A DNA stretch of 64,000 nt from Chlorobium sp. (GTDB taxonomy: Bacteria > Bacteroidota > Chlorobiia > Chlorobiales > Chlorobiaceae). The notes under the pieces were generated by a model. The model did no database searches. It was not told the DNA's origin and was given only the letters and a program-made list of their open reading frames with translations. The translations under genes and the position numbers were made by a program. The stretch covers positions 124,001 through 188,000 of the forward strand of contig SZXV01000009.1 of NCBI GenBank assembly GCA_005862225.1. Direction: 5' to 3'. Of this stretch, positions 1-64,000 are shown in pieces; position 1 is the first letter of the stretch, and each line of letters opens with the position of its first letter.

Positions 1-505
1 CAACCTTGAGGAGCGTTGTCTGGCATTTCTCGCCACACAGCAGCCGGTAGCAAAAGATCTGCGAGCAATTGTCACCATCATAAAGATCAATGACGATTTG
101 AAACATATCGGTGCCTTAACCTTTCATATTATTGACCGTATCCCCGAAATCAGTCCTGAGATGCTCGAATCATTTGAATTCGAGAACATTGGAATACATG
201 CTGGCGAGATGGTGAAAAAATCGATTCAGGCATTTGTCTCAAAAGACAGCATTCTTGCCAGACATGTCAGCGCTATGGATGATGAAATTGATTCCATTCA
301 CCGAAAGGTATTCAAGCGGGTTACCGCCCTTATGAAAAGCCCTGATTCTGATTTGGACCAGCTCATAGCAACCCTGAGTATTTCAAGGTATATCGAACGT
401 ATGGCTGATCATGCTGCACGAATTGCCAATGAAGTTGTTTTTCTTGTAACGGGAAAGATTGTGCGACACACCGAGTGGGCTTATGAAAAGCTTATAACCC
501 TATAG
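1..505 (+). CDS. phoU: PhoU phosphate signalling regulator, 3' part only
   Basis: The reading frame is open from base 2 to the TAG at 503-505, so the gene begins before the window and only about the last 167 residues are present. The segment QQPVAKDLR near the left edge and the later stretch SRYIERMADHAARIANEV are the two conserved helix signatures of the PhoU three-helix bundle, which is built as a tandem repeat. PhoU links the Pst phosphate transporter to the PhoR/PhoB two-component system and represses the Pho regulon when phosphate is plentiful. The genes that follow (ppk1, porin, pstS) fit a phosphate locus. An in-frame ATG at 98 is internal and should not be taken as the start. Confidence 0.93.
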   Translation, partial: NLEERCLAFLATQQPVAKDLRAIVTIIKINDDLKHIGALTFHIIDRIPEISPEMLESFEFENIGIHAGEMVKKSIQAFVSKDSILARHVSAMDDEIDSIHRKVFKRVTALMKSPDSDLDQLIATLSISRYIERMADHAARIANEVVFLVTGKIVRHTEWAYEKLITL

Positions 506-583
506 ATTTATTTGCGCTAAACAGGGAGGTACTCTTTTGCAAATTATATATAAAAAGCGACTTGAATTTATTGATTTGATTGT

Positions 584-2704
584 ATGCACAAAGGAACTGC
601 AGATAACGGGGATGGAAACACTTTTCCAAATTTTTTTGACACCTCCTTTTATGTCAACAGGGAGCTGAGCTGGCTCTATTTCAATCAACGGGTACTGGAA
701 GAGGCTCTTCATCCTGAGGCTCACCCACTTCTGGAAAGGGTAAAATTTATCTCGATTTTCAGTTCAAACCTTGATGAATATTTCATGATCCGTGTTGCCG
801 GAATTGAGGAGCAATATGAGGCCGGTATTCAGGATCGCACAATCGACGGCTTTACTCCTGCTGAACAGCTCGAAAAGATTCGTGCGATGGTTCAACAGCA
901 ACTCTCTCAACGAAACAACTGTTTTTATAACGATTTGGTACTATCACTGCAACAGAAGGGGATAGAATTCCTTCAAGTATCAGAATTATCGGCAATACAA
1001 CAGCGGGCCTTGAGTCACTACTTCCGAAAGGAGATCTATCCGGTACTGACACCGCTCGCTTTTGACACTGGTCACCCTTTTCCCTTTATGTCGAATCTTT
1101 CTCTGAACCTTGCCGTTGAACTGGAGGATGAGGAAGACAATGTGCTGAAATTTGCCCGAGTAAAGGTGCCAGACATTCTGCCCCGACTTCTCCAACTCAA
1201 TACGATCAAGGGCTTTCAGAATAATGACGGTGTCATCCGGTATATCTGGATAGAAGATCTCATAGAGAGCAATCTGGCACACCTGTTTCCGAAAATGAGA
1301 ATTATACAATCACATCTTTTCAGATTAATTCGCGACGCTGATATTGAAATTGAGGAAGATGAAGCAGGAGATCTGCTCAAAACCATTGAGCAGGGAATCC
1401 GGTCGCGCCGCTATGGGAAGGTTGTCCGGCTTGACATAACACCATCAATGCCGCCATCGATGAGAAATCTGCTCATGAAAAATCTTAATGTTCCCTCACG
1501 AAATGTTTATGAAATAGACGGGGCGCTTGGACTCGGATGCCTGATCGATCTCCTGAAAATAGAACAACCTGATTTGAAAGATGAACCTTTTGTACCCCAT
1601 AACCGGATCAAGGAAAAATTCGGCGGAGATATTTTCAGTGCAATACGGGCAAAAGACAGACTGCTTTATCATCCCTATGATTCATTTCAGCCAGTGGTAG
1701 ATTTTATCAACCAGGCTGCGCTTGACCCCTCTGTTCTCTCAATAAAACAAACACTGTACAGGGTAGGAAGCAACTCGCCGATTGTCAAGGCCCTGATAAA
1801 CGCTGCCGAAGCTGGTAAACAGGTTGCTGTTCTCGTTGAACTCAAGGCAAGATTTGATGAAGGCAACAATATTGTCTGGGCACGGGCACTTGAGGATGTC
1901 GGAGTACATGTCGCTTACGGTCTTCCGGGCCTCAAAACCCACACAAAGCTTACCCTTGTTGTACGCCGTGAGCAACAGAAGCTGAAACGATATCTCCATC
2001 TTGGCACGGGAAACTACAACCCGTCAACGGGGAAACTCTACACTGATTACAGCCTTTTCACCACCAATGAACAGCTTGCCAACGATGTGGCAGAACTCTT
2101 CAATGCCTTGACAGGGTATTCAAAACATACCGGATACAGAAAGCTGCTTGTCTCACCAATCAACACCAGAAAAAGGATCATTGAGATGATTGAACGGGAG
2201 ATTGAATGGAACCAGAAGGAACAGTGCGGAAAAATAATCATGAAAATGAACTCCCTGGTCGATGCCAAAACCATCCGGGCACTCTACAAGGCCTCCTGCG
2301 AAGGGGTGAAAATCGATCTTATTGTCCGTGGAATTTGCTGTCTGAAACCAGGTATTCCCGGAGTCAGTGAAAATATCCGGGTCATCAGCGTCATCGGACG
2401 TTTTCTTGAGCACAGCCGGGGATACTACTTTCATAACGGTGGCAAGGAGGAGCTTTATCTTGGAAGCGCCGACATCATGCCAAGAAACCTTGACGATCGG
2501 GTTGAAACACTGTTTCCGGTCTTTGACAAAGCACTTGTCCGTACCGTTATCTCAGATTTTGAATTGATTCTGAGCGATAATGTCAAGGCATGGCAGATGG
2601 ACGCCGACGGCATATACACGTTGATTGACAACGACTCCCCCAAGATAAACAGTCAGGCACTCTTTCTAACCCGTCCTGCCCATCGAACACAGTCATGTCC
2701 TTGA
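584..2704 (+). CDS. ppk1: polyphosphate kinase 1
   Basis: This 706-residue protein has the normal length for PPK1, the peripheral-membrane enzyme that polymerises the gamma phosphate of ATP into polyphosphate. The N-terminal signature [16 protein letters not shown] lies near residue 27, followed by [15 protein letters not shown]. The two phospholipase-D-like catalytic domains carry His453 (KTHTKL) and His610 (EHSRGYYF), equivalent to the phosphorylated and acid/base histidines of the family. The frame has a stop (TGA at 572) just upstream, so ATG 584 is effectively forced. A strong AGGGAGG at 523-529 is too far away to serve it. It sits 78 bp after phoU, and the metallophosphoesterase follows 19 bp after its stop. 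Confidence 0.95.
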
Positions 2705-2723
2705 ATGACCAACTCAGGAAATC

Positions 2724-3845
2724 ATGGTAATGGGACTCTCAAGCAGTGCATTCTGTTTTGGAAGTAACATGATGTGGCTGCATAAACGAAAGCATCCCCA
2801 TCTGGAACGACTGCTTGACAAAGCAAAGTCGGTGCATCTTGATCGCTCTTCAAAGGTCGTTATCCTCAGCGATCTGCACATGGGCAATGGCGGCAGACTT
2901 GATGAGTTCAGGAGAAATTCCGACTTGGTTAAAAACATCCTTGAACGCTATTACCTGGCCCAAAAATACTCTCTTGTGCTCAATGGCGATATTGAAGAGC
3001 TGTTAAAGTTTCCTTTGGGAAGCATTGAATCTCAGTGGAGTGATTTTTACGACCTTTTTCAAAGGTTTGAGCAGAACGGCTTTTTCTGGAAAACCTATGG
3101 AAACCATGATGCGCCTTTGCTTGGTCAGAAAAATTACAAGCTCGCTTCATCAATGGCGGAATCGCTGAAATTCAGGTATGGCAAAGAGACTCTCCTGCTT
3201 TTTCATGGTCATCAGGCCTCTGTCTTCATGTGGGAGACGTTTCCGATTGTCAGCCGTGCAGCAATCTTTTTTCTCCGTTACATTGCCAAACCTGCCGGTA
3301 TAAAAAACTTCTCAGTCGCCCACAACAGTCGTCGACGATTCGCTGTCGAAAAATCGATCTACGAATTTTCAAACCGGGAAAAAATTGTCTCCATCATAGG
3401 CCATACCCATCGCCCTCTCTTTGAATCTCTTGCCAAAATGGATTATCTGAACTACAAGATCGAAGATTTTTGCAGGATGTATCCCATCGCTGAGGAAGAA
3501 CACCGTACGGCAATCAAAGAGCAAATTGAATCGATGAAAATCGAACTTGCCGCCTGTTACAAGCAAGGAAAAAAGATCAGCCTTCGCAGTGGCATTTACA
3601 ATAATCTCACCATTCCAAGTCTCTTCAACTCAGGATGCACAATTGGAAAACGTGGTATCACGGCCCTTGAAATTGAGGGCAACACGATAAGGCTTGTTTG
3701 CTGGTACAATGGAAATCAGAGCCCTAAATTTGACAGAGAAAAAGATAATCAGCCAACGAAACTTGATTCGACAGACTTTTCCAGGATTATTCTGAATGAG
3801 GACTCTCTTGATTATGTTTTTTCCCGCCTTCATCTGCTGGCATAA
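2724..3845 (+). CDS. calcineurin-like metallophosphoesterase
   Basis: A 373-residue protein with the full set of metallophosphatase metal-binding motifs in order: DLHMGNGG (Asp50, His52), NGDIEE, GNHD, FHGHQ and GHTHRP. This is the double-metal centre of the calcineurin/LpxH-like superfamily. The closest recognisable type is the UDP-2,3-diacylglucosamine hydrolase-like group, but the protein is much longer than LpxH (about 240 residues) and carries an insertion of about 60 residues after GHTHRP, so the substrate is not assigned. AGGA at 2715-2718 supports the ATG at 2724; a second ATG lies two codons on. It follows ppk1 by 19 bp, so the two are probably co-transcribed, which suggests, without proof, a role in phosphate metabolism. 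Confidence 0.8.
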   Translation: MVMGLSSSAFCFGSNMMWLHKRKHPHLERLLDKAKSVHLDRSSKVVILSDLHMGNGGRLDEFRRNSDLVKNILERYYLAQKYSLVLNGDIEELLKFPLGSIESQWSDFYDLFQRFEQNGFFWKTYGNHDAPLLGQKNYKLASSMAESLKFRYGKETLLLFHGHQASVFMWETFPIVSRAAIFFLRYIAKPAGIKNFSVAHNSRRRFAVEKSIYEFSNREKIVSIIGHTHRPLFESLAKMDYLNYKIEDFCRMYPIAEEEHRTAIKEQIESMKIELAACYKQGKKISLRSGIYNNLTIPSLFNSGCTIGKRGITALEIEGNTIRLVCWYNGNQSPKFDREKDNQPTKLDSTDFSRIILNEDSLDYVFSRLHLLA

Positions 3846-3888
3846 CGCTGACGCCCCTGAGTTCCAGCGCAGCTCTTTGTTTGCAAGC

Positions 3889-3906
3889 TTGTAGCACTCC
3901 TGTAAC
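3889..3906 (+). promoter_or_regulatory. Pho-box-like direct repeat upstream of the porin
   Basis: Two 7-base half sites, TTGTAGC (3889-3895) and CTGTAAC (3900-3906), are separated by exactly 4 bp. That is the spacing of the PhoB Pho box (two 7-mers like CTGTCAT with a 4-bp spacer), and each half keeps the TGT core. It lies 112 bp before the porin start. The match is to the enterobacterial consensus, so binding in this lineage is an inference. Confidence 0.35.
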
Positions 3907-4017
3907 AATTCCTCAACAGAACGAATGGTACTTTCTATGGTGCATGACATTGATATGCAAAAAAGCTCTTTATGTTTTTTAATGATCAGATAACACAAAC
4001 CAACCCAATATTTTTTT

Positions 4018-5196
4018 ATGAAAAAAGTTGCATTAATAGTCGGTCTGGCTGCCGCCCTCGGGTTCAACAACGCAGAAGCGGTTGACTGGAACTGGAAAGG
4101 CGATGTCCGTGAGCGTTGGGAATACCAGAAAAAACCTAAGGATTCGAACCCTGATATACCAAGCACCTCACGAGCACGTACCCGTGTCCGTCTTGGCGTT
4201 TATCCCTGGATCAATGACGAACTTTCTGCTGGTGTGCAGATTTCGACCGGTAACGATGATCCTTTGGAAACAATTTCACGCAACCAGAACTTTGGCAGCC
4301 TTTTCCAGCCAAAAAGCATTTACCTCAATGAGGAGTTTATTGATTATCATCCAACATTCCTTGACAACAAAGTTAACCTGATTCTGGGCAAGCGGGATGG
4401 TTCCAACACGATTATCAGGGTGGACAATCTGGTTTACGATTCTGATCTTACTTTTGAAGGTGCAACACTACAATACGGAAAGGATTCTGATGGAAAAGAA
4501 AAAGATGGGCCAATTGCGATTGCTGGTTACTATCTGCTCAACTCCTGGTCATCATCTTCATACTACGATCCGGCACTTTATGTAGTACAGGGTGCTTACA
4601 AGGGAGACATCAATGATTTGAGCTATTTGGTTGGCGCTGGTTTCAACTACTACGAAAACCTGAACAACCTGCGAATTGACGGTGACCTTTCGGCTATTGG
4701 TAAAGCAGGTAACGGCACTTATAACACAACTCCTGGAGTGAGCCCTTTTGCTAACTCCGCCTACAAGATTGTTGAACTGTTTGGCAAGATTGGCGGCCAA
4801 ATCACAGAAAAGCTTCCATGGAAGGTATATGGGCAGTACGCATTCAACACTGCCAATGCTCTACCCATCTATGAAAACAGAAGAAAAGCCTGGCTGACAG
4901 GTGTAACCATTGGTGATGCAAAGCAGGTTGGGGATTGGGCGCTTGATTTCAAATACGACCGGATCGAGAGAAATTCCGTCTTCCCGTTGTTTACCGATTC
5001 GGACAGAAAAGTAGGAAGTGCTACCCTTCCTGAAACAGCAATTGTAAACGTCAAGGGTTACGAGATTGCCGGTACTTATCATCTTGTCCAGAATTTCACA
5101 CTTGGAGCCAGATACTTCAATTATAACAATATTGACAAACAGGCAGGCAATCCGAAGCTTAACCAGTTGCAGCTCGATGCGCTCGTCAAATTCTGA
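4018..5196 (+). CDS. outer-membrane porin (putative porin family)
   Basis: The 392-residue product starts with a clear Sec signal peptide (KK, then a hydrophobic stretch, cleavage after NNAEA near residue 22). The mature part alternates polar and aromatic residues in the way of beta strands. The opening VDWNWKGDVRERWEY, the segment RARTRVRLGVYPWINDELSAG and the last strand, which ends in Phe (LDALVKF), are typical of outer-membrane beta barrels. It probably forms a trimeric or monomeric channel for anions. The position between ppk1/phosphoesterase and pstS, with a Pho-box-like repeat upstream, suggests a phosphate-induced porin analogous in role to PhoE or OprP/OprO; substrate specificity is inferred from context only. 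No good ribosome-binding site is seen before the ATG. Confidence 0.85.
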   Translation: MKKVALIVGLAAALGFNNAEAVDWNWKGDVRERWEYQKKPKDSNPDIPSTSRARTRVRLGVYPWINDELSAGVQISTGNDDPLETISRNQNFGSLFQPKSIYLNEEFIDYHPTFLDNKVNLILGKRDGSNTIIRVDNLVYDSDLTFEGATLQYGKDSDGKEKDGPIAIAGYYLLNSWSSSSYYDPALYVVQGAYKGDINDLSYLVGAGFNYYENLNNLRIDGDLSAIGKAGNGTYNTTPGVSPFANSAYKIVELFGKIGGQITEKLPWKVYGQYAFNTANALPIYENRRKAWLTGVTIGDAKQVGDWALDFKYDRIERNSVFPLFTDSDRKVGSATLPETAIVNVKGYEIAGTYHLVQNFTLGARYFNYNNIDKQAGNPKLNQLQLDALVKF

Positions 5197-5237
5197 CAAA
5201 CGTGTGCTTATTTGTTCTTTCGTTTGGTTGTGTGGCT

Positions 5238-5283
5238 GGTTTGCAAGGCTGTTCGTGCTTCTGAAGAATGGCCTTGCAAAACC
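5238..5283 (+). terminator. hairpin between porin and pstS
   Basis: TTTGCAAGGC (5240-5249) and GCCTTGCAAA (5271-5280) form a perfect 10-bp stem with a 21-nt loop, followed by a short TTTT at 5285-5288. It lies 43 bp after the porin stop and 43 bp before pstS. It may be a weak terminator or an mRNA-processing hairpin that sets different levels of the two products. Confidence 0.45.
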
Positions 5284-5323
5284 GGTTTTGCATCAGTAAA
5301 TTCTTTTATTTATTAACTTAATT

Positions 5324-6154
5324 ATGAAAATCAACATGAACTTCTTCAGAAAAATACTTTTAAGTGCTACCGTGTTTGGAGTTATGGCTTCAGGCACTGC
5401 CGGAGCTACCGGCAAAATAGTTATTGACGGTTCGACAACGGTTGGACCTATTGCCAAAGCTTTTGCAACCCATTTTACGAAAAGCACCGGCGTTCAGGTC
5501 ACGGTAAGTGAATCCGGTTCGGGTAATGGTGCGAAAAGCTTGATCAACAAAACCTGTGACATTGCAACGATGTCACGCCCCATGAAAGACAAGGAACTGG
5601 CTGCTGCCAGAAGCAAAGGCGTCAACCCTGTCGAACACATCGTTGCGCTTGACGGCCTCTGTATTGTTGTCCATCCGAGCAATCGTATCAACTCGCTTAC
5701 AAAAGCACAGATTCGGGGAATTTATATGGGCAAATACACCAACTGGAGCGAGATTGGAGGCCCGAATTCTTCGATCGTGGTCATCCAGCGTGAATCAAAC
5801 AGCGGAACTGCCGACTCTTTTAAGGAGCTGGTCATGGGCAAAGAGAACCCTATTACCAAAAGAGCTGAAACCCAGTCGAGCAATGGCGCAATTAAAAGCC
5901 GCGTAGCTTCAACGCCTTCTGCAATCAGTTATATCGGGCTCGGTTTTGTTGACCCGTCAGTCAAGGCCGTACTGGTTGACGGCATTGAAGCTGACGTCAA
6001 AACAGTCAAAAACAACACCTATCCTATTCATCGCCCGCTCTTCATGTACACCAACGGCCAGCCAACTGGAGCTGTCAAACAGTTCATCGATATGCCAAAA
6101 ACCCCCGAGGGGAAAAACATCATCAGTGAAACCGGGTTTGTCAACTATTATTGA
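5324..6154 (+). CDS. pstS: phosphate ABC transporter substrate-binding protein PstS
   Basis: This 276-residue protein has a signal peptide (cleavage near ASGTAGA, about residue 27) and a periplasmic binding fold. The phosphate-binding loops of PstS are visible: DGSTTVGPI, SESGSGNGAKSL and MSRPM in the first lobe, then RESNSGTADSFKELV in the second. It captures inorganic phosphate for the PstCAB permease. No pstC, pstA or pstB adjoins it in this window; they may lie upstream of phoU, outside the left edge, in which case this is either a displaced or an additional PstS. ATG 5324 is used; ATG 5336 (Met5) is an equally possible start. A rho-independent terminator follows. Confidence 0.93.
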   Translation: MKINMNFFRKILLSATVFGVMASGTAGATGKIVIDGSTTVGPIAKAFATHFTKSTGVQVTVSESGSGNGAKSLINKTCDIATMSRPMKDKELAAARSKGVNPVEHIVALDGLCIVVHPSNRINSLTKAQIRGIYMGKYTNWSEIGGPNSSIVVIQRESNSGTADSFKELVMGKENPITKRAETQSSNGAIKSRVASTPSAISYIGLGFVDPSVKAVLVDGIEADVKTVKNNTYPIHRPLFMYTNGQPTGAVKQFIDMPKTPEGKNIISETGFVNYY

Positions 6155-6195
6155 TTGCTGAAGAAAGACTTTCCTCTCTGAACTACATCAAACGC

Positions 6196-6229
6196 AAAAA
6201 AGCCGTCTCAAATGTGAGGCGGCTTTTTT
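6196..6229 (+). terminator. rho-independent terminator after pstS
   Basis: GCCGTCTCA (6202-6210), a four-base loop, and TGAGGCGGC (6215-6223) pair with one G-U. The stem is preceded by a run of A and followed by TTTTTT, so it can also act in the other direction. It closes the porin-pstS unit. Confidence 0.9.
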
Positions 6230-6361
6230 GTTTATGCCATCATACTATCATCTATCACAGAAAATAATGGGTATCGGCGATGCTCCTGCTGAGTTGAGAG
6301 AAATTGTCCATTGTTTTTCCTACCTTCTGATAATCAAATATTTAACCACAAATGCAAGGAA

Positions 6362-8056
6362 ATGAAACGAACACTCTCGCAGAAATTTGCTCACACCATA
6401 GCAATACTCCTGATGATTGTCGGAATCTCATCCTGTCGCCAGAACAGTGAAGAGTTGCGTCGCGACCGCATTATTACAGCCATTTCTGCTGATTTCGACT
6501 ATCTCAATCCCCTGCTCATCCAGTTTTCGATGTCACGAGAGGTATGCAAGTTACTCTATCCTTCACTGGTGAAACCCACTTATGATGAAAATAAAGGCGG
6601 CATTACTTTTTTACCCAACGCCGCCAAAAGCTGGGAATTTTCCGGAAATGGAAAAACTGTCACATTCCACTTGCGAAACGGCGTTCTCTGGGAAGATGGA
6701 AAACAGGTGACATCGCATGATTTCAAGTTCTCTTACGGCTTGTACAAAAACCCAAAAATTGCCAGTACACGACAGCATTATCTCAATGATCTGCTGCTGC
6801 TGCCGGATGGAACTGCTGATATCGATCGTTCCGTTGAAGCGCCAGACGATTCAACACTGGTGCTCCATTTCAGTAAACCCATGGCGCAGGAGATTGTTCT
6901 GGATCATTTCAACGATCTGATGCCTGTAGCAGAGCATGTTTTCAAGGCATTTTCACCAGATGAGATCCGCACGAGAGCTAATGAAATACCGATAGTCAGC
7001 GCAGGCCCTTTCAGAATTAAACAGTGGACTCGCCAGGAAAAACTTGAGCTGGTCACAAATCCCTTATCAACACTGCCCCATCCGGCTGTCATCAGAAACA
7101 TGATTTTTATGGTGGTCCCTGAATACACCACCCGACTTGCCATGCTGAAATCCGGCCAGATTGATGCTATGCTTTCGGCTGGAGGAATCAATCCGAAGGA
7201 TATCAAAGAGCTTGCCCAGAGTTCACCCTCAATTGTTATCAGACCAGTTCAGAACCGCTACTTCGACAGTGTTGTCTGGCTGACCATTGATGGTGAGGCC
7301 TACCGCAGCAACCATCAGATAAAACCAAACGCCTTGTTTGGCGATAAACTGGTACGCCAGGCGCTTACCATAGCCATTGACCGGCAATCTATTATTGACG
7401 GTTTTATGGGGCCGGAGCACGCCACCATCGTCAACACTTCCCTTTCTCCTGCCTATAAGGAGCTGGCCGACACATCACTGGATCCATTTAATTATAACCC
7501 GCAGAAAGCCTCCGCCTTGTTGCGTGAAGCCGGATGGCAACGTGGGCCTGATGGCATTCTTCAGAAAAACGGAAAGAAATTTTCGTTTGAACTGGCGGCC
7601 CCGGTTGGCAATCCCCGGCGTAACTATGCTGCGACAATTATTCAGCAGAATCTCAGGGAAATCGGAATTGACTGTCGTCTGAAATTTAATGAGGGCCTCA
7701 TTTTTAATAAAAACCAGAATGAGTTTCGATATGACGCTGCGTTGTCGGGAATGGCCGCTGAAACCCTGCCCTTTCAGCTTATTATATGGGGATCAGATTT
7801 TGCTGAACGCCCATTCAACTCCTCTGCTTTTCAGCATCGTGAGCTTGATACGGTTATAGCCGAGCTGAGTGGCCCGCTTTCAAAGGAGCGCTCTGTGACC
7901 CTCTGGAAAAGGTATCAGAAGATCCTGCATGATGAACAACCGAGAACGTTCCTCTATTATTATGATGAACTTGAGGGGTTCAGCCGCCGCATACAGAATG
8001 CAGATGTCAACCTGATCTCCACGCTCTATAATGTCTATGAATGGAGAATCAAGTGA
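6362..8056 (+). CDS. family 5 extracellular solute-binding lipoprotein (peptide/nickel type)
   Basis: The protein is 564 residues from ATG 6362. This start is chosen because it puts a basic n-region (MKRTLSQK), a hydrophobic core and a lipobox (GISSC, Cys about residue 25) at the N-terminus; the frame is open further up to TTG 6311 but that adds an unlikely leader. Downstream are the SBP_bac_5 features: two lobes, YLNPLL near the start, WEFSGNGKTVTFHLRNGVLWEDG, the PFRIKQW motif and VRQALTIAIDRQ in the second lobe. The family delivers oligopeptides, nickel or similar solutes to Opp/Dpp-type ABC permeases. No permease or ATPase gene is adjacent, so it is an orphan component here. It ends about 100 bp before bchF. 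Confidence 0.85.
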   Translation: MKRTLSQKFAHTIAILLMIVGISSCRQNSEELRRDRIITAISADFDYLNPLLIQFSMSREVCKLLYPSLVKPTYDENKGGITFLPNAAKSWEFSGNGKTVTFHLRNGVLWEDGKQVTSHDFKFSYGLYKNPKIASTRQHYLNDLLLLPDGTADIDRSVEAPDDSTLVLHFSKPMAQEIVLDHFNDLMPVAEHVFKAFSPDEIRTRANEIPIVSAGPFRIKQWTRQEKLELVTNPLSTLPHPAVIRNMIFMVVPEYTTRLAMLKSGQIDAMLSAGGINPKDIKELAQSSPSIVIRPVQNRYFDSVVWLTIDGEAYRSNHQIKPNALFGDKLVRQALTIAIDRQSIIDGFMGPEHATIVNTSLSPAYKELADTSLDPFNYNPQKASALLREAGWQRGPDGILQKNGKKFSFELAAPVGNPRRNYAATIIQQNLREIGIDCRLKFNEGLIFNKNQNEFRYDAALSGMAAETLPFQLIIWGSDFAERPFNSSAFQHRELDTVIAELSGPLSKERSVTLWKRYQKILHDEQPRTFLYYYDELEGFSRRIQNADVNLISTLYNVYEWRIK

Positions 8057-8160
8057 CTTTGGCCCCGGTTTGTCGCCTGTATCGATTTTTACTATATTCA
8101 ACCACTTTTTTACAAAGCAGTTAAAGATTTTTTATTCTCACGAGTGAACGTATTGTTATT

Positions 8161-8634
8161 ATGCCCCGTTACACACCCGAGCAGCTTGAACGCAGAAACG
8201 CATCGGTCTGGACAAAAGTGCAGGGAATTCTTGCACCAATTCAGTTTGTCATGTTTCTTGCCGGCCTTACTGTCACCTGGCTCTACCAGTCCCACAACGG
8301 GATCGACAACTTTGCATGGATAACCTTTTTTGTCACCCTGAAAACCCTCATGCTTGTCCTGATTTTTGTGACCGGCGGCTTTTTTGAACTTGAGGTTTTT
8401 GGCCAGTTTGCCTTTGCTCATGAATTCTTCTGGGAGGATTTCGGCAGCGCTATAGCCATGGTGGTGCATCTCTCCTACTTTGTCCTCTTTTTTATCGGTC
8501 TGGATGAAATGACACTTATCTGGACTGCACTGCTCGCCTATCTGAGCTATCTTGTCAATGCGGCGCAATTTGTAATCCGTCTGCTTCTTGAAAAGCACAA
8601 CGAAAAGAAACTCAAACAGCGTCAGACGGCCTGA
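8161..8634 (+). CDS. bchF: 3-vinyl (bacterio)chlorophyllide hydratase BchF
   Basis: The 157-residue integral membrane protein matches BchF in length and pattern: YTPEQLERRNASVWTKVQGILAP at the N-terminus, then four hydrophobic segments, with VFGQFAFAHEFFWEDFG in the middle and AYLSYLVNAAQFVIRLL near the end. BchF hydrates the C-3 vinyl group of (bacterio)chlorophyllide to hydroxyethyl, the step before BchC oxidation in bacteriochlorophyll a synthesis; in green sulfur bacteria it also contributes to the chlorosome pigments beside BchV. bchC and bchX are the expected neighbours, but here they are separated from it by an IS element and a three-gene cassette. The TGA stop (8632-8634) directly abuts the IS target repeat; the coding region is intact. 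Confidence 0.88.
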   Translation: MPRYTPEQLERRNASVWTKVQGILAPIQFVMFLAGLTVTWLYQSHNGIDNFAWITFFVTLKTLMLVLIFVTGGFFELEVFGQFAFAHEFFWEDFGSAIAMVVHLSYFVLFFIGLDEMTLIWTALLAYLSYLVNAAQFVIRLLLEKHNEKKLKQRQTA

Positions 8635-8638
8635 TTAG
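8634..8638 (+). repeat. left copy of ATTAG direct repeat flanking the IS
   Basis: ATTAG at 8634-8638 recurs at 9946-9950 just outside the other end of the IS. With symmetrical element ends the duplicated target is ATTA (8634-8637 and 9946-9949), a 4-bp duplication as is usual for IS5-family elements. Its first base is the last base of the bchF stop codon. Confidence 0.5.
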
Positions 8639-9945
8639 GACACCTCTATTTATTCTTGAAGACTATATCTATTAATAATAAAACATTTTACATTTTATCA
8701 ACAAGCTATAAAATAGTATATTAAGAGTGATAAAATCCATTTATAGCTTTGCTGTATGAAAAACATCAATCCATTAGGTCTTTTTGACGAACATTTGCTT
8801 CTTGAGAAGCTCTCGAAACTCAAGGATCCGTTAGTCAAACTGGAAGCGCATATTGATTGGAACATTTTCAAACCTATTCTTGACGAAACGTTGAACAAAC
8901 CAAAAATCAGTCATGCTGGTCGCCCACTGTTTGATCATATCATGATGTTCAAAATTCTTATCTTGCAGAGCCTTTACAACCTCTCTGATGATCAAATGGA
9001 ATATCAGATTCTTGATCGGCGAAGCTTTATGCGTTTTCTTGGCTTGAAAATCAGTGATAAAGTTCCAGACAGCAAAACCATATGGAAATTCCGAGAAACC
9101 CTTATCGATGAAGGTGTTATCGAAGCTGTCTTTTATCGTTTCAATGCCATGCTTGATCAACACAACCTTTTTGCTCAAACCGGTCAAATCGTTGATGCAA
9201 GTTTTGTGGAAGCACCACGTCAACTCAACAGTCGTAAAAAAAACAGCTTGATCAAAGCAGGCAAAACTCCAGAAGCATGGAAAGAAAATCCACACAAGCT
9301 GCGTCAGAAAGATATTGATGCCCGTTGGGTCAAGAAAAACAATATCAGTTTTTACGGTTACAAGAATCACATCAAGCTCGATCAAAGCACCAAACTTATT
9401 CCCACGTATGCTGTTACTGATGCGGTAGACCACGATTCCGTTGCTCTTGAAACCTTGCTTGAAATGAGTGATGGTGGTCAAATCTTGTACGGTGATAGTG
9501 CGTATGTTGGTCAGGAAAAGATCATTGATGAGTGTCACATGACCAGTAAAATTCATGAAAAAGGATATTGGAACAAACCCTTAACTGACGAGCAGAAAGC
9601 ATCAAACCGTGAAAAATCAAAAATCAGAGCACGGGTTGAACATGCCTTTGGTTTTATGACCAACAGTATAGATGCGATGTTTGTCAAGACCATCGGTATT
9701 TGGCGGGCGGCTGCTAAAATTGGCATGACCAACCTCACCTACAACATGATGCGCTGTGTGCAGTTGAAAAAGAAAATTTATACCCTCTAATTTTCTCAGG
9801 GGGGTAACTACGTCCAAAAGGTACTGATCGCTCTCTTTTACACAAAAAACATGTCAAAGAACAATAATTTTCTGGATTGTCAATGATCTCTTGGTTTTGC
9901 CTCAGATCAAATTAATATTTCAAAAGTCAATTTTTAGAGGCTCCC
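8638..9945 (+). mobile_element. IS5-family insertion sequence
   Basis: An element of about 1.3 kb carries one full transposase gene. The proposed ends are GGACACCTCTA (8638-8648) and the complement of the right end, GGGAGCCTCTA (9945-9935), which agree at 8 of 11 bases including CCTCTA. They are flanked by a short direct repeat (ATTA, extended to ATTAG). The inverted repeats are short and imperfect, so the exact ends are tentative, but the transposase is certain. It sits between bchF and the AT-rich three-gene cassette. Confidence 0.65.
8756..9790 (+). CDS. IS5-family DDE transposase
   Basis: The 344-residue protein is collinear with IS5-subgroup transposases. GRPLFDHIMMFKILILQ and YNLSDDQMEYQILDR form the N-terminal part, PDSKTIWKFRE precedes the catalytic core, the first Asp is in IVDASFVEAP, the second in YGDSAYVG and the Glu in IRARVEHAFG, followed by KTIGIWRAAAK. 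The reading frame is unbroken and full length, so the element may still be active. The enzyme cuts and joins the ends of the IS at short targets. Start ATG 8756 is the first in frame after the left end. A 241-codon open frame on the opposite strand is a shadow. Confidence 0.93.
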   Translation: MKNINPLGLFDEHLLLEKLSKLKDPLVKLEAHIDWNIFKPILDETLNKPKISHAGRPLFDHIMMFKILILQSLYNLSDDQMEYQILDRRSFMRFLGLKISDKVPDSKTIWKFRETLIDEGVIEAVFYRFNAMLDQHNLFAQTGQIVDASFVEAPRQLNSRKKNSLIKAGKTPEAWKENPHKLRQKDIDARWVKKNNISFYGYKNHIKLDQSTKLIPTYAVTDAVDHDSVALETLLEMSDGGQILYGDSAYVGQEKIIDECHMTSKIHEKGYWNKPLTDEQKASNREKSKIRARVEHAFGFMTNSIDAMFVKTIGIWRAAAKIGMTNLTYNMMRCVQLKKKIYTL

Positions 9946-10116
9946 ATTAGTTAGAAGTGTATTGTTGTCACCTTTATCATTTTATAAATTGTATGCCCAT
10001 ATACACCTTATGTATATTCTGAATCTTTGATTGCGGAAATTGCATATCGTCGCATCTTTTTATCTTGCTCTTGCAAAACGTAATTTATTGGTGGTGTGAT
10101 TTTTGGGGAGAAAAAT
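9791..10116. promoter_or_regulatory. IS right end and leader of the three-gene cassette
   Basis: No gene is seen in these 326 bases. The first 155 belong to the IS right end. The rest is AT-rich and contains a perfect inverted repeat, ATATACA (9999-10005), 5-nt spacer, TGTATAT (10011-10017), about 100 bp before the first cassette gene; this could be an operator. GGGGAG at 10105-10110 is a strong ribosome-binding site for ATG 10117. No clear -35/-10 pair was fixed. Confidence 0.4.
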
Positions 10117-11010
10117 ATGTGTACAGAAAATGAAAAACTATCGTTAATTATTAGTCGAGAAGATGTTTTCTCCTCTAGATATTTTGATTATCAAAAATCA
10201 GATAAATATATCTATTACAACAAACATAATGAACAAATAGAAGTTGGAGTTTATACCCATTATTTAAGCGCTACTAGTACGGATATTGCAATCGATTTAT
10301 CCACAATGATTGGTTGCCCAATGAAATGCTTATTCTGTCAATCTGCAAGTGTTAATTATGAAAGGAATTTAAGTTCTGATGAAATAGCGGTAATAGCAAA
10401 AAGAATTATAAAGAACCATATACATAAAAACACAAAGCAAATAACTTGTAGTTTACAAGGAATAGGCGAACCTAGTTTAATACCAGAAACAGTGATTGAT
10501 TTGTATCAACAACTAATTAATTATGATAAACGAGTAAAATATAGTATTTCAACGATTGGGGCAAGCATTGACGGACTAAATAAAATTATCAATTCAGGAA
10601 TAAAAATAGATAATTTGCAAATCACAAAATGCGGAACCACAAATATCGTTGAAAAAGAATTGACTCCTAACGGAATAAGTATTGCAAAATTATCTGAGTT
10701 AATTAAAGAAATTATAAAACGACACAATATAAAAAAAGCAAAACTTAACTATATTTTGATAAAAGGCAAGACTGACAGCAAAGAAGATTTACAAAATTTA
10801 ATAGCCATATTCAAAAATAGGGGTATTGCCATAAAAATCTCATATTTAAATGAAACAGAATGTTCTACTAAATATGGACTATTACCAACGAGTTATAATG
10901 AAGCAATTTTATTTTCTTCAGAGTTACAAGAAAACGGCATAGATAGCTATGTTTTTGGTTCTTTTAAAAACATAGCCATAAGTTGTGGTCAATTATTAAC
11001 TAAAAAATAA
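10117..11010 (+). CDS. RlmN/Cfr-like radical SAM protein, shortened and atypical
   Basis: From ATG 10117 (GGGGAG six bases upstream) the protein has 297 residues; the frame extends to GTG 10096 but the later start is better. The radical SAM cluster motif CxxxCxxC is Cys67, Cys71, Cys74 (GCPMKCLFC). Further RlmN/Cfr traits are LQGIGEPSL, LNYILIKGKTDSKEDL and the C-terminal ISCGQL, whose Cys290 matches the methyl-carrying cysteine of RlmN. Two differences stand out. It lacks most of the N-terminal accessory domain of RlmN (about 380 residues). The second RlmN catalytic cysteine, seven residues before the cluster motif, is Asp60. RlmN and Cfr methylate adenosine in 23S rRNA (RlmN also tRNA); here the substrate is unknown. 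It is AT-rich, unlike the bch genes around it, and first of a tight operon. Confidence 0.8.
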   Translation: MCTENEKLSLIISREDVFSSRYFDYQKSDKYIYYNKHNEQIEVGVYTHYLSATSTDIAIDLSTMIGCPMKCLFCQSASVNYERNLSSDEIAVIAKRIIKNHIHKNTKQITCSLQGIGEPSLIPETVIDLYQQLINYDKRVKYSISTIGASIDGLNKIINSGIKIDNLQITKCGTTNIVEKELTPNGISIAKLSELIKEIIKRHNIKKAKLNYILIKGKTDSKEDLQNLIAIFKNRGIAIKISYLNETECSTKYGLLPTSYNEAILFSSELQENGIDSYVFGSFKNIAISCGQLLTKK

Positions 11011-11016
11011 GTTAAC

Positions 11017-11757
11017 ATGGATCAAAAAACATTTGAGTACAAAAATTTAATTTTGTTTGTCGCTCTTGCTCTGTTTCTTTCTTTAGTTGGTGCATTTTAC
11101 CTCTATCCCGATATATTACTCTTATGTAATAATATTATTTTTAACTTAGGTATGTCTATGTTTGGTACTTTATTTGGGTTGCTTCTCTTTTTTAATCCTA
11201 AAAAATCGAATTACTTTTCATTTATCAAACCAAATCATGAATTAGATAAACAATACTGGATAGAATTTATTCATGGAATAGATGAAGACCCAAAAACCGT
11301 TTGGTTTGTCGGTGATAAAAGCTATAAATGGATAGATCCGAAAGACAAATACTTTGAGACTGTAAATAAGAAAATAATATCAAGATTAACACAAAAAGAT
11401 TTAAATAGCGATAAAGATGGATGGTGTATACATATCATTGTGTCGGATATTGATAGTGCTAATAAATGGAAAAAGCTAATAGAGGAAATGGAAACAATTA
11501 ATAAAAGCATAAAGAATAAAAGAGTTAAAATCGGCTTATTAACTTCTGGAAAGATAAAATATTCAATTGTCGCTTATCATAAAAAAATGGTAATAGTGAC
11601 CTTTATGAGTAATGGACATATTGATAACAGTCCAACTTTTGAAATAAATAGAGAAAATTTAGTTTATAAAGCATATTTGAATGATTTAGACACCATATAT
11701 GGAGATGAAAAAATTACATGGCTGTTAAATTATGAGAAAAATATTATCATTGAATAA
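11017..11757 (+). CDS. two-helix membrane protein with soluble C-terminal domain, unknown
   Basis: I do not recognise a named family. The 246-residue protein has two N-terminal membrane helices (about residues 10-30 and 35-58) and then about 185 soluble residues. The soluble part contains TVWFVGDKSYKWIDP, a coiled segment rich in Lys/Glu and a strand-rich end, VKIGLLTSGKIKYSIVAYHKK, then MSNGHIDNSPTFEINREN. The order strand, HKK, strand, then Phe-rich end faintly recalls degenerate phospholipase-D-like domains of signalling and defence proteins, but the HxKxxxxD motif is not intact, so this is only a suggestion. It starts 6 bp after the radical SAM gene and ends 2 bp before the SLOG gene, with the same AT-rich codon use. 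It could be the membrane effector of the cassette. Confidence 0.55.
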   Translation: MDQKTFEYKNLILFVALALFLSLVGAFYLYPDILLLCNNIIFNLGMSMFGTLFGLLLFFNPKKSNYFSFIKPNHELDKQYWIEFIHGIDEDPKTVWFVGDKSYKWIDPKDKYFETVNKKIISRLTQKDLNSDKDGWCIHIIVSDIDSANKWKKLIEEMETINKSIKNKRVKIGLLTSGKIKYSIVAYHKKMVIVTFMSNGHIDNSPTFEINRENLVYKAYLNDLDTIYGDEKITWLLNYEKNIIIE

Positions 11758-11759
11758 AA

Positions 11760-12365
11760 ATGACTTCACTTAAGATAGGCATATTTGGGCATGAAAAATC
11801 AAATACTACTTCAACGGTATTTGAGTCAGCCACAAAAATTGGGCAACTTATAGCCATAAATGGCCATACTCTTTACAATGGTGGTGGAGCAGGGGTAATG
11901 TTATCAGCAAGGCAAGGAGCATTTAGTGAACACGGAAGTATTGTTTCAATTAATCCAGATCAAGCTATAGAAGATATTCATAACAATATGCTTGGCAATA
12001 TTGTTATGACAGGGCAAAATAAAATTGGTCGGGTGCCAATTTTGTGCCAAACAATTGATATTGGCTTTGCGTTAAGTGGAGGGGCTGGCACATTATTAGA
12101 AATAATAACCTGCTATTTATTAGCAAAGCCTATTATTGTTATTGATTTCAACAACTTTTCTGCTAGTAGCAGAGTGAATCAGTTTTTTTATAAAACAAAT
12201 ACAATTGCTTTAAACGGAAAAAACTTTGAGATAGGTTACTTAGATGATAAGGATTCCAAGTATGTCTCTCCCATACTTATTCTTAATATTGAAATTGGAA
12301 TCGAAAATATATTTTCATTAGGAATTGAATATTATAAAAATATTACGGGAGACAAATGTCTATAA
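11760..12365 (+). CDS. LOG/SLOG-family Rossmann nucleotide-binding protein
   Basis: The 201-residue protein starts 2 bp after the preceding stop. It has the hallmarks of the lysine-decarboxylase-like/LOG (SLOG) fold: an opening KIGIFG strand, the phosphate-binding YNGGGAGVMLSA loop (residues 38-48) and LSGGAGTLLEI (residues 104-114), which corresponds to the PGGxGTxxE motif with Ser in place of Pro. Enzymes of this fold cleave nucleoside monophosphate glycosidic bonds (cytokinin activation) or bind nucleotide-derived ligands; SLOG domains are recurrent sensors in predicted bacterial conflict systems. Coupling to a membrane protein and a radical SAM enzyme on an AT-rich inserted segment makes a sensor or hydrolase role in such a system plausible but unproven. 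It ends 49 bp before bchC. Confidence 0.72.
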   Translation: MTSLKIGIFGHEKSNTTSTVFESATKIGQLIAINGHTLYNGGGAGVMLSARQGAFSEHGSIVSINPDQAIEDIHNNMLGNIVMTGQNKIGRVPILCQTIDIGFALSGGAGTLLEIITCYLLAKPIIVIDFNNFSASSRVNQFFYKTNTIALNGKNFEIGYLDDKDSKYVSPILILNIEIGIENIFSLGIEYYKNITGDKCL

Positions 12366-12414
12366 AATTCTTTCGAGAAAAATATCATTTAGCATTTAAA
12401 TGAATCTACAGTGC

Positions 12415-13392
12415 ATGAAAGCAAAAGCTATTGTCTTCAGCGCCATTCGGCAGATTGAACTTTGTGAGGTAACACTGAAACCGGTTTCCTCTACGGATGT
12501 ACTGGTTGAAACCTGGTGGTCATCAATCAGTACCGGAACTGAAAAAATGGCTTATAATGGACTGATTCCTGCGTGGCCTTTTATCTTTCCGTTTATCCCC
12601 GGTTATGAAACCGTGGGAAAGATCATTCAGGTGGGTGAGCATGTTAACCAGAGCCTGATCGGCAAATTTGCCTACGTCGCCGGATCATTTGGATATGAAG
12701 GAGTCAATGCTGCTTTTGGCGGAGCGTCGGAGTATATTGTCTGCCCTGTCGAAAGCATTACTGTGCTTGATAATATCGACCATCCAGAGTCCGGCATTGC
12801 GCTGCCACTTGGGGCAACTGCCCTCCATATTGTTGACCTTGCACAGGTTGAAAACAAGAAAGTGTTAGTTCTTGGCCAGGGTGCGGTAGGAATTCTTGCC
12901 GCTGAACTTGCTATGCTTATGGGGGCGAAACTGGTTGCCGCAACCGAACCCAACAAAAACAGACTGAGTCTTTCAACTGCAGACCTGAAAGTTGACCCGG
13001 AAACAGAGGATGTTTCTGCGGCTTTGGCAGGACATGAGTTTGACGTTCTGATCGACAGTACCGGCATCATGAGTGCCATTGATACTGGCCTGCGGTTTCT
13101 GAAATTCCAGGGAACGGTTATTTTCGGAGGCTATTACCAGCGAATCAACATTGACTACTCCCAGGCATTCCAGAAAGAGCTCTCCTTTATAGCGGCCAAG
13201 CAATGGGCCAAAGGTGATCTGGATAGGGTAAGGGAGCTGATAGCCCAACACAAACTCAATGCAGAACGGATTTTTACCCATCAGCACACCGTTGAGGAAA
13301 ATATCACTGAAGCCTACGTGCAAGCCTTCACTGATCCGGACTGCCTGAAAATGATGCTGCTTTGGAAAACAGACAAAAGCAAACCTGCCTGA
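12415..13392 (+). CDS. bchC: 3-hydroxyethyl bacteriochlorophyllide a dehydrogenase BchC
   Basis: The 325-residue medium-chain dehydrogenase fold has the GroES-like N-terminal domain (WWSSISTGTEKM, FPFIPGYETVGKI) and a Rossmann domain with VLVLGQGAVGILAAELA; the segment FGGYYQRINIDYSQAFQKEL is typical of BchC. It oxidises the C-3 hydroxyethyl group made by BchF to the acetyl group of bacteriochlorophyllide a. ATG 12415 gives the usual MKAKAIVF start; an in-frame ATG at 12400 would add five residues. The TGA stop overlaps the bchX start (TGATG), showing translational coupling. The region upstream is now the inserted cassette, so the native link to the bchF promoter is interrupted. Confidence 0.9.
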   Translation: MKAKAIVFSAIRQIELCEVTLKPVSSTDVLVETWWSSISTGTEKMAYNGLIPAWPFIFPFIPGYETVGKIIQVGEHVNQSLIGKFAYVAGSFGYEGVNAAFGGASEYIVCPVESITVLDNIDHPESGIALPLGATALHIVDLAQVENKKVLVLGQGAVGILAAELAMLMGAKLVAATEPNKNRLSLSTADLKVDPETEDVSAALAGHEFDVLIDSTGIMSAIDTGLRFLKFQGTVIFGGYYQRINIDYSQAFQKELSFIAAKQWAKGDLDRVRELIAQHKLNAERIFTHQHTVEENITEAYVQAFTDPDCLKMMLLWKTDKSKPA

Positions 13393-14495
13393 TGACAGCA
13401 AGAACCATCGCAATTTACGGCAAGGGCGGCATTGGTAAAAGTTTCACCTCAACAAACCTCAGTGCCACGTTTGCCATGATGAACAAACGGGTGCTTCAGC
13501 TCGGCTGCGACCCAAAGCACGACTCAACGACTTCCCTCTTCGGTGGCATTCCGTTGCCGACAGTTACCGATGTATTTGCAGAAAAAAACGCGTTGAACCA
13601 GCCCGTTGCGATAAGCGATATTGTTTTCCGCAGGGATATTGCTGATTTCCCGCAGCCGATTTACGGCATTGAGCTCGGAGGGCCGCAGATTGGCCGGGGA
13701 TGCGGAGGTCGCGGCATCATTTCAGGTTTTGATGTGCTTGAAAAGCTGGGAATCTTCAAGTGGGAACTTGACATCATTCTTATGGATTTTCTCGGTGACG
13801 TTGTCTGTGGAGGATTTGCGACTCCCTTAGCCCGCTCCCTTAGCGAGGAAGTTATTCTTGTCACAAACAATGACCGGCAATCTATTTTTACTGCCAACAA
13901 TATCTGCCAGGCAAACAACTATTTCAGAACCATCGGCGGACAATCAAGACTGCTCGGATTGATCATCAACCGCGATGACGGGAGTGGGATTGCTGAAAAA
14001 TATGCTGAGGCGGCAGGTATTACGGTACTCATGAAGGTGCCATACAATGCTGAAGCTCGTGACAAGGATGACAGTTTCGATTTTGCTGTCAGACTGCCGG
14101 AACTCAAAGAGAAGTTTCGGACGCTTGCGCTTGCTATTCTTGAAAACCGTATCACGCCATGCAAAGCCATTGGTCTTGATTTTATGCAATTTGTTCAGCT
14201 TTTCGGCGATGTGAGTAATGAAGCTCCTCTCGCGGCAACTGCTGATGAACTTTTTGGATGCCAGAAAAGTCACTCCAATCCACAGAAGAGTAGTGCTCTC
14301 GACAACGATAACCAGAAAATGCTGAGATGTATTGAAAAGCTCGGAGCGGAGGAAAAAAAGATATATCAGATGGCCGAACAGGAGAAAAAAGCGGTAAGCG
14401 AGATTGCAGAACTGACCTGTCAAGAGGAATCAGCAGTCCGGGAACTCCTTGCAAGTGCCCGGACACAACTGAAACGACTTTTCTTTGAGGGTTAA
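13392..14495 (+). CDS. bchX: chlorophyllide a reductase iron protein BchX
   Basis: BchX is the NifH-like ATPase that passes electrons to BchYZ to reduce ring B of chlorophyllide a. The 367-residue product has the P-loop GKGGIGKS at residues 10-17 and the two cluster-ligand cysteines that bridge the dimer, Cys104 (GRGCGGRG) and Cys139 (GDVVCGGF). The start is the ATG that overlaps the bchC stop; the frame is open further upstream within bchC but the ATG gives the standard TIAIYGKGG beginning. The last 60 or so residues (from about 304) are an extra tail beyond the NifH fold, rich in Glu/Lys, with SEIAELTCQEESAVRELL resembling a helix-turn-helix. The gene converges on typA with an 8-bp gap. Confidence 0.93.
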   Translation: MTARTIAIYGKGGIGKSFTSTNLSATFAMMNKRVLQLGCDPKHDSTTSLFGGIPLPTVTDVFAEKNALNQPVAISDIVFRRDIADFPQPIYGIELGGPQIGRGCGGRGIISGFDVLEKLGIFKWELDIILMDFLGDVVCGGFATPLARSLSEEVILVTNNDRQSIFTANNICQANNYFRTIGGQSRLLGLIINRDDGSGIAEKYAEAAGITVLMKVPYNAEARDKDDSFDFAVRLPELKEKFRTLALAILENRITPCKAIGLDFMQFVQLFGDVSNEAPLAATADELFGCQKSHSNPQKSSALDNDNQKMLRCIEKLGAEEKKIYQMAEQEKKAVSEIAELTCQEESAVRELLASARTQLKRLFFEG

Positions 14496-14503
14496 ATCAA
14501 CAA

Positions 14504-16330
14504 TCAGGCATTTGCCTTTTTGGTGGCTTTTGCCCTGAGATTGACATCGAGAATCTTCTTTCTGAGCCTTATGCTCTGTGGAGTTACCTCCAGCAACTCA
14601 TCATCATTGATAAACTCGAGCGCCTGTTCAAGCGAAAGAATTTTAGGCGGCGTCAAACGAAGTGACTCATCGGTACCCGAAGAGCGCATGTTGCTCAGCT
14701 TTTTCGTTTTGCAGACATTGAGGGTAATATCAAGACCTCTTGTTGACTCACCAACAATCATTCCTCCATAAACCCTGGTATTCGGTGACACAAAAAAGGT
14801 ACCTCGATCTTCAAGGGCGCTCAGAGCATAAGCAACGCAGATCCCTGCTTCAGAGACGACAAGTGCGCCTGTCTCACGCGATGGCAACTTGCCCTTGAAT
14901 GGCTGGTAGTTATAGAAGACATGTGACAACATGCCCTCGCCTTTCGTATCGGTGGTAAATTCAAGATTATAACCGATAAGACCCCTTGTAGGAATTTCAA
15001 ATTCAACCCTTACCATTCCACCACGGAGCGTGCCCATGTGGGTCATTTCGGCCTTTCTGCGCCCCATCTTTTCGATAATCACGCCAGTGTATTCTTCAGG
15101 AATATCAATGGTGACATGCTCAATCGGCTCCATAAGGTTGCCCTCCTCATCATCGTGCATGATCACTTCAGGCCTTGCGATAGCAAGCTCATATCCTTCG
15201 CGCCTCATGGTTTCGATAAGCACAGAGAGGTGAAGTTCTCCCCTTCCTGAAACGCGGAAGGTATCTGGGCTCTCCGTCTCCTCGACGTTGAGCGCAACGT
15301 TGGTCATCTTCTCTTTCATCAGTCGCTCGCGAATTTTGCGGCTGGTCACCTCTTTGCCCTCAAGCCCTGCAAACGGTGAATCATTCACCGAAAACAGCAT
15401 GGAGAGCGTCGGCTTGCTGATATCAAAAGAGGCAAGTGATACAGGATCGTCAACAGAGGCAAGAGTCATTCCTACTGTGGCATCAGGGATACCGGCAATA
15501 GCGATAATGTCACCCGACGTAGCCTCTTTGGACTCAATTTTCTGAAGCTTGTCAAAAAGGAAAACTTTTGTTACCATCCCCTTGCCCATCACACCGTCAG
15601 GACCGACGACTGCAAGCTGGCTGCCGGGGCTGACCTTGCCTCGCTGGATACGACCAATGGCGATCTTTCCGATATAATCGCTGTAGTCAAGCGTCGTCAC
15701 CAGCATCTGAAAGCCTCCCTCGTCATGTGCAACCGGTGGCGGGATCTCCTTGACAATCATGTCCAGAAGCAGACTCATATCACCATCCTCGTCATCCATG
15801 CTGTATTTGGCAACACCATGTTTTGCCGATGTAAAGATATAGGGAAAATCAAGCTGATGCTCTTCGGCGCCAAGGGCAATAAAAAGGTCAAGTACCTGAT
15901 CGTGAACCTTGACGGGATCAGACTGCGGACGATCTATCTTGTTGATGACCACAATAGGTTTAAGGTGCAACTCAAGCGCCTTGCGCAACACAAACTTGGT
16001 CTGTGGCATCGGGCCTTCAAATGCATCGACAAGCAGAAGCACTCCGTCTACCATCTGAAGGATACGCTCTACCTCACCACCAAAGTCGGCATGACCCGGT
16101 GTGTCAACAATATTGATCTTGTGATCTTTATAAACTGCGGCCGCATTTTTTGAAAATATGGTAATTCCTCTCTCTCTCTCCTGAGGGTTTGAATCAAGCA
16201 CCCTCACATTAACCTGCTGGTTGTCCCTGAATGCTCCGGTCTTCTGAAAAATCGAATCAACAAGTGTAGTCTTTCCATGGTCAACGTGAGCGATAATGGC
16301 TATATTTCTGATATTCTTTGTGGATCTCAT
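14504..16330 (-). CDS. typA: ribosome-associated GTPase TypA/BipA
   Basis: This is a 608-residue translational GTPase of the normal BipA length. The G1 motif [10 protein letters not shown] is near residue 15, [15 protein letters not shown] follows, and NKIDRP is the guanine-specificity motif. EF-G-like domains III and V and the BipA-specific C-terminal domain (ending [11 protein letters not shown]) complete it. TypA binds 70S ribosomes and supports growth under stress and at low temperature, and assembly of the large subunit. The ATG at 16330 has AAGGA about nine bases upstream. It lies convergent to bchX and divergent from the hemX-like gene. Confidence 0.96.
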
Positions 16331-16507
16331 CTTTTTTCCTTGTAAAATAAGTATATTTGTTCCCCGCGATCGCCGGAATATACATTATTTATTAGTAACT
16401 ATGCCCACAATCATTGGACATGGGCCAAGAGTAATCATCCGGTTTGATGCCAAGTCCAAAGCAACCTGTTGTTAATATTCTATAGTACATTTCCCTGATT
16501 CCGTCAC

Positions 16508-17353
16508 ATGAATAATATTCTGCTCAACAATCTTCCTCTGCTGATCCTCAACCAGCTTCTTTCATTGCTTTACCTGTCAACAACTTTTTTGTATGGCGCC
16601 CATTTTTTCAGGGATATGCCACTGGCAAAAAAATACAAACAACCATTTCTTGTGGTGACAGTGCTGACTCATCTCACCTATCTCGGACTATTGACCTCCA
16701 TGGAAGGATACAAGATCAGCTATTCAACCCTCAATCTGATGACCATGGTGGGACTTACCCTGACGACCACCTATCTGTTCACTGAGTTTACCACCAAAAG
16801 TGATAAAACGGGCTTTTTTGTCATCTCTTTTGCGACTGGCGCGCAGCTTATCTCATCAATACTGACATCACAAATACAGAACACTGGCATGACGTTCAGC
16901 GGAGTGGGAATCGGCGTTCACCTTGTTGCCGCCATTTTCGGCTTCAGCGCCATTGCCATTGCCGGTATTTACAGTATTCTTTACTTGCTTCTGTTCCGCC
17001 AGATACAGCACAACCGGTTTGAAATATTTTTTCAGCGTCTGCCAAATCTTGAGATCCTTGAAAAGCTCACCATGCATGCCGTATCACTGGGATTTCTTTT
17101 TCTCACGATTACAATTTTTGCCGGTATTTTTGAGCAAAGAGCCTCAGGCGAGGCCATCACTCTCTGGGAGCCAAAGCTTGTGACCCTGGTCATTATCTGG
17201 CTGATTTATGGTACCGGCATTTTCATCAAACCTCTCATCGGGTGGGACATAAAGCACATGGCCTATCTCTTTATTTTTCTCTTTCTCTTCATTACTTTAC
17301 TCATTGTGTTGATGACATTTTTTTCACCAACCTTCCATGGGTTGAGCTTTTAA
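16508..17353 (+). CDS. HemX/CcsA-like cytochrome c assembly membrane protein
   Basis: The 281-residue protein is nearly all membrane helices, about eight segments, with conserved-looking histidines and aromatic residues in VGIGVHLVAAIFGFSAIAIAGI and HAVSLGFLFLTITIFAGI. That is the pattern of the CcsA/CcmC/HemX family, which handles haem for cytochrome c maturation. The gene directly precedes hemA, as hemX does in several phyla, where HemX influences GluTR levels. The tryptophan-rich WWD signature of true haem exporters is not evident, so HemX is the better guess than CcsA. It probably shares a promoter in the 16331-16507 gap with the following hem genes. Confidence 0.7.
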   Translation: MNNILLNNLPLLILNQLLSLLYLSTTFLYGAHFFRDMPLAKKYKQPFLVVTVLTHLTYLGLLTSMEGYKISYSTLNLMTMVGLTLTTTYLFTEFTTKSDKTGFFVISFATGAQLISSILTSQIQNTGMTFSGVGIGVHLVAAIFGFSAIAIAGIYSILYLLLFRQIQHNRFEIFFQRLPNLEILEKLTMHAVSLGFLFLTITIFAGIFEQRASGEAITLWEPKLVTLVIIWLIYGTGIFIKPLIGWDIKHMAYLFIFLFLFITLLIVLMTFFSPTFHGLSF

Positions 17354-17446
17354 TCAAGAGTATGATATTTGAAAATATGGGCTTTTAAGGTATATTTAAG
17401 TTTTTGCATTGTATATTATCGCCTAACTCAGTTAAACAACTTTGCT

Positions 17447-18724
17447 ATGAACATCATTTCAGTTGGTGTCAACCATAAAACTGCACCTATTGAAATCCGT
17501 GAAAGAATCTCACTTTCAGAAGTTCAAAACAAGGAGTTCATTACTGGACTTATTTCCAGCGGGCTTGCTCATGAAGCCATGGTAGTTTCCACCTGCAACC
17601 GCACGGAACTGTATGTTGTCCCTGCAATGCATGAAGTCTCCTGTGAGTATCTTAAAGATTACCTTATCTCTTTCAAGGACGCACGCAAGGAGGTTCGCCC
17701 GGAACACTTTTTTGCCCGTTTTTATTGCGGCACTGCCCGTCATCTTTTTGAAGTTGCCAGCGCTATTGATTCCCTTGTCCTTGGTGAAGGGCAGATACTC
17801 GGCCAGGTCAAGAATGCCTACAGAATTGCCGCAGAAACACAATGCGCCGGTATTCTCCTGACTCGTCTCTGCCATACGGCATTCAGTGTCGCCAAAAAGG
17901 TCAAGACCAAGACAAAAATTATGGAAGGGGCTGTCTCTGTCAGCTATGCTGCTGTTGAACTGGCCCAGAAGATTTTCTCAAATCTTTCGCTCAAGAAGGT
18001 ACTTCTCATCGGAGCGGGTGAAACCGGCGAACTTGCAGCAAAACATATCTTCCAGAAAAACGCCCGCAACATAGTCATTACCAACAGAACTCTTGCGAAA
18101 GCCGAAACTCTTGCTGAAGAGCTTGGTACGAATCAGGTACTTCCGTTTGAGTCGTTCAGGAATCATCTTCACGAATTTGATATCATCATTACAGCCGTAA
18201 GCACAAAGGAGTATATTCTCACTGAAGCTGAGATGCACCAGAGTATGATCAAGCGCAAGCTGAAGCCGGTTATTATTCTTGATCTTGGATTGCCGAGAAA
18301 TGTTGATCCTGATATTGCAAAGTTGCAGAACATGTTCCTCAAGGACATTGATGCCCTCAAGCATATCATCGATAAAAACCTTGAAAAGCGCAGCCGTGAA
18401 CTGCCGAAGGTTAATGCCATCATTGAAGAGGAGCTTGTTGCTTTCGGGCAGTGGATTAATACCCTGAAAGTCAGACCGACCATTGTTGATCTTCAATCGA
18501 AGTTTATTGAAATCAAAGAGAAGGAACTGGAACGGTATCGTTACAAAGTCAGTGCTGAAGAGCTTCAGAGAATGGAGCATCTGACCGACAGAATCCTGAA
18601 AAAAATCCTTCACCACCCTATTAAAATGCTCAAGGCACCAATAGATACAACTGACTCCATACCAAGCAGGGTCAACCTGGTGCGCAATGTTTTCGATCTT
18701 GAAGAACCAAATCAGTCATACTAA
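17447..18724 (+). CDS. hemA: glutamyl-tRNA reductase
   Basis: HemA reduces glutamyl-tRNA(Glu) to glutamate-1-semialdehyde, the first committed step of haem and bacteriochlorophyll synthesis. From ATG 17447 the protein has 425 residues and begins [14 protein letters not shown], the standard start. The catalytic Cys is in [11 protein letters not shown], the family signature [22 protein letters not shown] follows, and the NADPH-binding domain has [17 protein letters not shown]. The C-terminal dimerisation helices are complete. The frame is open to 17369, but the extra 26 codons do not look like GluTR. hemC follows after 19 bp. Confidence 0.95.
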
Positions 18725-18743
18725 ATAAAAATCCGTAATCGCT

Positions 18744-19685
18744 TTGAAAAAACAGCTTATCATCGGTACCAGATCCAGCCCTCTTGCATTGTGGCAGGCA
18801 GAATTCACCAAGGCGGAGCTTTCCAGGCATTTCCCTGAACTGGATATCACCCTGAAACTGGTTAAAACAACCGGTGACGTCCTTCTTGATTCTCCTCTTT
18901 CCAAAATTGGTGATATGGGACTGTTCACGAAGGACATTGAAAAACATCTGATTGCCAAAGAGATTGACCTGGCGGTTCACAGCTTGAAAGATGTGCCGAC
19001 GGCTACGCCTGAAGGACTTATTATCACCTCTTTCACTGAGCGAGAAGACACAAGGGATGTCATAATTTCCAAAAATGGGGTCAAGCTGAAAGATTTGCCG
19101 CAGAATGCAAAAATGGCAACAAGCAGTCTCCGCCGCATGTCACAGTTGCTCAGTATGCGTCCTGACCTTGATATCCGCGATATCAGAGGAAATCTCAATA
19201 CCCGTTTCCAGAAGTTTGACAATGGTGAATTTGATGCCATGATGCTTGCTTATGCAGGTGTTTTCCGTCTGAACTTCAGTGACAGAATTTCTGAAATTCT
19301 TCCGCATGAAGTGATGCTTCCTGCTGTCGGACAAGGTGCGCTTGGCATTGAGACACGTGTTGACGACGAGCAGACGCGAGAGATTGTCAGAATCCTCAAC
19401 CACTCAACAACAGAATACTGCTGCAGAGCTGAGAGAGCTCTTTTGCGTCATCTGCAGGGTGGTTGCCAAATTCCTATCGGAGCTTATGGTTCGTTCAAAA
19501 ACGGCACACTGAAGCTTCTTGCTTATGTAGGTTCAGTTGACGGCAAAGTTGGACTGCACAACGAAATCACAAAAAGCGGTCTTACTTCACCGGAACAGGC
19601 TGAAGAGGTTGGTATTGCGCTTGCGGAAGAGCTCCTTAAACAGGGTGCAGATGCTATTCTGTCGCAGATCCGCAAAACCCGCTGA
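18744..19685 (+). CDS. hemC: porphobilinogen deaminase (hydroxymethylbilane synthase)
   Basis: HemC polymerises four porphobilinogens to hydroxymethylbilane in the cytoplasm. The 313-residue protein begins at a TTG (18744), giving (M)[17 protein letters not shown]; a stop codon 18 bases upstream in frame leaves no alternative near the conserved start. Motifs are [36 protein letters not shown] and the cofactor-attachment loop [12 protein letters not shown], whose Cys carries the dipyrromethane primer. It is followed by hemD with a TGATG overlap, so the two are translationally coupled. The rare start may moderate its level. Confidence 0.95.
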
Positions 19686-20425
19686 TGAAAACTGTTCTTG
19701 TTACCCGTCCTAAAGATCAGGCGGCATCATTTGTTCATAAACTTGAAGAATATGGTCTGAACTCGATTGTTTTTCCGACAATCGAGATCAGACCTGTTTC
19801 AGGATGGGTTGTTCCTGACCTCACTCTTTTTGATGGTGTTTTTTTCACCAGCCCCAACAGTGTCAGCTATTTTATGGAGAGGCTGCTGAAAGAGAGCCCT
19901 GATGAACTTGAAAACCTTCAAAAGCTCAAGGTGTGGGCTGTCGGGAAAACAACATCTGCTGATCTTGCGGCACATGGCGTTACAACCGAACCAATACCGA
20001 AAATTGCAGATGCTGTGACGCTCATGGAGGAGATCGGGAGTGAAGCAATAGCTGGACACTCCTTTCTTTTTCTGAGAGGAAGCCTCTCAATCGGCACCAT
20101 ACCGGAGGTTATCGGAAAACGGGGTGGAGCGTGCGTTGAACTGACCGTTTACGAAAACCTGCCACCATCACTTGAAGATACCGCTAAAGTAAAAGCGCTG
20201 CTTGAAAGTGGTGCGCTCTCCTGTCTCTCATTCACCAGCCCATCCACTGCGATCAACTTTTTTGAGGCAATGAATTCAAACGCCGTGCCTTCAGGCGTTC
20301 TCGTTGCTGCCATCGGGACCACAACTGCATCCGCGCTTAAAAAGCTTGGCATCAAGGTTGATATCATTCCTGAAACATTTGACGGGCCCTCATTTGCTAA
20401 AGCGATAGCCAAAGCGTTGCAGTAA
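19685..20425 (+). CDS. hemD: uroporphyrinogen-III synthase
   Basis: A 246-residue protein with the two-domain HemD fold. [21 protein letters not shown] opens it, [19 protein letters not shown] and [17 protein letters not shown] are the two equivalent segments of the paired domains, and [17 protein letters not shown] is the C-terminal signature. It closes hydroxymethylbilane with inversion of ring D. HemD is weakly conserved in sequence, but its place overlapping the hemC stop makes the call secure. A 200-bp gap with no gene follows before the convergent reverse-strand pair. Confidence 0.92.
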
Positions 20426-20626
20426 CCCCCACTTGGCATAGAACAATTTTTCCAATTTATAGAAACCTTTACCGGCTTTGGCCACATGGTTTCTTCTGCC
20501 TTTTTGGGGAGAAAAAAGAGAAAAACAGGAGGCAAACCCAACATGAAAAACCTGAGAGGCCGCACATCGAATATTGTGCTTTGTTCAATTCGCAAAGCAC
20601 CTCAACAGTGAAAGAGTTGAAGAGAT

Positions 20627-21160
20627 TTACAGGTCGTCAATGTCGGGCAACTCACTAATATCAGGAATATCATCATAATCAAGGGAGAGGCTTGGCATCC
20701 GCTCAAAAACCTCTTCATCTGGAGGAGGCTCCTTGCGTGATTCATCCTTTTGGGGTTCTCTCTTGCGTGGCTTGCCTGGCTGCACTGAAAAAAGACCAAG
20801 TTGCCGATCGTACTCGGCTGATTTTTCATCGCTTTCTTCCGCCTGCACCTCGGTTTGCATGGAGTCTTCCGCCTGGGCAGCAACCTGATTTTTTCGCCGG
20901 TTATGCGATCGTCTGTTCAAAACAGCAATTGAATCAAGTTTATTCTCAAGCGTCTCCCGCATTGATTCATCAAGTTCGATACGCAAGGCATGGAGAAGCT
21001 GCACAGAGTCGGCACGATGCTGCGCAAGCTCCTGGCGAAACTCTCTGCCCATCTCTTCAATCTCCTTGTTCTTTCTCCCCGGCCAGTCGGTCACGAGGAG
21101 TACAACAACGGCAACAAGAAGCAGGAGAATAACAACCAATAGGATAATTATAATCACCAT
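20627..21160 (-). CDS. membrane-anchored acidic coiled-coil protein, unknown
   Basis: I do not recognise this 177-residue protein. It has one N-terminal membrane helix (about residues 2-23, almost only V, I and L), then a charged region predicted to form a coiled coil (RKNKEIEEMGREFRQELAQ onwards, residues 28-75), a basic patch (RRSHNRRKN), and a disordered, Pro/Glu/Asp-rich tail ending in DDIPDISELPDIDDL. The start overlaps the stop of the upstream phosphatase gene by 7 bp, so the two are coupled. The layout resembles DNA-recombination protein RmuC beginnings or small division/envelope scaffolds, but nothing more can be said. Confidence 0.65.
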   Translation of the reverse strand: MVIIIILLVVILLLLVAVVVLLVTDWPGRKNKEIEEMGREFRQELAQHRADSVQLLHALRIELDESMRETLENKLDSIAVLNRRSHNRRKNQVAAQAEDSMQTEVQAEESDEKSAEYDRQLGLFSVQPGKPRKREPQKDESRKEPPPDEEVFERMPSLSLDYDDIPDISELPDIDDL

Positions 21161-21933
21161 GCTGTATCGCTCTCCTGTTTGATGGCCTCAAGTAACTTCT
21201 CTCCGATAACCCGGTTTGCGCTGACAAGCCCTTTACCAAAAATGGTCGTATCGCCACGGTAATCAAAACAGCAACCACCAGCTTCAGTTACAATCGGAAT
21301 CAATGCGGCACAATCCCAGGGGCTCATTATTTTATCCACCGATACCTCTGCACGACCTGACGCAACCAGCATGTGTCCGTAACAATCACCCCAACCGCGC
21401 ACAAGTCCGGCATCATTGCGCAGCCTGTCTACAGGATGGTCAGTGAGAGGATCAAGCAGATACTCTTTTTCGGTAAAAAGAACGGTCGCATCCCTGAACT
21501 CTGAAATTGTTGAAACCACAATGGGCGACCTGTTAAAAAAAGCTCCCCCTCCCCGCTCGGCATGATAGGTTTCACGAAGCGCCGGAAAAGAGACAACGCC
21601 AAGCTGAAGAGATGAGTCAATCTCAAGCGCAATCATGACACCATAAAGCGGCACTCCATGAATAAATGCCTTGGTGCCATCTATTGGATCAATAATCCAG
21701 CGACGTCCGTTACTCGATAAACGATCTTCAAACTCTTCACCCAAGACTCCATCACCCGGATATGCAGCAGCAATTGCTGCCCGTATAAGCTCTTCTGCCC
21801 TCCTGTCCGCCTCAGTAACAGGTGAGGCATCCATTTTGCTTAACACCTGCAACGACTTGCTCGAAAAATATTCAAGAGTCAAGCGGCCTGCCTGTTCGGC
21901 CAATTCAAGAGCAAACTGAAGATCAGAGGTCAT
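21154..21933 (-). CDS. inositol-monophosphatase-family phosphatase, probably histidinol-phosphatase (HisN type)
   Basis: This 259-residue member of the Mg2+-dependent, Li+-sensitive phosphatase family has all metal ligands: Glu in LGEEFED, IDPIDGTKAFIHGVPLYG and SPWDCAALIPIVTEAGG. The phrase DGTKAFIHGVP with the following GVMIALE is closer to the HisN histidinol-phosphatase and CysQ-like groups than to classical inositol monophosphatases. HisN would supply the penultimate step of histidine synthesis; hisD lies elsewhere in this window (55491). It is first in a two-gene reverse-strand unit and divergent from the methylmalonyl-CoA decarboxylase operon, across a 260-bp AT-rich gap. Confidence 0.82.
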   Translation of the reverse strand: MTSDLQFALELAEQAGRLTLEYFSSKSLQVLSKMDASPVTEADRRAEELIRAAIAAAYPGDGVLGEEFEDRLSSNGRRWIIDPIDGTKAFIHGVPLYGVMIALEIDSSLQLGVVSFPALRETYHAERGGGAFFNRSPIVVSTISEFRDATVLFTEKEYLLDPLTDHPVDRLRNDAGLVRGWGDCYGHMLVASGRAEVSVDKIMSPWDCAALIPIVTEAGGCCFDYRGDTTIFGKGLVSANRVIGEKLLEAIKQESDTAW

Positions 21934-22193
21934 AGAAAAGTCAGTTTAAAACAAAAAAAATTTATGTTACAAAATAAAAAATATAAGATTATTCACCCCT
22001 GTATAGATGAAAAGACGGTTATTCCCTTTTTTTGCCGATATTGCGCGTCAGCAAAATAAAAGAGACGAGAAATGCCGCCTGTGCGGCATGAGTGTATAAC
22101 CCGGAGAGATCAATCTGAAAAGAGAGCGTGAGCGTTTTTTCAGACAGAGAAAAGATCCCCGGCAAGTTATTTAATCACTATCACGAAAATCCA

Positions 22194-23735
22194 ATGAAAC
22201 GCTTGATTGCGGAACGCGAAAAAGCCCGCCTTGGCGGTGGACAAAAGCGCATAGATTCACAACATAAAAAAGGGAAATTCACTGCTCGGGAGCGAATAGA
22301 CATGCTGCTTGACGAGGGCAGTTTCGAAGAGTATGACATGTTTGTGACGCATCGGACAACCGATTTTGGCCTTGACAAGCAAAATTTTCTGTCTGATGGA
22401 GTCATTACCGGTCATGGCACCATTGATGGTCGTCTTGTCTATCTTTTCTCTCAGGACTTTACCGTTCTTGGCGGTTCGCTTTCAGAAACCAACGCACTGA
22501 AGATCTGCAAGGTCATGGATCAGGCGATGAAAGTCGGCGCTCCCTTTATCGGCATTAACGACAGCGGCGGAGCGAGAATCCAGGAAGGGGTGAGAAGTCT
22601 TTCCGGATATGCCAGCATTTTTCAGAGAAACGTCATGGCATCAGGGGTCATTCCCCAGATATCGGCAATTTTCGGACCATGTGCGGGCGGTGCGGTCTAC
22701 TCACCAGCACTTACTGATTTTGTGGTCATGGTCGAAAAAACCAGTCACATGTTTGTTACCGGCCCCAAAGTTGTAAAAACTGTGACCGGAGAGACCATCA
22801 CTGACGAAGATCTTGGTGGGGCTTCGGTTCATGCGACAAAATCAGGAGTCACCCATTTTGTAGGGGCGGATGAAACCGAAGGAATCCTGCTGATCAAGAA
22901 GCTGCTCAGCTATCTTCCGCAGAACAATCTTGAGGAGCCTCCTCTTGCGGTTTGTGACGACCCTGTTGACCGCCTTGACGACAAGCTGAACTCCATCATA
23001 CCTGAAAAGCCATCCATCCCCTACGACGTCAAGGATATTATCTATTCTATTGCCGATAACGGAGAGTTCCTCGAAGTTCAGCGGCAATACGCAAGAAACA
23101 TTGTCATCGGCTTTGTCACCTTCAATGGCATTTCCACCGGTATCGTTGCCAACCAGCCCAACTACCTTGCGGGGTGTCTTGACATCAACGCATCGTGCAA
23201 GGCTGCAAGGTTTGTCCGATTCTGCGATGCCTTCAACATCCCCATTGTCACCCTTGTCGATGTCCCCGGCTTTCTTCCCGGCAGTGCACAGGAGTTTGAC
23301 GGCATTATCACCAACGGCGCAAAACTGATTTTTGCCTATGCAGAGGCCACTGTGCCAAAAATCACCATCATCCTGCGAAAAGCCTATGGTGGGGCTTACA
23401 TCGTCATGAGTTCCAAGCAGCTTCGCGGTGATATCAACTATGCATGGCCTACGGCTGAAATTGCTGTCATGGGCCCGATAGGCGCCATTGAAGTTCTCTT
23501 CAACAGAGATCTGAATGCCATCGAAGATCTGGAAGAGCGTGCCAGGTTTGTTGCTGAAAATGCCGCTGACTATCGCGAAAAATTCTCCAACCCCTACGAG
23601 GCGGCAAAATTCGGCTACATTGACGACATCATTGAGCCTCGCAATACCCGTTTCAGGATCATCCGCGCCCTTCAGACGCTGTTGACCAAAAAAGATAACA
23701 ATCCTCCAAAAAAGCATTCGACCATACCATTGTAA
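22194..23735 (+). CDS. mmdA: methylmalonyl-CoA decarboxylase alpha (carboxyltransferase) subunit
   Basis: The 513-residue protein is a biotin-dependent acyl-CoA carboxyltransferase: [23 protein letters not shown] at the N-terminus, [13 protein letters not shown] and [17 protein letters not shown] in the first crotonase-like domain, and [14 protein letters not shown] in the second. The family covers propionyl-CoA carboxylase beta and methylmalonyl-CoA decarboxylase alpha; the next three genes (OadG-like, biotin carrier, OadB-like) decide for the decarboxylase. ATG 22194 matches the usual N-terminus; GTG 22128 would add 22 residues. It moves the carboxyl group of methylmalonyl-CoA to biotin, giving propionyl-CoA. 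No biotin carboxylase gene is nearby. Confidence 0.88.
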
Positions 23736-23747
23736 ACGGAAAACCTC

Positions 23748-24128
23748 ATGATATCAATCATTCAATATTTTCCGGTCAACCTCTCGGCTATCCAAAGTCA
23801 GCATATGGTTCTTGCTGTCACTGGATACAGTGTCGTCATTCTTGCATTTTTCCTGCTTGCGCTGCTCTTCAGCGTAATACCGAAAATTCTCTCCTGGAAT
23901 GTCAGAAGAACATTTAAAGATGAGGGTGATGAGACAAAAAAAGCCTTGGCAGGAAACATGATTCCCGGGGAGGTCAGTGCTGCCATCGGTATGGCAATCT
24001 CGCTTTATCTCGATGAACTTCACGATCAGGAGACTGCAATTCTGACCATCAGGAAGGTTGGCAAGAGTTACTCGCCCTGGAATTCAAAAATCTATAATGT
24101 CATTAATTTCAAAGGGTTTCAAGGATGA
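23748..24128 (+). CDS. mmdD: methylmalonyl-CoA decarboxylase delta subunit (OadG-like)
   Basis: A 126-residue protein with one membrane helix (about residues 22-44, LAVTGYSVVILAFFLLALLFSVIP) and a soluble C-terminal part, the architecture of the small OadG/MmdD subunit that anchors the carboxyltransferase to the membrane pump. The end, ILTIRKVGKSYSPWNSKIYN, resembles the short domain seen in longer gamma/delta subunits. The sequence family is weakly conserved, and the call relies on its place between mmdA (12 bp) and the biotin carrier gene, whose ATG overlaps its TGA. Confidence 0.75.
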   Translation: MISIIQYFPVNLSAIQSQHMVLAVTGYSVVILAFFLLALLFSVIPKILSWNVRRTFKDEGDETKKALAGNMIPGEVSAAIGMAISLYLDELHDQETAILTIRKVGKSYSPWNSKIYNVINFKGFQG

Positions 24129-24544
24129 GAAAATATAAATTCACGATAAGCGGAAACCGCTACAATGTCGAGATAAAATCCCTTGAGGAGAACAGCGCCG
24201 AGATCGAAGTAAACGGCACCTCATATCAGGTTGAGCTTGGCCAGGAGATCAAAAGACCTCAGACCCCGAAACTGGTCCGCTATACCCCGCCGACTCCGTT
24301 GAAACCTCCACAGCCACTCAACACACCGGGCCTGAGCATTGTCAAAGCACCGCTGCCCGGCACCATTATAGCCCTCATGGTGCAGCCCGGTTCCAAAGTA
24401 AAACGCGAAGAGCCAATTCTGGTACTTGAAGCCATGAAAATGGAAAACAATATTTTTGCAGAAAAATCCGGAACCGTCAAGACGGTCAGGGTGGCAGTCG
24501 GTGACACAGTCATGCAGGGTGATATCCTGATAGAAATTGAATAA
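24125..24544 (+). CDS. mmdC: biotin carboxyl carrier subunit
   Basis: The 139-residue protein ends in a complete biotinyl domain with the signature VLEAMKMENN, whose central Lys is biotinylated, and the hydrophobic LPGTIIALMVQPGSKV upstream of it. Between the N-terminal strand region (KYKFTISGNRYNVEI) and the biotinyl domain lies a Pro-rich linker (TPPTPLKPPQP), the usual swinging hinge. It shuttles the carboxyl group from MmdA to the membrane subunit. ATGA overlap with the preceding gene and a few bases' separation from the next show one operon. Confidence 0.92.
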   Translation: MRKYKFTISGNRYNVEIKSLEENSAEIEVNGTSYQVELGQEIKRPQTPKLVRYTPPTPLKPPQPLNTPGLSIVKAPLPGTIIALMVQPGSKVKREEPILVLEAMKMENNIFAEKSGTVKTVRVAVGDTVMQGDILIEIE

Positions 24545-24551
24545 CACCATT

Positions 24552-25688
24552 ATGGACGGACTTGTACAGCTTTTCGGGTATTCCGGTTTTGCAAATGTCA
24601 CTCCGGGACACCTGTTGATGATTCTTGTTGGAATGGTGTTCATCTATCTGGCCATCCGGTATGAATATCAACCAATTCTTCTGGTTCCGATCGGTTTCGG
24701 TATCCTGATTGGTAATACCCCGTTTATCGAGCATGGCGGAATGGCACTCGGCATCTATCAGGATGGCAGCGTGTTGAACTACCTGTACCAGGGAGTGCTG
24801 AAAGGAATTTTTCCTCCCCTGATTTTTCTCGGCATAGGAGCCATGACCGATTTCTCACCACTGATTTCAAATCCGAAACTTATTCTGCTCGGTGCAGCAG
24901 CCCAGTTTGGCATTTTCATGACCTATCTTGGCGCCATCTCTCTTGGGTTTACCAATCCCGAATCTGCCTCGATAGGCATCATTGGCGGCGCTGATGGTCC
25001 TACTGCAATCTTTCTCTCCTCGCGGCTCGCTCCGCATCTCATCGGCTCAATTGCCATTGCTGCATATACCTACATGGCACTAGTGCCGCTTATTCAGCCG
25101 CCGATCATGCGCTTGTTGACCACCCAAAAAGAGCGCAGAATCAAAATGAAACCACCCCGTTCGGTTACCAAAATCGAAAAAGTCATGTTTCCCGTCTTTG
25201 GCCTGCTGCTGACAGGATTTATAGCTCCGGGATCCCTGCCACTGCTCGGTATGCTTTTTCTGGGTAATCTGCTCAAGGAATCAATGGTCACAAAACGGCT
25301 TGCCGATACGGCCAAAAATGCCATGATTGACATTGTCACCATTATTCTTGGCGTTACCATCGGAGCGTCAACACAGGCGACAACGTTTCTGACTCACAGT
25401 TCTGTGCTTATTTTCATCCTTGGCGCAACGGCATTTATGTTCTCAACGGCCGGCGGAATCCTTTTTGCCAAGTTCATGAACCTTTTTCTTTCCGCAGAGA
25501 ACAAAATCAACCCGTTGATAGGCGCCGCCGGTGTTGCCGCTGTGCCTGAAAGCGCACGCGTTGTACAACTCGAAGGGCTGAAAGCTGATCCCGACAATCA
25601 TCTGCTCATGCATGCCATGGCGCCCAATGTTGCCGGCATAATCGGCTCAGCCGTCGCTGCCGGTATCATGATGAGCTTTCTGCTCTAA
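24552..25688 (+). CDS. mmdB: Na+-translocating decarboxylase beta subunit
   Basis: The 378-residue protein has about nine membrane helices and the OadB/MmdB/GcdB signatures: FPPLIFLGIGAMTDFSPLI, SIGIIGGADGPTAIFLSS with its functional Asp, and GAAGVAAVPESARVVQ near the end. It decarboxylates carboxybiotin and couples this to outward Na+ movement. ATG 24552 is chosen; a TTG at 24537 overlapping the biotin carrier gene is the alternative. Its TAA stop lies inside the first of two hairpins that end the operon. In a phototroph this could recover energy from, or run backwards with, propionyl-/methylmalonyl-CoA metabolism; direction is not shown by sequence. Confidence 0.93.
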   Translation: MDGLVQLFGYSGFANVTPGHLLMILVGMVFIYLAIRYEYQPILLVPIGFGILIGNTPFIEHGGMALGIYQDGSVLNYLYQGVLKGIFPPLIFLGIGAMTDFSPLISNPKLILLGAAAQFGIFMTYLGAISLGFTNPESASIGIIGGADGPTAIFLSSRLAPHLIGSIAIAAYTYMALVPLIQPPIMRLLTTQKERRIKMKPPRSVTKIEKVMFPVFGLLLTGFIAPGSLPLLGMLFLGNLLKESMVTKRLADTAKNAMIDIVTIILGVTIGASTQATTFLTHSSVLIFILGATAFMFSTAGGILFAKFMNLFLSAENKINPLIGAAGVAAVPESARVVQLEGLKADPDNHLLMHAMAPNVAGIIGSAVAAGIMMSFLL

Positions 25689-25754
25689 AGTGTTGCGTTT
25701 CGACAATTCCAAAGCAACACTTTAGAGCCGGGAAATGCTTCGCGAAATTCCCGG
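25682..25754 (+). terminator. tandem hairpins at the end of the mmd operon
   Basis: GCTCTAAAGTGTTGC (25682-25696) pairs perfectly over 15 bp with its complement at 25714-25728; the mmdB stop codon is inside the left arm. Immediately after, CCGGGAA (25728-25734) pairs with TTCCCGG (25748-25754) and is followed by ATTTTC. The pair probably terminates transcription and protects the 3' end; the T-run is short, so strength is uncertain. Confidence 0.7.
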
Positions 25755-25778
25755 ATTTTCGTATTATTGGCTTTTTAA

Positions 25779-26786
<1,008 letters not shown>

Positions 26787-26795
26787 GCATTCTCA

Positions 26796-26825
26796 AAAGC
26801 CCGGTTGCACTCCTGACCGGGCTTT
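26796..26825 (+). terminator. hairpin between hemB and aroC
   Basis: AAAGCCCGGT (26796-26805) pairs with ACCGGGCTTT (26816-26825) over 10 bp with a 10-nt loop, 10 bp after the hemB stop and 14 bp before aroC. The trailing T-run is the three bases inside the stem only, so it may attenuate rather than stop transcription. Confidence 0.65.
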
Positions 26826-26839
26826 GTAAACTTAAGCCC

Positions 26840-28033
26840 ATGATACGATACTTTACCGCCGGTGAATCCCATGGTCCTGCTCTTTCGGCTATAGTGGAAG
26901 GATTGCCCGCAGGCATCAATATTACCGCCGAAGAGATAAACAACCAGTTAGCTCGCCGTCAGCAAGGTCATGGCCGTGGTGGACGGATGAAGATCGAGAC
27001 AGACAAGGCTGAGGTTTTATCAGGTATCCGGTTTGGCAAAACCCTGGGTTCACCGATTACGCTGATCATTAAAAACCGGGACTGGGCAAACTGGACATCC
27101 ACCATGTCCCAGTTTGAGAAACCTGAAGAGACTATTGCAAAAATCACCATTCCAAGGCCAGGTCACGCTGATCTTGCAGGTCGAATCAAATACGGTTTTG
27201 ACGATATCCGTCCGGTTATTGAGCGTTCATCCGCAAGGGAGACTGCAGCGCGGGTTGCGGCAGGCACACTTGCAAAAATCTTCCTGAAGGCTCTTGGCAT
27301 TGAAATTGGAAGCTATATCTCATCCATAGGAGCCGCATCAGAACCTGCTCCTGATGCAGAGCTTGAGACACTGCTCAACGCAGGTGCCGAAGCTGTGTCA
27401 AGGCAAGCCGACCTCTCTCCAGTACGAATGCTCAGCAAAACAACTGAAACAGAAGCCGTTGCGGCTATTGACGAGGCAAAAAAACGGGGAGATACTCTCG
27501 GTGGAATCATTGAGATATTTATCACCGGGGTGCCTGTTGGATTTGGAAGTTACGTTCAACATGACCGCCGACTTGATGCAGCTCTCGCCTCGGCAATACT
27601 CTCCATTCAGGCGATCAAAGGCGTTGAAATTGGAACTGCGTTTGAAAATGCAAAAAAACCAGGTTCAGAGGTGCATGATGAACTCCATCTTTCCCCAGGA
27701 ACAGGTGTCATTCGAAAAACGAATCGGGCTGGCGGACTTGAAGGAAGCATGTCGAGTGGACAGACCATTCACCTCCGGGCAGCCATGAAACCAATTTCTT
27801 CATTAGTCACTCCCCTGCAGTCGTTTGACGTGGAGACACTGCAATCGACACCCTCTCGATTTGAACGAAGTGACACCTGTGCCGTTCCCGCTGCTGGCGT
27901 CGTTGCCGAAACGGTTGTCGCTCCGGTTATCGCCAATGCGCTCCTTGAAAAACTTGGCGGCGACCACCTTGAAGAAATCCGCCAAAGGCTTGAGGTGTAC
28001 AGGGAACACATCCGTGAATCTTTTTGTCACTGA
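26840..28033 (+). CDS. aroC: chorismate synthase
   Basis: AroC converts 5-enolpyruvylshikimate-3-phosphate to chorismate with reduced FMN. The 397-residue protein has TAGESHGPALSAIVEGLPAG at the start, RRQQGHGRGGRMKIE, the second signature RSSARETAARVAAGTLAK, and GGLEGSMSSGQTIHLRAAMKPISS. All are intact, including the catalytic histidines of GESHG and QGHGRG. Length is that of the longer bacterial form. It converges on ndh over a 56-bp gap. Confidence 0.97.
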   Translation: MIRYFTAGESHGPALSAIVEGLPAGINITAEEINNQLARRQQGHGRGGRMKIETDKAEVLSGIRFGKTLGSPITLIIKNRDWANWTSTMSQFEKPEETIAKITIPRPGHADLAGRIKYGFDDIRPVIERSSARETAARVAAGTLAKIFLKALGIEIGSYISSIGAASEPAPDAELETLLNAGAEAVSRQADLSPVRMLSKTTETEAVAAIDEAKKRGDTLGGIIEIFITGVPVGFGSYVQHDRRLDAALASAILSIQAIKGVEIGTAFENAKKPGSEVHDELHLSPGTGVIRKTNRAGGLEGSMSSGQTIHLRAAMKPISSLVTPLQSFDVETLQSTPSRFERSDTCAVPAAGVVAETVVAPVIANALLEKLGGDHLEEIRQRLEVYREHIRESFCH

Positions 28034-28089
28034 CTCTTTGCGAAAGAATCGTGGCTGGAAGTAAACGCTCCATGACGGAAATCATGTAA

Positions 28090-29436
28090 TCAACGCTTGC
28101 CGTTAACAGATTCGTCTGCACCATAAACACAAGCACTATCGGGTATCAGCTCCTCCTGCTCGGCCGGTTCGGCTGGCTCTGGAAGATTTGGATAAAACCT
28201 CCACTCTTTGTTCACAATTCGAGCACCGTGGCCAAAGGTAAAGTATGACCAGCCCCACTGCAAGAGCACAAACAAACGGTGTTTTACACTGCTGAGATAG
28301 TAAATATGAACACCAAGCCAAATAATCCAGGCTGGAAGTCCCGAAAGTTTAACATTTCCCCGTTCGGCAATTGCTGAATTTTTTCCGATGGTCGCCATCT
28401 GTCCCTTGTCATGGTAGACAAATGGTTTTCTGGGCTTTCCCTCAATATCCAGCAGAATATTCTTTCCAATTGAATGTCCCTGCTGAAGAGCAACAGAGGC
28501 AAGCCCGGGAAGAGTCCCCCCCTCTTGCAAGCTAAAACATGCCTGATCACCGCCGACAAATACATCAGGATAACCGGGCACACTGAGATCTTCAGCGACA
28601 ATGATTCTTCCAGAATGATCAATCTCAAAACCAATGGTTTTACCTATGCTTGTTGCCCGTACACCTGCTGCCCAAAGCACGGTACCTGCCTCAATTCTTT
28701 CATTACCAATCTGAACACCATTGGCATCGATATGAGTAACCTTGCAGCAGGTCAAAACCTCAACACCAAGTTTTTTCAGCGCAAGAGTGGCCTTTGCCGA
28801 AAGTTCCGCCGAAAAAGCATGAAGAAGAACGGGAGCCGATTGAGCAATAAAAATACGTATCTCTTTTGGATCAATATTTTTAAAATATTTTGACAGATAG
28901 TAACGACTCATCTCTCCAATTGAACCGGCAAGTTCAACGCCAGTGGGACCGCCGCCAACAATGACAAATGTCAGAAGTTTTCTTTTTTCATCAGGATCCT
29001 GAGATCGTTCAGCATTTTCATAGGCGTCCATCACCCTTCTTCGGATTTCGGCAGCCTGGGCAATGGTTTTAAGACCCGGAGCAAACTCCTCCCACTCATT
29101 ATGACCAAAATAATGATGCTTTGTGCCACACGTCATAACCAGATTGTCATAGGGTATTTCACCAAAATCAGTATAAACGGTCTGGGAGACTGGATCAACG
29201 GTTTTTACAACGCCCTTGAAAACGGTGACATTTTTATACTTCGAAAGCATCATGCGCAACGGATAGGCAATTTCACCCGCATTAAGCGCCGCCATGGCTA
29301 CCTGATAGAGAAGGGGCTGGAAAAGATGAAAATTATTTTTATCAATAAGAGTGACCTTGACCTCTTTTTTGTTGCCAAGCTCTTTGGCAACATTAAGACC
29401 CGCAAATCCCCCACCAACGATAACAATATGCCTCAT
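28090..29436 (-). CDS. ndh: type II NADH:quinone oxidoreductase
   Basis: The 448-residue flavoprotein has two dinucleotide-binding motifs: HIVIVGGGFAGLNVAKELG for FAD at the N-terminus and TFVIVGGGPTGVELAGSIGEM for NADH at about residue 170. The NDH-2 signatures VLWAAGVRA and DVFVGGDQACF are present, as is the C-terminal stretch WIIWLGVHIYYLSSVKHR, which forms the membrane-attaching helix. It passes electrons from NADH to the quinone pool without pumping protons. It lacks the cysteine pair expected of sulfide:quinone reductases. It stands alone between aroC (convergent) and a 210-bp gap. Confidence 0.88.
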   Translation of the reverse strand: MRHIVIVGGGFAGLNVAKELGNKKEVKVTLIDKNNFHLFQPLLYQVAMAALNAGEIAYPLRMMLSKYKNVTVFKGVVKTVDPVSQTVYTDFGEIPYDNLVMTCGTKHHYFGHNEWEEFAPGLKTIAQAAEIRRRVMDAYENAERSQDPDEKRKLLTFVIVGGGPTGVELAGSIGEMSRYYLSKYFKNIDPKEIRIFIAQSAPVLLHAFSAELSAKATLALKKLGVEVLTCCKVTHIDANGVQIGNERIEAGTVLWAAGVRATSIGKTIGFEIDHSGRIIVAEDLSVPGYPDVFVGGDQACFSLQEGGTLPGLASVALQQGHSIGKNILLDIEGKPRKPFVYHDKGQMATIGKNSAIAERGNVKLSGLPAWIIWLGVHIYYLSSVKHRLFVLLQWGWSYFTFGHGARIVNKEWRFYPNLPEPAEPAEQEELIPDSACVYGADESVNGKR

Positions 29437-29646
29437 TTACTTAGACTGAGAAATTTCTTCGATTTTAGATCGACTTAAAACAGAATGTAATATATCGTAA
29501 TTTTTCGTTCCCCTGTAAAAACTCACGAATCTCTGTCATTATTACCTGAAATTGTTTTTGCAAAATCACTGTCGACACAGAATATAAATCTTGTTTTGTT
29601 GGGGATTTACTGACTGCATTCTGCACATCCCGGCCCCGAAGTGGCT

Positions 29647-30735
29647 TTACACTTCCCGTTTACGCATCAGCTCAACAAGCTCAGTTGTTCTGGATGCCTG
29701 CATTTCAACGGCTTCGGCAAGACGTTCCATGTCGGTGCGGCGTCCGCGTTCTGTTTGTGTATCAAAAAGGATCGGCTTCTGGAACCCTTCCGAAAGCCGA
29801 AAAATATGAATGCAGAGCTTTATCAGGATAATGTAAAAAACCGGCAGCAGATACTCACCGAAAATGAACGGCATCTCCTGGTTGAATTGCATAAGGGCGG
29901 CAAAGTTTCCACTGAAAAGAATATCCCATTTTATAAAAAAATAGAGGTAAATGACTGGATGAAAAACCAGAAAAAGTCGCATTATTTTTGACTGACGGCG
30001 ATTTTGCGCTTCACTTTCATACTTTGAGAGCAACCAGGGAAAATGACCTACCAGCATGGCCGACCTTCGATCGTTGAGATAGTGCGCCCCTTGTAATGCG
30101 GAATCGATAAAAGAGGATACCTGGCTCAGAAGAGCTGTTGAAAGAATCATAGCCAGAAAAGAGTAGCTGAGGTCATCAAACTTGAACGATCCGGCAAGAT
30201 AGGGCAGCGTGATAGTTTTCGGTTTGATGACGATAAACAGCATGGCAATGCCTGAGAGCAACAGGGAAAACGTGTGCAGCTTGCGGGCATGCCTGAGGCT
30301 TTCAATAACAGCATCGACATTTGCCCCCTGCATGGAGTTACCTGGAGGATCAATCCTCAAAAGGGCTGATGAGTCTGTAAGAGGAGAGTAAAGCCCATTC
30401 ACACCAATATCACACCCCTGGACATTCGAATAGGTCGTAAAAATATCAATGGTGCTTTTACTGAAATTGACTCCCCTGAGATTTGAACTGCTGAGGTCTG
30501 TTCCCCGAAGATCGGAACCTCGCAAATCAGCTTCGGCAAGATTGGCATGTTCAAGATTGGCTTTGGCGAGGTTAGCTCCGCCAAGATCCGCACCTGCAAG
30601 GTTGGCTCCGCGCAGATCAAGCGATTCCAGAACAGCATCGTGCAAATCAGGACGGACACTCGCATTCTCCTGACGCCACAGGTTCCATGAGGTAACACCC
30701 AGTTTGAGCCGTATAAGATGTTCAGAATCAGCCAT
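29647..30735 (-). CDS. pentapeptide-repeat membrane protein
   Basis: The 362-residue protein has about 13 A(D/N)LxX pentapeptides between residues 35 and 100 (for example LRGANLAGADLGGANLAKAN), which form a right-handed quadrilateral beta helix. After them come four probable membrane helices (about residues 148-166, 187-205, 255-272 and 290-312) and a C-terminal charged coiled coil (MERLAEAVEMQ). The molecular role is not known; such proteins often sit at membranes as scaffolds. The start follows the nadA stop by 8 bp, so it is co-transcribed with nadA. Confidence 0.8.
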   Translation of the reverse strand: MADSEHLIRLKLGVTSWNLWRQENASVRPDLHDAVLESLDLRGANLAGADLGGANLAKANLEHANLAEADLRGSDLRGTDLSSSNLRGVNFSKSTIDIFTTYSNVQGCDIGVNGLYSPLTDSSALLRIDPPGNSMQGANVDAVIESLRHARKLHTFSLLLSGIAMLFIVIKPKTITLPYLAGSFKFDDLSYSFLAMILSTALLSQVSSFIDSALQGAHYLNDRRSAMLVGHFPWLLSKYESEAQNRRQSKIMRLFLVFHPVIYLYFFIKWDILFSGNFAALMQFNQEMPFIFGEYLLPVFYIILIKLCIHIFRLSEGFQKPILFDTQTERGRRTDMERLAEAVEMQASRTTELVELMRKREV

Positions 30736-30743
30736 AGTTATAA

Positions 30744-31718
30744 TCAGCTCGACATTTCAAGCATTCTCCTGATAGGAATAAGGGACGCAAGCCGAAGCGT
30801 TTCATCAATAACAATCTCGGGCTGTCGGGTCAGCATACACTGATACAGCTTTTCCAGAGTATTCTGCTTCATCTGTGTACAGACACTCCGGGGATTTTCG
30901 GGATCCCTTGGCGCTGGAATAAAGATTTTCTTTGGTGAACGCTTCTGCATTTCATAGAGAATTCCCGGCTCAGTGGCAACAATAAACTTTTGTGCAGAAC
31001 TTGAAACCGTATAATTCAGCATAGCCTGCGTTGAACCGGTAAATACCGCATGTCGAAGAACCTCTTCCCTGCATTCAGGATGAGCGATAAGCTCTGCATC
31101 AGGATGCTCTGCACAGGTTTTGAGAATAGAGGGTTCAGAAAAGGCATCATGCACATAACAGTATCCCTGCCAGAGAATCATCTCTCTGCCAAGTTTCCTC
31201 GCAATATAGCCTCCGAGGTTTCTGTCAGGCCCGAAAATAATCTGCTGCCCATCAGGAATCTGCCGGATAATCTGTTCGGCATTGGACGACGTACAGGTAA
31301 TATCAGAAAGCGCCTTGATCTCTGCCGTCGAATTGATATAGGTAATTGCAAGTGCGCCTGGATGCTGCTCCTTGAATTTCATGAAATCATCTGCCGGACA
31401 ACTGTCGGCAAGAGGACAGCCTGCATAAGCATCAGGCATCAATACCAGCCTGGAGGGATTAAGAATTTTTGCAGTTTCAGCCATAAAATATACCCCGGCA
31501 AAAACAATCACGTCAGCATTGTTTTTTTCAGCAGCACGGGCAAGAGCCAAGCTGTCTCCAACGATATCGGCGACCTGCTGTATTTCCGGAAGAGTATAAT
31601 AGTGTGCAAGAATAAGAGCATTCATCTCTTTTTTGAGATCACAGATCCTCTGATAAAGCTCTTCTGGTGAATAACCGCTTTTTACCGCGCAGGTGGTGGA
31701 AGAAAAATCTCTGGTCAT
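30744..31718 (-). CDS. nadA: quinolinate synthase
   Basis: NadA condenses iminoaspartate with dihydroxyacetone phosphate to quinolinate using a [4Fe-4S] cluster. The 324-residue protein has the signatures ILAHYYTLPEIQQVADIVGDSL and VFAGVYFMAETAKILNP. The three cluster cysteines are in DAYAGCPLADSC, DITCTSSNAEQI and HPECREEVLRHA. Its substrate comes from NadB, encoded at 43383, and the product leads to NadE, encoded at 44983. The gene lies between a GroES-like gene upstream (46 bp) and the pentapeptide gene downstream. Confidence 0.96.
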   Translation of the reverse strand: MTRDFSSTTCAVKSGYSPEELYQRICDLKKEMNALILAHYYTLPEIQQVADIVGDSLALARAAEKNNADVIVFAGVYFMAETAKILNPSRLVLMPDAYAGCPLADSCPADDFMKFKEQHPGALAITYINSTAEIKALSDITCTSSNAEQIIRQIPDGQQIIFGPDRNLGGYIARKLGREMILWQGYCYVHDAFSEPSILKTCAEHPDAELIAHPECREEVLRHAVFTGSTQAMLNYTVSSSAQKFIVATEPGILYEMQKRSPKKIFIPAPRDPENPRSVCTQMKQNTLEKLYQCMLTRQPEIVIDETLRLASLIPIRRMLEMSS

Positions 31719-31764
31719 GATTATTGATTACAATCGGTGGCAAACAGGTTCCGATGAAAATATC

Positions 31765-32154
31765 TTATCGGAGATAATAGTCAAGATCGTCATCTTCCCT
31801 GATTAAAAGCAGAATCGCCGAATTCGGGACAATAATGTATCGCTCCTCTTCATACTCGATTTCATAAGAGCTGCTCTGAATAAAAATAGCCATATCTCCG
31901 ACTTTTGCCTGCAAAGGGATGTACTGCGCAGCAGACACCCTCTCTTTCCATGGCTCGTCAGACTCGGGAGGTGGCCCTACGGGATAGCCCGGCCCCGTTT
32001 TGATGATATAACCTGTCTGGATTTTCTCTTTTTCCTGGACACCAGGAGGAAGATAAATACCAGATTTTGTTCTTTCGTCTAAAGATTTTGGCTTGATTAA
32101 TACTCTATCGCCGACAACAATAAATTTATCTGTTATATTTACTTTTTGAGTCAT
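31765..32154 (-). CDS. GroES-family co-chaperonin paralogue, divergent
   Basis: The 129-residue protein from ATG 32154 has the GroES beta-barrel pattern: FIVVGDRVLIKPKSLDERTKSGIYLP, GDMAIFIQSSSYEIEYEEERYIIVPNSAILLLI. Compared with normal GroES (about 96 residues) it has an insertion of about 20 residues after KTGPGYP (GPPPESDEPWKERVSAAQ) and an acidic tail. No groEL adjoins it. It might cap a specialised chaperonin or have taken another role. The frame is open up to 32274, but those extra 40 codons are not GroES-like and overlap the divergent mreC. nadA follows after 46 bp. Confidence 0.72.
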   Translation of the reverse strand: MTQKVNITDKFIVVGDRVLIKPKSLDERTKSGIYLPPGVQEKEKIQTGYIIKTGPGYPVGPPPESDEPWKERVSAAQYIPLQAKVGDMAIFIQSSSYEIEYEEERYIIVPNSAILLLIREDDDLDYYLR

Positions 32155-32236
32155 ATATACTGTTTTCTTGACCTGTTGAGCGGAATCACATTGGGTGTGA
32201 TGAAGAAAATGTAATAAAAAAACCGGAATATGAACC

Positions 32237-33079
32237 GTGCCGAAGTTTTTTACTCTCTTTTTTAAGTACAACAACTACCTGCTTTTTGTGGTGTACTGCA
32301 GTATTTCGCTACTCTTCATAAAGCTTCAAAATGACGATACGCTTGAAAATCTGCGCACAGGCAGTATAGAATTCAGCGCTGCCGTCAACGAAAAACTGAC
32401 GAATATAATGTATCTGTTTAACCTGGATAAGGAAAACGAGCGACTGATGCGTGTTAACACGGACCTGCTTACAAGGGTACTTAACCTTGAAACAACGGCC
32501 GCCGATGAAAGAAACCGCAGCAAAATATTGACTGACAGCACATTCAATGCCTCAGGGTTTATCATGGCAAGGGTGGTTGACCGTAAATTCAGTGATCGGG
32601 AAAACATGCTGCTGATCAATGCCGGATGGAAAAATGGTATAAAAAAAGACATGACTGTTCTTGTGCCGGAAGGATTGGTCGGGAGAATCATTGCTGTCTC
32701 TGAGCACTATGCAAAAATCATGCCTGTGATCAACACTGATTTTAAAGTCAGTGTGGTTTCTGACTCATCAAACACAATGGGCATCCTTTCCTGGAACGGC
32801 GGACAGGAATCCATCGCCCAGATTGAACACGTCCCCATAAGCAGCCCACTCAAGCTGAACGAACACATGGTCACGTCAGATTTCAGTACCTTTTCAACAC
32901 GTGGAATACCGGTAGGGCGAGTAGTACGCATCACTCCTGATAAACTGTTCTATACTATCGACCTCAGACTTGCTGTTGATTTTTCGTCATTGACCCAGGT
33001 ATTGATTGCTCCACTGAAAATCGAGCCCGAAAAAGCAGCGATAGCCAACGAAAGCACACTCCTTGAGCAGCTCCCATAA
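32237..33079 (+). CDS. mreC: rod shape-determining protein MreC
   Basis: A 280-residue inner-membrane protein with one N-terminal helix (about residues 12-30), a coiled coil (residues 50-95, DKENERLMRVNTDLLTRVLNLE) and the paired beta barrels that follow, with VVDRKFSDRENMLLINAGWKNGIKKDM and VGRIIAVSEHYAKIMPV typical of MreC. It organises the elongasome in the periplasm. The start is GTG at 32237; an ATG at 32230 is out of frame. mreD follows after 17 bp and mrdA after that; mreB is at a separate place (57031). Confidence 0.93.
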   Translation: MPKFFTLFFKYNNYLLFVVYCSISLLFIKLQNDDTLENLRTGSIEFSAAVNEKLTNIMYLFNLDKENERLMRVNTDLLTRVLNLETTAADERNRSKILTDSTFNASGFIMARVVDRKFSDRENMLLINAGWKNGIKKDMTVLVPEGLVGRIIAVSEHYAKIMPVINTDFKVSVVSDSSNTMGILSWNGGQESIAQIEHVPISSPLKLNEHMVTSDFSTFSTRGIPVGRVVRITPDKLFYTIDLRLAVDFSSLTQVLIAPLKIEPEKAAIANESTLLEQLP

Positions 33080-33096
33080 TTATCAAAGACTGACTT

Positions 33097-33588
33097 GTGA
33101 CAACGAAACTTTTTTTTTCAATAGTATTACTTTGTATCGGTACATTTTTACAGGAGTTTTTCCTCTCCCACCTGGCTCTCTTTCAGGTATCCCCTGATAT
33201 TATGACGATTTTTATTGTTTTTATTGCGATAACAGTCGATCAGAAAAGCAGCACAAGTTTTGGGTTTGCTGCTGGCATTCTTACTGGCATTTTCTCAGGA
33301 AACATGGGCTTAAATATGCTTGCAAGAACAATCGAGGGCTTTATTGCGGGCTATTTTCATATCCCGGAAGAGAGCCATGCAACTGCAAGACAAAAAACCA
33401 GAAAATTTTATGTCGCTATTCTGGCCGCAGGCTTCTTTGGGCATGCCGTCATTGCTGCCGGATACAATCCTCTTGGCCTTACACCCGCGTATCGAATATT
33501 TATTCTTGGCTTTCTTGAGTCTCTCTTCACTCTTATGCTTGCGGTTATTCTGAACTGGCTCTTTTTGAGAAAATCATTTGCCGACTGA
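33097..33588 (+). CDS. mreD: rod shape-determining protein MreD
   Basis: The 163-residue protein is a membrane protein with five hydrophobic segments and ordinary MreD length. SPDIMTIFIVFIAITVDQKSST and GFAAGILTGIFSGNMGLN are the recognisable segments. MreD belongs to the cell-elongation complex with MreB, MreC, RodA and PBP2. A GTG (33097) is the start. It is weakly conserved in general, and the position between mreC and mrdA makes the identification secure. Confidence 0.88.
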   Translation: MTTKLFFSIVLLCIGTFLQEFFLSHLALFQVSPDIMTIFIVFIAITVDQKSSTSFGFAAGILTGIFSGNMGLNMLARTIEGFIAGYFHIPEESHATARQKTRKFYVAILAAGFFGHAVIAAGYNPLGLTPAYRIFILGFLESLFTLMLAVILNWLFLRKSFAD

Positions 33589-33591
33589 ACA

Positions 33592-35517
33592 ATGGATCAA
33601 CTTCAGCGAAAATCAACACTTGTTCCGTTGTTTGTAATAGCTGTTTTTGCCTTACTGGCTGGCAGACTTTTTTATCTGCAAGTTATTAATTTCTCGCATT
33701 TCGGCTCAATTTCGACGACAAGCAGCATCCGCAGGGTCTGGGTTCTGCCTCCAAGAGGACGCATGATTGACAGGAATGGAGTTGTCATTGTTGACAATCA
33801 GCCACTCTATACCGTAAAGGTCATTCCCTCTGAATTCAGAAAAACAAATATTGGTTTCCTTGCATGGCTTCTACAAAGACCAAAGGAGGAGCTGGTTGAG
33901 GAAATAAGAAAAGGATATGCGTTCAATCGATTTGCGGCGGTAACGGTGACTCGAAACCTGAATCCCGTTGCCATAGCAAGGTTAAGCGAAAATCTCTGGC
34001 GTCTGCCGGGAGTACTGATAGATGTCGATAACAAAAGGATGTATCCCGATTCTCTTCATGGATCTCATCTTTTCGGTTATCTACGTGTAATTTCCAAGGA
34101 TAAACTTGAAGAACTTGCCGAGCAGGGTTATACTCAGGATGACAAAGTAGGATTTACCGGACTGGAAAAGGTTTATGAAGATCGCCTGAAAGGACAAAAA
34201 GGCGCTAAATTTGAAATGGTTACTCCTCGTGGCAAATTTGTCGGGAAATATGATAATGGGAAAAATGATATCTCATCTATCAGAGGTGATGATCTCTATC
34301 TATCCATTGACGGAAGTTTGCAGCAGCTTGCTGAACAACTGTTGAGAGCAACCGGAAAATCCGGTGCTGTCGTCGCTATTGATCCATCGACCGGAGGCGT
34401 CCTTGCACTTGCCAGCGCTCCTGACTACGATCTTGATATATTTAATGGCGCTACAGATCGAAAAGGCTGGAATGATATTATAACCTCCCCTCAAAAACCT
34501 CTTTTTAACCGTACAGTTCAGGCGGTCTATCCACCCGGCTCTATTTATAAGATGATTCTTGCCATGGCGGCGCTTGAGGAAAAAAGTATTGACCCCGACA
34601 AAAAAATACTTGACAACGGAGTGTTTATCTACGGGAACAGACGTTTTCTCAGTAACGAAGGAAAGGGACACGGATGGGTTGATATGAGAAATGCAATTGC
34701 AGTCTCATCCAATGTCTATTTTTATAACCTTATTTTTAATGTCGGGTTTGAGAACTGGACCAAATACGGCTCCATGTTTGGTTTTGGACAAAAAACAGGT
34801 ATTGACCTGCCTGGTGAACGGTCAGGGCTTGTGCCGTCAACCGACTATTACAATAAACGATATGGCGAAAACAGATGGACAAAAGGATATCTGGTCAGCC
34901 TTGCTATTGGTCAGGGTGAACTCGGCACAACGCCGGTACAGCTTGCGGCTTATGCCGCAGCCATAGCAAACAACGGAACCCTTTATCAGCCTCATATCGT
35001 CAATGGATACAGGGATACAGGAACCGGGAAATATATCCCGTTTAGTTATACAAAACAGCAACTCCCAATTTCACAAACAACGTTCAACCTTATCCATGAT
35101 GGAATGACTGGCGTCGTGCTGCAAGGCACTGGAACTCTGGCAAATGTGCCAGGTGTTACCGTCGCTGGAAAAACCGGAACCGCACAAAATCCACATGGCA
35201 AAGATCATGCATGGTTTATTGCTTTTGCACCTGTTGAAAATCCTAAAATTGCATTGGCAGTGCTGGTCGAAAATGCCGGTTTCGGTGGCACTATTTCTGC
35301 CCCGATTGCCCGTGAACTTATCAAATACTATATCAAGGGCAGGGAAAAACCGGCTCTCTCCAGCATAAATGCTATAAATTCCTCAGAAGCTGCGACATCA
35401 AAGCCTGACAGTACGGGAAGTGCTGCTCCTGCTGTGCAGTCTGAAAAACCTGCGAATGCCAGTGAACCATCCTCGGAGATAATTATTGAGAAAAACAAAG
35501 AAAACGCTGTGGAATGA
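33592..35517 (+). CDS. mrdA: penicillin-binding protein 2 (peptidoglycan transpeptidase)
   Basis: The 641-residue protein has an N-terminal membrane helix, a PBP dimerisation domain and a transpeptidase domain. The active-site motifs are complete: SxxK in YPPGSIYKM, SxN in VSSNVYF, and KTG in VAGKTGTAQNPHG. PPRGRMIDRNGVVIVDN is the PBP2 N-terminal signature. It cross-links peptidoglycan during side-wall growth. A Ser/Pro/Ala-rich tail of about 60 residues follows the catalytic domain. It starts 3 bp after mreD, and the end overlaps the next gene (ATGA), so mreC-mreD-mrdA and the oxidase gene form one unit. No rodA is seen here. Confidence 0.95.
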   Translation: MDQLQRKSTLVPLFVIAVFALLAGRLFYLQVINFSHFGSISTTSSIRRVWVLPPRGRMIDRNGVVIVDNQPLYTVKVIPSEFRKTNIGFLAWLLQRPKEELVEEIRKGYAFNRFAAVTVTRNLNPVAIARLSENLWRLPGVLIDVDNKRMYPDSLHGSHLFGYLRVISKDKLEELAEQGYTQDDKVGFTGLEKVYEDRLKGQKGAKFEMVTPRGKFVGKYDNGKNDISSIRGDDLYLSIDGSLQQLAEQLLRATGKSGAVVAIDPSTGGVLALASAPDYDLDIFNGATDRKGWNDIITSPQKPLFNRTVQAVYPPGSIYKMILAMAALEEKSIDPDKKILDNGVFIYGNRRFLSNEGKGHGWVDMRNAIAVSSNVYFYNLIFNVGFENWTKYGSMFGFGQKTGIDLPGERSGLVPSTDYYNKRYGENRWTKGYLVSLAIGQGELGTTPVQLAAYAAAIANNGTLYQPHIVNGYRDTGTGKYIPFSYTKQQLPISQTTFNLIHDGMTGVVLQGTGTLANVPGVTVAGKTGTAQNPHGKDHAWFIAFAPVENPKIALAVLVENAGFGGTISAPIARELIKYYIKGREKPALSSINAINSSEAATSKPDSTGSAAPAVQSEKPANASEPSSEIIIEKNKENAVE

Positions 35518-36992
35518 TTTATAAAAACGATCAGACCTCCATCAAGGGATTTCTTGAGGATACCAGTAACCTGAAGATCGGTTATACTCCGGGGGTTTTT
35601 TTCCCGGAAACCATCGCTGAACTCTCCGATTTGCTGAAATCCGCAGTCTCAGAGAACCGCCACTTCACCATTGCCGGAAACGGAACCGGCACGACCGGCG
35701 GCAGAATCCCGTTGGGAGACTATGTCATTTCGATGCAGAAGCTTGACGATATTAATGAGCCTGTTCAGATATCTGCTAATCACGCATACATGAGGGTACA
35801 AGGTGGTGCACTTCTGGAAGCCGTCCAGAAAAAAGCAGAAGAGTGCGGCTGGTTTTATCCCCCGGATCCTACTGAAAAACTTTGTTTTATCGGGAGTACC
35901 ATTGCGAACAACTCTTCGGGTGCAAGAACATTCAAATATGGATCGACAAGAAAGCACATCTCAAGAATTCTTGTCATCTTGCCACAGGGCGACATTCTTG
36001 ACCTTTCTCGCGGAAGCTGTCTGGCCGACAAGAATGGAATGTTTTGTCTTAGCCTTCCTGTGGCCGGTACAATTACCTTTCAACGCCCGCAATACTGTAT
36101 GCCTGAAACATCAAAACACAATGCAGGATATTTTTCCGAGGATGGAATGGATCTTATTGATCTTTTTATTGGTTCAGAAGGCACCCTTGGCATCATTGCC
36201 GAAGCCGATCTCATGCTGATCCGACTTCCGGAAGCTATCATATCATGCCTGGTGTACTTCAGAAACCTTGACGATCTCTTCAGATTCAACGATCTCCTCA
36301 AAGATCCACAATACGCTGCATCTCTAAGGGCAATAGAGTTTTTTGACAAAAACTCGCTTGGATTTCTTGCGGAAAAATATCCGGAAGTTCCCTCAGATAC
36401 TGAAGGCGCAATTTTCTTTGAGCAGGAAACTTCACCTGAAAAAGAAGAAGGTGACCTTGACAAACTCTTTGAACAGATGGAGTCGTGCAACGCCATGAGC
36501 GACAAATCATGGATGGCGCTTGACCGTAACGAGCAGGCTCGTTTAAGAGAATTTCGTCACACGTTGCCACTTCTTGTCAATGAATGGCTCAGCAAACAAA
36601 AAGAGAGCAAAATCAGCACAGACATGGCCGTGCCTGACCGCGCATTTCGGGAACTTTTTGATTTTTACAGGAACTCTTGCGAACAACATGGCTTTGTCTA
36701 TATTATTTTTGGTCATATCGGTAATGCGCACGTACACCTGAATATCCTTCCCCGGAACCCGGAAGAATTTTTAAAGGCAAAAAGCCTTTACCGAACATTT
36801 ATTGACAAGGCTCTCTCTCTGGGCGGAACCGTCTCTGCCGAACACGGCATAGGCAAACTCAAGAGAGAATATCTTGTCGACATGTATCATGAGTGCGGCA
36901 TAAGAGAGATGGCAAGAATAAAAAAAATTCTGGATCCATTTCTGGTGCTCAATATCGGAAATCTTGTTCCTGCCACATATCTGGAAACTTAA
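35514..36992 (+). CDS. FAD-binding oxidase, D-lactate/glycolate dehydrogenase type
   Basis: A 492-residue flavoprotein with the PCMH-type FAD domain in front (GNGTGTTGGRIPLGDYVISM, PPDPTEKLCFIGSTIANNSSG, FKYGSTRKHI) and the GlcD-like C-terminal domain (FGHIGNAHVHLNILP, GGTVSAEHGIGKLKREYL). The family oxidises D-2-hydroxy acids such as D-lactate or glycolate and passes electrons to a quinone or cytochrome. No iron-sulfur extension is present. Its start overlaps the mrdA stop (ATGA at 35514), so it is translated with the cell-wall genes; a functional link is not obvious. Confidence 0.83.
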   Translation: MIYKNDQTSIKGFLEDTSNLKIGYTPGVFFPETIAELSDLLKSAVSENRHFTIAGNGTGTTGGRIPLGDYVISMQKLDDINEPVQISANHAYMRVQGGALLEAVQKKAEECGWFYPPDPTEKLCFIGSTIANNSSGARTFKYGSTRKHISRILVILPQGDILDLSRGSCLADKNGMFCLSLPVAGTITFQRPQYCMPETSKHNAGYFSEDGMDLIDLFIGSEGTLGIIAEADLMLIRLPEAIISCLVYFRNLDDLFRFNDLLKDPQYAASLRAIEFFDKNSLGFLAEKYPEVPSDTEGAIFFEQETSPEKEEGDLDKLFEQMESCNAMSDKSWMALDRNEQARLREFRHTLPLLVNEWLSKQKESKISTDMAVPDRAFRELFDFYRNSCEQHGFVYIIFGHIGNAHVHLNILPRNPEEFLKAKSLYRTFIDKALSLGGTVSAEHGIGKLKREYLVDMYHECGIREMARIKKILDPFLVLNIGNLVPATYLET

Positions 36993-37013
36993 ACATATTG
37001 AAATCGTTCAGCA

Positions 37014-37487
37014 GTGTCAAAAAAGCAACATACACAGCAATTCGTCCAGGCCATTCAGAACAGAAAGGCCAGATACGAGTTTGAAATTCTCGATACCATT
37101 GTGACAGGTATTCAGCTCTTTGGCAGCGAGGTCAAATCAGTTCGTCTTGGCCATGCAAGCCTGAGCGACAGTTTTGCCATTATTCACCATAATGAGGTGT
37201 GGCTCGAAAACATGCAGATTACTCCCTACGAACACAACAGGATAGAGATCATTGAAGCAAAACGGAGCCGCAAACTCCTGCTGCACAAAAAGGAAATCCA
37301 GAAAATTCAGACTAAAATCAATGAAAAAGGGCTGACTCTTGTGCCACTCAAGGCTTTTTTCAACTCGAAGGGACTCCTGAAAATTGACCTTGCAATAGCG
37401 AAAGGCAAAAAGCTCTATGACAAACGAGAAACGATTAAAAAACGGGAGAACCAGCGGCAAATGGAGCAGATTAAAAAACAATACTAA
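37014..37487 (+). CDS. smpB: SsrA (tmRNA)-binding protein SmpB
   Basis: A 157-residue protein, normal for SmpB, that delivers tmRNA to stalled ribosomes. Motifs: [27 protein letters not shown], the beta-barrel segment [11 protein letters not shown], and the basic C-terminal tail [16 protein letters not shown] that reaches into the decoding centre. The start is GTG 37014, 21 bp after the oxidase gene. No tmRNA gene was recognised in the window. A gap of 93 bp leads to tyrS. Confidence 0.96.
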
Positions 37488-37580
37488 CAGGCAGATCGCA
37501 ATCATCTCGAAAGAAATGACCTTGAGATGAACTCATTGCAGTGCAAATGAACAGAAATATCAAGCAACAAAATAAAATCA

Positions 37581-38801
37581 ATGAATTTCCCCCCGATACA
37601 GGAACAACTTGACATCATCACCGGCAATGTGGTGGAGATTATCAGTGTTGACGAACTTGAACAAAAACTACTCTGGAGCCACAAAACGAACTCTCCACTC
37701 AAAATAAAGCTTGGCGCTGATCCATCAAGGCCTGATCTTCATCTCGGCCATTCGGTTGTGCTCAGAAAACTCCGGGAGTTTCAGGATCTTGGTCATCAGG
37801 CCATTTTGATTATTGGTGACTTTACAGCCATGATCGGCGACCCCTCCGGCAAAAGCAAAACAAGACCTCAACTGACAGCCGAAGAGGCCCGGGAAAACGG
37901 CAAGAGTTACTTTGAACAGGCATCAAAAATTCTTGATCCAGAAAAGACCACGATCTGCTACAACTCCGACTGGCTTGGTACCATGGGATTTGCAGATGTT
38001 GTGCGTCTTGCGAGTCACTACACTGTTGCCCGAATGCTTGAGCGTGACGATTTCGAACGCAGGTATCGCTCCAGGGAGCCTATTTCAATTCATGAATTTC
38101 TCTACCCTCTTGCTCAGGGTATGGATTCTGTTCACCTTAAAAATGATGTTGAGCTTGGAGGAACTGACCAGAAATTCAACCTTCTTGTCGGAAGAGATCT
38201 TCAGCGTGAGTATGGAATCATTCCACAGGTCTGCATTACCATGCCCTTGCTGGTAGGTACTGCCGGTAGCGAAAAAATGTCCAAATCTCTCGGCAATGCG
38301 ATCTGTTTCAATGATTCACCTGAAGACATGTACGGCAAGGCTCTCTCCATTCCAGATACACTCATTGAAACGTATACGAAACTTCTGCTGCCACAGGGTG
38401 AGCTGGCGGTGAAAGATATTCTTGGGAAGATCAACATCAACCCAAGAACTGCCAAACGATCGATGGCAAAACAAATTGTAGCATCCTATTTTTCACAGCA
38501 AGAGGCAGAGTGCGCTGAGACCAACTTCGATCAGCTTTTTGTGCATAAAAAAGCACCGGACAACATCGAACTTTTTGAAATAGATTTGCAATCCATTCCA
38601 ATCATTGACCTTCTGGTAAATCTTGGAGCTGCCTCGTCAAAAAGTGATGCGCGTCGAATGATTCAGCAAAAATCAGTGACTGTTGATGAGAGAAAAATAG
38701 AAGAGATCGCTGAGAACATTGAGCTTTCGAGTGAACCAAAAATCATCAGAGCCGGAAAAAGAAAGTTTTTTAAAGTCGCCGCAAAGAAACATGTTGAATA
38801 A
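37581..38801 (+). CDS. tyrS: tyrosyl-tRNA synthetase
   Basis: The 406-residue class I synthetase charges tRNA(Tyr). The HIGH-type motif is [20 protein letters not shown], and the KMSKS loop is [11 protein letters not shown]. The specificity segments [13 protein letters not shown] and [18 protein letters not shown] mark it as TyrS of the TyrZ-like long form. The C-terminal end has an S4 RNA-binding domain ([27 protein letters not shown]). ATG 37581 has no strong ribosome-binding site. A 77-bp gap separates it from the convergent decarboxylase gene. Confidence 0.96.
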
Positions 38802-38878
38802 TCTCTCTACAGCGACTTGACAGGTAATCATCCGGGCCGTGATTGAATTTACCAACTCATACAACCTGCACAACGAAA

Positions 38879-40018
38879 CTATTTATTGATATGCAAAACC
38901 TTTGCAGGAGGGAAACCATTAAAGAACGTCGATGAGGCGTGACTGTAAGCTCCAATATTTTCACTGTAGAGTAAATCTCCTATCGCAAGGTCAACGGGTA
39001 ATAGATTCGCCATTGTGATCGTATCCAGAGCGTCACAGGTAGGCCCGTAAACCGCACACATTTTCTCATTGCCTTCTTTGAAGGATTTTATAGGATATTC
39101 GCAGTGGTCAAAGATAATGCCTGAAAAAGTGTGATAAACCCCGTCATTGACGTAGTAACATCTTTTACCGTCACGATACGCTGTGCCGATAATCTCCATC
39201 ACGACCCATGCTGCCGTTGCCACTAAAAATCTTCCGGGTTCGGCGATAATTTCAATATCCGGCGGAAAGAGTCTGTCAAACTCGGAATTGAGCATGATGG
39301 CAAGCTCGGCAAAAGGCTTAACATTTTTATCGTATGGTGCAGGAAAACCACCACCGATATCAAGAATTTTTACCTCTTTATACCCTCTTTCCCACGATTC
39401 CTTGAAAATATTTGCTGCCAGATTAAGGGCTTGAATATAATTCTGAAAATTTGTGCATTGACTGCCGACGTGGAAGCTTAAACCTTCAACCACAAGCCCG
39501 CTTTTGAACGCTTTATCGATAAGATCAACAGCCTCTCCAGGATCTGCGCCGAATTTTGAAGAAAGCTCAACCATAGCGCCGGTATTCGGGACTTTTATTC
39601 GTAAAACAAGACCCGCGTTCGGTGCATAAGCGGCGATTTTCGCTATCTCATCTTCATTATCAAACGTGACCAGCGGTTTATACTGGTCCAGCTCTTTCAG
39701 AGTAGGTATTGGTTTTATCGGATTCGCATAGATGATTTTATCCCAGATAAAATCCTGTTGCTCAACAGGCGTCAGGCTTTTAATATTTTCATAGACAGTA
39801 AGAAATTCGGGCATTGATGCGACATCAAAGCTGGCTCCAGCGTCATAGAAGGTTTTAACTATTTCAGAGGATGAGTTTGCTTTAACAGCATAATAGGCCT
39901 GAACCCTTGGCAGATATTTTTTGAACTCACTGTAATTAGCCCGCAACACATCATGATCGACCACAAACAATGGTGTGCCATGCTCTAACGCTAATTGTTT
40001 TAAATATTCGGGTACCAT
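38879..40018 (-). CDS. ornithine/diamine decarboxylase, PLP type III fold
   Basis: The 379-residue protein has the alanine-racemase-fold decarboxylase pattern. YYAVKANSS contains the PLP lysine, LSFHVGSQC and ILDIGGGFPAPY follow, EPGRFLVATAAW binds the cofactor, and YGPTCDALDTI holds the catalytic Cys at the dimer interface of eukaryote-like ornithine decarboxylases. The GPTCD motif separates it from carboxynorspermidine decarboxylases. It makes putrescine from ornithine, possibly also cadaverine from lysine. ATG 40018 has AGAGGA nine bases upstream, and the gene lies 15 bp behind homospermidine synthase, which uses putrescine. Confidence 0.85.
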   Translation of the reverse strand: MVPEYLKQLALEHGTPLFVVDHDVLRANYSEFKKYLPRVQAYYAVKANSSSEIVKTFYDAGASFDVASMPEFLTVYENIKSLTPVEQQDFIWDKIIYANPIKPIPTLKELDQYKPLVTFDNEDEIAKIAAYAPNAGLVLRIKVPNTGAMVELSSKFGADPGEAVDLIDKAFKSGLVVEGLSFHVGSQCTNFQNYIQALNLAANIFKESWERGYKEVKILDIGGGFPAPYDKNVKPFAELAIMLNSEFDRLFPPDIEIIAEPGRFLVATAAWVVMEIIGTAYRDGKRCYYVNDGVYHTFSGIIFDHCEYPIKSFKEGNEKMCAVYGPTCDALDTITMANLLPVDLAIGDLLYSENIGAYSHASSTFFNGFPPAKVLHINK

Positions 40019-40033
40019 GAAACGTATCCTCTT

Positions 40034-41491
40034 TTAATTGGTTTCGGTAATAAGGAAGTTCTTGAACTGCCAGGGATCCGCTTCATCAATATCGGGGGTG
40101 TTAAAGTCAGCAAAATAGTGAGTGTTGGTTGTTAACGGTGTCCAATCGGAAGCTTTTGAGATGAAGTTGCCAAGCCAGGGTTTTGCAATGCCAAGAATAT
40201 ACTCATGATCGATATTATCCGGAACAACAACACCCCTGTCCGGATTTTCTATCATCCACATACAGGCTGCAACAACGGAGATGGCCACCTGCATCGTGGT
40301 GGCATTCTGGTGAGGCACCAGTGCTCTCGATTGTTCGATGCTCAGGTCGGAGCCTGTCCACCATGAATTAAAACAATGACCCATCAGTAATGCACCAAGA
40401 ATATCAGAACCATGGATGATCTCATCATTCATAATCCTGAAGTTTGGCTGAAGGTTATAATCATAGCCACGGAGCTCATGAAGAGAGATAATGGCAGCAT
40501 CACTCGGACAATAGGCGTAATGTACCGTCGGACGGTAAATGGCTTGCCCCTCTTTATAGACAGTAAGGTAGTCGGAAATCGTAAACGCTTCCCCATGCCT
40601 GACGACCATCCCGTTTATATTATAGTCAGGTACCCATGAGCGCACCCAGGTATTCATACCCATTCTGGCAAGACAAATCTGGTTTTGCGGCCCTTCCTGA
40701 TGGGTATAGGCAAATCTGGGAAGCTCTTTTTCATGTGTTCCCCAACCCATTTCAGCAGTGGTCATACCCTCTTCCCTGAATCCCTCGACACTCCAGGTAT
40801 TGACAAACTCGTCAACCTGTTTTGGAACATCAGAGATTTGCGTGTCCCTTTCAGAGCAGTGAATCACTTTGACCCCCAGCTCCATAGCCAGTTCATTGAA
40901 AACTCTTTTTTCAGCTAACTCTTGAAGACGTTGGGCTTGAACTGGGCTGACCTTCTTCTGAGCAATAACTTCACCGGCAATATCAAGTAACCCTTGTTTG
41001 GTAAAATGGGATATCAATCCGGGATTGGCGCCATGCTCCAGCACAGCGGTTACGCCTTTATCTTTCCATTGTGAAGTCATGCGGCGAATGTTCATGTGCC
41101 GCCAGTACAATGTTCTTTGCGTAGGATGCTGTTCGATAGCCCCTTCATAAGGATCCCACACTTCTACCGAGGTATTAATATAGAGGACACCATGATCATG
41201 GCACCATTGAAGAATCTCGCAACAATCGATATTCCAGGCTAAATCAATGATCAAGTCACCCTCAGCAACATAAGCAGCAAGGGTTTGCGTCAGATTTTCC
41301 GGTGTTATTTGATGATTAATATAGGTAACGCCCAATGCTGTCCATGGTGATACCTTTTCACGAATATCCTCAAAATCCATAATTGTGACATGAGAATAAT
41401 CGACGTTGATGTGTTTAAAAAGAACAGGAACTGTACACTGAGAGACAGAGCCAAATCCAATGATGAGTATTTTTTTGTTAAAATTAGTCAC
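40034..41491 (-). CDS. hss: homospermidine synthase
   Basis: The 485-residue protein has an N-terminal Rossmann domain (KKILIIGFGSVSQCTVPVLF) and the saccharopine-dehydrogenase-like fold of bacterial homospermidine synthase; LIIDLAWNIDCCEILQWCHDHG, NTSVEVWDPYEG and LEHGANPGLISHFTKQGLLDIA are characteristic. It joins two putrescines, or putrescine and spermidine, to sym-homospermidine in an NAD+-dependent reaction. The start is GTG 41491 with AAGGTG about eight bases upstream. The ornithine decarboxylase gene directly behind it supplies its substrate. Confidence 0.88.
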   Translation of the reverse strand: MTNFNKKILIIGFGSVSQCTVPVLFKHINVDYSHVTIMDFEDIREKVSPWTALGVTYINHQITPENLTQTLAAYVAEGDLIIDLAWNIDCCEILQWCHDHGVLYINTSVEVWDPYEGAIEQHPTQRTLYWRHMNIRRMTSQWKDKGVTAVLEHGANPGLISHFTKQGLLDIAGEVIAQKKVSPVQAQRLQELAEKRVFNELAMELGVKVIHCSERDTQISDVPKQVDEFVNTWSVEGFREEGMTTAEMGWGTHEKELPRFAYTHQEGPQNQICLARMGMNTWVRSWVPDYNINGMVVRHGEAFTISDYLTVYKEGQAIYRPTVHYAYCPSDAAIISLHELRGYDYNLQPNFRIMNDEIIHGSDILGALLMGHCFNSWWTGSDLSIEQSRALVPHQNATTMQVAISVVAACMWMIENPDRGVVVPDNIDHEYILGIAKPWLGNFISKASDWTPLTTNTHYFADFNTPDIDEADPWQFKNFLITETN

Positions 41492-41867
41492 GATTTTTTC
41501 ACCTTATTTTTATATAAAGCTTGAATGTATATAATTTTTGATTTTTTATCGGATGGAGGATATTGATTTGAGAGTTCACCATCATGACGCTAATTGTAGA
41601 AGAATAATGTATAAATACACTAATTTTTACATCACATAAAAACCATCAAAATACAAATCTTGCCAAATCATTAATTTTAACGATAAGGTACTTTATCAGA
41701 AACGGAAACTAAAAGAAAATTACCCGTCTGCAAAAGGTTTGCATGGTTTTAACATAGACTCATTGCAAAACCTGCCTCGCTTGATTACAATAGTTGGCGG
41801 CTCTGTATCGGAGGAACTTTGTCTCATTATCCGAAAAAAGGCCGTTTTTTTTGCGTAAGTAAAATAT
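41492..41867. other. 376-bp divergent intergenic region
   Basis: No gene, RNA gene or repeat was recognised between hss (reverse) and the unknown membrane protein (forward). The part near hss is strongly AT-rich, as expected of a promoter region. No firm operator or riboswitch was found. Confidence 0.4.
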
Positions 41868-42542
41868 ATGAGATTACGCTTTTGGCGTAATAAATCATTA
41901 TTACACCAACTAAATTTGTTATCTGTGCCAAAAAGAATAGTTGACCGCTACGAGCATACCGTTGATGGTCTTGTTATCGTTGATGTGGCCGCAAGGCGTG
42001 TAGAGGATCTTTATGAGGATTTCGACAAAACAGCTCCATACCACAAAAAGGATCTTGATGAAGATCTCACCTATTATCTCACTGAGTGTGTGCGTGAAAT
42101 CGGGAGAGTTGATTTTGTGATCCGCTTTATGTTTGAGTGTTATCCTTCCGACGAGTTCATGCTGCGGGTGCGGACGAGTGTCAATAAATTTTTCATCTAT
42201 CAGCGGGAACTCGAACTTGGGGCAATGAACAAGATGCTGAGAACTGCAGTAACGCTTTTCGTTATTGGTATCATCATTCTCGGCCTCTCTTTGTGGCTTA
42301 ATCATCTCTTTGCGGTGAACGGCACTCCCTCATTTCTCAATACTGTTTTTGCTGAAGGCCTTACCATTGTGGCATGGGTCTCGGTGTGGGAGGCGCTTGC
42401 AACATTATTGCTGAACTGGCCCCAGCATCTCTTCCTCATCAGGCTTTTCCGAAAAATCGCTGAAGCTCCGGTGCAGTTTCAGCCACCTTCGGATCCTCGT
42501 TCCGGAGGAGCTGAGGCGCTGGCAGAAAGTAAGCAGGTTTGA
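41868..42542 (+). CDS. membrane protein with two helices, unknown
   Basis: I do not recognise a family for this 224-residue protein. The first 120 residues are soluble and charged (VPKRIVDRYEHTVDG, AARRVEDLYEDFDK, then YYLTECVREIGRVDFVIRFMF). Two membrane helices follow (about residues 125-144 and 155-180), and the end is a short Pro-rich tail. The soluble region precedes the helices, so it may lie in the cytoplasm. The start has no good ribosome-binding site. It lies between the polyamine genes hss and pdaD, on the pdaD strand but 253 bp away from it; no functional inference is made. Confidence 0.65.
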   Translation: MRLRFWRNKSLLHQLNLLSVPKRIVDRYEHTVDGLVIVDVAARRVEDLYEDFDKTAPYHKKDLDEDLTYYLTECVREIGRVDFVIRFMFECYPSDEFMLRVRTSVNKFFIYQRELELGAMNKMLRTAVTLFVIGIIILGLSLWLNHLFAVNGTPSFLNTVFAEGLTIVAWVSVWEALATLLLNWPQHLFLIRLFRKIAEAPVQFQPPSDPRSGGAEALAESKQV

Positions 42543-42795
42543 CCATGATGAAAAAAAAATTATCTTTGTTGGCTCTCTTTTGATGATGATCACCATTCCT
42601 CTTCGGGAGGGAATTTTGATGTATGCATTTATTTTTATGTCGTTGCTGACTGAGCATTCAGTGCGTGAGCCAGTTAAATGTTCGTACACTTTTTTCCGAA
42701 TTCTGAAGCGACCCCAATGAGACCGCTATTTCTATAATTCCCCAATTTCAGTAGTATAAACGCTTTGCACAACACATTAATCCGGAGGAACTGCA

Positions 42796-43341
42796 TTGTC
42801 ATTTGTCCCATCAAAAGTATTTTTCACCAAAGGTGTGGGAAGGCACAAGGAATATCTCTCCTCATTCGAGCTTGCCCTGAGAGAGGCCAAAATTGAAAAA
42901 TGCAACCTGGTTACCGTATCAAGTATTTTCCCTCCTCACTGTGAGCGTATCACCGTCGAAGAAGGTCTGAAACATCTCTCTCCTGGGCAAATAACTTTTG
43001 CGGTCATGGCCCGGAATTCAACAAATGAGTTTAACCGCCTTATTGCCGCTTCTGTCGGTGTTGCCATTCCTGCTGATGAAACACAATACGGTTATCTGTC
43101 GGAACACCATCCGTTCGGAGAATCTGCCGAACATTCTGGTGAATATGCTGAAGACCTTGCCGCAACGATGCTTGCAACAACCCTCGGCATTGAATTTGAT
43201 CCAAATAAAGACTGGGACGAAAGAGAAGGTATTTACAAAATGAGCGGCAAAATTATCAATTCCTATAACATTACCCAGTCTGCTGAGGGTGAAAACGGTC
43301 TCTGGACAACGGTTATTTCATGCGCTGTTCTCCTTCCGTAA
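42796..43341 (+). CDS. pdaD: pyruvoyl-dependent arginine decarboxylase
   Basis: The 181-residue proenzyme self-cleaves between Ser42 and Ser43 in [14 protein letters not shown] to give a beta chain and an alpha chain with an N-terminal pyruvoyl group, which decarboxylates arginine to agmatine. Further signatures are [51 protein letters not shown] and [24 protein letters not shown]. The start is TTG 42796, set by an excellent GGAGGA at 42784-42789. Agmatine could enter polyamine synthesis beside the ornithine route encoded at 38879-41491. nadB follows after 41 bp. Confidence 0.94.
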
Positions 43342-43382
43342 TAACATTTTTTCTGCTTTACTGAAGTTGAACGTGTGACACT

Positions 43383-44978
43383 ATGACTGAATCGATCAAA
43401 ACTGATGTTCTGGTAATTGGCAGCGGCATTGGCGGTCTCTATTTTGCCATTCAAATGGCTGAATACGCCAAAGTCATGATTATCACCAAAAAAGAAAGCT
43501 CTACCTCAAACACCAATTGGGCCCAGGGAGGAATTGCCGCCACCATTGACAGCAATGACGCTCCTGAGCTGCATATTGCTGATACCCTTGATGCAGGAGC
43601 TGGCCTGTGTAACCTCGACATGGTCTCAATTATGGTTACAGAGGGCCCACAACACATAGAGCGGCTCACCAGACTTGGGGTTAATTTTACCACAACTGAC
43701 CATGACCACTTACACCTCGGAAAGGAGGGTGGTCACTCCAGAAACAGAATTGTACATGCTCAGGATTTGACTGGACGTGAAGTCGAAACTGCGTTGCTTG
43801 ATCGCATCAACAATCACCCCAATATCACGCTGCTTGAACACCATTTTGCCATTGAGCTGCTGACAGAGCACCATCTGGGAATCAAAACAAATGACATCAC
43901 TTGTTATGGAGTCTACGTGCTTGATTCCAAGCAGCGAACACCGAAAAAAATTCTTGCGAAAATAACAATGCTGGCCTCAGGAGGCCTCGGACATGTATAC
44001 CCATATACAACCAATCCTGAGATTGCCACCGGAGACGGAGTAGCAATGGGATACCGGGCTGGAGCTGAAATCGCCAATATGGAGTTCATACAGTTTCATC
44101 CAACATCACTTTACCATCCAAAAGCTGACTCATTTCTGATTTCAGAAGCCGTCCGGGGTTTCGGAGGAATCCTGAAGCTCAAAAGCGGGCAGGCTTTCAT
44201 GCATAAATATGACAAACGACTGAACCTGGCTCCCCGGGATATTGTTGCCCGTGCTATTGATTCGGAGATTAAAAAAAGCGGCGAAGAGTGTGTCTTTCTT
44301 GATGTAACCCACATTGATCCGGAAAAGACAAAGGAACATTTTCCAAATATTTATGAAACCTGTCTTGGATTCGGTATTGACATGACAAAGGAGATGATTC
44401 CTGTCGTTCCGGCAGCACATTATTCCTGTGGTGGATTACGTACCGATGACAAGGGCCGCACAACGATTGAGAGACTCTATGCCTGCGGAGAAACAAGTTG
44501 TACGGGCGTTCACGGAGCAAACCGACTGGCAAGCAATTCTCTGCTTGAAGCTCTGGTTTTCGCCTGGAGGGCATCTTGTGACATCAGCGAACGGCTGCAT
44601 AAGCTGGATAATCTCGTCGATTTTCCTGACTGGGACGACACAGGAACCGTTAACCCGGAGGAGTGGATTCTTGTATCCCACAACAAACGCGAGGCGCAGC
44701 AAGTCATGAGCGACTACGTCGGTATTGTTCGAAGCGACCTGCGGTTGCAGCGGGCAAAGCGGCGAATTGATTTTCTCAAGGAGGAGACTGAATCCTACTA
44801 TAAAAAAACAAAAATCACGACACAGATTCTTGAACTGAGAAATATCATCAAGGTAGCCAGCCTTATCATAGAGAGCGCCATGAAGCGCAGGGAATCAAGA
44901 GGACTCCACTTTACCACCGACTATCCCGAAAAAGATGACAGACATTTTCTGATTGATACGGTGCTCAGATCTTTTTAA
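43383..44978 (+). CDS. nadB: L-aspartate oxidase
   Basis: NadB oxidises L-aspartate to iminoaspartate, the substrate of NadA. The 531-residue flavoprotein has [20 protein letters not shown] for [22 protein letters not shown] as the family signature, [21 protein letters not shown], and [28 protein letters not shown] including the active-site region. In an anaerobe the electron acceptor is probably fumarate or quinone rather than oxygen. It converges on nadE with a 4-bp gap, so NAD genes stand tail to tail here. Confidence 0.96.
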
Positions 44979-44982
44979 AAGG

Positions 44983-45816
44983 CTACATCACCTCCTGCCA
45001 GTCTCTTGCATAGCGGAAATCAATGCCGGCAGTCCGACCTGAAATTTTGGCAATTACAGGCATCATCCTTTTATACTGGCTACGGACCACCATATTCCTG
45101 ACACGGTCATAAAATGGTTCTGGCACTCCCTGATCAAGAACTGCCTGTTTATCCATTCTCTTTTCAAGCATCATGAAAAGCAACAAATCAACAGCTTCAT
45201 AGCTGAATCCGAGATCATCCTCGTCGTTTTGACCCTCCCAAAGATCGGCTGAAGGGGCTTTTTCAATGATCTGTTCCGGAATATCGAGATGTCGGGCAAG
45301 TCCACGTAACTGGGTTTTATAGAGATCACCAACAGGATTAACGGCTGATGCCATATCTCCAAACATGGTACCATAACCGAGGAGCAACTCCGTCTTGTTG
45401 CTTGTACCGGCAACCAGCCGACCGTCGCGGGCCGAAACATCATAAAGGAACACCATCCTTGTGCGGGCCATAATGTTCCCCATTCGTAACCTCTGATGTA
45501 CAGGCATTGAGGCAAAAAAAGCATCGACGACGGCAGAAATGGAAAGCTCCTCAGCTTGTATGCCAAGTTTCCGGATCATGAGAGCTGCATGTTCAAGACT
45601 TTCCGGACTACTTGACGCACAAGGCATCATCAGCGCAAGCACATTTTCGGCACCGAGCGCCCTCACGGCAAGTTCGCAGACAACTGCCGAATCAATACCA
45701 CCAGAAAGACCAACCACTATAGAATTAAATCCAAACTTTCGAATTTCATTGAACAAAAAAGCCTTGAGGATATCTTCGACAATGTGGTAATTAAGATGGA
45801 GATCCTGAAGCTTCAT
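44983..45816 (-). CDS. nadE: ammonia-dependent NAD+ synthetase
   Basis: The 277-residue protein is the short form of NadE without a glutaminase domain. The ATP pyrophosphatase motif is [52 protein letters not shown] and [23 protein letters not shown] are the other signatures. It amidates nicotinate adenine dinucleotide in the last step of NAD synthesis, using ammonia. It is 34 bp downstream of the EnvC-like gene on the same strand and converges on nadB. Confidence 0.96.
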
Positions 45817-45850
45817 GAGGATATCATCTAAAATTTTAATAAAATAACCG

Positions 45851-47317
45851 CTATCTTCTCAGCCATTTTTCCGGGTTCTGTTTGATTCTGCCTTTCCATA
45901 TTTCAAAATGCACAACAGAACCACCTTCAGCCATCCTGCCTGAAACTCCCAGCAATTGCTGCGATTTTATAAGCTCATCCTTAACCACATTCAACTGCCC
46001 AAGATTAGCATACACGGTGAGATAAGATTTAGGATGGCGGATAATGACAATATTACCAAAAGTAGGAAGAAACGCTATCTGAACGACTTTACCTCCCGAA
46101 ACAGCTCTTACCTGGGTATTTTCCGGAACAGAAATATCGATACCATTATTGGTGGTCACAATTTTCAGATCCTTGTCTTCGACAGATCCAAACTTTTGAG
46201 CAACAACGCCACTCCTTACCGGCCACGGCAATGAACCTGCGACTGTATCAAAATCAGCAGAAACTCTTTCTAATTCGGGTGAATCTCCACCTGGCACAAC
46301 AGCACCCGGTTTTTCAGGCGTCTTAACCTGTACCTTTTCCGGCTTTTTAATTTCCTTATGGGCGGTATCAGGTACCTGTCCTTGCAATTTTTCTTTCTTT
46401 ATAAGCGCACGCTGCGCCTCAAGACGTTTTGCTTCAAGTCGCTTTGCCTCAAGACGCCTGGCTTCAAGAATTTTTTTCTGGCGTTCACGCTCAACCTCCA
46501 TAGCGCGCTGTTCTGCAAGAATCAACGATTCAATCCTCGATTGCAGTTGACGTCGTTTTTGCTGTACAGCCTCAAGCTGTGCAGCATATTCCTGTTTGTT
46601 TTTCTTCAGGCGATCCAGAACAACCTCTTTTTCTTTTTTACTGACAGCCCACGTCTTTAACTGTCGCTCCTGTTCCCTGACCATTGCTGCTTTTTGCTGA
46701 TAACTTTGCTCAAGCTCAAGGCGAGAGTTTTCAAGTTTGACAGCAACCTGCTGCAATTCATTAACGTCATGGCGAATTGCCCGAGTAAAAAAGCCCATAT
46801 ATTGTGCACGTACAAGAGCATTATTAACCGAACCTGCACCGAAAAGATGTTCAATTTCCCGATTTCCTCCATATTTATACACGGAAACTGCAGTTCTTCG
46901 GAAATCGTCTGAAATTCTGCCGTAAATCTGGCGATTGCCCTCAAGCTTCTGACGGAGTCGATCGATATCGCCATCAAGCTTTTCAAGATAGCTTTGATTC
47001 TGGCTGATAATCCTTTCAAGCACAAGAATCTGGTTACGGATATTTTCCAATGCTTTAAACGACTGAGACTCCCTGCGTGTAGTCAAGTTCAGTTTGGACT
47101 GGTACTCCTTGAGTTGCTGCTTCAAACTCAAGAGATTCTGCTCTACAGCCTGACGCTCTTTCATGATTCTCGATATCTCGCTGTTTTCCGGCACCGCTGC
47201 TGTTGCTGCATGAGGAAAACCAGAAAAAAACAACATCAGAACCGCTGCTATTCGCAACACTCTATACATAAAACCAGGCAAGACAATGCGTTCATAAAAA
47301 TTCTCGGGTATTTTCAT
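45851..47317 (-). CDS. EnvC-like murein hydrolase activator with degenerate LytM domain
   Basis: The 488-residue protein has an N-terminal signal peptide (hydrophobic core [15 protein letters not shown], cleavage after AATA), long coiled coils (about residues 45-290) and a C-terminal M23/LytM domain. The zinc ligands of true M23 peptidases look replaced: NNGIDISV where an HxGxD is expected and YANLGQL in place of YxHL, with VVHFEI kept. That is the inactive EnvC type, which activates amidases at the septum. A middle linker is Lys/Pro-rich, and [19 protein letters not shown] is a tandem pentad repeat. ATG 47317 has AAGG seven to eight bases upstream; Met17 is a possible alternative. Confidence 0.82.
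46413..46470 (-). repeat. in-frame 15-bp tandem repeat in the EnvC-like gene
   Basis: A 15-bp unit encoding EAKRL/EARRL is repeated about four times with small changes, in frame, inside the coiled-coil region. Repeat-number changes would lengthen the coil by five residues per step. Confidence 0.6.
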
Positions 47318-47490
47318 TCAAATACCTTACGATTAAATTGGCTACAATAAAAACATAGAAAACAGGAAAAGTGTCAGCTCAAGGTAATGGATAAAATCTT
47401 TTCTTCGCAAAGGCGCTGAAAAAAAATAATTTGTTTTTCAGAACATGATAATAATGGTAAATATATGTTTTTCATCAGCGCACCAATTAC

Positions 47491-48762
47491 ATGGACAAAC
47501 TTGTCATCAGAGGTGGACACCGGATATCTGGAAACATAACTGCATCAGGTTCAAAAAATACTTCATTGCCGATAATCGCAGCAACTCTGCTTACCGGAGA
47601 TGGTACATTTTCCCTTCATCGTATTCCTGACCTCCAGGATATCACGACTTTTTCACAACTTTTGCGACATCTTGGATCTGAAATCACATTTTCAGACAAT
47701 ACCCTTCAGATTTCAAACAGAAATGTAAAAAATATTCAAGCGCCTTATGAGCTGGTAAAAAAAATGAGGGCATCAATTTATGTCCTTGGACCTATGCTGG
47801 CAAGGTTTGGTCATGCACGAGTTTCTCTTCCTGGAGGATGCGCTTTCGGGCCGAGACCTATTGACCTGCATTTAATGGCAATGGAAAAACTTGGTGCTAC
47901 AATTAGCATTGAAACCGGATTTATTGATGCCACCATTCATGGGAAAAAACTACAAGGTGGTATTATTGACTTTCCGGTTTCATCTGTCGGGGCAACTGGC
48001 AACGCCTTGATGGCGGCAGTACTCGCCGAGGGAACCACAACCATAAACAATGCGGCGGCTGAACCTGAAATTGTGACACTCTGCAAATTTCTCATAAAAA
48101 TGGGCGCAAAAATCAAGGGAACGGGAACAACCGAACTTGAAATTGAAGGGGCTCATTCGCTCAAGTCCATTGAATTTGATAATGTTTTTGACCGCATCGA
48201 AACCGGTACCCTTCTTGCAGCAGCAGCCATAACAGGAGGAAGTATTACGATCAATAACGTCGATCCTGAACAAATGAAATCGGTGCTTAAAAAATTTATT
48301 CATGCAGGCTGCATCATAGAAACAAGCAACAACAGCATTACACTGAAAAGTCCGGAAAAACTTCTTCCTACTGATGTTACAGCGAAACCTTACCCGGCAT
48401 TTCCGACCGACATGCAAGCACAATGGATTGCACTGATGACTCAGGCAAATGGAATAAGCCATATTACCGACAAGGTATACCATGAGCGATTCAACCATAT
48501 TCCAGAACTGAACAGACTCGGTGCTCATATTGAGATTCACAAAAACCAGGCGATTGTTGACGGCCCAAAACCTCTGTCAGGCGCAATCGTTATGTCAACC
48601 GACCTGAGAGCCTCTGCAAGTCTTGTTCTTGCCGGACTTGTGGCTGAAGGAACGACTGAAGTACTAAGAGTTTATCACCTTGACAGGGGATATGAAAAAA
48701 TTGAAAAGAAACTGAACAGCCTTGGAGCTGATATCAGCCGGGAAAAGTATAATGAGTTTTAG
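47491..48762 (+). CDS. murA: UDP-N-acetylglucosamine 1-carboxyvinyltransferase
   Basis: MurA transfers enolpyruvate from PEP to UDP-GlcNAc, the first committed step of peptidoglycan synthesis. The 423-residue protein starts [23 protein letters not shown] with the conserved catalytic-site Lys and Asn. The fosfomycin-binding Cys117 is in [10 protein letters not shown], so it is expected to be fosfomycin-sensitive. [18 protein letters not shown] and [18 protein letters not shown] complete the family signatures. The tRNA cluster begins 79 bp downstream. Confidence 0.96.
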
Positions 48763-48841
48763 TATCAGAGAAAAAGAAGATTATTTTTTTGGATATTCTC
48801 TGTTAAGCATTATATTAACTGCCTCTAAAGCCAAGCGTTGA

Positions 48842-48915
48842 GGGCCCTTAGCTCAGTTGGTCAGAGCAAGCGACTCATAATCGCTGGGTCGTAGGTTCAA
48901 GTCCTACAGGGCCCA
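48842..48915 (+). tRNA. tRNA with CAT anticodon, probably tRNA-Ile2 (lysidine type)
   Basis: A full cloverleaf of 74 nt: acceptor GGGCCCT with AGGGCCC, anticodon stem AGCGA/TCGCT with loop CTCATAA (CAT at 48876-48878), T-arm GTAGG-TTCAAGT-CCTAC. The anticodon arm and the following TGGGTC look like the AUA-decoding tRNA-Ile2 whose C34 becomes lysidine, rather than elongator or initiator tRNA-Met. No 3' CCA is encoded. Met remains possible. Confidence 0.9.
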
Positions 48916-48946
48916 CAGATTGTGAAGTGAAAGAAAATTATTACCT

Positions 48947-49020
48947 GGCGTGTTCGTCTAGTGGCCCAGGACATCGCCCTCTCAAGGCGAAGATCACGGG
49001 TTCGAATCCCGTACACGCTA
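48947..49020 (+). tRNA. tRNA-Glu (CTC)
   Basis: Acceptor GGCGTGT pairs with ACACGCT (G-U at the end), the D-arm TCGTCTAGTGGCCCAGGACA is the typical tRNA-Glu pattern, and the anticodon loop CTCTCAA gives CTC. T-arm ACGGG-TTCGAAT-CCCGT. A CCA follows at 49021-49023, so it is encoded here unlike its neighbours. tRNA-Glu is also the substrate of HemA in this organism; whether this isoacceptor serves it is unknown. Confidence 0.92.
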
Positions 49021-49028
49021 CCATATAT

Positions 49029-49102
49029 GCACCCGTAGCTCAACTGGATAGAGTATCTGACTACGAATCAGACGGTTAGAGGTTCGACTCCTCTCGGGTG
49101 CA
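49029..49102 (+). tRNA. tRNA-Arg (ACG)
   Basis: Acceptor GCACCCG with CGGGTGC, anticodon stem TCTGA/TCAGA with loop CTACGAA (anticodon ACG, read as ICG after deamination), T-arm AGAGG-TTCGACT-CCTCT, discriminator A. No CCA is encoded. It lies 8 bp after the tRNA-Glu. Confidence 0.95.
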
Positions 49103-49112
49103 CGGTAACTAT

Positions 49113-49186
49113 TGAGGAGTGGCCAAATTGGTAAGGCTCCTGATTCTGGATCAGGCAATGTGCAGGTTCGAGTCCTGCCTCCTCAA
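49113..49186 (+). tRNA. tRNA-Gln (CTG)
   Basis: Acceptor TGAGGAG with CTCCTCA, the TGGCCAAATTGGTAAGGC D-arm typical of tRNA-Gln, anticodon stem CCTGA/TCAGG with loop TTCTGGA (CTG), T-arm GCAGG-TTCGAGT-CCTGC. Not followed by encoded CCA (ACA). It closes the run of four tRNA genes, which probably share one transcript. Confidence 0.93.
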
Positions 49187-49240
49187 CAACTCGCTGCTTT
49201 TGTTTATTCCTTCTTATCGAAACACCTCCTTTTCAACACA

Positions 49241-50881
49241 TCAAAAAGATCGTAAGGCTCGAACCCTGTCATAATAGATCTTTCCGCTGGCATTCTGAGT
49301 CCCATCCCCAAAATACTGATCCCAGGCACTACCCGCACTACTTTCAGAAGAACTCCAGTAGTAGCTTCCAACAAAACCACCAACAGCATCTTTATTGAGG
49401 TACAGAATGTTTAATTCATCTTTACTTGGTAAATACCAATCGCTATAGCCATTTAATACTAAATCCTGACATAATTTTGCGGCATAAGAACCACCTCCAT
49501 GATGAAGAATAATAATGCTGGTATTTTCAAATCCCGCACCCAAGGCCGAAATTGTTGCTCCTGTTGCAGAACTACTCATTCCATCATTCCATACAATCCC
49601 TTCGCTTTGATCAAATGGTGCCGCTATAAGACCATGCACCACTGCAGCATCAAAACCGGGATCTCCCGCTTTTAGAAGATATGCGATAATACCACCCTGA
49701 TAGTTTGACCCTATCTTGAGCGCCGCTCCAGTTACCTCAAACCTTACAGCACAAGAGTCAACCGTGGTATTGCTGGAATCTTTAGCCAGAAACGTCACCG
49801 TTGTGAGCCCATAAACCTCTGTTGGTGTTCCTGTTACAGCTCCTGTTGTGGAATCAAGTTTCAAGCCTGGAGGAAGGTTGCCGGATTGTACACTGAAAGA
49901 ATATGGCGGTCGAGCAGGAGTCTGAGAAAAAGGCATAAAACTTTTTATGGTTTCCCCAATAATCAAATGCCGAACCTCAGCAGTGTTCGTCAATGTCGAT
50001 GATCCAAGCACCGTAAAGCTGACAGCACTCGAAGCAACAATAGCATTGTCTTTGCTTTTCGCTGAAAAAATAACCTCTCTCGCCCCTTGAGTCTCGTTTG
50101 GGATACCGCTTACCGTGCCATTAAGAGGGTCAAGAGTCAAGCCGGCTGGCAATGTGCCTGAACTGACTGCATATACATAAGATCTTTTTCCACCAACAAC
50201 TACAAGCGGAGTAAAACTCATCATTTTGTCTTTTTTCAGAATCCGGGATCTCTGATTGATTGTTGTTGCCGGAGGAGCACTTGAAAGAAAATCTTCCACG
50301 CTCATAATCATAACAACACCGCTTTTTTTTTGAGGAGACGCAGATGGCAGAGAGGCCGACGCCTGACTATTCTGGGTAGAATTGCTCTGAACTCCCCCTG
50401 ATGCCGCCATAAACCCTGCGAGTAAACTTCCGGTTCTGTAGCTATATGGCGCCGAGTTTTCTTCACTGGCAAGTAAAGAACTCAACAGAATTGGCGCAAC
50501 TATATTTTCACTCAAGCCCTTTACCTGCATTTCTTCATCACAATCGGCGAGCGATGTGTTCCTGTCCGCAATGTTTTTTTCTTGATTGCGGTTGATTGTA
50601 TTATTTAGCTTACTCACTCGCCCCTCACATACTGAAGCAAGAGAGAACACTGAAGTCCGTGGCACTGCTATCCTGCACTCTCCTTCAGAGTCCATTGGCG
50701 GACTTTGTGTCAGAACTTTATCCCCTGGCATAAAATTTGCAGTTAAGGCAGTAATTACCTGAGAAGCAATAACCGACGTAAACATTCCTGGAACAAATTG
50801 AAAAAAGGCAACAATAATTAAACAAATAAACCCCAGCTTAATACCAATGGCAGAATAATGGTGGTTTTTAAAAAAATTCAT
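49241..50881 (-). CDS. putative-Ig and DUF1566 (Lcl-like) surface protein
   Basis: The 546-residue protein starts with a membrane helix or uncleaved signal (IKLGFICLIIVAFFQFVPG). A low-complexity Ser-rich region follows, then two putative-Ig (He-PIG) repeats (about residues 215-305 and 310-400), recognised by SSGTLPAGLTLDPLNGTVSGIP and SGNLPPGLKLDSTTGAVTGTP. The C-terminus is a DUF1566/Lcl domain with GYSDWYLPSKDELNILY and YYWSSSESSAGSAWDQYFGDG, ending in a short RVRALRSF. These domains occur in exported, adhesion-like proteins; the function is unknown. It is on the strand opposite to the tRNAs. Confidence 0.8.
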   Translation of the reverse strand: MNFFKNHHYSAIGIKLGFICLIIVAFFQFVPGMFTSVIASQVITALTANFMPGDKVLTQSPPMDSEGECRIAVPRTSVFSLASVCEGRVSKLNNTINRNQEKNIADRNTSLADCDEEMQVKGLSENIVAPILLSSLLASEENSAPYSYRTGSLLAGFMAASGGVQSNSTQNSQASASLPSASPQKKSGVVMIMSVEDFLSSAPPATTINQRSRILKKDKMMSFTPLVVVGGKRSYVYAVSSGTLPAGLTLDPLNGTVSGIPNETQGAREVIFSAKSKDNAIVASSAVSFTVLGSSTLTNTAEVRHLIIGETIKSFMPFSQTPARPPYSFSVQSGNLPPGLKLDSTTGAVTGTPTEVYGLTTVTFLAKDSSNTTVDSCAVRFEVTGAALKIGSNYQGGIIAYLLKAGDPGFDAAVVHGLIAAPFDQSEGIVWNDGMSSSATGATISALGAGFENTSIIILHHGGGSYAAKLCQDLVLNGYSDWYLPSKDELNILYLNKDAVGGFVGSYYWSSSESSAGSAWDQYFGDGTQNASGKIYYDRVRALRSF

Positions 50882-51293
50882 AATGGTCGTTATGGAGTTT
50901 ATAGCACGTCCATCTTTGCAGGATATTTTTGCATCGATGATATGTGACTTCTATTCGACAAAGATTGATGATAATTACAACAGTGAAACATGCGGCGGAT
51001 GAGCATTTGCAAGAAACATTCTTGGTTTCAACAAGCAAACATACACTTCAATTATCAATTTAATTCTTTTTATGCGATCATTAACCAGTTTATGATCAAT
51101 CTCCAAGAAAGAGGTCAGGGGAACAAGACCATTGGAGGAAACAATCTGTATCAGTTTGAATAAAAACCGGTTATTATGGAAAAGCCATCCATCTTTTTTC
51201 AATACTGAGTAGACTGGCAAACATTTTAACAAAAAAAAAGAGACAGAACTTTCATTCTGCCTCTTAAGAATAAGAAACCGAAAACACGGAAAC
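50882..51293. other. 412-bp intergenic region holding a reverse-strand terminator
   Basis: Apart from the terminator at 51231-51265 nothing was recognised here. The 50975-51460 reverse open frame runs across the lipoprotein gene in another frame and has no domain I recognise. Confidence 0.4.
51231..51265 (-). terminator. rho-independent terminator of the small lipoprotein gene
   Basis: On the reverse strand AAGAGGCAGAA pairs with TTCTGTCTCTT (forward 51255-51265 and 51238-51248; one G-U), followed by a run of nine T. It lies 28 bp after the lipoprotein stop. Confidence 0.9.
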
Positions 51294-51509
51294 TTATTTT
51301 GCTGCTGGCGCTGCTGGTGCTGCGGCAGGTGCTGCTGGTGCGGCAGGTGCTGCTGGTGCTTCTGCTGCTGGTGCGGCAGGTGCTGCTGGCGCTGCTGGTG
51401 CTGCTGCAGGAGCTTCGACAGGAGCTTCAACAGGAGCTTCAGCTTTTTTTGCGCAGCCAACGAAAGAGACTGAGCTTAAAAGAAAGAGGAAAATGAAAAG
51501 TTTTTTCAT
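51294..51509 (-). CDS. small Ala/Pro/Glu-rich lipoprotein
   Basis: The 71-residue product has a lipoprotein signal peptide (KKLFIFLFLLSSVSFVGC; the Cys is residue 19) and then almost only Ala, Pro and Glu in repeats like APAAPAAPAA and EAPVEAP. The mature part is an extended, low-complexity spacer. The DNA is a string of near-identical 9- to 12-bp units, so copy number can vary. Its own terminator lies behind it and AT-rich sequence in front. The function is unknown; similar small lipoproteins may act as envelope spacers. Confidence 0.78.
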   Translation of the reverse strand: MKKLFIFLFLLSSVSFVGCAKKAEAPVEAPVEAPAAAPAAPAAPAAPAAEAPAAPAAPAAPAAAPAAPAAK

Positions 51510-51651
51510 TGCTATGATTATTTTTGTTGTTTGATAATTGACAGCTTCATCAGCTCTCGAATAATAAAAAAAAACAGAGACTTTTCAAAAGCCTACTGCA
51601 AGGCGGAATATGCAAAAAATTTCCACATCCCTTCCTTAATAAATGATTTTT

Positions 51652-54222
51652 TTATTCAACAAGCAACTCTAATTCAGCTTTTTCAAGCTCATGGAAGTTG
51701 AGGTATTGATAAATCCCTTTTTCCTGTCCACCAGAAAGATACCGACTGAAAATTTCCATATATTCATCCTTGTTCGGTAAATGACCAAGCAGAGCGCATA
51801 CTGCTGCAAGCTCAGCCGAACCAAGATAGACCTGCGCGCCATCTCCCAGCCGGTTATCAAAATTCCTTGTGCTTGTTGAAAAAACCACAGCATTATCAGC
51901 TACTCTTGCCTGATTACCCATACAAAGGGAACATCCTGGTTGTTCAATCCGGGCTCCAGATGCGCCAAAAACTGAGTAATAACCCTCCTCTATGAGTTTT
52001 TTCATATCCATCTTTGTAGGAGGCACAATCCAGAGTTTGACCGGCACCGCTCCTTTATTTCTTAAAATTTCACCGAGAGCCCGGAAATGGCCAATATTTG
52101 TCATGCAGCTTCCAACAAATACCTCATCAATAACTTTTGGAGTCTTCTCATCAAGAAGTACCTCACTGAGCGTTTTGACATCGTCAGGATCATTGGGGCA
52201 GGCAAGAATCGGTTCGGTGATTTTTCCCATATCAATCTCAAGAACTGCTGCATACTCAGCATCAGCATCTGGAACCAGAAGAACAGGATTATCAAGCCAT
52301 TCCTGCATTTTGCCTATACGACGCTGCAAAGTATCAGGATTGCCATATCCGTCCTCAATCATCTGCTCAAGCAGTTTAACATTGGAGCGGAGATATTCAA
52401 TAACAGGATCTTTATCCAGTCGCACTGTACATGCCGCTGCACTCCGTTCAGCAGATGCATCACTGAGTTCAAAAGCCTGCTCGACCTTGAGTTTCGGCAA
52501 ACCCTCAATTTCAAGAATGCGTCCGGCAAAAACATTCTTTTTGCCTTTCTTTTCAACGGTCAGCAATCCGCGTTTGATGGCCTCATAAGGAATCGCATTA
52601 ACCAGATCGCGCAGGGTAATCCCCTTCTGTAACTCACCCGTAAACCGAACAAGCACCGACTCCGGCACATTCAGCGGCATTGTTCCGGTAACACCGGCAA
52701 AAGCTACGAGACCAGACCCGGCAGGAAAAGAAATACCAACAGGAAAACGTGTATGGGAATCAGCGCCGGTACCAAGCGTATCCGGCAGCACCATACGATT
52801 CAACCAGGTATGGATAACGCCATCGCCAGGCTTAAGTGCAACGCCACCCCTGCTCATGATAAAATATGGCAGACTTCTGTGCAGCTTTACATCAGATGGC
52901 TTTGGATAGGCCGATGTGTGACAAAAACTTTGCATCACGAGATCAGCACTGAAGCTCAAGGCAGCAAACTCCTTAACCTCATCACGCGTCATTGCTCCAG
53001 TCGTGTCCTGCGAACCAACCGTCAGCGTCTCAGGCTCAACGTACATACCAGGACGCACTCCGGAAAGACCACAAGCCCTGCCGATCATTTTCTGGGCAAG
53101 CGTATAACCTTTTCCGGTATCCTCTGGCTGTTCAGGACTGAGAAAATAATTATCTGCACCAAGACCCAGCACTTTTCTTGCTTTTCTGGTCAGCGTCCTG
53201 CCGATAATCAGTGGAATACGCCCACCGGCACGCACCTCATCCTCAATGGTGTTTGGCGCAAGCTCAAAACGAGAAACAACTTCGCCATTCTTCACTATAG
53301 TTCCTTTGGACAAATCAACATCTATGACATCACCCATTTCCAGAGCCGCTACATCAGTCTGAATCGGCAACGCACCCGAATCCTCGGCTGTATTGAAAAA
53401 AATTGGGGCAATGATACTTCCAATTATAACGCCACCGGTTCGTTTATTCGGGACAGCAGGAATATCGTTGCCAATATGCCACTGAACAGAGTTGATTCCT
53501 GATTTGCGGCTCGATCCTGTACCAACAACATCACCGACATACGCAAGTGGATGACCTTTCGTTTTCAGGTTGGCAATTGTTTGAATCGGATTGGCAATTT
53601 TTGCACCAAGCATACAACGGGCATGAAGCGGAATATCACTGCGGGTAAATGCCTCGCTTGCTGGTGAAAGATCGTCGGTATTGGTTTCACCTGGCACCTT
53701 GAAAACCGTAAGTGTCATTTTTTCAGGAAGAAGTGGCTTGGAGGTAAACCACTCCGCTTCTGCCCATGATTTGAGTACTTCTTCAGCGTAATGGTTGATT
53801 TTCGAAAGATCAACCACGGCATCAAAAAGATCATAAACCAGAAGAGTCTTTTTTAACATCGCAGCAGCCTCGCTGCATATTGACGAATCATTATGACTAA
53901 GCGCGTCCACTAAAGGCTTGACATTATAACCACCAAGCATCGTGCCAAGAATTCTGACCGCTTCTGTATTACTGATCACAGAACAGGATACCTCACCTTT
54001 AAGAATACCATCCAGAAATGCGGCTTTTTCAAAGGCGGCATCATCAACTCCCGGACTGATATGCTCAATAAATAACTCCAGCAGATATTCCTTTTCCTCG
54101 ACAACCTCCTGTTGAAGCAGTCCAACAAGTGAGCGCGCCTGTTCAGCGGTTAACGGTAACGGTGGAATGTTAAGTTTCGCACGCTCTTCGGTATGCGCAC
54201 GATATTGGTCTACAAGACTCAT
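51652..54222 (-). CDS. acnB: aconitate hydratase B
   Basis: The 856-residue protein is the AcnB-type aconitase: HEAT-like domain first ([23 protein letters not shown]), the swivel domain ([25 protein letters not shown]) placed before the catalytic domains, and the three cluster cysteines (one near [16 protein letters not shown], two in [10 protein letters not shown] and [14 protein letters not shown]). It interconverts citrate and isocitrate; in green sulfur bacteria this serves the reductive TCA cycle for CO2 fixation. Start ATG 54222 has AGGGAG upstream and the standard N-terminus; the frame continues to 54324 without AcnB-like sequence. Confidence 0.95.
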
Positions 54223-54468
54223 AAAGTCAATCTCCCTATTGTTTATGGGTTGGGTGAAACAAATATGCCGAGCAAAAAAAAATGATGGTACATCAAGCCT
54301 TCCGTCAGGCAATGAGCAGTGCATTTAATAATACCATAACCGCCTTTTAAAAAAAAGAATTGCCCTCCTCCCGGCTCCTTTGATGCCTCAGTTTTTCAGG
54401 TAAAACACTAATACCACCAATTTCTATAAGGGAGAAATTACAAAACAAAGATTATTCAACACAACGAT

Positions 54469-55494
54469 TTAACAAATCAACATGCTGTCTCCGTAACTGA
54501 GAAATAAATATCCATGTTCAAGCGCTTCCTTGTAGGCATTGCGCAGGTTATCAGTGCCGGCATAAGCTGCCGTAAGCATTAATACCGTTGAACGCGGAGC
54601 ATGAAAATTCGTCAGAAGAGCATCAATTACTCTGAACTCATAACCGGGATAGATAAAAATATCAGCTTCGCCAGTTAACGAATCATCTCCCGAAAAATCC
54701 TGAAGATACTTCCCCGCATGTTCCAAAGCTCTCGTAACGGTAGTGCCAACAGCAATAACCCTGCCTCCTGAGGCTTTTACCCTGTTAATTTTTTCAATGC
54801 TTTCTGACGGGACAGAATAAAACTCACGATGCATGACATGTTCCTGAAACGACTCCACCCGAATGGGCAGAAATGTGCCAAGACCCACATGCAAAGCGAG
54901 TGTTGCAATCTCAATACCCTTATTGGTTATTTTATTAATAATTTCCGGAGTCATGTTCAGCGATGCTGTAGGAGCAGCCACAGAACCCGGTAATTCGGCA
55001 AACACCGTCTGGTATCGCTCCCGATCTATCTCTTCTGCATCCCTTTTTAAATATGGAGGAATAGACACATCTCCAAACTGTTCAAAAAGGGTTGCCAACA
55101 CTCCCCCGTTCCGCATCTCAATGCGGGCAATCCCGTCATTCACAATATCAACAACGAGCAATTCATGACCATGAGCCTGGAGTCTATCGCCCTTCTTCAA
55201 CCTTCCGCGATAGAGAACCAGGCTTTGCGGCTCCCTGTGTTTTTCCAGCAGCATCAACTCAATCTTTGCGCCGGTGGGCTTTACTGCAAACATTCGGGCC
55301 GAAACAACCTTTGTATTGTTTATGACAAGCAGGTCGCCTTTTTGCAAAAAAGCATCTATTCCGGCATAAAACGTATGTGTAATAAGGCCTGAGCGGCGAT
55401 CCATTGCCAGAAGACGAGTTGATCCTCGCTCCAAAGGAGGATATTTGGCTATCTTTTCCTCAACAAGAGGGTAATCAAAATCATCGACTCTCAT
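54469..55494 (-). CDS. queA: tRNA preQ1 ribosyltransferase-isomerase QueA
   Basis: A 341-residue SAM:tRNA ribosyltransferase-isomerase, which puts the epoxycyclopentane ring on preQ1 in tRNA to make epoxyqueuosine. [25 protein letters not shown] begins it; [16 protein letters not shown] (where the family has [14 protein letters not shown], here Ala-Ser-Leu-Asn-Met), [14 protein letters not shown] and [18 protein letters not shown] follow. The change in the active-site segment (usual GLHFT) is noted but the rest is intact. Its ATG overlaps the hisD stop (ATGA), so the two are translated together. Confidence 0.93.
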
Positions 55495-56777
55495 AACGTT
55501 TTCAATCTTTCCCGGATAGCCTCGGCATGAGCCTGAAGCCCTTCATGATCTGCAAAAGCAGCAATTTTTTCCCCACAACGAGACAACTGATTTTTTGAAT
55601 AGGAGATAATCGACGTATGCTTGACAAAGTCACGGACAGAAAGTGGCGAAAAAAACCTGGCAGTTCCACTTGTTGGCAACGTATGGTTTGGGCCTGCATA
55701 ATAATCACCAACGGTTTCGCAAGAGTATCCCCCCATAAAAATAGCACCGGCATGATGAAGAAAGGGGAGAATATCCCATGGATGATCAACATGAAGCTCC
55801 AGATGCTCAGGAGCGATCATATCAGACACAACACAGGCCTCTTCAAGCGATCCGACAAGAACAATGGCTCCGTTGTTCTGCAGAGAGGTGCTGATAATGT
55901 CCCGCCGCAGCATTGACGCCAAACGAGTTTCGGCACAATCCCTCACTTTCGCTGCCAACTGCGCAGAATTGGTGATCAATACCGCAGACGCATCAGGATC
56001 ATGTTCAGCCTGTGCAAACATATCAAGCACAATAAAGTCAGGATTGGCAGATTCATCCGCAATAATAACAACTTCAGATGGACCCGCGATACTGTCAATA
56101 GCAACATGACCAAAGACCTGCTTTTTGGCAAGTGCAACGTATTTATTTCCCGGGCCGGTAATAATATCAACCTTTGGAATAGTTTCCGTTCCATAAGCAA
56201 AAGCCGCTATTGCCTGGGCGCCACCAAGTTTGTAAACTGAGTGTATACCTGCAACTGCGGCAGCGGCAAGAATATTGGCACTGACTTCCCCTGAATCGTC
56301 ACAGGGAGTGGTTATAAAAATATCTTTTACCCCGGCGACTTTCGCCGGTGCTGCGTTCATCAGCAGCGATGAAGGATAAGAAGCCTTTCCGCCCGGCACA
56401 TAGAGCATCGCTTTTTCCATGGGAGTCACCCGCTGACCAAGCACCACCCCACCATCAGCTTCATAAAAAAAACTTTTTTCCACTTCATGCTGATGAAACC
56501 GGACAATATTGGCATACGCCTCTTCAAGCACGGCAAGGAAAGCGGAATCTGCATTTCTGTATGCCTCATCTATGGCATCGGAAGGAACCTGCATTGTCGA
56601 CAACCGGATACCCTGAAACCGCTCGGTATAGTCCAGCACAGCACGATCTCCCTGCTGGCGGACCTGCTGCAGAATTTCATCCACTGCAGAATGAACAGAA
56701 AGATCAAAGGTAACACTCCTGCTTAATTGCTTTTTCAGGGCTGAACGCTCTTCAGCAAAAGAATAAACGTGTAACAC
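55491..56777 (-). CDS. hisD: histidinol dehydrogenase
   Basis: The 428-residue zinc enzyme oxidises L-histidinol to histidine in two NAD-dependent steps. The signatures are [33 protein letters not shown], the nucleotide-binding [56 protein letters not shown] with zinc ligands, and [18 protein letters not shown]. It is first of a two-gene unit with queA. A 50-bp gap separates its start from the region before mreB. Confidence 0.97.
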
Positions 56778-57030
56778 TTTTAACTGATTATAGATTATTT
56801 GAGAGAAGCGACAACTGTAGAATAATTTAGTGAATGGCTACGATTATCGAAATTCGGCGTCACAGACTGAAAACAAAAAATCAGCAAAAAAACATGGCTG
56901 TATTGGCCTCTTTTCATTTGAAAAAAAAGTTCCATTAACTACCTTAAGGGTTCAGTTGAAACCTTGGAATATAGCCTCAATCCGCTCCATTCCAAGCCAC
57001 TATGACTATAGCATAACGAACCATGTTAAC

Positions 57031-58059
57031 ATGAGCTTTTTCAATAATCTGTTCAGGGATATTGCCATTGATCTCGGAACTGCAAATACTTTGATTTTTA
57101 TCCGGGGAAAGGGTGTAGTATTAAATGAACCTTCTATTGTCGCCCGAGAACGAAATACAGGAAAAATTGTGGCTATAGGGCACGAAGCCCTTCTGATGCA
57201 TGAAAAAACCCACCCCGGCATTGTCACCATCCGGCCTTTGGCAAATGGCGTCATTGCTGACTACGAGGCAACTGAAGAGCTGATCAAGGGATTGATCAAC
57301 AAAACCAAAACGCAGTTTTCATTTGGTATTCGCCGAATGGTTATTGGTATTCCTTCAGGCATTACCGAAGTAGAAAAAAGGGCTGTGAGGGATTCTGCTG
57401 AGCATGTTGGCGCCAGAGAGGTCTATCTGGTCACTGAACCAATGGCTGCCGCTATTGGCATTGGCCTTGATGTCAAGGAACCAATGGGCAATATGATTGT
57501 CGATATCGGAGGAGGAACAACAGAAATTGCCGTTATTTCTCTCGGAGGCATTGCTTCAGGCGAATCTCTTCGTGTCGCTGGCACCGATATTACAAACGCT
57601 ATAGTCCGCCACTTCCGCAAAGCTTACAACCTCGCCATCGGCGAACGCACGGCAGAGGATGTCAAGATTAAGATTGCTTCGGCCTACAAACTGGATAAAG
57701 AGATGACACTGATGGTCAGGGGCCGAAATCTTGTCACAGCACTGCCTGAAGAGCGGGAGGTCAACTCAGCCACCATCCGTGAAGCCATTGCCACTCCGAT
57801 CAGTCAGATCATCACATCGATCAAAAAAAGCCTTGAGGTCACAAAACCCGAACTCTCGGCTGATATTCTTGATCGCGGGCTCTTTCTTGCCGGCGGTGGA
57901 TCGCTTATCAAAGGAATTGATAAAAGGATCAATGAGGAGACGAAACTGGCCGTCCATATCAGCGAAGATCCTCTGACTGCCGTTGCCAGAGGCACGGGAG
58001 AGGTGCTCGAAAACCTTGAGAAATACCGATCTGTCCTTTTGACGACGAAACATTACTGA
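57031..58059 (+). CDS. mreB: rod shape-determining protein MreB
   Basis: The 342-residue actin-like protein begins at ATG 57031 with the standard MSFFNNLFRDIAIDLGTANTL. GTANTLIF is the phosphate-1 loop, VDIGGGTTEIAVISLGG the phosphate-2 loop and LFLAGGGSLIKGIDKRI the adenosine motif. It forms membrane-bound filaments that direct cell elongation. The frame is open upstream to 56830, but those 67 codons are not MreB-like. The mreC, mreD and mrdA partners are 24 kb away. It converges on bshA. Confidence 0.96.
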   Translation: MSFFNNLFRDIAIDLGTANTLIFIRGKGVVLNEPSIVARERNTGKIVAIGHEALLMHEKTHPGIVTIRPLANGVIADYEATEELIKGLINKTKTQFSFGIRRMVIGIPSGITEVEKRAVRDSAEHVGAREVYLVTEPMAAAIGIGLDVKEPMGNMIVDIGGGTTEIAVISLGGIASGESLRVAGTDITNAIVRHFRKAYNLAIGERTAEDVKIKIASAYKLDKEMTLMVRGRNLVTALPEEREVNSATIREAIATPISQIITSIKKSLEVTKPELSADILDRGLFLAGGGSLIKGIDKRINEETKLAVHISEDPLTAVARGTGEVLENLEKYRSVLLTTKHY

Positions 58060-58079
58060 CGGGGGGAACTGAGAGCCAG

Positions 58080-59216
58080 CTATACCCCAGCAAGAAGCCT
58101 CGTATAAAAAGCTTCATACTGTTCAACAAGCAAGGCGGTCTCGTATCGCTTTGCCTGGAGAACACAGGCCTCAGAACACTCTCGCCAGTGGTTATGGTCT
58201 GAAAGAAGAAGAAGAGCTTTCTCTGTCATCCCCTCAATATCTCCTGGAGCCAGCAGATAACCATGCGTTCCGGGAACAATAAACTCGGGAAACCCTCCCG
58301 CCATGGTGGCCACTACCGGAACGCCACAAGCCATGGCCTCAAGCGCTGCCAGCCCAAACGATTCTGCATTGCTCGGCATGAGCATCACGTCAGCAATAGA
58401 GAGCAACGGAACAATATCGACAAGCTTGCCAAGAAACCGTACCCGGTCAATGAGCCCGAACTGACGAACAAGAACCTCAGCCTCACTCCGCTCAGGACCA
58501 TCACCCACAAGCAGCAACAAGACATTGGCACTCCTGCTTAAAGCATTAAAAATCCTGATAATATCCCCGATGCACTTCACCGGCCTGAAATTCGAAATGT
58601 GGATAACAACTTTCTCGTCTTTGATGCCAAGCTGTTCACGGATCTCATTTTTGGTGGCCCGAAAAAACAGTGCCGTATTCACAAAATTTGGAATCACGGT
58701 TATCTCCTTCTTCGGATTGAACATCCTGACCGTTTCAGCTTTAAGGTAATCTGAAACCGCCGTCACACCGTCAGACTTGTTGATCGCAAGCCTGACAACA
58801 TTCTGCATTCCCCGATCAGCACCCACAACGGTAATATCAGTGCCATGCAGGGTGGTTGCCAACTTGAAACACTTCGAATCTTTGCACTTGTCCTCCAGCA
58901 TCTGCAGAGCAAGCATGGCACTCAACGCATGTGGAATGGCATAATGAGCGTGCACCACATCAAGCTTTTCATAAAAGGCAACCTCGGCAATTTTTGAAGC
59001 AAGGGCAAGGGAATAAAATGGACATTCGAAAAGTGGATAATGCATCACCTCAACCTCATGGTAAAAGATGTTTCGTGAAAACGCACCCAGCCTGAAAGGT
59101 GCCGCCTGGCTGAAAAAATGAACCGTATGCCCCTTCTCCGCAAGCGCCTTTCCAAGTTCAGTGGCAATAGCCCCGCTCCCTCCATAGGTGTGATGACAGG
59201 ATATACCGATTTTCAT
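58080..59216 (-). CDS. bshA: N-acetyl-alpha-D-glucosaminyl L-malate synthase BshA
   Basis: A 378-residue GT4 glycosyltransferase that joins GlcNAc to L-malate, the first step of bacillithiol synthesis. The BshA N-terminal signature ISCHHTYGGSGAIATELGKALAEKGHTVHFF is present, as are VHAHYAIPHA, TTLHGTDITVVGADRG and the GT4 C-terminal ESFGLAALEAMACGVPVVAT. Green sulfur bacteria are known to make N-methyl-bacillithiol, which fits. No bshB or bshC was found in the window. It converges on mreB with a 20-bp gap. Confidence 0.9.
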   Translation of the reverse strand: MKIGISCHHTYGGSGAIATELGKALAEKGHTVHFFSQAAPFRLGAFSRNIFYHEVEVMHYPLFECPFYSLALASKIAEVAFYEKLDVVHAHYAIPHALSAMLALQMLEDKCKDSKCFKLATTLHGTDITVVGADRGMQNVVRLAINKSDGVTAVSDYLKAETVRMFNPKKEITVIPNFVNTALFFRATKNEIREQLGIKDEKVVIHISNFRPVKCIGDIIRIFNALSRSANVLLLLVGDGPERSEAEVLVRQFGLIDRVRFLGKLVDIVPLLSIADVMLMPSNAESFGLAALEAMACGVPVVATMAGGFPEFIVPGTHGYLLAPGDIEGMTEKALLLLSDHNHWRECSEACVLQAKRYETALLVEQYEAFYTRLLAGV

Positions 59217-59411
59217 GGTTTTTCAAGCTTTTCTGGTTTACCAAAGCGAAGTGGAGTGCGTTTTAATATAACCAAGGGTTTTGGATTTATACAGAATTGG
59301 CCATTGATGGAGATCAACAAGAATAAAGCATGGCAAAAATGTTCAAAATCGTCTCATTTGCACTGCAACCATTATAAACTGAATGCCATTCATGCTATAA
59401 TACAGGATAAA

Positions 59412-59433
59412 AAGAAGTGCCAGGGCACTTCTT
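59412..59433 (+). promoter_or_regulatory. 22-bp palindrome upstream of the cation efflux gene
   Basis: AAGAAGTGCC (59412-59421) and GGCACTTCTT (59424-59433) are perfect inverted 10-mers with a two-base centre (AG). The centre is too tight for a normal RNA hairpin of that length, so a dimeric repressor site is more likely than a terminator. It lies 66 bp before the CDF start and 195 bp before bshA in the divergent gap. Confidence 0.5.
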
Positions 59434-59499
59434 CTGATGCAAGATAAACAATGGTGAAACTTCACCGATATTCTTCAAGAGAGAGAGAGAGAACGATTC

Positions 59500-60879
59500 A
59501 TGGAACACGGTCAAAAAAAACAGAATGTTGCCCTTTCTTCAGTAACAGCGAGCTTCTTTCTTACTGCAATGAAACTTGTTGTCGGTATCATGACCGGCAG
59601 TATCGGAATTATTTCTGAGGCAGCTCACTCCGCTCTCGACTTTGGAGCGGCCGCCCTCACCCTGTTTGCGGTCAAAATGAGCGATAAACCAGCCGACAGA
59701 AAACATCACTATGGACATGCGAAGGTGGAAAGCGTTTCAGCGCTTATCGAGACCGGTCTTCTTGTTGTCACAAGCATCTGGATCATCTATACTGCAACTG
59801 AACGTTTGCTTGCCGGAACGGTTGAAATCGAGGTCACCTGGTATGCGATTGCTATCATGGTTATTTCCATTGTGGTCGATTTTTCCAGATCGAGAGCCCT
59901 GAAAAGAGTCGCAAAAGAGACAAATAGCCAGGCACTTGAAGCTGATGCGCTCCACTTCAGCTCAGATATTCTCAGCTCAGCAGTTGTGCTGGTGGGCCTG
60001 CTGTTTGTCTCGCTGGGCATTCCATGGGCTGATGCTGTAGCTGGTATTGTCGTCGCTTTGCTTGTCGGGTGGGCCGCTTTCAGCCTTGGGAAAAAAACAA
60101 TTGACGTCCTGATTGATGCAGCACCGGAAGGTCTTGCAGAACGGATCGAGGAGATAGCCATGACAATCAGTGGCGTCATTGCTGTTGACAAGATCAGAGT
60201 AAAACCAACAGGGCCACAGGTATTTATAGAAATGGCCGTCTGTGTCAACAGAACTCTCTCGGTTGAAAAAGTCCAGGCAATCTCCGCAAATATTGAAAAA
60301 AAGGTTCGCGAAGAGTATCCGGTCGGAGATATCACGATCAACTCCAAACCTATTGCACTCAACAGCGAAACGATTGCAGAGCGAGTGCACGTCATTGGGC
60401 TGAACCATAACCTTCACGCTCATAATATTTCGACAAGCCTCACCGGGCAAAAAAAGCAGATCACCTTTGATGTTGAAATCGACCAGCAACTCACCATAAA
60501 ACAGGCACACGATACCGTCAATGCCCTGGAAGAGGAGCTGCACCGTGAGTTCAATGGAGATCTTGATATCTGCATTCATCTTGATCCACTCCGAAATGAA
60601 GAGTGCTTTACCGGCACGCTTCAGGCTGAAGAAGAAAAGCTTGTGCACGACACCATCATCAGTGCATCACAACTTTTTGAGAAAATTCAGAACGTGCACG
60701 ACATCAAAATCCGTAAAACAGAAAATGAAAAACTTTTCATTACTCTGCATTGCTCATTCAATGACGAGGTGCTTCTGGAAGAGGTACATTCACTGACCAG
60801 CCAACTGGAAGGCTCAATCTACCGTTCTCTCCAAAACGCCGCCCGTGTCATTATCCATGCTGAACCGCTCTTTGGATAA
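59500..60879 (+). CDS. cation diffusion facilitator with three C-terminal domains
   Basis: The 459-residue protein has the CDF transmembrane domain (about six helices, residues 10-200) with the metal-site motifs HSALD (in SEAAHSALDFGAA) and HFSSD (in EADALHFSSDILSS). Typical family members end near 300 residues after one cytoplasmic domain. Here three similar segments follow: one ending near ITINSKP (about residue 285), one ending CIHLDPL (about 365) and one ending VIIHAEPLF at the C-terminus, each with strand-helix-helix-strand pattern like the ZT_dimer domain. It exports Zn2+, Co2+, Fe2+ or Mn2+ by H+ exchange; which one is not clear. A GA-rich stretch (59481-59490) serves as ribosome-binding site. 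Confidence 0.88.
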   Translation: MEHGQKKQNVALSSVTASFFLTAMKLVVGIMTGSIGIISEAAHSALDFGAAALTLFAVKMSDKPADRKHHYGHAKVESVSALIETGLLVVTSIWIIYTATERLLAGTVEIEVTWYAIAIMVISIVVDFSRSRALKRVAKETNSQALEADALHFSSDILSSAVVLVGLLFVSLGIPWADAVAGIVVALLVGWAAFSLGKKTIDVLIDAAPEGLAERIEEIAMTISGVIAVDKIRVKPTGPQVFIEMAVCVNRTLSVEKVQAISANIEKKVREEYPVGDITINSKPIALNSETIAERVHVIGLNHNLHAHNISTSLTGQKKQITFDVEIDQQLTIKQAHDTVNALEEELHREFNGDLDICIHLDPLRNEECFTGTLQAEEEKLVHDTIISASQLFEKIQNVHDIKIRKTENEKLFITLHCSFNDEVLLEEVHSLTSQLEGSIYRSLQNAARVIIHAEPLFG

Positions 60880-61096
60880 CAACACATCCAACTGCACGAT
60901 CATCACTTTTCAGAAAAGAAACGTTGGAGAGTTTGATCTATGCTTGTACATTGATAGACAAGGGTAAATTAAACCAATGTCGCCATATCAGGGATGCTTT
61001 TCGCTGGGATATTGCCAGTAAGCGCATCTTAAGCTACGAAGTGCATACGAGGGTGCCGTGTGTCATGCTTCGTTTAAACCATTCAGTCTATAAAGA

Positions 61097-62146
61097 ATGA
61101 TGATCACCAACAAGCCAGTGTGCGTAACCGGAGCTTCCGGATTTATTGCATCACATATCATCAGGGAGCTTCTTGAACAAGGATACCTCGTCAGGGGAAC
61201 AGTACGCAAAGAGCCAAAATCCTACCCGTTCCTGCTCGAACTTCCAGGCGCAGCAGAACGACTTGAACTTGTTCAGGCCGACCTTCTCACTGCTGGATCC
61301 TACGACCAGATTATAAAGGGATGCGAGTATGTCTTTCACACCGCAAGCCCTTACAAGGTTAATGTGAAAAACCCACAAACCGACCTTGTTGATCCTGCCG
61401 TTCTCGGAACCGAAACTATTCTTGAAAGCTGCATGAAATCAATCAGCATCAAGCGATTGATTTTTACCTCTTCGATTACTGCTATTACTGATGAACCGGA
61501 CAGTTCAAAAACTTTTACAGAAAAAGACTGGAACACGATGTCTTCGCTTGACCGTCAGCCATATCACTACTCCAAGACACTGGCAGAACGTGAAGCCTGG
61601 GATTTCATCATGAGAAAAAAGCCAACGTTTGATCTTGTTGTGATTAATCCTGTTTTAGTCATCGGGCCATCTCTCACGCCTTCACTCAATACTTCAAACC
61701 AGATTATTCGTGATATCATGAATGGCGTTTATCCCTGTATTATGGATTTAAACTGGGGACTTGTCGATGTTCGTGATGTGGCCACAGCACATATCCTGGC
61801 CATGGAAACTGAGGCAGCTAAAGGCAGGTATCTCTGCACTGCTGAATCAATGCACATGAGAGATCTTGTCGCTTTTTTGAAATCCTCCGGTTTCGAGAAA
61901 TACTCACTGCCAAAACTTGATCTGTCAGGAAAAGCAGGCACCGTCCTTATGAAGATACTCTCCTTCTCCCAACCAAAAGATACCGGGATGTATATCCGTA
62001 TCAATGTTGGACGCACGTTACGCCTGGACAACTCGAAAATCAGGCGTGATCTGGCACTCTCTTTCAGATCGGTGAGGGAAAGCCTCATTGAAACCGTACA
62101 CGACATGGTGAAATGGGGTCATTTACCCCGGAAGCCAGCCAATTAA
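61097..62146 (+). CDS. NAD(P)-dependent epimerase/dehydratase, dihydroflavonol-reductase-like
   Basis: The 349-residue protein is an extended short-chain dehydrogenase. The Rossmann motif is VCVTGASGFIASHIIRELLEQG, the catalytic Tyr-Lys pair is in YHYSKTLAE, and FDLVVINPVLVIGPSL and WGLVDVRDVATAHILAME match the dihydroflavonol-4-reductase/cinnamoyl-CoA reductase group. In bacteria the substrate is usually an aldehyde or sugar nucleotide; it is not known here. The ATG at 61097 is followed by a second ATG. The next gene begins 20 bp after its stop, so the two are probably co-transcribed. Confidence 0.85.
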   Translation: MMITNKPVCVTGASGFIASHIIRELLEQGYLVRGTVRKEPKSYPFLLELPGAAERLELVQADLLTAGSYDQIIKGCEYVFHTASPYKVNVKNPQTDLVDPAVLGTETILESCMKSISIKRLIFTSSITAITDEPDSSKTFTEKDWNTMSSLDRQPYHYSKTLAEREAWDFIMRKKPTFDLVVINPVLVIGPSLTPSLNTSNQIIRDIMNGVYPCIMDLNWGLVDVRDVATAHILAMETEAAKGRYLCTAESMHMRDLVAFLKSSGFEKYSLPKLDLSGKAGTVLMKILSFSQPKDTGMYIRINVGRTLRLDNSKIRRDLALSFRSVRESLIETVHDMVKWGHLPRKPAN

Positions 62147-62166
62147 CAAGTAACCAAAGGCTAAAC

Positions 62167-62805
62167 ATGCTGAGATTCATCCGCATCATACTACCCATCA
62201 TCGTGATGATGGTGTCTGTTCTTTCCTGTCCCGTCATGGCACTGCCCATTACGACGATTGTTCCAGATTCTTTATCCGGAGAAAAGACAAAACTGTTAAA
62301 CGGAGAGGTTATTGTCGCTCTTTCGAACCTTGAAAACGGGGTGACCGGCGTTGAGGGGCAAATTTATATTGCCGCTCCTCCAAAAAAGGTCTGGGAAGTC
62401 ATAACCGATTACAACAATCACAAAAATTTTGTACCAAACATTATTGACAGCGGCATAATCTCTGATAACGGCACTGAAAAGGTGATGTTCGAAAAAGGAA
62501 AGACAAGGATGTTTATCTTCCAGAAAGAGGTCTACATAAAAATGAAAGTGTGGGGCGAAAACCTGACGCGCCTCTGTTTTCAACAAATCACCGGTGACTT
62601 CAAAGTCTATCAGGGAGAGTGGCTTCTGGTTGATTACCCTCAGGGAGCCGGAACATTTCTGACTTACAAAGCTGAAGTGAAACCGGATTTTTATGCCCCG
62701 CAGTTTGCTGTTAGAAATGTTCAGAACCGGGACTGTCCATTAATGTTGTCTGCAATGAAAAAACAAGCGGAAGCCAACAACGGCATCACATCTGTTGTTG
62801 AGTAA
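62167..62805 (+). CDS. exported START/polyketide-cyclase-like (SRPBCC) protein
   Basis: The 212-residue protein from ATG 62167 has a signal peptide (IRIILPIIVMMVSVLSCP, cleavage near VMALP) and a lipid-binding START-type fold: QIYIAAPPKKVWEVITDYNNHKNFVPNI is the typical opening of the cyclase/dehydrase family. Such domains bind hydrophobic ligands; the ligand and role are unknown. A frame opening at 62113 lies within the upstream gene and is not used. Its last 20 bp overlap the 3' end of the convergent glycosyltransferase gene. Confidence 0.8.
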   Translation: MLRFIRIILPIIVMMVSVLSCPVMALPITTIVPDSLSGEKTKLLNGEVIVALSNLENGVTGVEGQIYIAAPPKKVWEVITDYNNHKNFVPNIIDSGIISDNGTEKVMFEKGKTRMFIFQKEVYIKMKVWGENLTRLCFQQITGDFKVYQGEWLLVDYPQGAGTFLTYKAEVKPDFYAPQFAVRNVQNRDCPLMLSAMKKQAEANNGITSVVE

Positions 62806-63799
62806 TAAGTGATAGGGGAGAATGGCGAAAAAGGGTACGATCGCCAACAATCCTTAACGCCTGTATCTTATGACGTTTCTCAAGGGTACAGGCAATTTCC
62901 CTGATATTATAAGCCATCGCACGAAAAAGCGCTGCTGATTTTTTCGGCCCTCCGGGAAACTGGACAAGGTAAAAAAGCGCTGCGGCAAACTCAAGCAGGA
63001 GCCTTGAAGGGATCACCCACAAGAGTCCTGCGATGCTCCGATTCTTCAAGATCATTGCAATGTTATTGCGATGGTTGAAATAAATTTTTTCCACCGAGCC
63101 ACCCTGCAGAGACGCCCCTCCTTCGTGCAGCACAACTGAAGAAGGTACCGATCGGACATGATACCCGGCAAGTTGCATTCGCCAGGAGAGATCAATCTCT
63201 TCCATCTGCATGAAAAAATCTTCGTCAAAACCTCCCAGTTCCTCAGCCACAGCTCTTTTTACAAACATGGCAACTCCTGAAGCCCAGAAAATATCCTGCC
63301 CAGCCTCATACTGCCCCCTGTCAGGCTCAATCGTTGAAAATGTGCGACCAAGACACCATGGATACCCCAAACGGTCAATCATGCCTCCAGCCGCTCCTGC
63401 ATAATCAAAAACTTTTTTGCCTTTGTGATAATTTGTCAGCGACAGGATTTTCGGTTGAAGGGCTCCGGTAGATTCATCTGCAAGCGCTGCATCGACAAGA
63501 GGCTCAAGCCACAATGGATCGTGCTCCGTATCATCATTCATAAAAACCACATAGTCAGCAGTGGAATGTTTCATGCCTGCGTTGCAGCCTCCGGCATAAC
63601 CCAGGTTTTCCGGCAAACGGAGTAATCGCGCGTTCCTGTAACGTTTGACAAGAAAAACAAGACCAGCCTCAGTTCCCCCATTATCAACAACAATAATACC
63701 CATTGCGGGATAACTGGTTTGCTCAAGCGAATCAAGACATCGCTCAAGCATATCGCGCCGTTTGAAATGAGGAATAATGATATCGACTGTGGGGCGCAT
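62786..63799 (-). CDS. family 2 glycosyltransferase, rhamnosyltransferase-like
   Basis: The 337-residue protein from ATG 63799 has the GT-A fold pattern: TVDIIIPHFKRRDMLERCLDSLEQ, VDNGGTEAG, NLGYAGGCNAGMKHS, and the DxD-type metal site FMNDDTEHD. The late motif GFDEDFFMQMEEIDLSWRMQ is typical of the rhamnosyltransferase-like bacterial group, which adds sugars to lipopolysaccharide or capsule. A C-terminal hydrophobic segment (MILKNRSIAGLLWVIPSRLLLEF) may attach it to the membrane. It starts 13 bp after the trpA stop, so it may be transcribed with the trp gene. The frame could extend to 63844, into trpA. Confidence 0.85.
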   Translation of the reverse strand: MRPTVDIIIPHFKRRDMLERCLDSLEQTSYPAMGIIVVDNGGTEAGLVFLVKRYRNARLLRLPENLGYAGGCNAGMKHSTADYVVFMNDDTEHDPLWLEPLVDAALADESTGALQPKILSLTNYHKGKKVFDYAGAAGGMIDRLGYPWCLGRTFSTIEPDRGQYEAGQDIFWASGVAMFVKRAVAEELGGFDEDFFMQMEEIDLSWRMQLAGYHVRSVPSSVVLHEGGASLQGGSVEKIYFNHRNNIAMILKNRSIAGLLWVIPSRLLLEFAAALFYLVQFPGGPKKSAALFRAMAYNIREIACTLEKRHKIQALRIVGDRTLFRHSPLSLITQQQM

Positions 63800-63812
63800 A
63801 AAGAAAATCCGG

Positions 63813-64000
63813 CTACCGCAGAGTTTGCCAGAACTCGCCAGCAAGACGGGCAGACTCTTCAGGAGTTGAAGAAGCTGCTATATGCTGCAGGAGCGCAGTA
63901 CCCACAACCGCTCCGTCGGCCAGGCTCCACATATACTCAACTCGTGACTTGTCCTTGATACCAAACCCGACAACAAACTTTTTATGTGCATGCCTGCGTA
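63813..64000 (-). CDS. trpA: tryptophan synthase alpha subunit, 3' part only
   Basis: The last 62 codons are present, read from the right edge to the stop at 63813-63815. The segment VGFGIKDKSRVEYMW and the following LADGAVVGTALL are the TrpA signatures that bind the phosphate of indole-3-glycerol phosphate. The rest lies outside the window. TrpA cleaves that substrate to indole and glyceraldehyde-3-phosphate. The glycosyltransferase gene starts 13 bp further along on the same strand. Confidence 0.88.
   Translation of the reverse strand, partial: RRHAHKKFVVGFGIKDKSRVEYMWSLADGAVVGTALLQHIAASSTPEESARLAGEFWQTLR

Follow-up and report, generated by a model that had tools for sequence, protein, structure and literature searches.

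RlmN and Cfr methylate adenine at C2 or C8, and a second catalytic cysteine has been reported to be indispensable for both; this residue has been proposed to serve chiefly as a general base, and without it a covalent adduct of protein and RNA is trapped (PMC9692996). LOG-like SLOG proteins separate modified adenine from ribose (PMC9503650), and the catalytic residues of CgLOG are Arg99 and Glu122 (PMC4979012). Two-helix SLATT proteins are predicted effectors of nucleotide-signal conflict systems (PMC9503650, PMC7159879). In the Chlorobium locus analyzed here, an RlmN/Cfr-like radical SAM protein, a two-helix membrane protein and a LOG-like SLOG protein are encoded side by side. No description of this trio was found in the literature outside the 2015 SLOG survey, which may hold an earlier mention.

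The stretch of DNA under analysis, 64,000 nucleotides long, is referred to as the window. The cassette occupies positions 10117–12365 of its forward strand and is flanked by bchF (PF07284) on one side and bchC–bchX on the other. The features of the locus are as follows.

9955..10116, + strand: leader preceding the cassette; it aligns with that of the second carrier, L003 (DNA alignment with L003, empty sites)
near 9955, + strand: left end of the acquired segment (DNA alignment with L003, empty sites)
10105..10110, + strand: Shine-Dalgarno-like GGGGAG of gene 1 (sequence)
10117..11010, + strand: gene 1, RlmN/Cfr-like radical SAM protein, 297 aa (PF04055; TIGR00048/TIGR04432 below cut-off; PDB relatives)
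10294..10296, + strand: Asp60 codon at the RlmN Cys118 position (30-sequence alignment)
10315..10338, + strand: CxxxCxxC iron-sulfur cluster motif, C67/C71/C74 (alignments)
10984..10986, + strand: codon of Cys290, in SCGQL, which aligns with the methyl-carrier Cys355 of RlmN (alignment)
11017..11757, + strand: gene 2, orphan membrane protein, 246 aa, with two helices at the N-terminus and a soluble part at the C-terminus (hydropathy)
11041..11193, + strand: two predicted transmembrane helices, residues ~9–31 and ~39–59 (hydropathy; low-confidence model)
11760..12365, + strand: gene 3, LOG-like SLOG protein (LDcluster4), 201 aa (PF18306 over cut-off; PDB relatives)
12030..12101, + strand: LOG-type active-site residues R91 and SGGAGTLLE 106–114, including E114 (alignment with LOG structure 5zbj; PMC4979012)
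12366..12414, + strand: right margin of the acquired DNA, reaching to the start codon of bchC (12415) (L003 alignment, empty sites)

The three open reading frames are co-directional with intergenic gaps of 6 and 2 bp, genes 2 and 3 each starting a few bases past the stop codon of the preceding gene, and the GGGGAG lies 6 nt upstream of the gene 1 ATG. The GC content of the 2249-bp cassette was 0.289, compared with 0.455 ± 0.020 (minimum 0.411) for windows of the same size over the rest of the 64 kb, and the GC3 was 0.20–0.24 versus 0.49–0.56 for bchC and bchF. The earlier note, made from the letters alone, had described three tight same-strand genes, AT-rich, with codon use unlike that of the bch genes and with a ribosome-binding site ahead of the first; all of this was confirmed, the positions and gaps to the base. 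A search for RNA families returned no match.

The second carrier, the Chlorobiaceae genome L003 (MAG contig CAILRB010000058.1, G205:C58), holds the trio in identical order and at the identical site, with protein identities of 84%, 87% and 89%. Between the window and L003, dN/dS was 0.16–0.23 for all three genes. Recurrence in a second genome at this level of identity, together with these ratios, indicates that the genes are genuine and under purifying selection.

Among 98 Chlorobiia genomes, the middle protein was present in two and missing from 96, and in a 395-genome sample of the phylum it was found solely in the same two carriers, in both of which the cassette is complete and located at bchF–bchC. 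In neither set was the middle protein ever found without the other two genes. Close relatives of gene 1 in the 395-genome sample were also confined to the two carriers; the remaining radical SAM hits were open frames of 349–511 residues, and those examined have ordinary RlmN motifs. The phage and plasmid collections contained RlmN-like proteins and no middle protein, the viral contigs gave no match with the radical SAM or SLOG queries, and no cassette DNA was found in E. coli genomes; the genome-contig scan was seeded with short exact matches and its range is close relatives only. A housekeeping or photosynthesis gene set was considered and rejected, as the cassette is missing from 96/98 Chlorobiia; a housekeeping group common to all Chlorobiaceae was a finding that the earlier note had named as fatal to its own reading. 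Recurrence of the trio in unrelated genomes, which the note had proposed as a check, was not seen; both carriers belong to a single genus.

Two carriers only, and no independent family linking the three genes, are what would be expected of three unrelated acquired genes that lie adjacent by chance and form no single functional unit. This explanation carries very little probability, given the 6- and 2-bp gaps, the retention of every gene in two lineages, the low dN/dS throughout and a middle protein that was never seen apart from the other two genes in the genomes searched.

The spacing between bchF and bchC at 28 other Chlorobium loci is ~16–47 bp (distances good to ~1 base; empty-site sequences inspected directly), and these loci represent clean empty sites. 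The cassette and a leader of ~160 bp occupy this short spacer. In the bchF+bchC tree, the two carriers are not sister taxa, as the window groups with L036 (support 1.0) and L003 with L035 and L038 (0.93), all three of them empty at the site. Synonymous divergence from one carrier to the other was 0.23–0.48 for the cassette versus 0.71 for bchF and 1.09 for bchC, a comparison that is rough owing to the strong AT bias of the cassette. Since the carriers are not sisters and the cassette has diverged less than bchF and bchC at synonymous sites, horizontal acquisition or exchange is indicated, the alternative to horizontal arrival being vertical inheritance with several losses. The 3′ end of bchF and the 5′ end of bchC near the cassette in L003 lose the otherwise higher similarity to L035, a pattern that is consistent with entry of the cassette into L003 by homologous recombination in the flanks but falls short of proving it. 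The empty sites, the non-sister carriers and the gene order kept in both also support the mobile unit of three genes moving together that had been proposed from the sequence.

No clear target-site duplications or terminal inverted repeats were found at the cassette ends. An IS5-family element (window 8642–9850) lies between bchF and the cassette; it was considered as the mobiliser and rejected, because it is present in the window only and absent from L003. Two copies of the IS5 family (L122–L125), 71–72% identical, lie close together on contig C11, and beside them a 48-bp segment of the right flank (92%) is present in inverted orientation.

The gene 1 protein matched PF04055 above the cut-off (E = 6e-9), its nearest curated models were RlmN and Cfr, and its PDB relatives were Cfr (9p0p) and RlmN (4pl1/5hr6). 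It scored below the cut-offs of both models (57.9 bits against 290 for RlmN and 51.9 bits against 550 for Cfr). Residues were compared in 30 aligned sequences, comprising both carriers and 28 relatives. The CxxxCxxC motif (C67, C71 and C74), the equivalent of RlmN Glu105 (E42) and the methyl-carrier cysteine at the RlmN C355 position (C290 in SCGQL, both carriers) are kept. The position of the second catalytic cysteine, RlmN C118, is occupied by Asp60 in both carriers, compared with Cys in 24/28, Gly in 4/28 (all four phage) and Asp in 0/28 relatives. The methionine of the GMGEP motif, which we take to be RlmN Met176, is present in 28/28 relatives and replaced by Ile116 in the gene 1 protein. 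The first cluster cysteine is preceded by 66 residues, versus 96–201 in cellular and plasmid relatives, counts that were made in open frames and whose upper values include extensions.

Because the defining residue, the second cysteine, was tested for and is missing, the gene 1 protein is placed outside RlmN/Cfr, although the first steps of its reaction may run in the RlmN/Cfr manner. Asp60 could in principle act as the base, or the chemistry of the enzyme could differ; the Asp60 and Ile116 changes could also mean a different or lost activity. With the second catalytic cysteine and the conserved methionine absent and the N-terminus short, the gene 1 protein is not an ordinary RNA methylase, and on this point the interpretation in the earlier note was not supported as written. 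As a natural RlmN-like enzyme with the methyl carrier kept and the second cysteine gone, the protein offers a direct test of the role of that cysteine.

These residues bear on whether the cassette is a unit for RNA modification or resistance, in which gene 1 would methylate rRNA or tRNA in the style of RlmN/Cfr, Asp60 serving as the base, and the remaining genes would supply accessory stress functions. RlmN and Cfr are indeed the closest families, the methyl-carrier cysteine and the Glu105 equivalent are retained, and the second cysteine, in its proposed main role of a general base (PMC9692996), could be replaced by Asp. Such a unit is nevertheless unlikely, although it deserves some weight: the same cysteine was reported indispensable in RlmN and Cfr (PMC9692996), the conserved methionine is gone and the N-terminus is short, the window genome also holds an ordinary RlmN (G000:C5), and an RNA methylase alone would leave the obligate SLOG and membrane partners unexplained.

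Short RlmN-like radical SAM proteins are encoded by several phages, namely the crAss-like Kehishuvirus, Pectobacterium phage Wc4, Vibrio phage D479 and Moorella phage MTATph1. They share with the gene 1 protein a short N-terminus and the absence of the second cysteine, whereas the methyl-carrier cysteine loop is absent from their annotated frames, they form a separate clade, and no SLOG or middle-protein neighbor occurs in the regions read. SLOG proteins are common in large phages, where they have been proposed to counter host ADP-ribose signals (PMC9503650). Both observations would suit accessory or counter-defence genes derived from a mobile element or phage, which would block or rewire the nucleotide signalling of other systems instead of protecting the cell. 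This origin is very unlikely, as the phage radical SAM proteins are a separate group lacking such neighbors, the cassette surroundings contain no phage or plasmid genes, and the middle protein is absent from phage and plasmid records. Glycine at the second-cysteine position was seen in the phage group at L007:3818-4639, L008:3926-4714, L009:3875-4720 and L011:3875-4750. One gene separates the RlmN-like gene from an SPFH gene in the crAss-like phage, and the match in the Moorella phage spans two annotated CDS, possibly reflecting a frameshift or split.

The gene 3 protein scored 80.5 bits with PF18306 LDcluster4 (cut-off 26.3), which places it in the SLOG superfamily, and its relatives are TIGR00725 proteins, a Moco carrier protein (PDB) and LOG enzymes. 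In the alignment to the P. aeruginosa LOG structure 5zbj, R91 and E114 coincide with the catalytic pair named for CgLOG, and the adenine-contact residues differ from those of LOG. The motif reads SGGAGTLLE and not PGGxGTxxE, the proline of PGG being replaced. The scores with TIGR00730 (35.7 bits, cut-off 96.35) and the cytokinin-LOG model NF058542 (25.2 bits, cut-off 300) were both below cut-off. As judged by these profiles, gene 3 encodes a SLOG protein but not a LOG protein in the strict sense. Around other SLOG genes of the phylum, neither a radical SAM gene nor a middle-protein gene was seen up to 1.5 kb away. A TIGR00725-like SLOG gene of another phylum member (L067:1474-1998) lies between nuclease-like and glycosyltransferase-like genes.

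The gene 2 protein has, by hydropathy, a pair of hydrophobic helices, and its soluble part comprises ~180 residues. No believable match was obtained in Pfam, NCBIfam, PADLOC or PDB, with nothing in Pfam even at E = 10, SLATT profiles included, and the matches in PHROGs were weak only. Distant relatives were absent from the plasmids, phages, viral contigs and 395-genome phylum sample, profile hits at E ≥ 0.007 looking like chance, and none was found in 191 genomes of another family in the phylum, a search run without a positive control. The AlphaFold models had pLDDT values of 40 and 38, too low in confidence to use, and Foldseek gave no match. A PLD-like soluble part, considered for its HxK-like H188/K190, was left unproven, with no profile, PDB or Foldseek match.

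The bchX–typA interval of L003 contains complete HmaA, HmaB and HmaC, a PtuA-like ATPase and a PrimPol/helicase-like gene, with HmaC directly past bchX and two genes from the cassette. The bchF–typA distance in 32 measurable genomes had a median of 2.3 kb and exceeded 3.3 kb, with more than 1 kb extra, in 10/32, both carriers included. Inserts in the bchX–typA gap (loci L126, L157, L158, L159, L161 and L162) carry known and candidate defence genes. G237 has Wadjet JetB, JetC and JetD, and G363 has JetD in a matching gene arrangement; G225 carries a PtuA fragment together with a type II methyltransferase and a PDC-S01 candidate, G292 a PDC-M32A gene and G249 a PDC-S02-like gene. As controls, ten housekeeping proteins of the window gave no PADLOC match at the same threshold, and the SBP–bchF gap was 62–240 bp in 29/29 measurable genomes. 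The varied inserts and the negative controls point to the bchX–typA gap as a hotspot for the insertion of defence genes in Chlorobium, where unknown systems of green sulfur bacteria may be sought. A methyltransferase-like gene recurs in the inserts of three species (L160:2683-4586, L161:9928-11837 and L162:2212-3006); it adjoins a same-strand radical SAM-like gene in L160 and L161, and HipA-like genes are also found in the inserts of the L160–L162 species.

The cassette lies on the opposite side of bchC–bchX from the hotspot. The conflict-system unit that the earlier note had suggested is supported in part by its setting: the Hma and PtuA-like genes of L003 and the nearby genus-wide gap are defence-rich, whereas the gap of the window genome itself is empty. 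No PADLOC-DB 2.0.0 model matched any of the three proteins, and the match of PsyrA to the SLOG part (E = 0.006) is not significant for the size of that library. Judged by these sequence comparisons, the cassette is a horizontally acquired unit at the bchF–bchC junction of some Chlorobium lineages, near a genus-wide defence hotspot.

The position of the cassette also allows another role. It sits in the bch operon in the same direction and no terminator was found before bchC, so co-transcription with the bch genes is possible; together with the Moco carrier protein among the PDB relatives of the SLOG protein, this would fit metabolic or regulatory cargo for bacteriochlorophyll synthesis or a cofactor instead of a conflict system. 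Absence from 96/98 Chlorobiia, the foreign composition, the mosaic distribution and the defence-rich surroundings make such cargo highly improbable.

Since the RlmN/Cfr and LOG-like SLOG groups both act on adenine, the production and release, or the sensing, of modified adenine is the simplest joint reading of the two enzymes. The best explanation, which we put forward tentatively, is a conflict module that makes or processes modified adenine, with the membrane protein as the effector; that the unit is defence-related at all is somewhat probable. In this module, the gene 1 protein would methylate its own C290 and add a methylene radical to adenine in a nucleotide or an RNA; Asp60 would replace the usual second cysteine as the base, or a stalled adduct would remain. 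The SLOG protein would cleave the base–ribose bond of the altered adenine nucleotide, yielding a cytokinin-like modified-adenine signal, or would sense the altered nucleotide. The two-helix protein would alter the membrane when infection, presumably by a phage, changes adenine chemistry. It is distinctly unlikely that a radical-made adenine modification is itself the defence signal or weapon, such that the Asp-for-Cys enzyme makes a new nucleotide or adduct, a LOG-type hydrolase frees a cytokinin-like messenger and the two-helix protein executes. Counting against a defence reading are the two carriers in one genus, the location outside the hotspot, the emptiness of that hotspot in the window genome, the lack of a PADLOC match, the Asp60 and Ile116 changes and a middle protein to which no fold could be assigned. 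If the cassette is a defence unit, radical SAM adenine chemistry would join nucleotide-based immunity.

Set beside the described systems, gene 1 shares with RlmN/Cfr (TIGR00048, TIGR04432) the radical SAM core, the cluster motif, the Glu105 equivalent and the CGQL methyl-carrier cysteine, and differs from them in having Asp for the second cysteine and Ile for Met, a shorter N-terminus and scores far under the curated cut-offs. Gene 3 has in common with the LOG phosphoribohydrolases (CgLOG, PMC4979012) and the TIGR00725/LDcluster4 group the SLOG fold family and the catalytic Arg/Glu positions, and departs from LOG in its SGG, altered adenine contacts and sub-cut-off TIGR00730 and cytokinin-LOG scores. 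The gene 2 protein resembles the SLATT 2TM effectors as a two-helix membrane protein by hydropathy, but has no match to SLATT or any other domain profile. Like the predicted SLOG/TIR + 2TM (SLATT) conflict systems, the cassette is a mobile unit in which a SLOG protein stands beside a two-helix membrane protein; unlike them, it lacks a SLATT profile match and includes an added radical SAM enzyme. We class it as a variant of the conflict modules that combine a SLOG protein with a membrane protein, one in which the radical SAM partner is unusual.

What the first reader, a model, noticed from the sequence alone, without database searches (positions are those of the whole stretch)
10117..11010. RlmN/Cfr-like enzyme missing one of the two catalytic cysteines and the N-terminal domain
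Seen: cluster Cys67/71/74 and C-terminal Cys290 are kept, while the position seven residues before the cluster motif, Cys118 in E. coli RlmN, is Asp60. The N-terminal accessory domain is largely absent. Known: in RlmN, Cys355 forms a covalent RNA intermediate and Cys118 is needed to resolve it. Inference: either a different residue resolves the intermediate, or the substrate or chemistry differs (for example a small nucleotide or a stable adduct).
Basis: partly seen in the sequence, partly recalled or inferred. Interest (0 to 1): 0.7.

Follow-up and report, generated by a model that had tools for sequence, protein, structure and literature searches.

The report
RlmN-like enzyme with aspartate replacing cysteine
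In a green sulfur bacterium, a recently acquired three-gene insert carries a distant relative of the RNA-methylating enzymes RlmN and Cfr in which one of the two essential catalytic cysteines is an aspartate, so it may run a variant of their unusual chemistry, possibly as part of a defence-like system.

Summary
The ORF at 10117-11010 is an RlmN/Cfr-fold radical SAM protein: top ten fold matches are RlmN, cluster cysteines C67/C71/C74 kept, C290 kept in the CGQL motif. Asp60 lies gap-free at the RlmN C118/Cfr C105 position. No cysteine lies between residues 2 and 67, so a simple shift is excluded. The helical N-terminal domain is missing, but its beta extension is kept. Further residues invariant in 78 relatives are also changed (His to C172, Arg to E179).

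It is not RlmN or Cfr: it scores far below both models and forms its own long branch. The genome has a normal RlmN. Only one other member was found (84% identical, also D60), in the same three-gene cassette: radical SAM, two-TM protein, SLOG protein. The cassette is AT-rich, under purifying selection, sits between a 157-aa gene and bchC in two Chlorobium genomes, and is absent there in 28 relatives.

Recent literature makes C118/C105 a general base, so Asp60 could do that job directly; this is inference. Unexpectedly, a viral clade has Gly here and carries the second catalytic cysteine on a separate small ORF, so loss of C118 is not unique. Verdict: new variant of a known kind; function untested.

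The parts
10117..11010 (+). Radical SAM protein of RlmN/Cfr fold, 297 aa: D60 at the Cys118 position, C67/C71/C74 cluster, C290 in CGQL, C172 and E179 in place of otherwise invariant His and Arg
11017..11757 (+). Two-transmembrane-helix protein with a soluble C-terminal region, 246 aa; no Pfam, NCBIfam or PADLOC match
   Evidence: 87% identical ortholog in the other cassette
11760..12365 (+). SLOG-fold protein (LDcluster4, PF18306, 80.5 bits, cut-off 26.3), 201 aa, with the GGxGTxxE motif of LOG-like proteins
9945..10116 (+). AT-rich leader of the cassette, alignable with the leader of the second cassette (L011); approximate left end
12366..12414 (+). Right end of the cassette; GCATTTAAATGAATC shared with the second cassette just upstream of bchC; the empty-site homology resumes at the bchC ATG (12415)
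8756..9790 (+). IS5-family transposase inserted between the 157-aa gene and the cassette; absent from the other cassette, so not part of it

Best explanation
It is a divergent class-A-type radical SAM enzyme (RlmN/Cfr fold) in a mobile three-gene cassette. Most likely C290 is methylated by one SAM, a 5'-deoxyadenosyl radical from a second SAM makes a C290-S-CH2 radical, this adds to a base of a nucleic acid or nucleotide, and Asp60, sitting where RlmN and Cfr place their catalytic base, removes the proton so that the adduct breaks down to a methylated product. The product or its absence is probably read within the cassette by the SLOG protein and the two-TM protein, in the manner of nucleotide-signal conflict systems. 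Shown: fold (predicted), residues, alignment position, cassette, patchy lateral presence, purifying selection. Inferred: every chemical step, the base role of Asp60, the substrate, and the link to defence.
For: Fold: AlphaFold model pLDDT 85, pTM 0.84; ten best PDB matches are RlmN-type (TM 0.70-0.76). Cluster, GEP motif, R83-N84-L85 and CGQL kept. The Cys at this place in Cfr points at C8 (about 3.0 A when modelled) and is described as the proton acceptor (PMC13001441); the review PMC9692996 prefers the general-base role over a disulfide. Several RNA-contacting residues named for Cfr have like residues by the alignment (S153-S112, S187-S143, N208-N166, K250-K207, F330-F283); some of these pairings depend on the alignment. 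Cassette: same three genes in the same order in L011; G+C 27-33% against 48% for flanking genes; dN/dS 0.16, 0.17, 0.23; site empty in 28 relatives. SLOG domains and two-TM SLATT effectors as parts of nucleotide-signal conflict systems are an established prediction (PMC7159879).
Against: No activity data. A carboxylate is usually a weaker base than a thiolate and cannot form the transient S-S species discussed for RlmN. S103, N288 and R327 of Cfr, which touch the target adenosine, are not kept by alignment, and the invariant His and Arg of SLHxxxxxxR are Cys and Glu, so the substrate or even the reaction may differ. Only two members, 84% identical, are known; defence is inferred from context only, and PADLOC gives no convincing match.
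Confidence: 0.4

Rival explanations
1. Adduct trap: without the thiol the C290-S-CH2-base crosslink is not resolved, so the protein becomes stably attached to its nucleic acid or nucleotide target (a suicide or tagging enzyme).
For: C118A/C105A (and C105S) variants of RlmN and Cfr accumulate exactly this crosslink (PMC13001441, PMC9692996). A single-use enzyme would fit a defence-type cassette.
Against: Asp is a potential base, unlike Ala or Ser. Known trapped variants are laboratory mutants; no natural example was found in the papers searched.
Confidence: 0.17
2. Relocated thiol: C172 replaces an otherwise invariant His at the end of strand beta-4 and has the parity of the side chains that face the active site (N166, Q168, T170), so it could take over the role of C118.
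For: His in 78 of 78 relatives, Cys in both members; residues 166-171 are a strand in the model.
Against: Cfr N208 and T210 on this strand contact the 3' neighbour nucleotide rather than the target base, and no coordinates were available to measure distances. Of the other extra cysteines, C111 lies between two residues aligned with RNA-facing serines, so it probably faces away; C249 could not be placed.
Confidence: 0.15
3. Different chemistry on a small nucleotide, which the SLOG protein then binds or hydrolyses and the two-TM protein senses; C290 serves as a radical relay rather than a methyl carrier.
For: Loss of the RNA-binding HhH2 domain, changes at several otherwise invariant residues, SLOG partner, nucleotide-using viperins among the weaker fold matches.
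Against: The CGQL loop and cluster context are those of class A methylases, and short viral relatives lacking HhH2 keep both cysteines, so loss of HhH2 does not show a small substrate.
Confidence: 0.2
4. Degenerate or inactive RlmN copy.
For: Very long branch (3-4 changes per site).
Against: dN/dS 0.16 between orthologs, intact operon, D60/C172/E179 kept in both; the genome has its own normal rlmN.
Confidence: 0.05

Closest known systems
RlmN (TIGR00048; PDB 3RFA, 5HR6, 5HR7)
   Same: Fold, CX3CX2C cluster, GEP motif, CGQL with the methyl-carrying Cys
   Different: No HhH2 domain; Asp instead of Cys118; Cys and Glu instead of invariant His and Arg; 57.9 bits against a cut-off of 290; 16-19% identity in the fold alignment
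Cfr (TIGR04432; PDB 9P0P)
   Same: As for RlmN; several RNA-contacting positions alike by alignment
   Different: 51.9 bits against a cut-off of 550; Cys105 is Asp60; Ser103, Asn288, Arg327 not kept by alignment
Short viral RlmN-like proteins (this work, e.g. Aeromonas phage Ahp1 AHP1_741)
   Same: No HhH2 domain; Q168, N211, S242 shared
   Different: Both catalytic cysteines kept; about 21-26% identity
Gly118 viral clade with a separate Cys-bearing ORF (this work, e.g. Moorella phage MTATph1, Kehishuvirus tikkala)
   Same: Cys118 absent; K240, S242, N245 shared
   Different: Gly instead of Asp; CGQL on a separate ORF; invariant His and Arg kept
SLOG/SLATT-type nucleotide-signal conflict systems (predicted; PMC7159879 and references there)
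   Same: SLOG protein next to a two-TM protein, patchy lateral occurrence
   Different: The two-TM protein has no SLATT match; an RlmN-like partner was not found described

Membership tests
RlmN | Score over the TIGR00048 cut-off (290 bits) | tested here: not met
   57.9 bits
RlmN | Two catalytic cysteines (C118 and C355) | tested here: not met
   C355 equivalent C290 present, C118 equivalent is D60
RlmN | N-terminal HhH2 RNA-binding domain | tested here: not met
   Model begins with beta strands, no helical domain
RlmN | Falls inside the RlmN/Cfr clade | tested here: not met
   The 12 RlmN/Cfr rows form a clade without it (99/96); its sister group is unresolved, the AU test rejects neither viral clade
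RlmN | Makes m2A in 23S rRNA or tRNA | not testable with these tools
   needs an enzyme assay
Cfr | Score over the TIGR04432 cut-off (550 bits) | tested here: not met
   51.9 bits
Class A radical SAM methylase (RlmN/Cfr type), by mechanism | Radical SAM barrel with CX3CX2C and closest fold RlmN | tested here: met
   PF04055 36.7 bits over 29.5; fold search
Class A radical SAM methylase (RlmN/Cfr type), by mechanism | Methyl-accepting Cys in a C-terminal CGQL loop | tested here: met
   C290-G-Q-L present; methylation itself not tested
Class A radical SAM methylase (RlmN/Cfr type), by mechanism | Second conserved Cys as base or resolver | tested here: not met
   D60
SLOG LDcluster4 (PF18306), for the third gene | Score over the gathering cut-off | tested here: met
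   80.5 bits against 26.3
SLATT effector, for the second gene | Match to a Pfam SLATT profile | tested here: not met
   No Pfam match even at E 10; two TM helices only by a poor model and by reading
Known anti-phage defence system | Match to PADLOC models | tested here: not met
   Only PsyrA at E 0.006, through the SLOG protein

The most novel reading that the evidence does not exclude
A class A radical SAM methylase that uses a carboxylate (Asp60) instead of the second cysteine, acting on a nucleotide or nucleic acid inside a previously undescribed SLOG plus two-TM signalling or defence cassette.
Probability: 0.3. Interest if true: 0.75.

Novelty: new variant of a known kind. Interest (0 to 1): 0.58.

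Why it matters
Whether the second cysteine of RlmN and Cfr acts as a general base or through a sulfur-sulfur species was argued for years. A natural enzyme with Asp in exactly that place, and a viral clade with Gly there, are ready-made tests: an active Asp enzyme cannot use a disulfide at that position. If the cassette is a defence or signalling unit, it would add an RlmN-type radical enzyme to such systems. If instead it traps adducts, it would be a natural counterpart of the C118A crosslink known only from mutants.

Tried and rejected
Shifted cysteine: rejected, none between residues 2 and 67. Pseudogene: rejected by dN/dS. IS5 transposase as part of the unit: rejected, absent from the second cassette. 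Placing the protein by tree: sister group unresolved (AU p 0.44 with the Gly118 clade, 0.24 with the short clade; already beside RlmN/Cfr at only 83/64). SLOG gene used as bait: only distant LOG-like proteins. Two-TM protein: model poor (pLDDT 40), so not fold-searched; an HxK motif (H188-x-K190) after paired strands hints at a phospholipase-D-like half domain, but no profile supports it.

Full report
What was checked. The ORF at 10117-11010 on the + strand gives 297 aa. It matches Pfam Radical_SAM above the cut-off (36.7 bits) and the RlmN and Cfr models with good E-values (8e-16, 7e-14) but far under their cut-offs (57.9 against 290, 51.9 against 550). phmmer against the PDB finds only Cfr and RlmN and places D60 on RlmN C118/Cfr C105 with no gap between it and the cluster motif. 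Cysteines are at 2, 67, 71, 74, 111, 172, 249 and 290, so no cysteine has slid into place.

Structure. An AlphaFold model built on an alignment of 43 relatives has pLDDT 85 and pTM 0.84; the loop with C290 is of low confidence. The ten best PDB matches are RlmN-type chains, including the C118A-tRNA crosslink structures (TM 0.70-0.76, 16-19% identity). Three N-terminal strands correspond, by position, to the beta'1-3 extension described for Cfr (PMC13001441); the helical HhH2 domain is missing.

How far Asp60 is specific. Among 80 sequences the column is Cys in all 12 RlmN/Cfr and all 39 short viral proteins, Gly in all 27 of another viral clade, and Asp only in this protein and its ortholog. 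Both members also change Ser170 to Thr, His172 to Cys and Arg179 to Glu, each invariant in the other 78. A DNA pattern search for Asp plus cluster motif in 395 Bacteroidota genomes found just these two loci and one low-complexity stretch, with no hit for the reversed control pattern.

Relations. In trees of 80 and 39 sequences the pair is a very long separate branch (4.1 and 3.1 changes per site); RlmN/Cfr, the short viral clade and the Gly118 clade are each supported without it, and its sister group is not resolved. It shares Q168, N211 and S242 with both viral groups and K240 and N245 with the Gly118 clade. Absence of the N-terminal domain is common among viral relatives that keep both cysteines, so it does not by itself point to another chemistry.

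Surroundings. The gene is the first of three closely packed genes: radical SAM, a two-TM protein (11017-11757) without known relatives, and a SLOG LDcluster4 protein (11760-12365). The only other copy found, in an uncultured Chlorobiaceae genome (L003 and L011, the same locus), has the same three genes at the same place. In 28 further genomes of the genus the 157-aa gene lies directly before bchC, including one whose bchC is 99% identical (L131), where a spacer of about 29 bases stands in place of the insert. The cassette has 27-33% G+C against 48% for its neighbours. dN/dS is 0.16, 0.17 and 0.23 for the three genes, and their dS (0.23-0.48) is lower than that of the flanking genes (0.71, 1.09), which suggests transfer of the cassette between these lineages after they split (a simple NG86 estimate). 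The IS5 element in the window is a separate insertion. The genome also has a canonical rlmN with Cys.

Mechanism. In RlmN and Cfr one cysteine is methylated and becomes a methylene radical that attacks the adenine; the second cysteine is now described as the base that removes the C2 or C8 proton so that the crosslink falls apart, and Ala or Ser there traps the crosslink (PMC13001441, PMC9692996). In Cfr the side chain at this place points at C8. An aspartate there is therefore most simply read as a replacement base. This is inference. The rivals are an unresolved adduct, a relocated thiol at C172, or a different reaction on a small nucleotide. Residues that contact the target nucleotide in Cfr are partly kept and partly changed (alignment with the contacts listed; some of these pairings are alignment-dependent), so the substrate is probably not A2503.

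Role. A SLOG protein beside a two-TM protein recalls systems in which a nucleotide signal drives a membrane effector (PMC7159879). No PADLOC model matches convincingly. Defence is a reasonable guess from context, not shown.

Verdict. A real and well-supported divergence from RlmN/Cfr, a new variant of a known kind, with a clear bench test. Its weight is limited by having only two known members.

Noticed in passing
L008:3818-4780; L021-L029; L061-L109 in part; L163:1483-2405; L166:1183-2263: A viral clade of short RlmN-like radical SAM proteins (27 in the tree, 99/99 support), all with Gly at the Cys118 position. The barrel ORF ends before the C-terminal Cys, and in at least 17 loci a separate ORF of about 40 aa directly downstream carries ...AACGQL, in frame 0, +1 or +2 relative to the barrel, so the enzyme appears split with its methyl-carrier Cys in trans. 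Seen in isolates: Moorella phage MTATph1 and the crAss-like Kehishuvirus tikkala.
   Followed up: partly
L166:1982-2263: In Vibrio phage D479 the small Cys-bearing ORF holds two tandem copies of EAGFDAGLAIATDAEV(N/D)AGAACGQMAIL, as if the carrier peptide had been duplicated.
   Followed up: partly
L164:2082-2360; L165:2081-2353: Pectobacterium phage Wc4 and Yersinia phage P778 carry the Gly118 type barrel but the next ORF has no CGQL; the partner may lie elsewhere or be missing.
   Followed up: no
L014, L034-L108 in part: A separate clade of 38 short viral RlmN-like proteins lacks the HhH2 domain yet keeps both catalytic cysteines, often with a second Cys right after the C118 position (CCST).
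   Followed up: no
11017-11757: The two-TM protein has a weak phospholipase-D-like look (paired strands, then H188-x-K190 at YHKKMVIV), unsupported by any profile.
   Followed up: partly
8635-9944: IS5-family element between the 157-aa gene and the cassette, absent from the second cassette; TTAG is seen on both sides of it.
   Followed up: partly
L011:10133-12484: In the relative with the second cassette a large ORF on the opposite strand follows bchX; it looks like a DUF499-type ATPase (from reading only) and is not at this place in the window.
   Followed up: no
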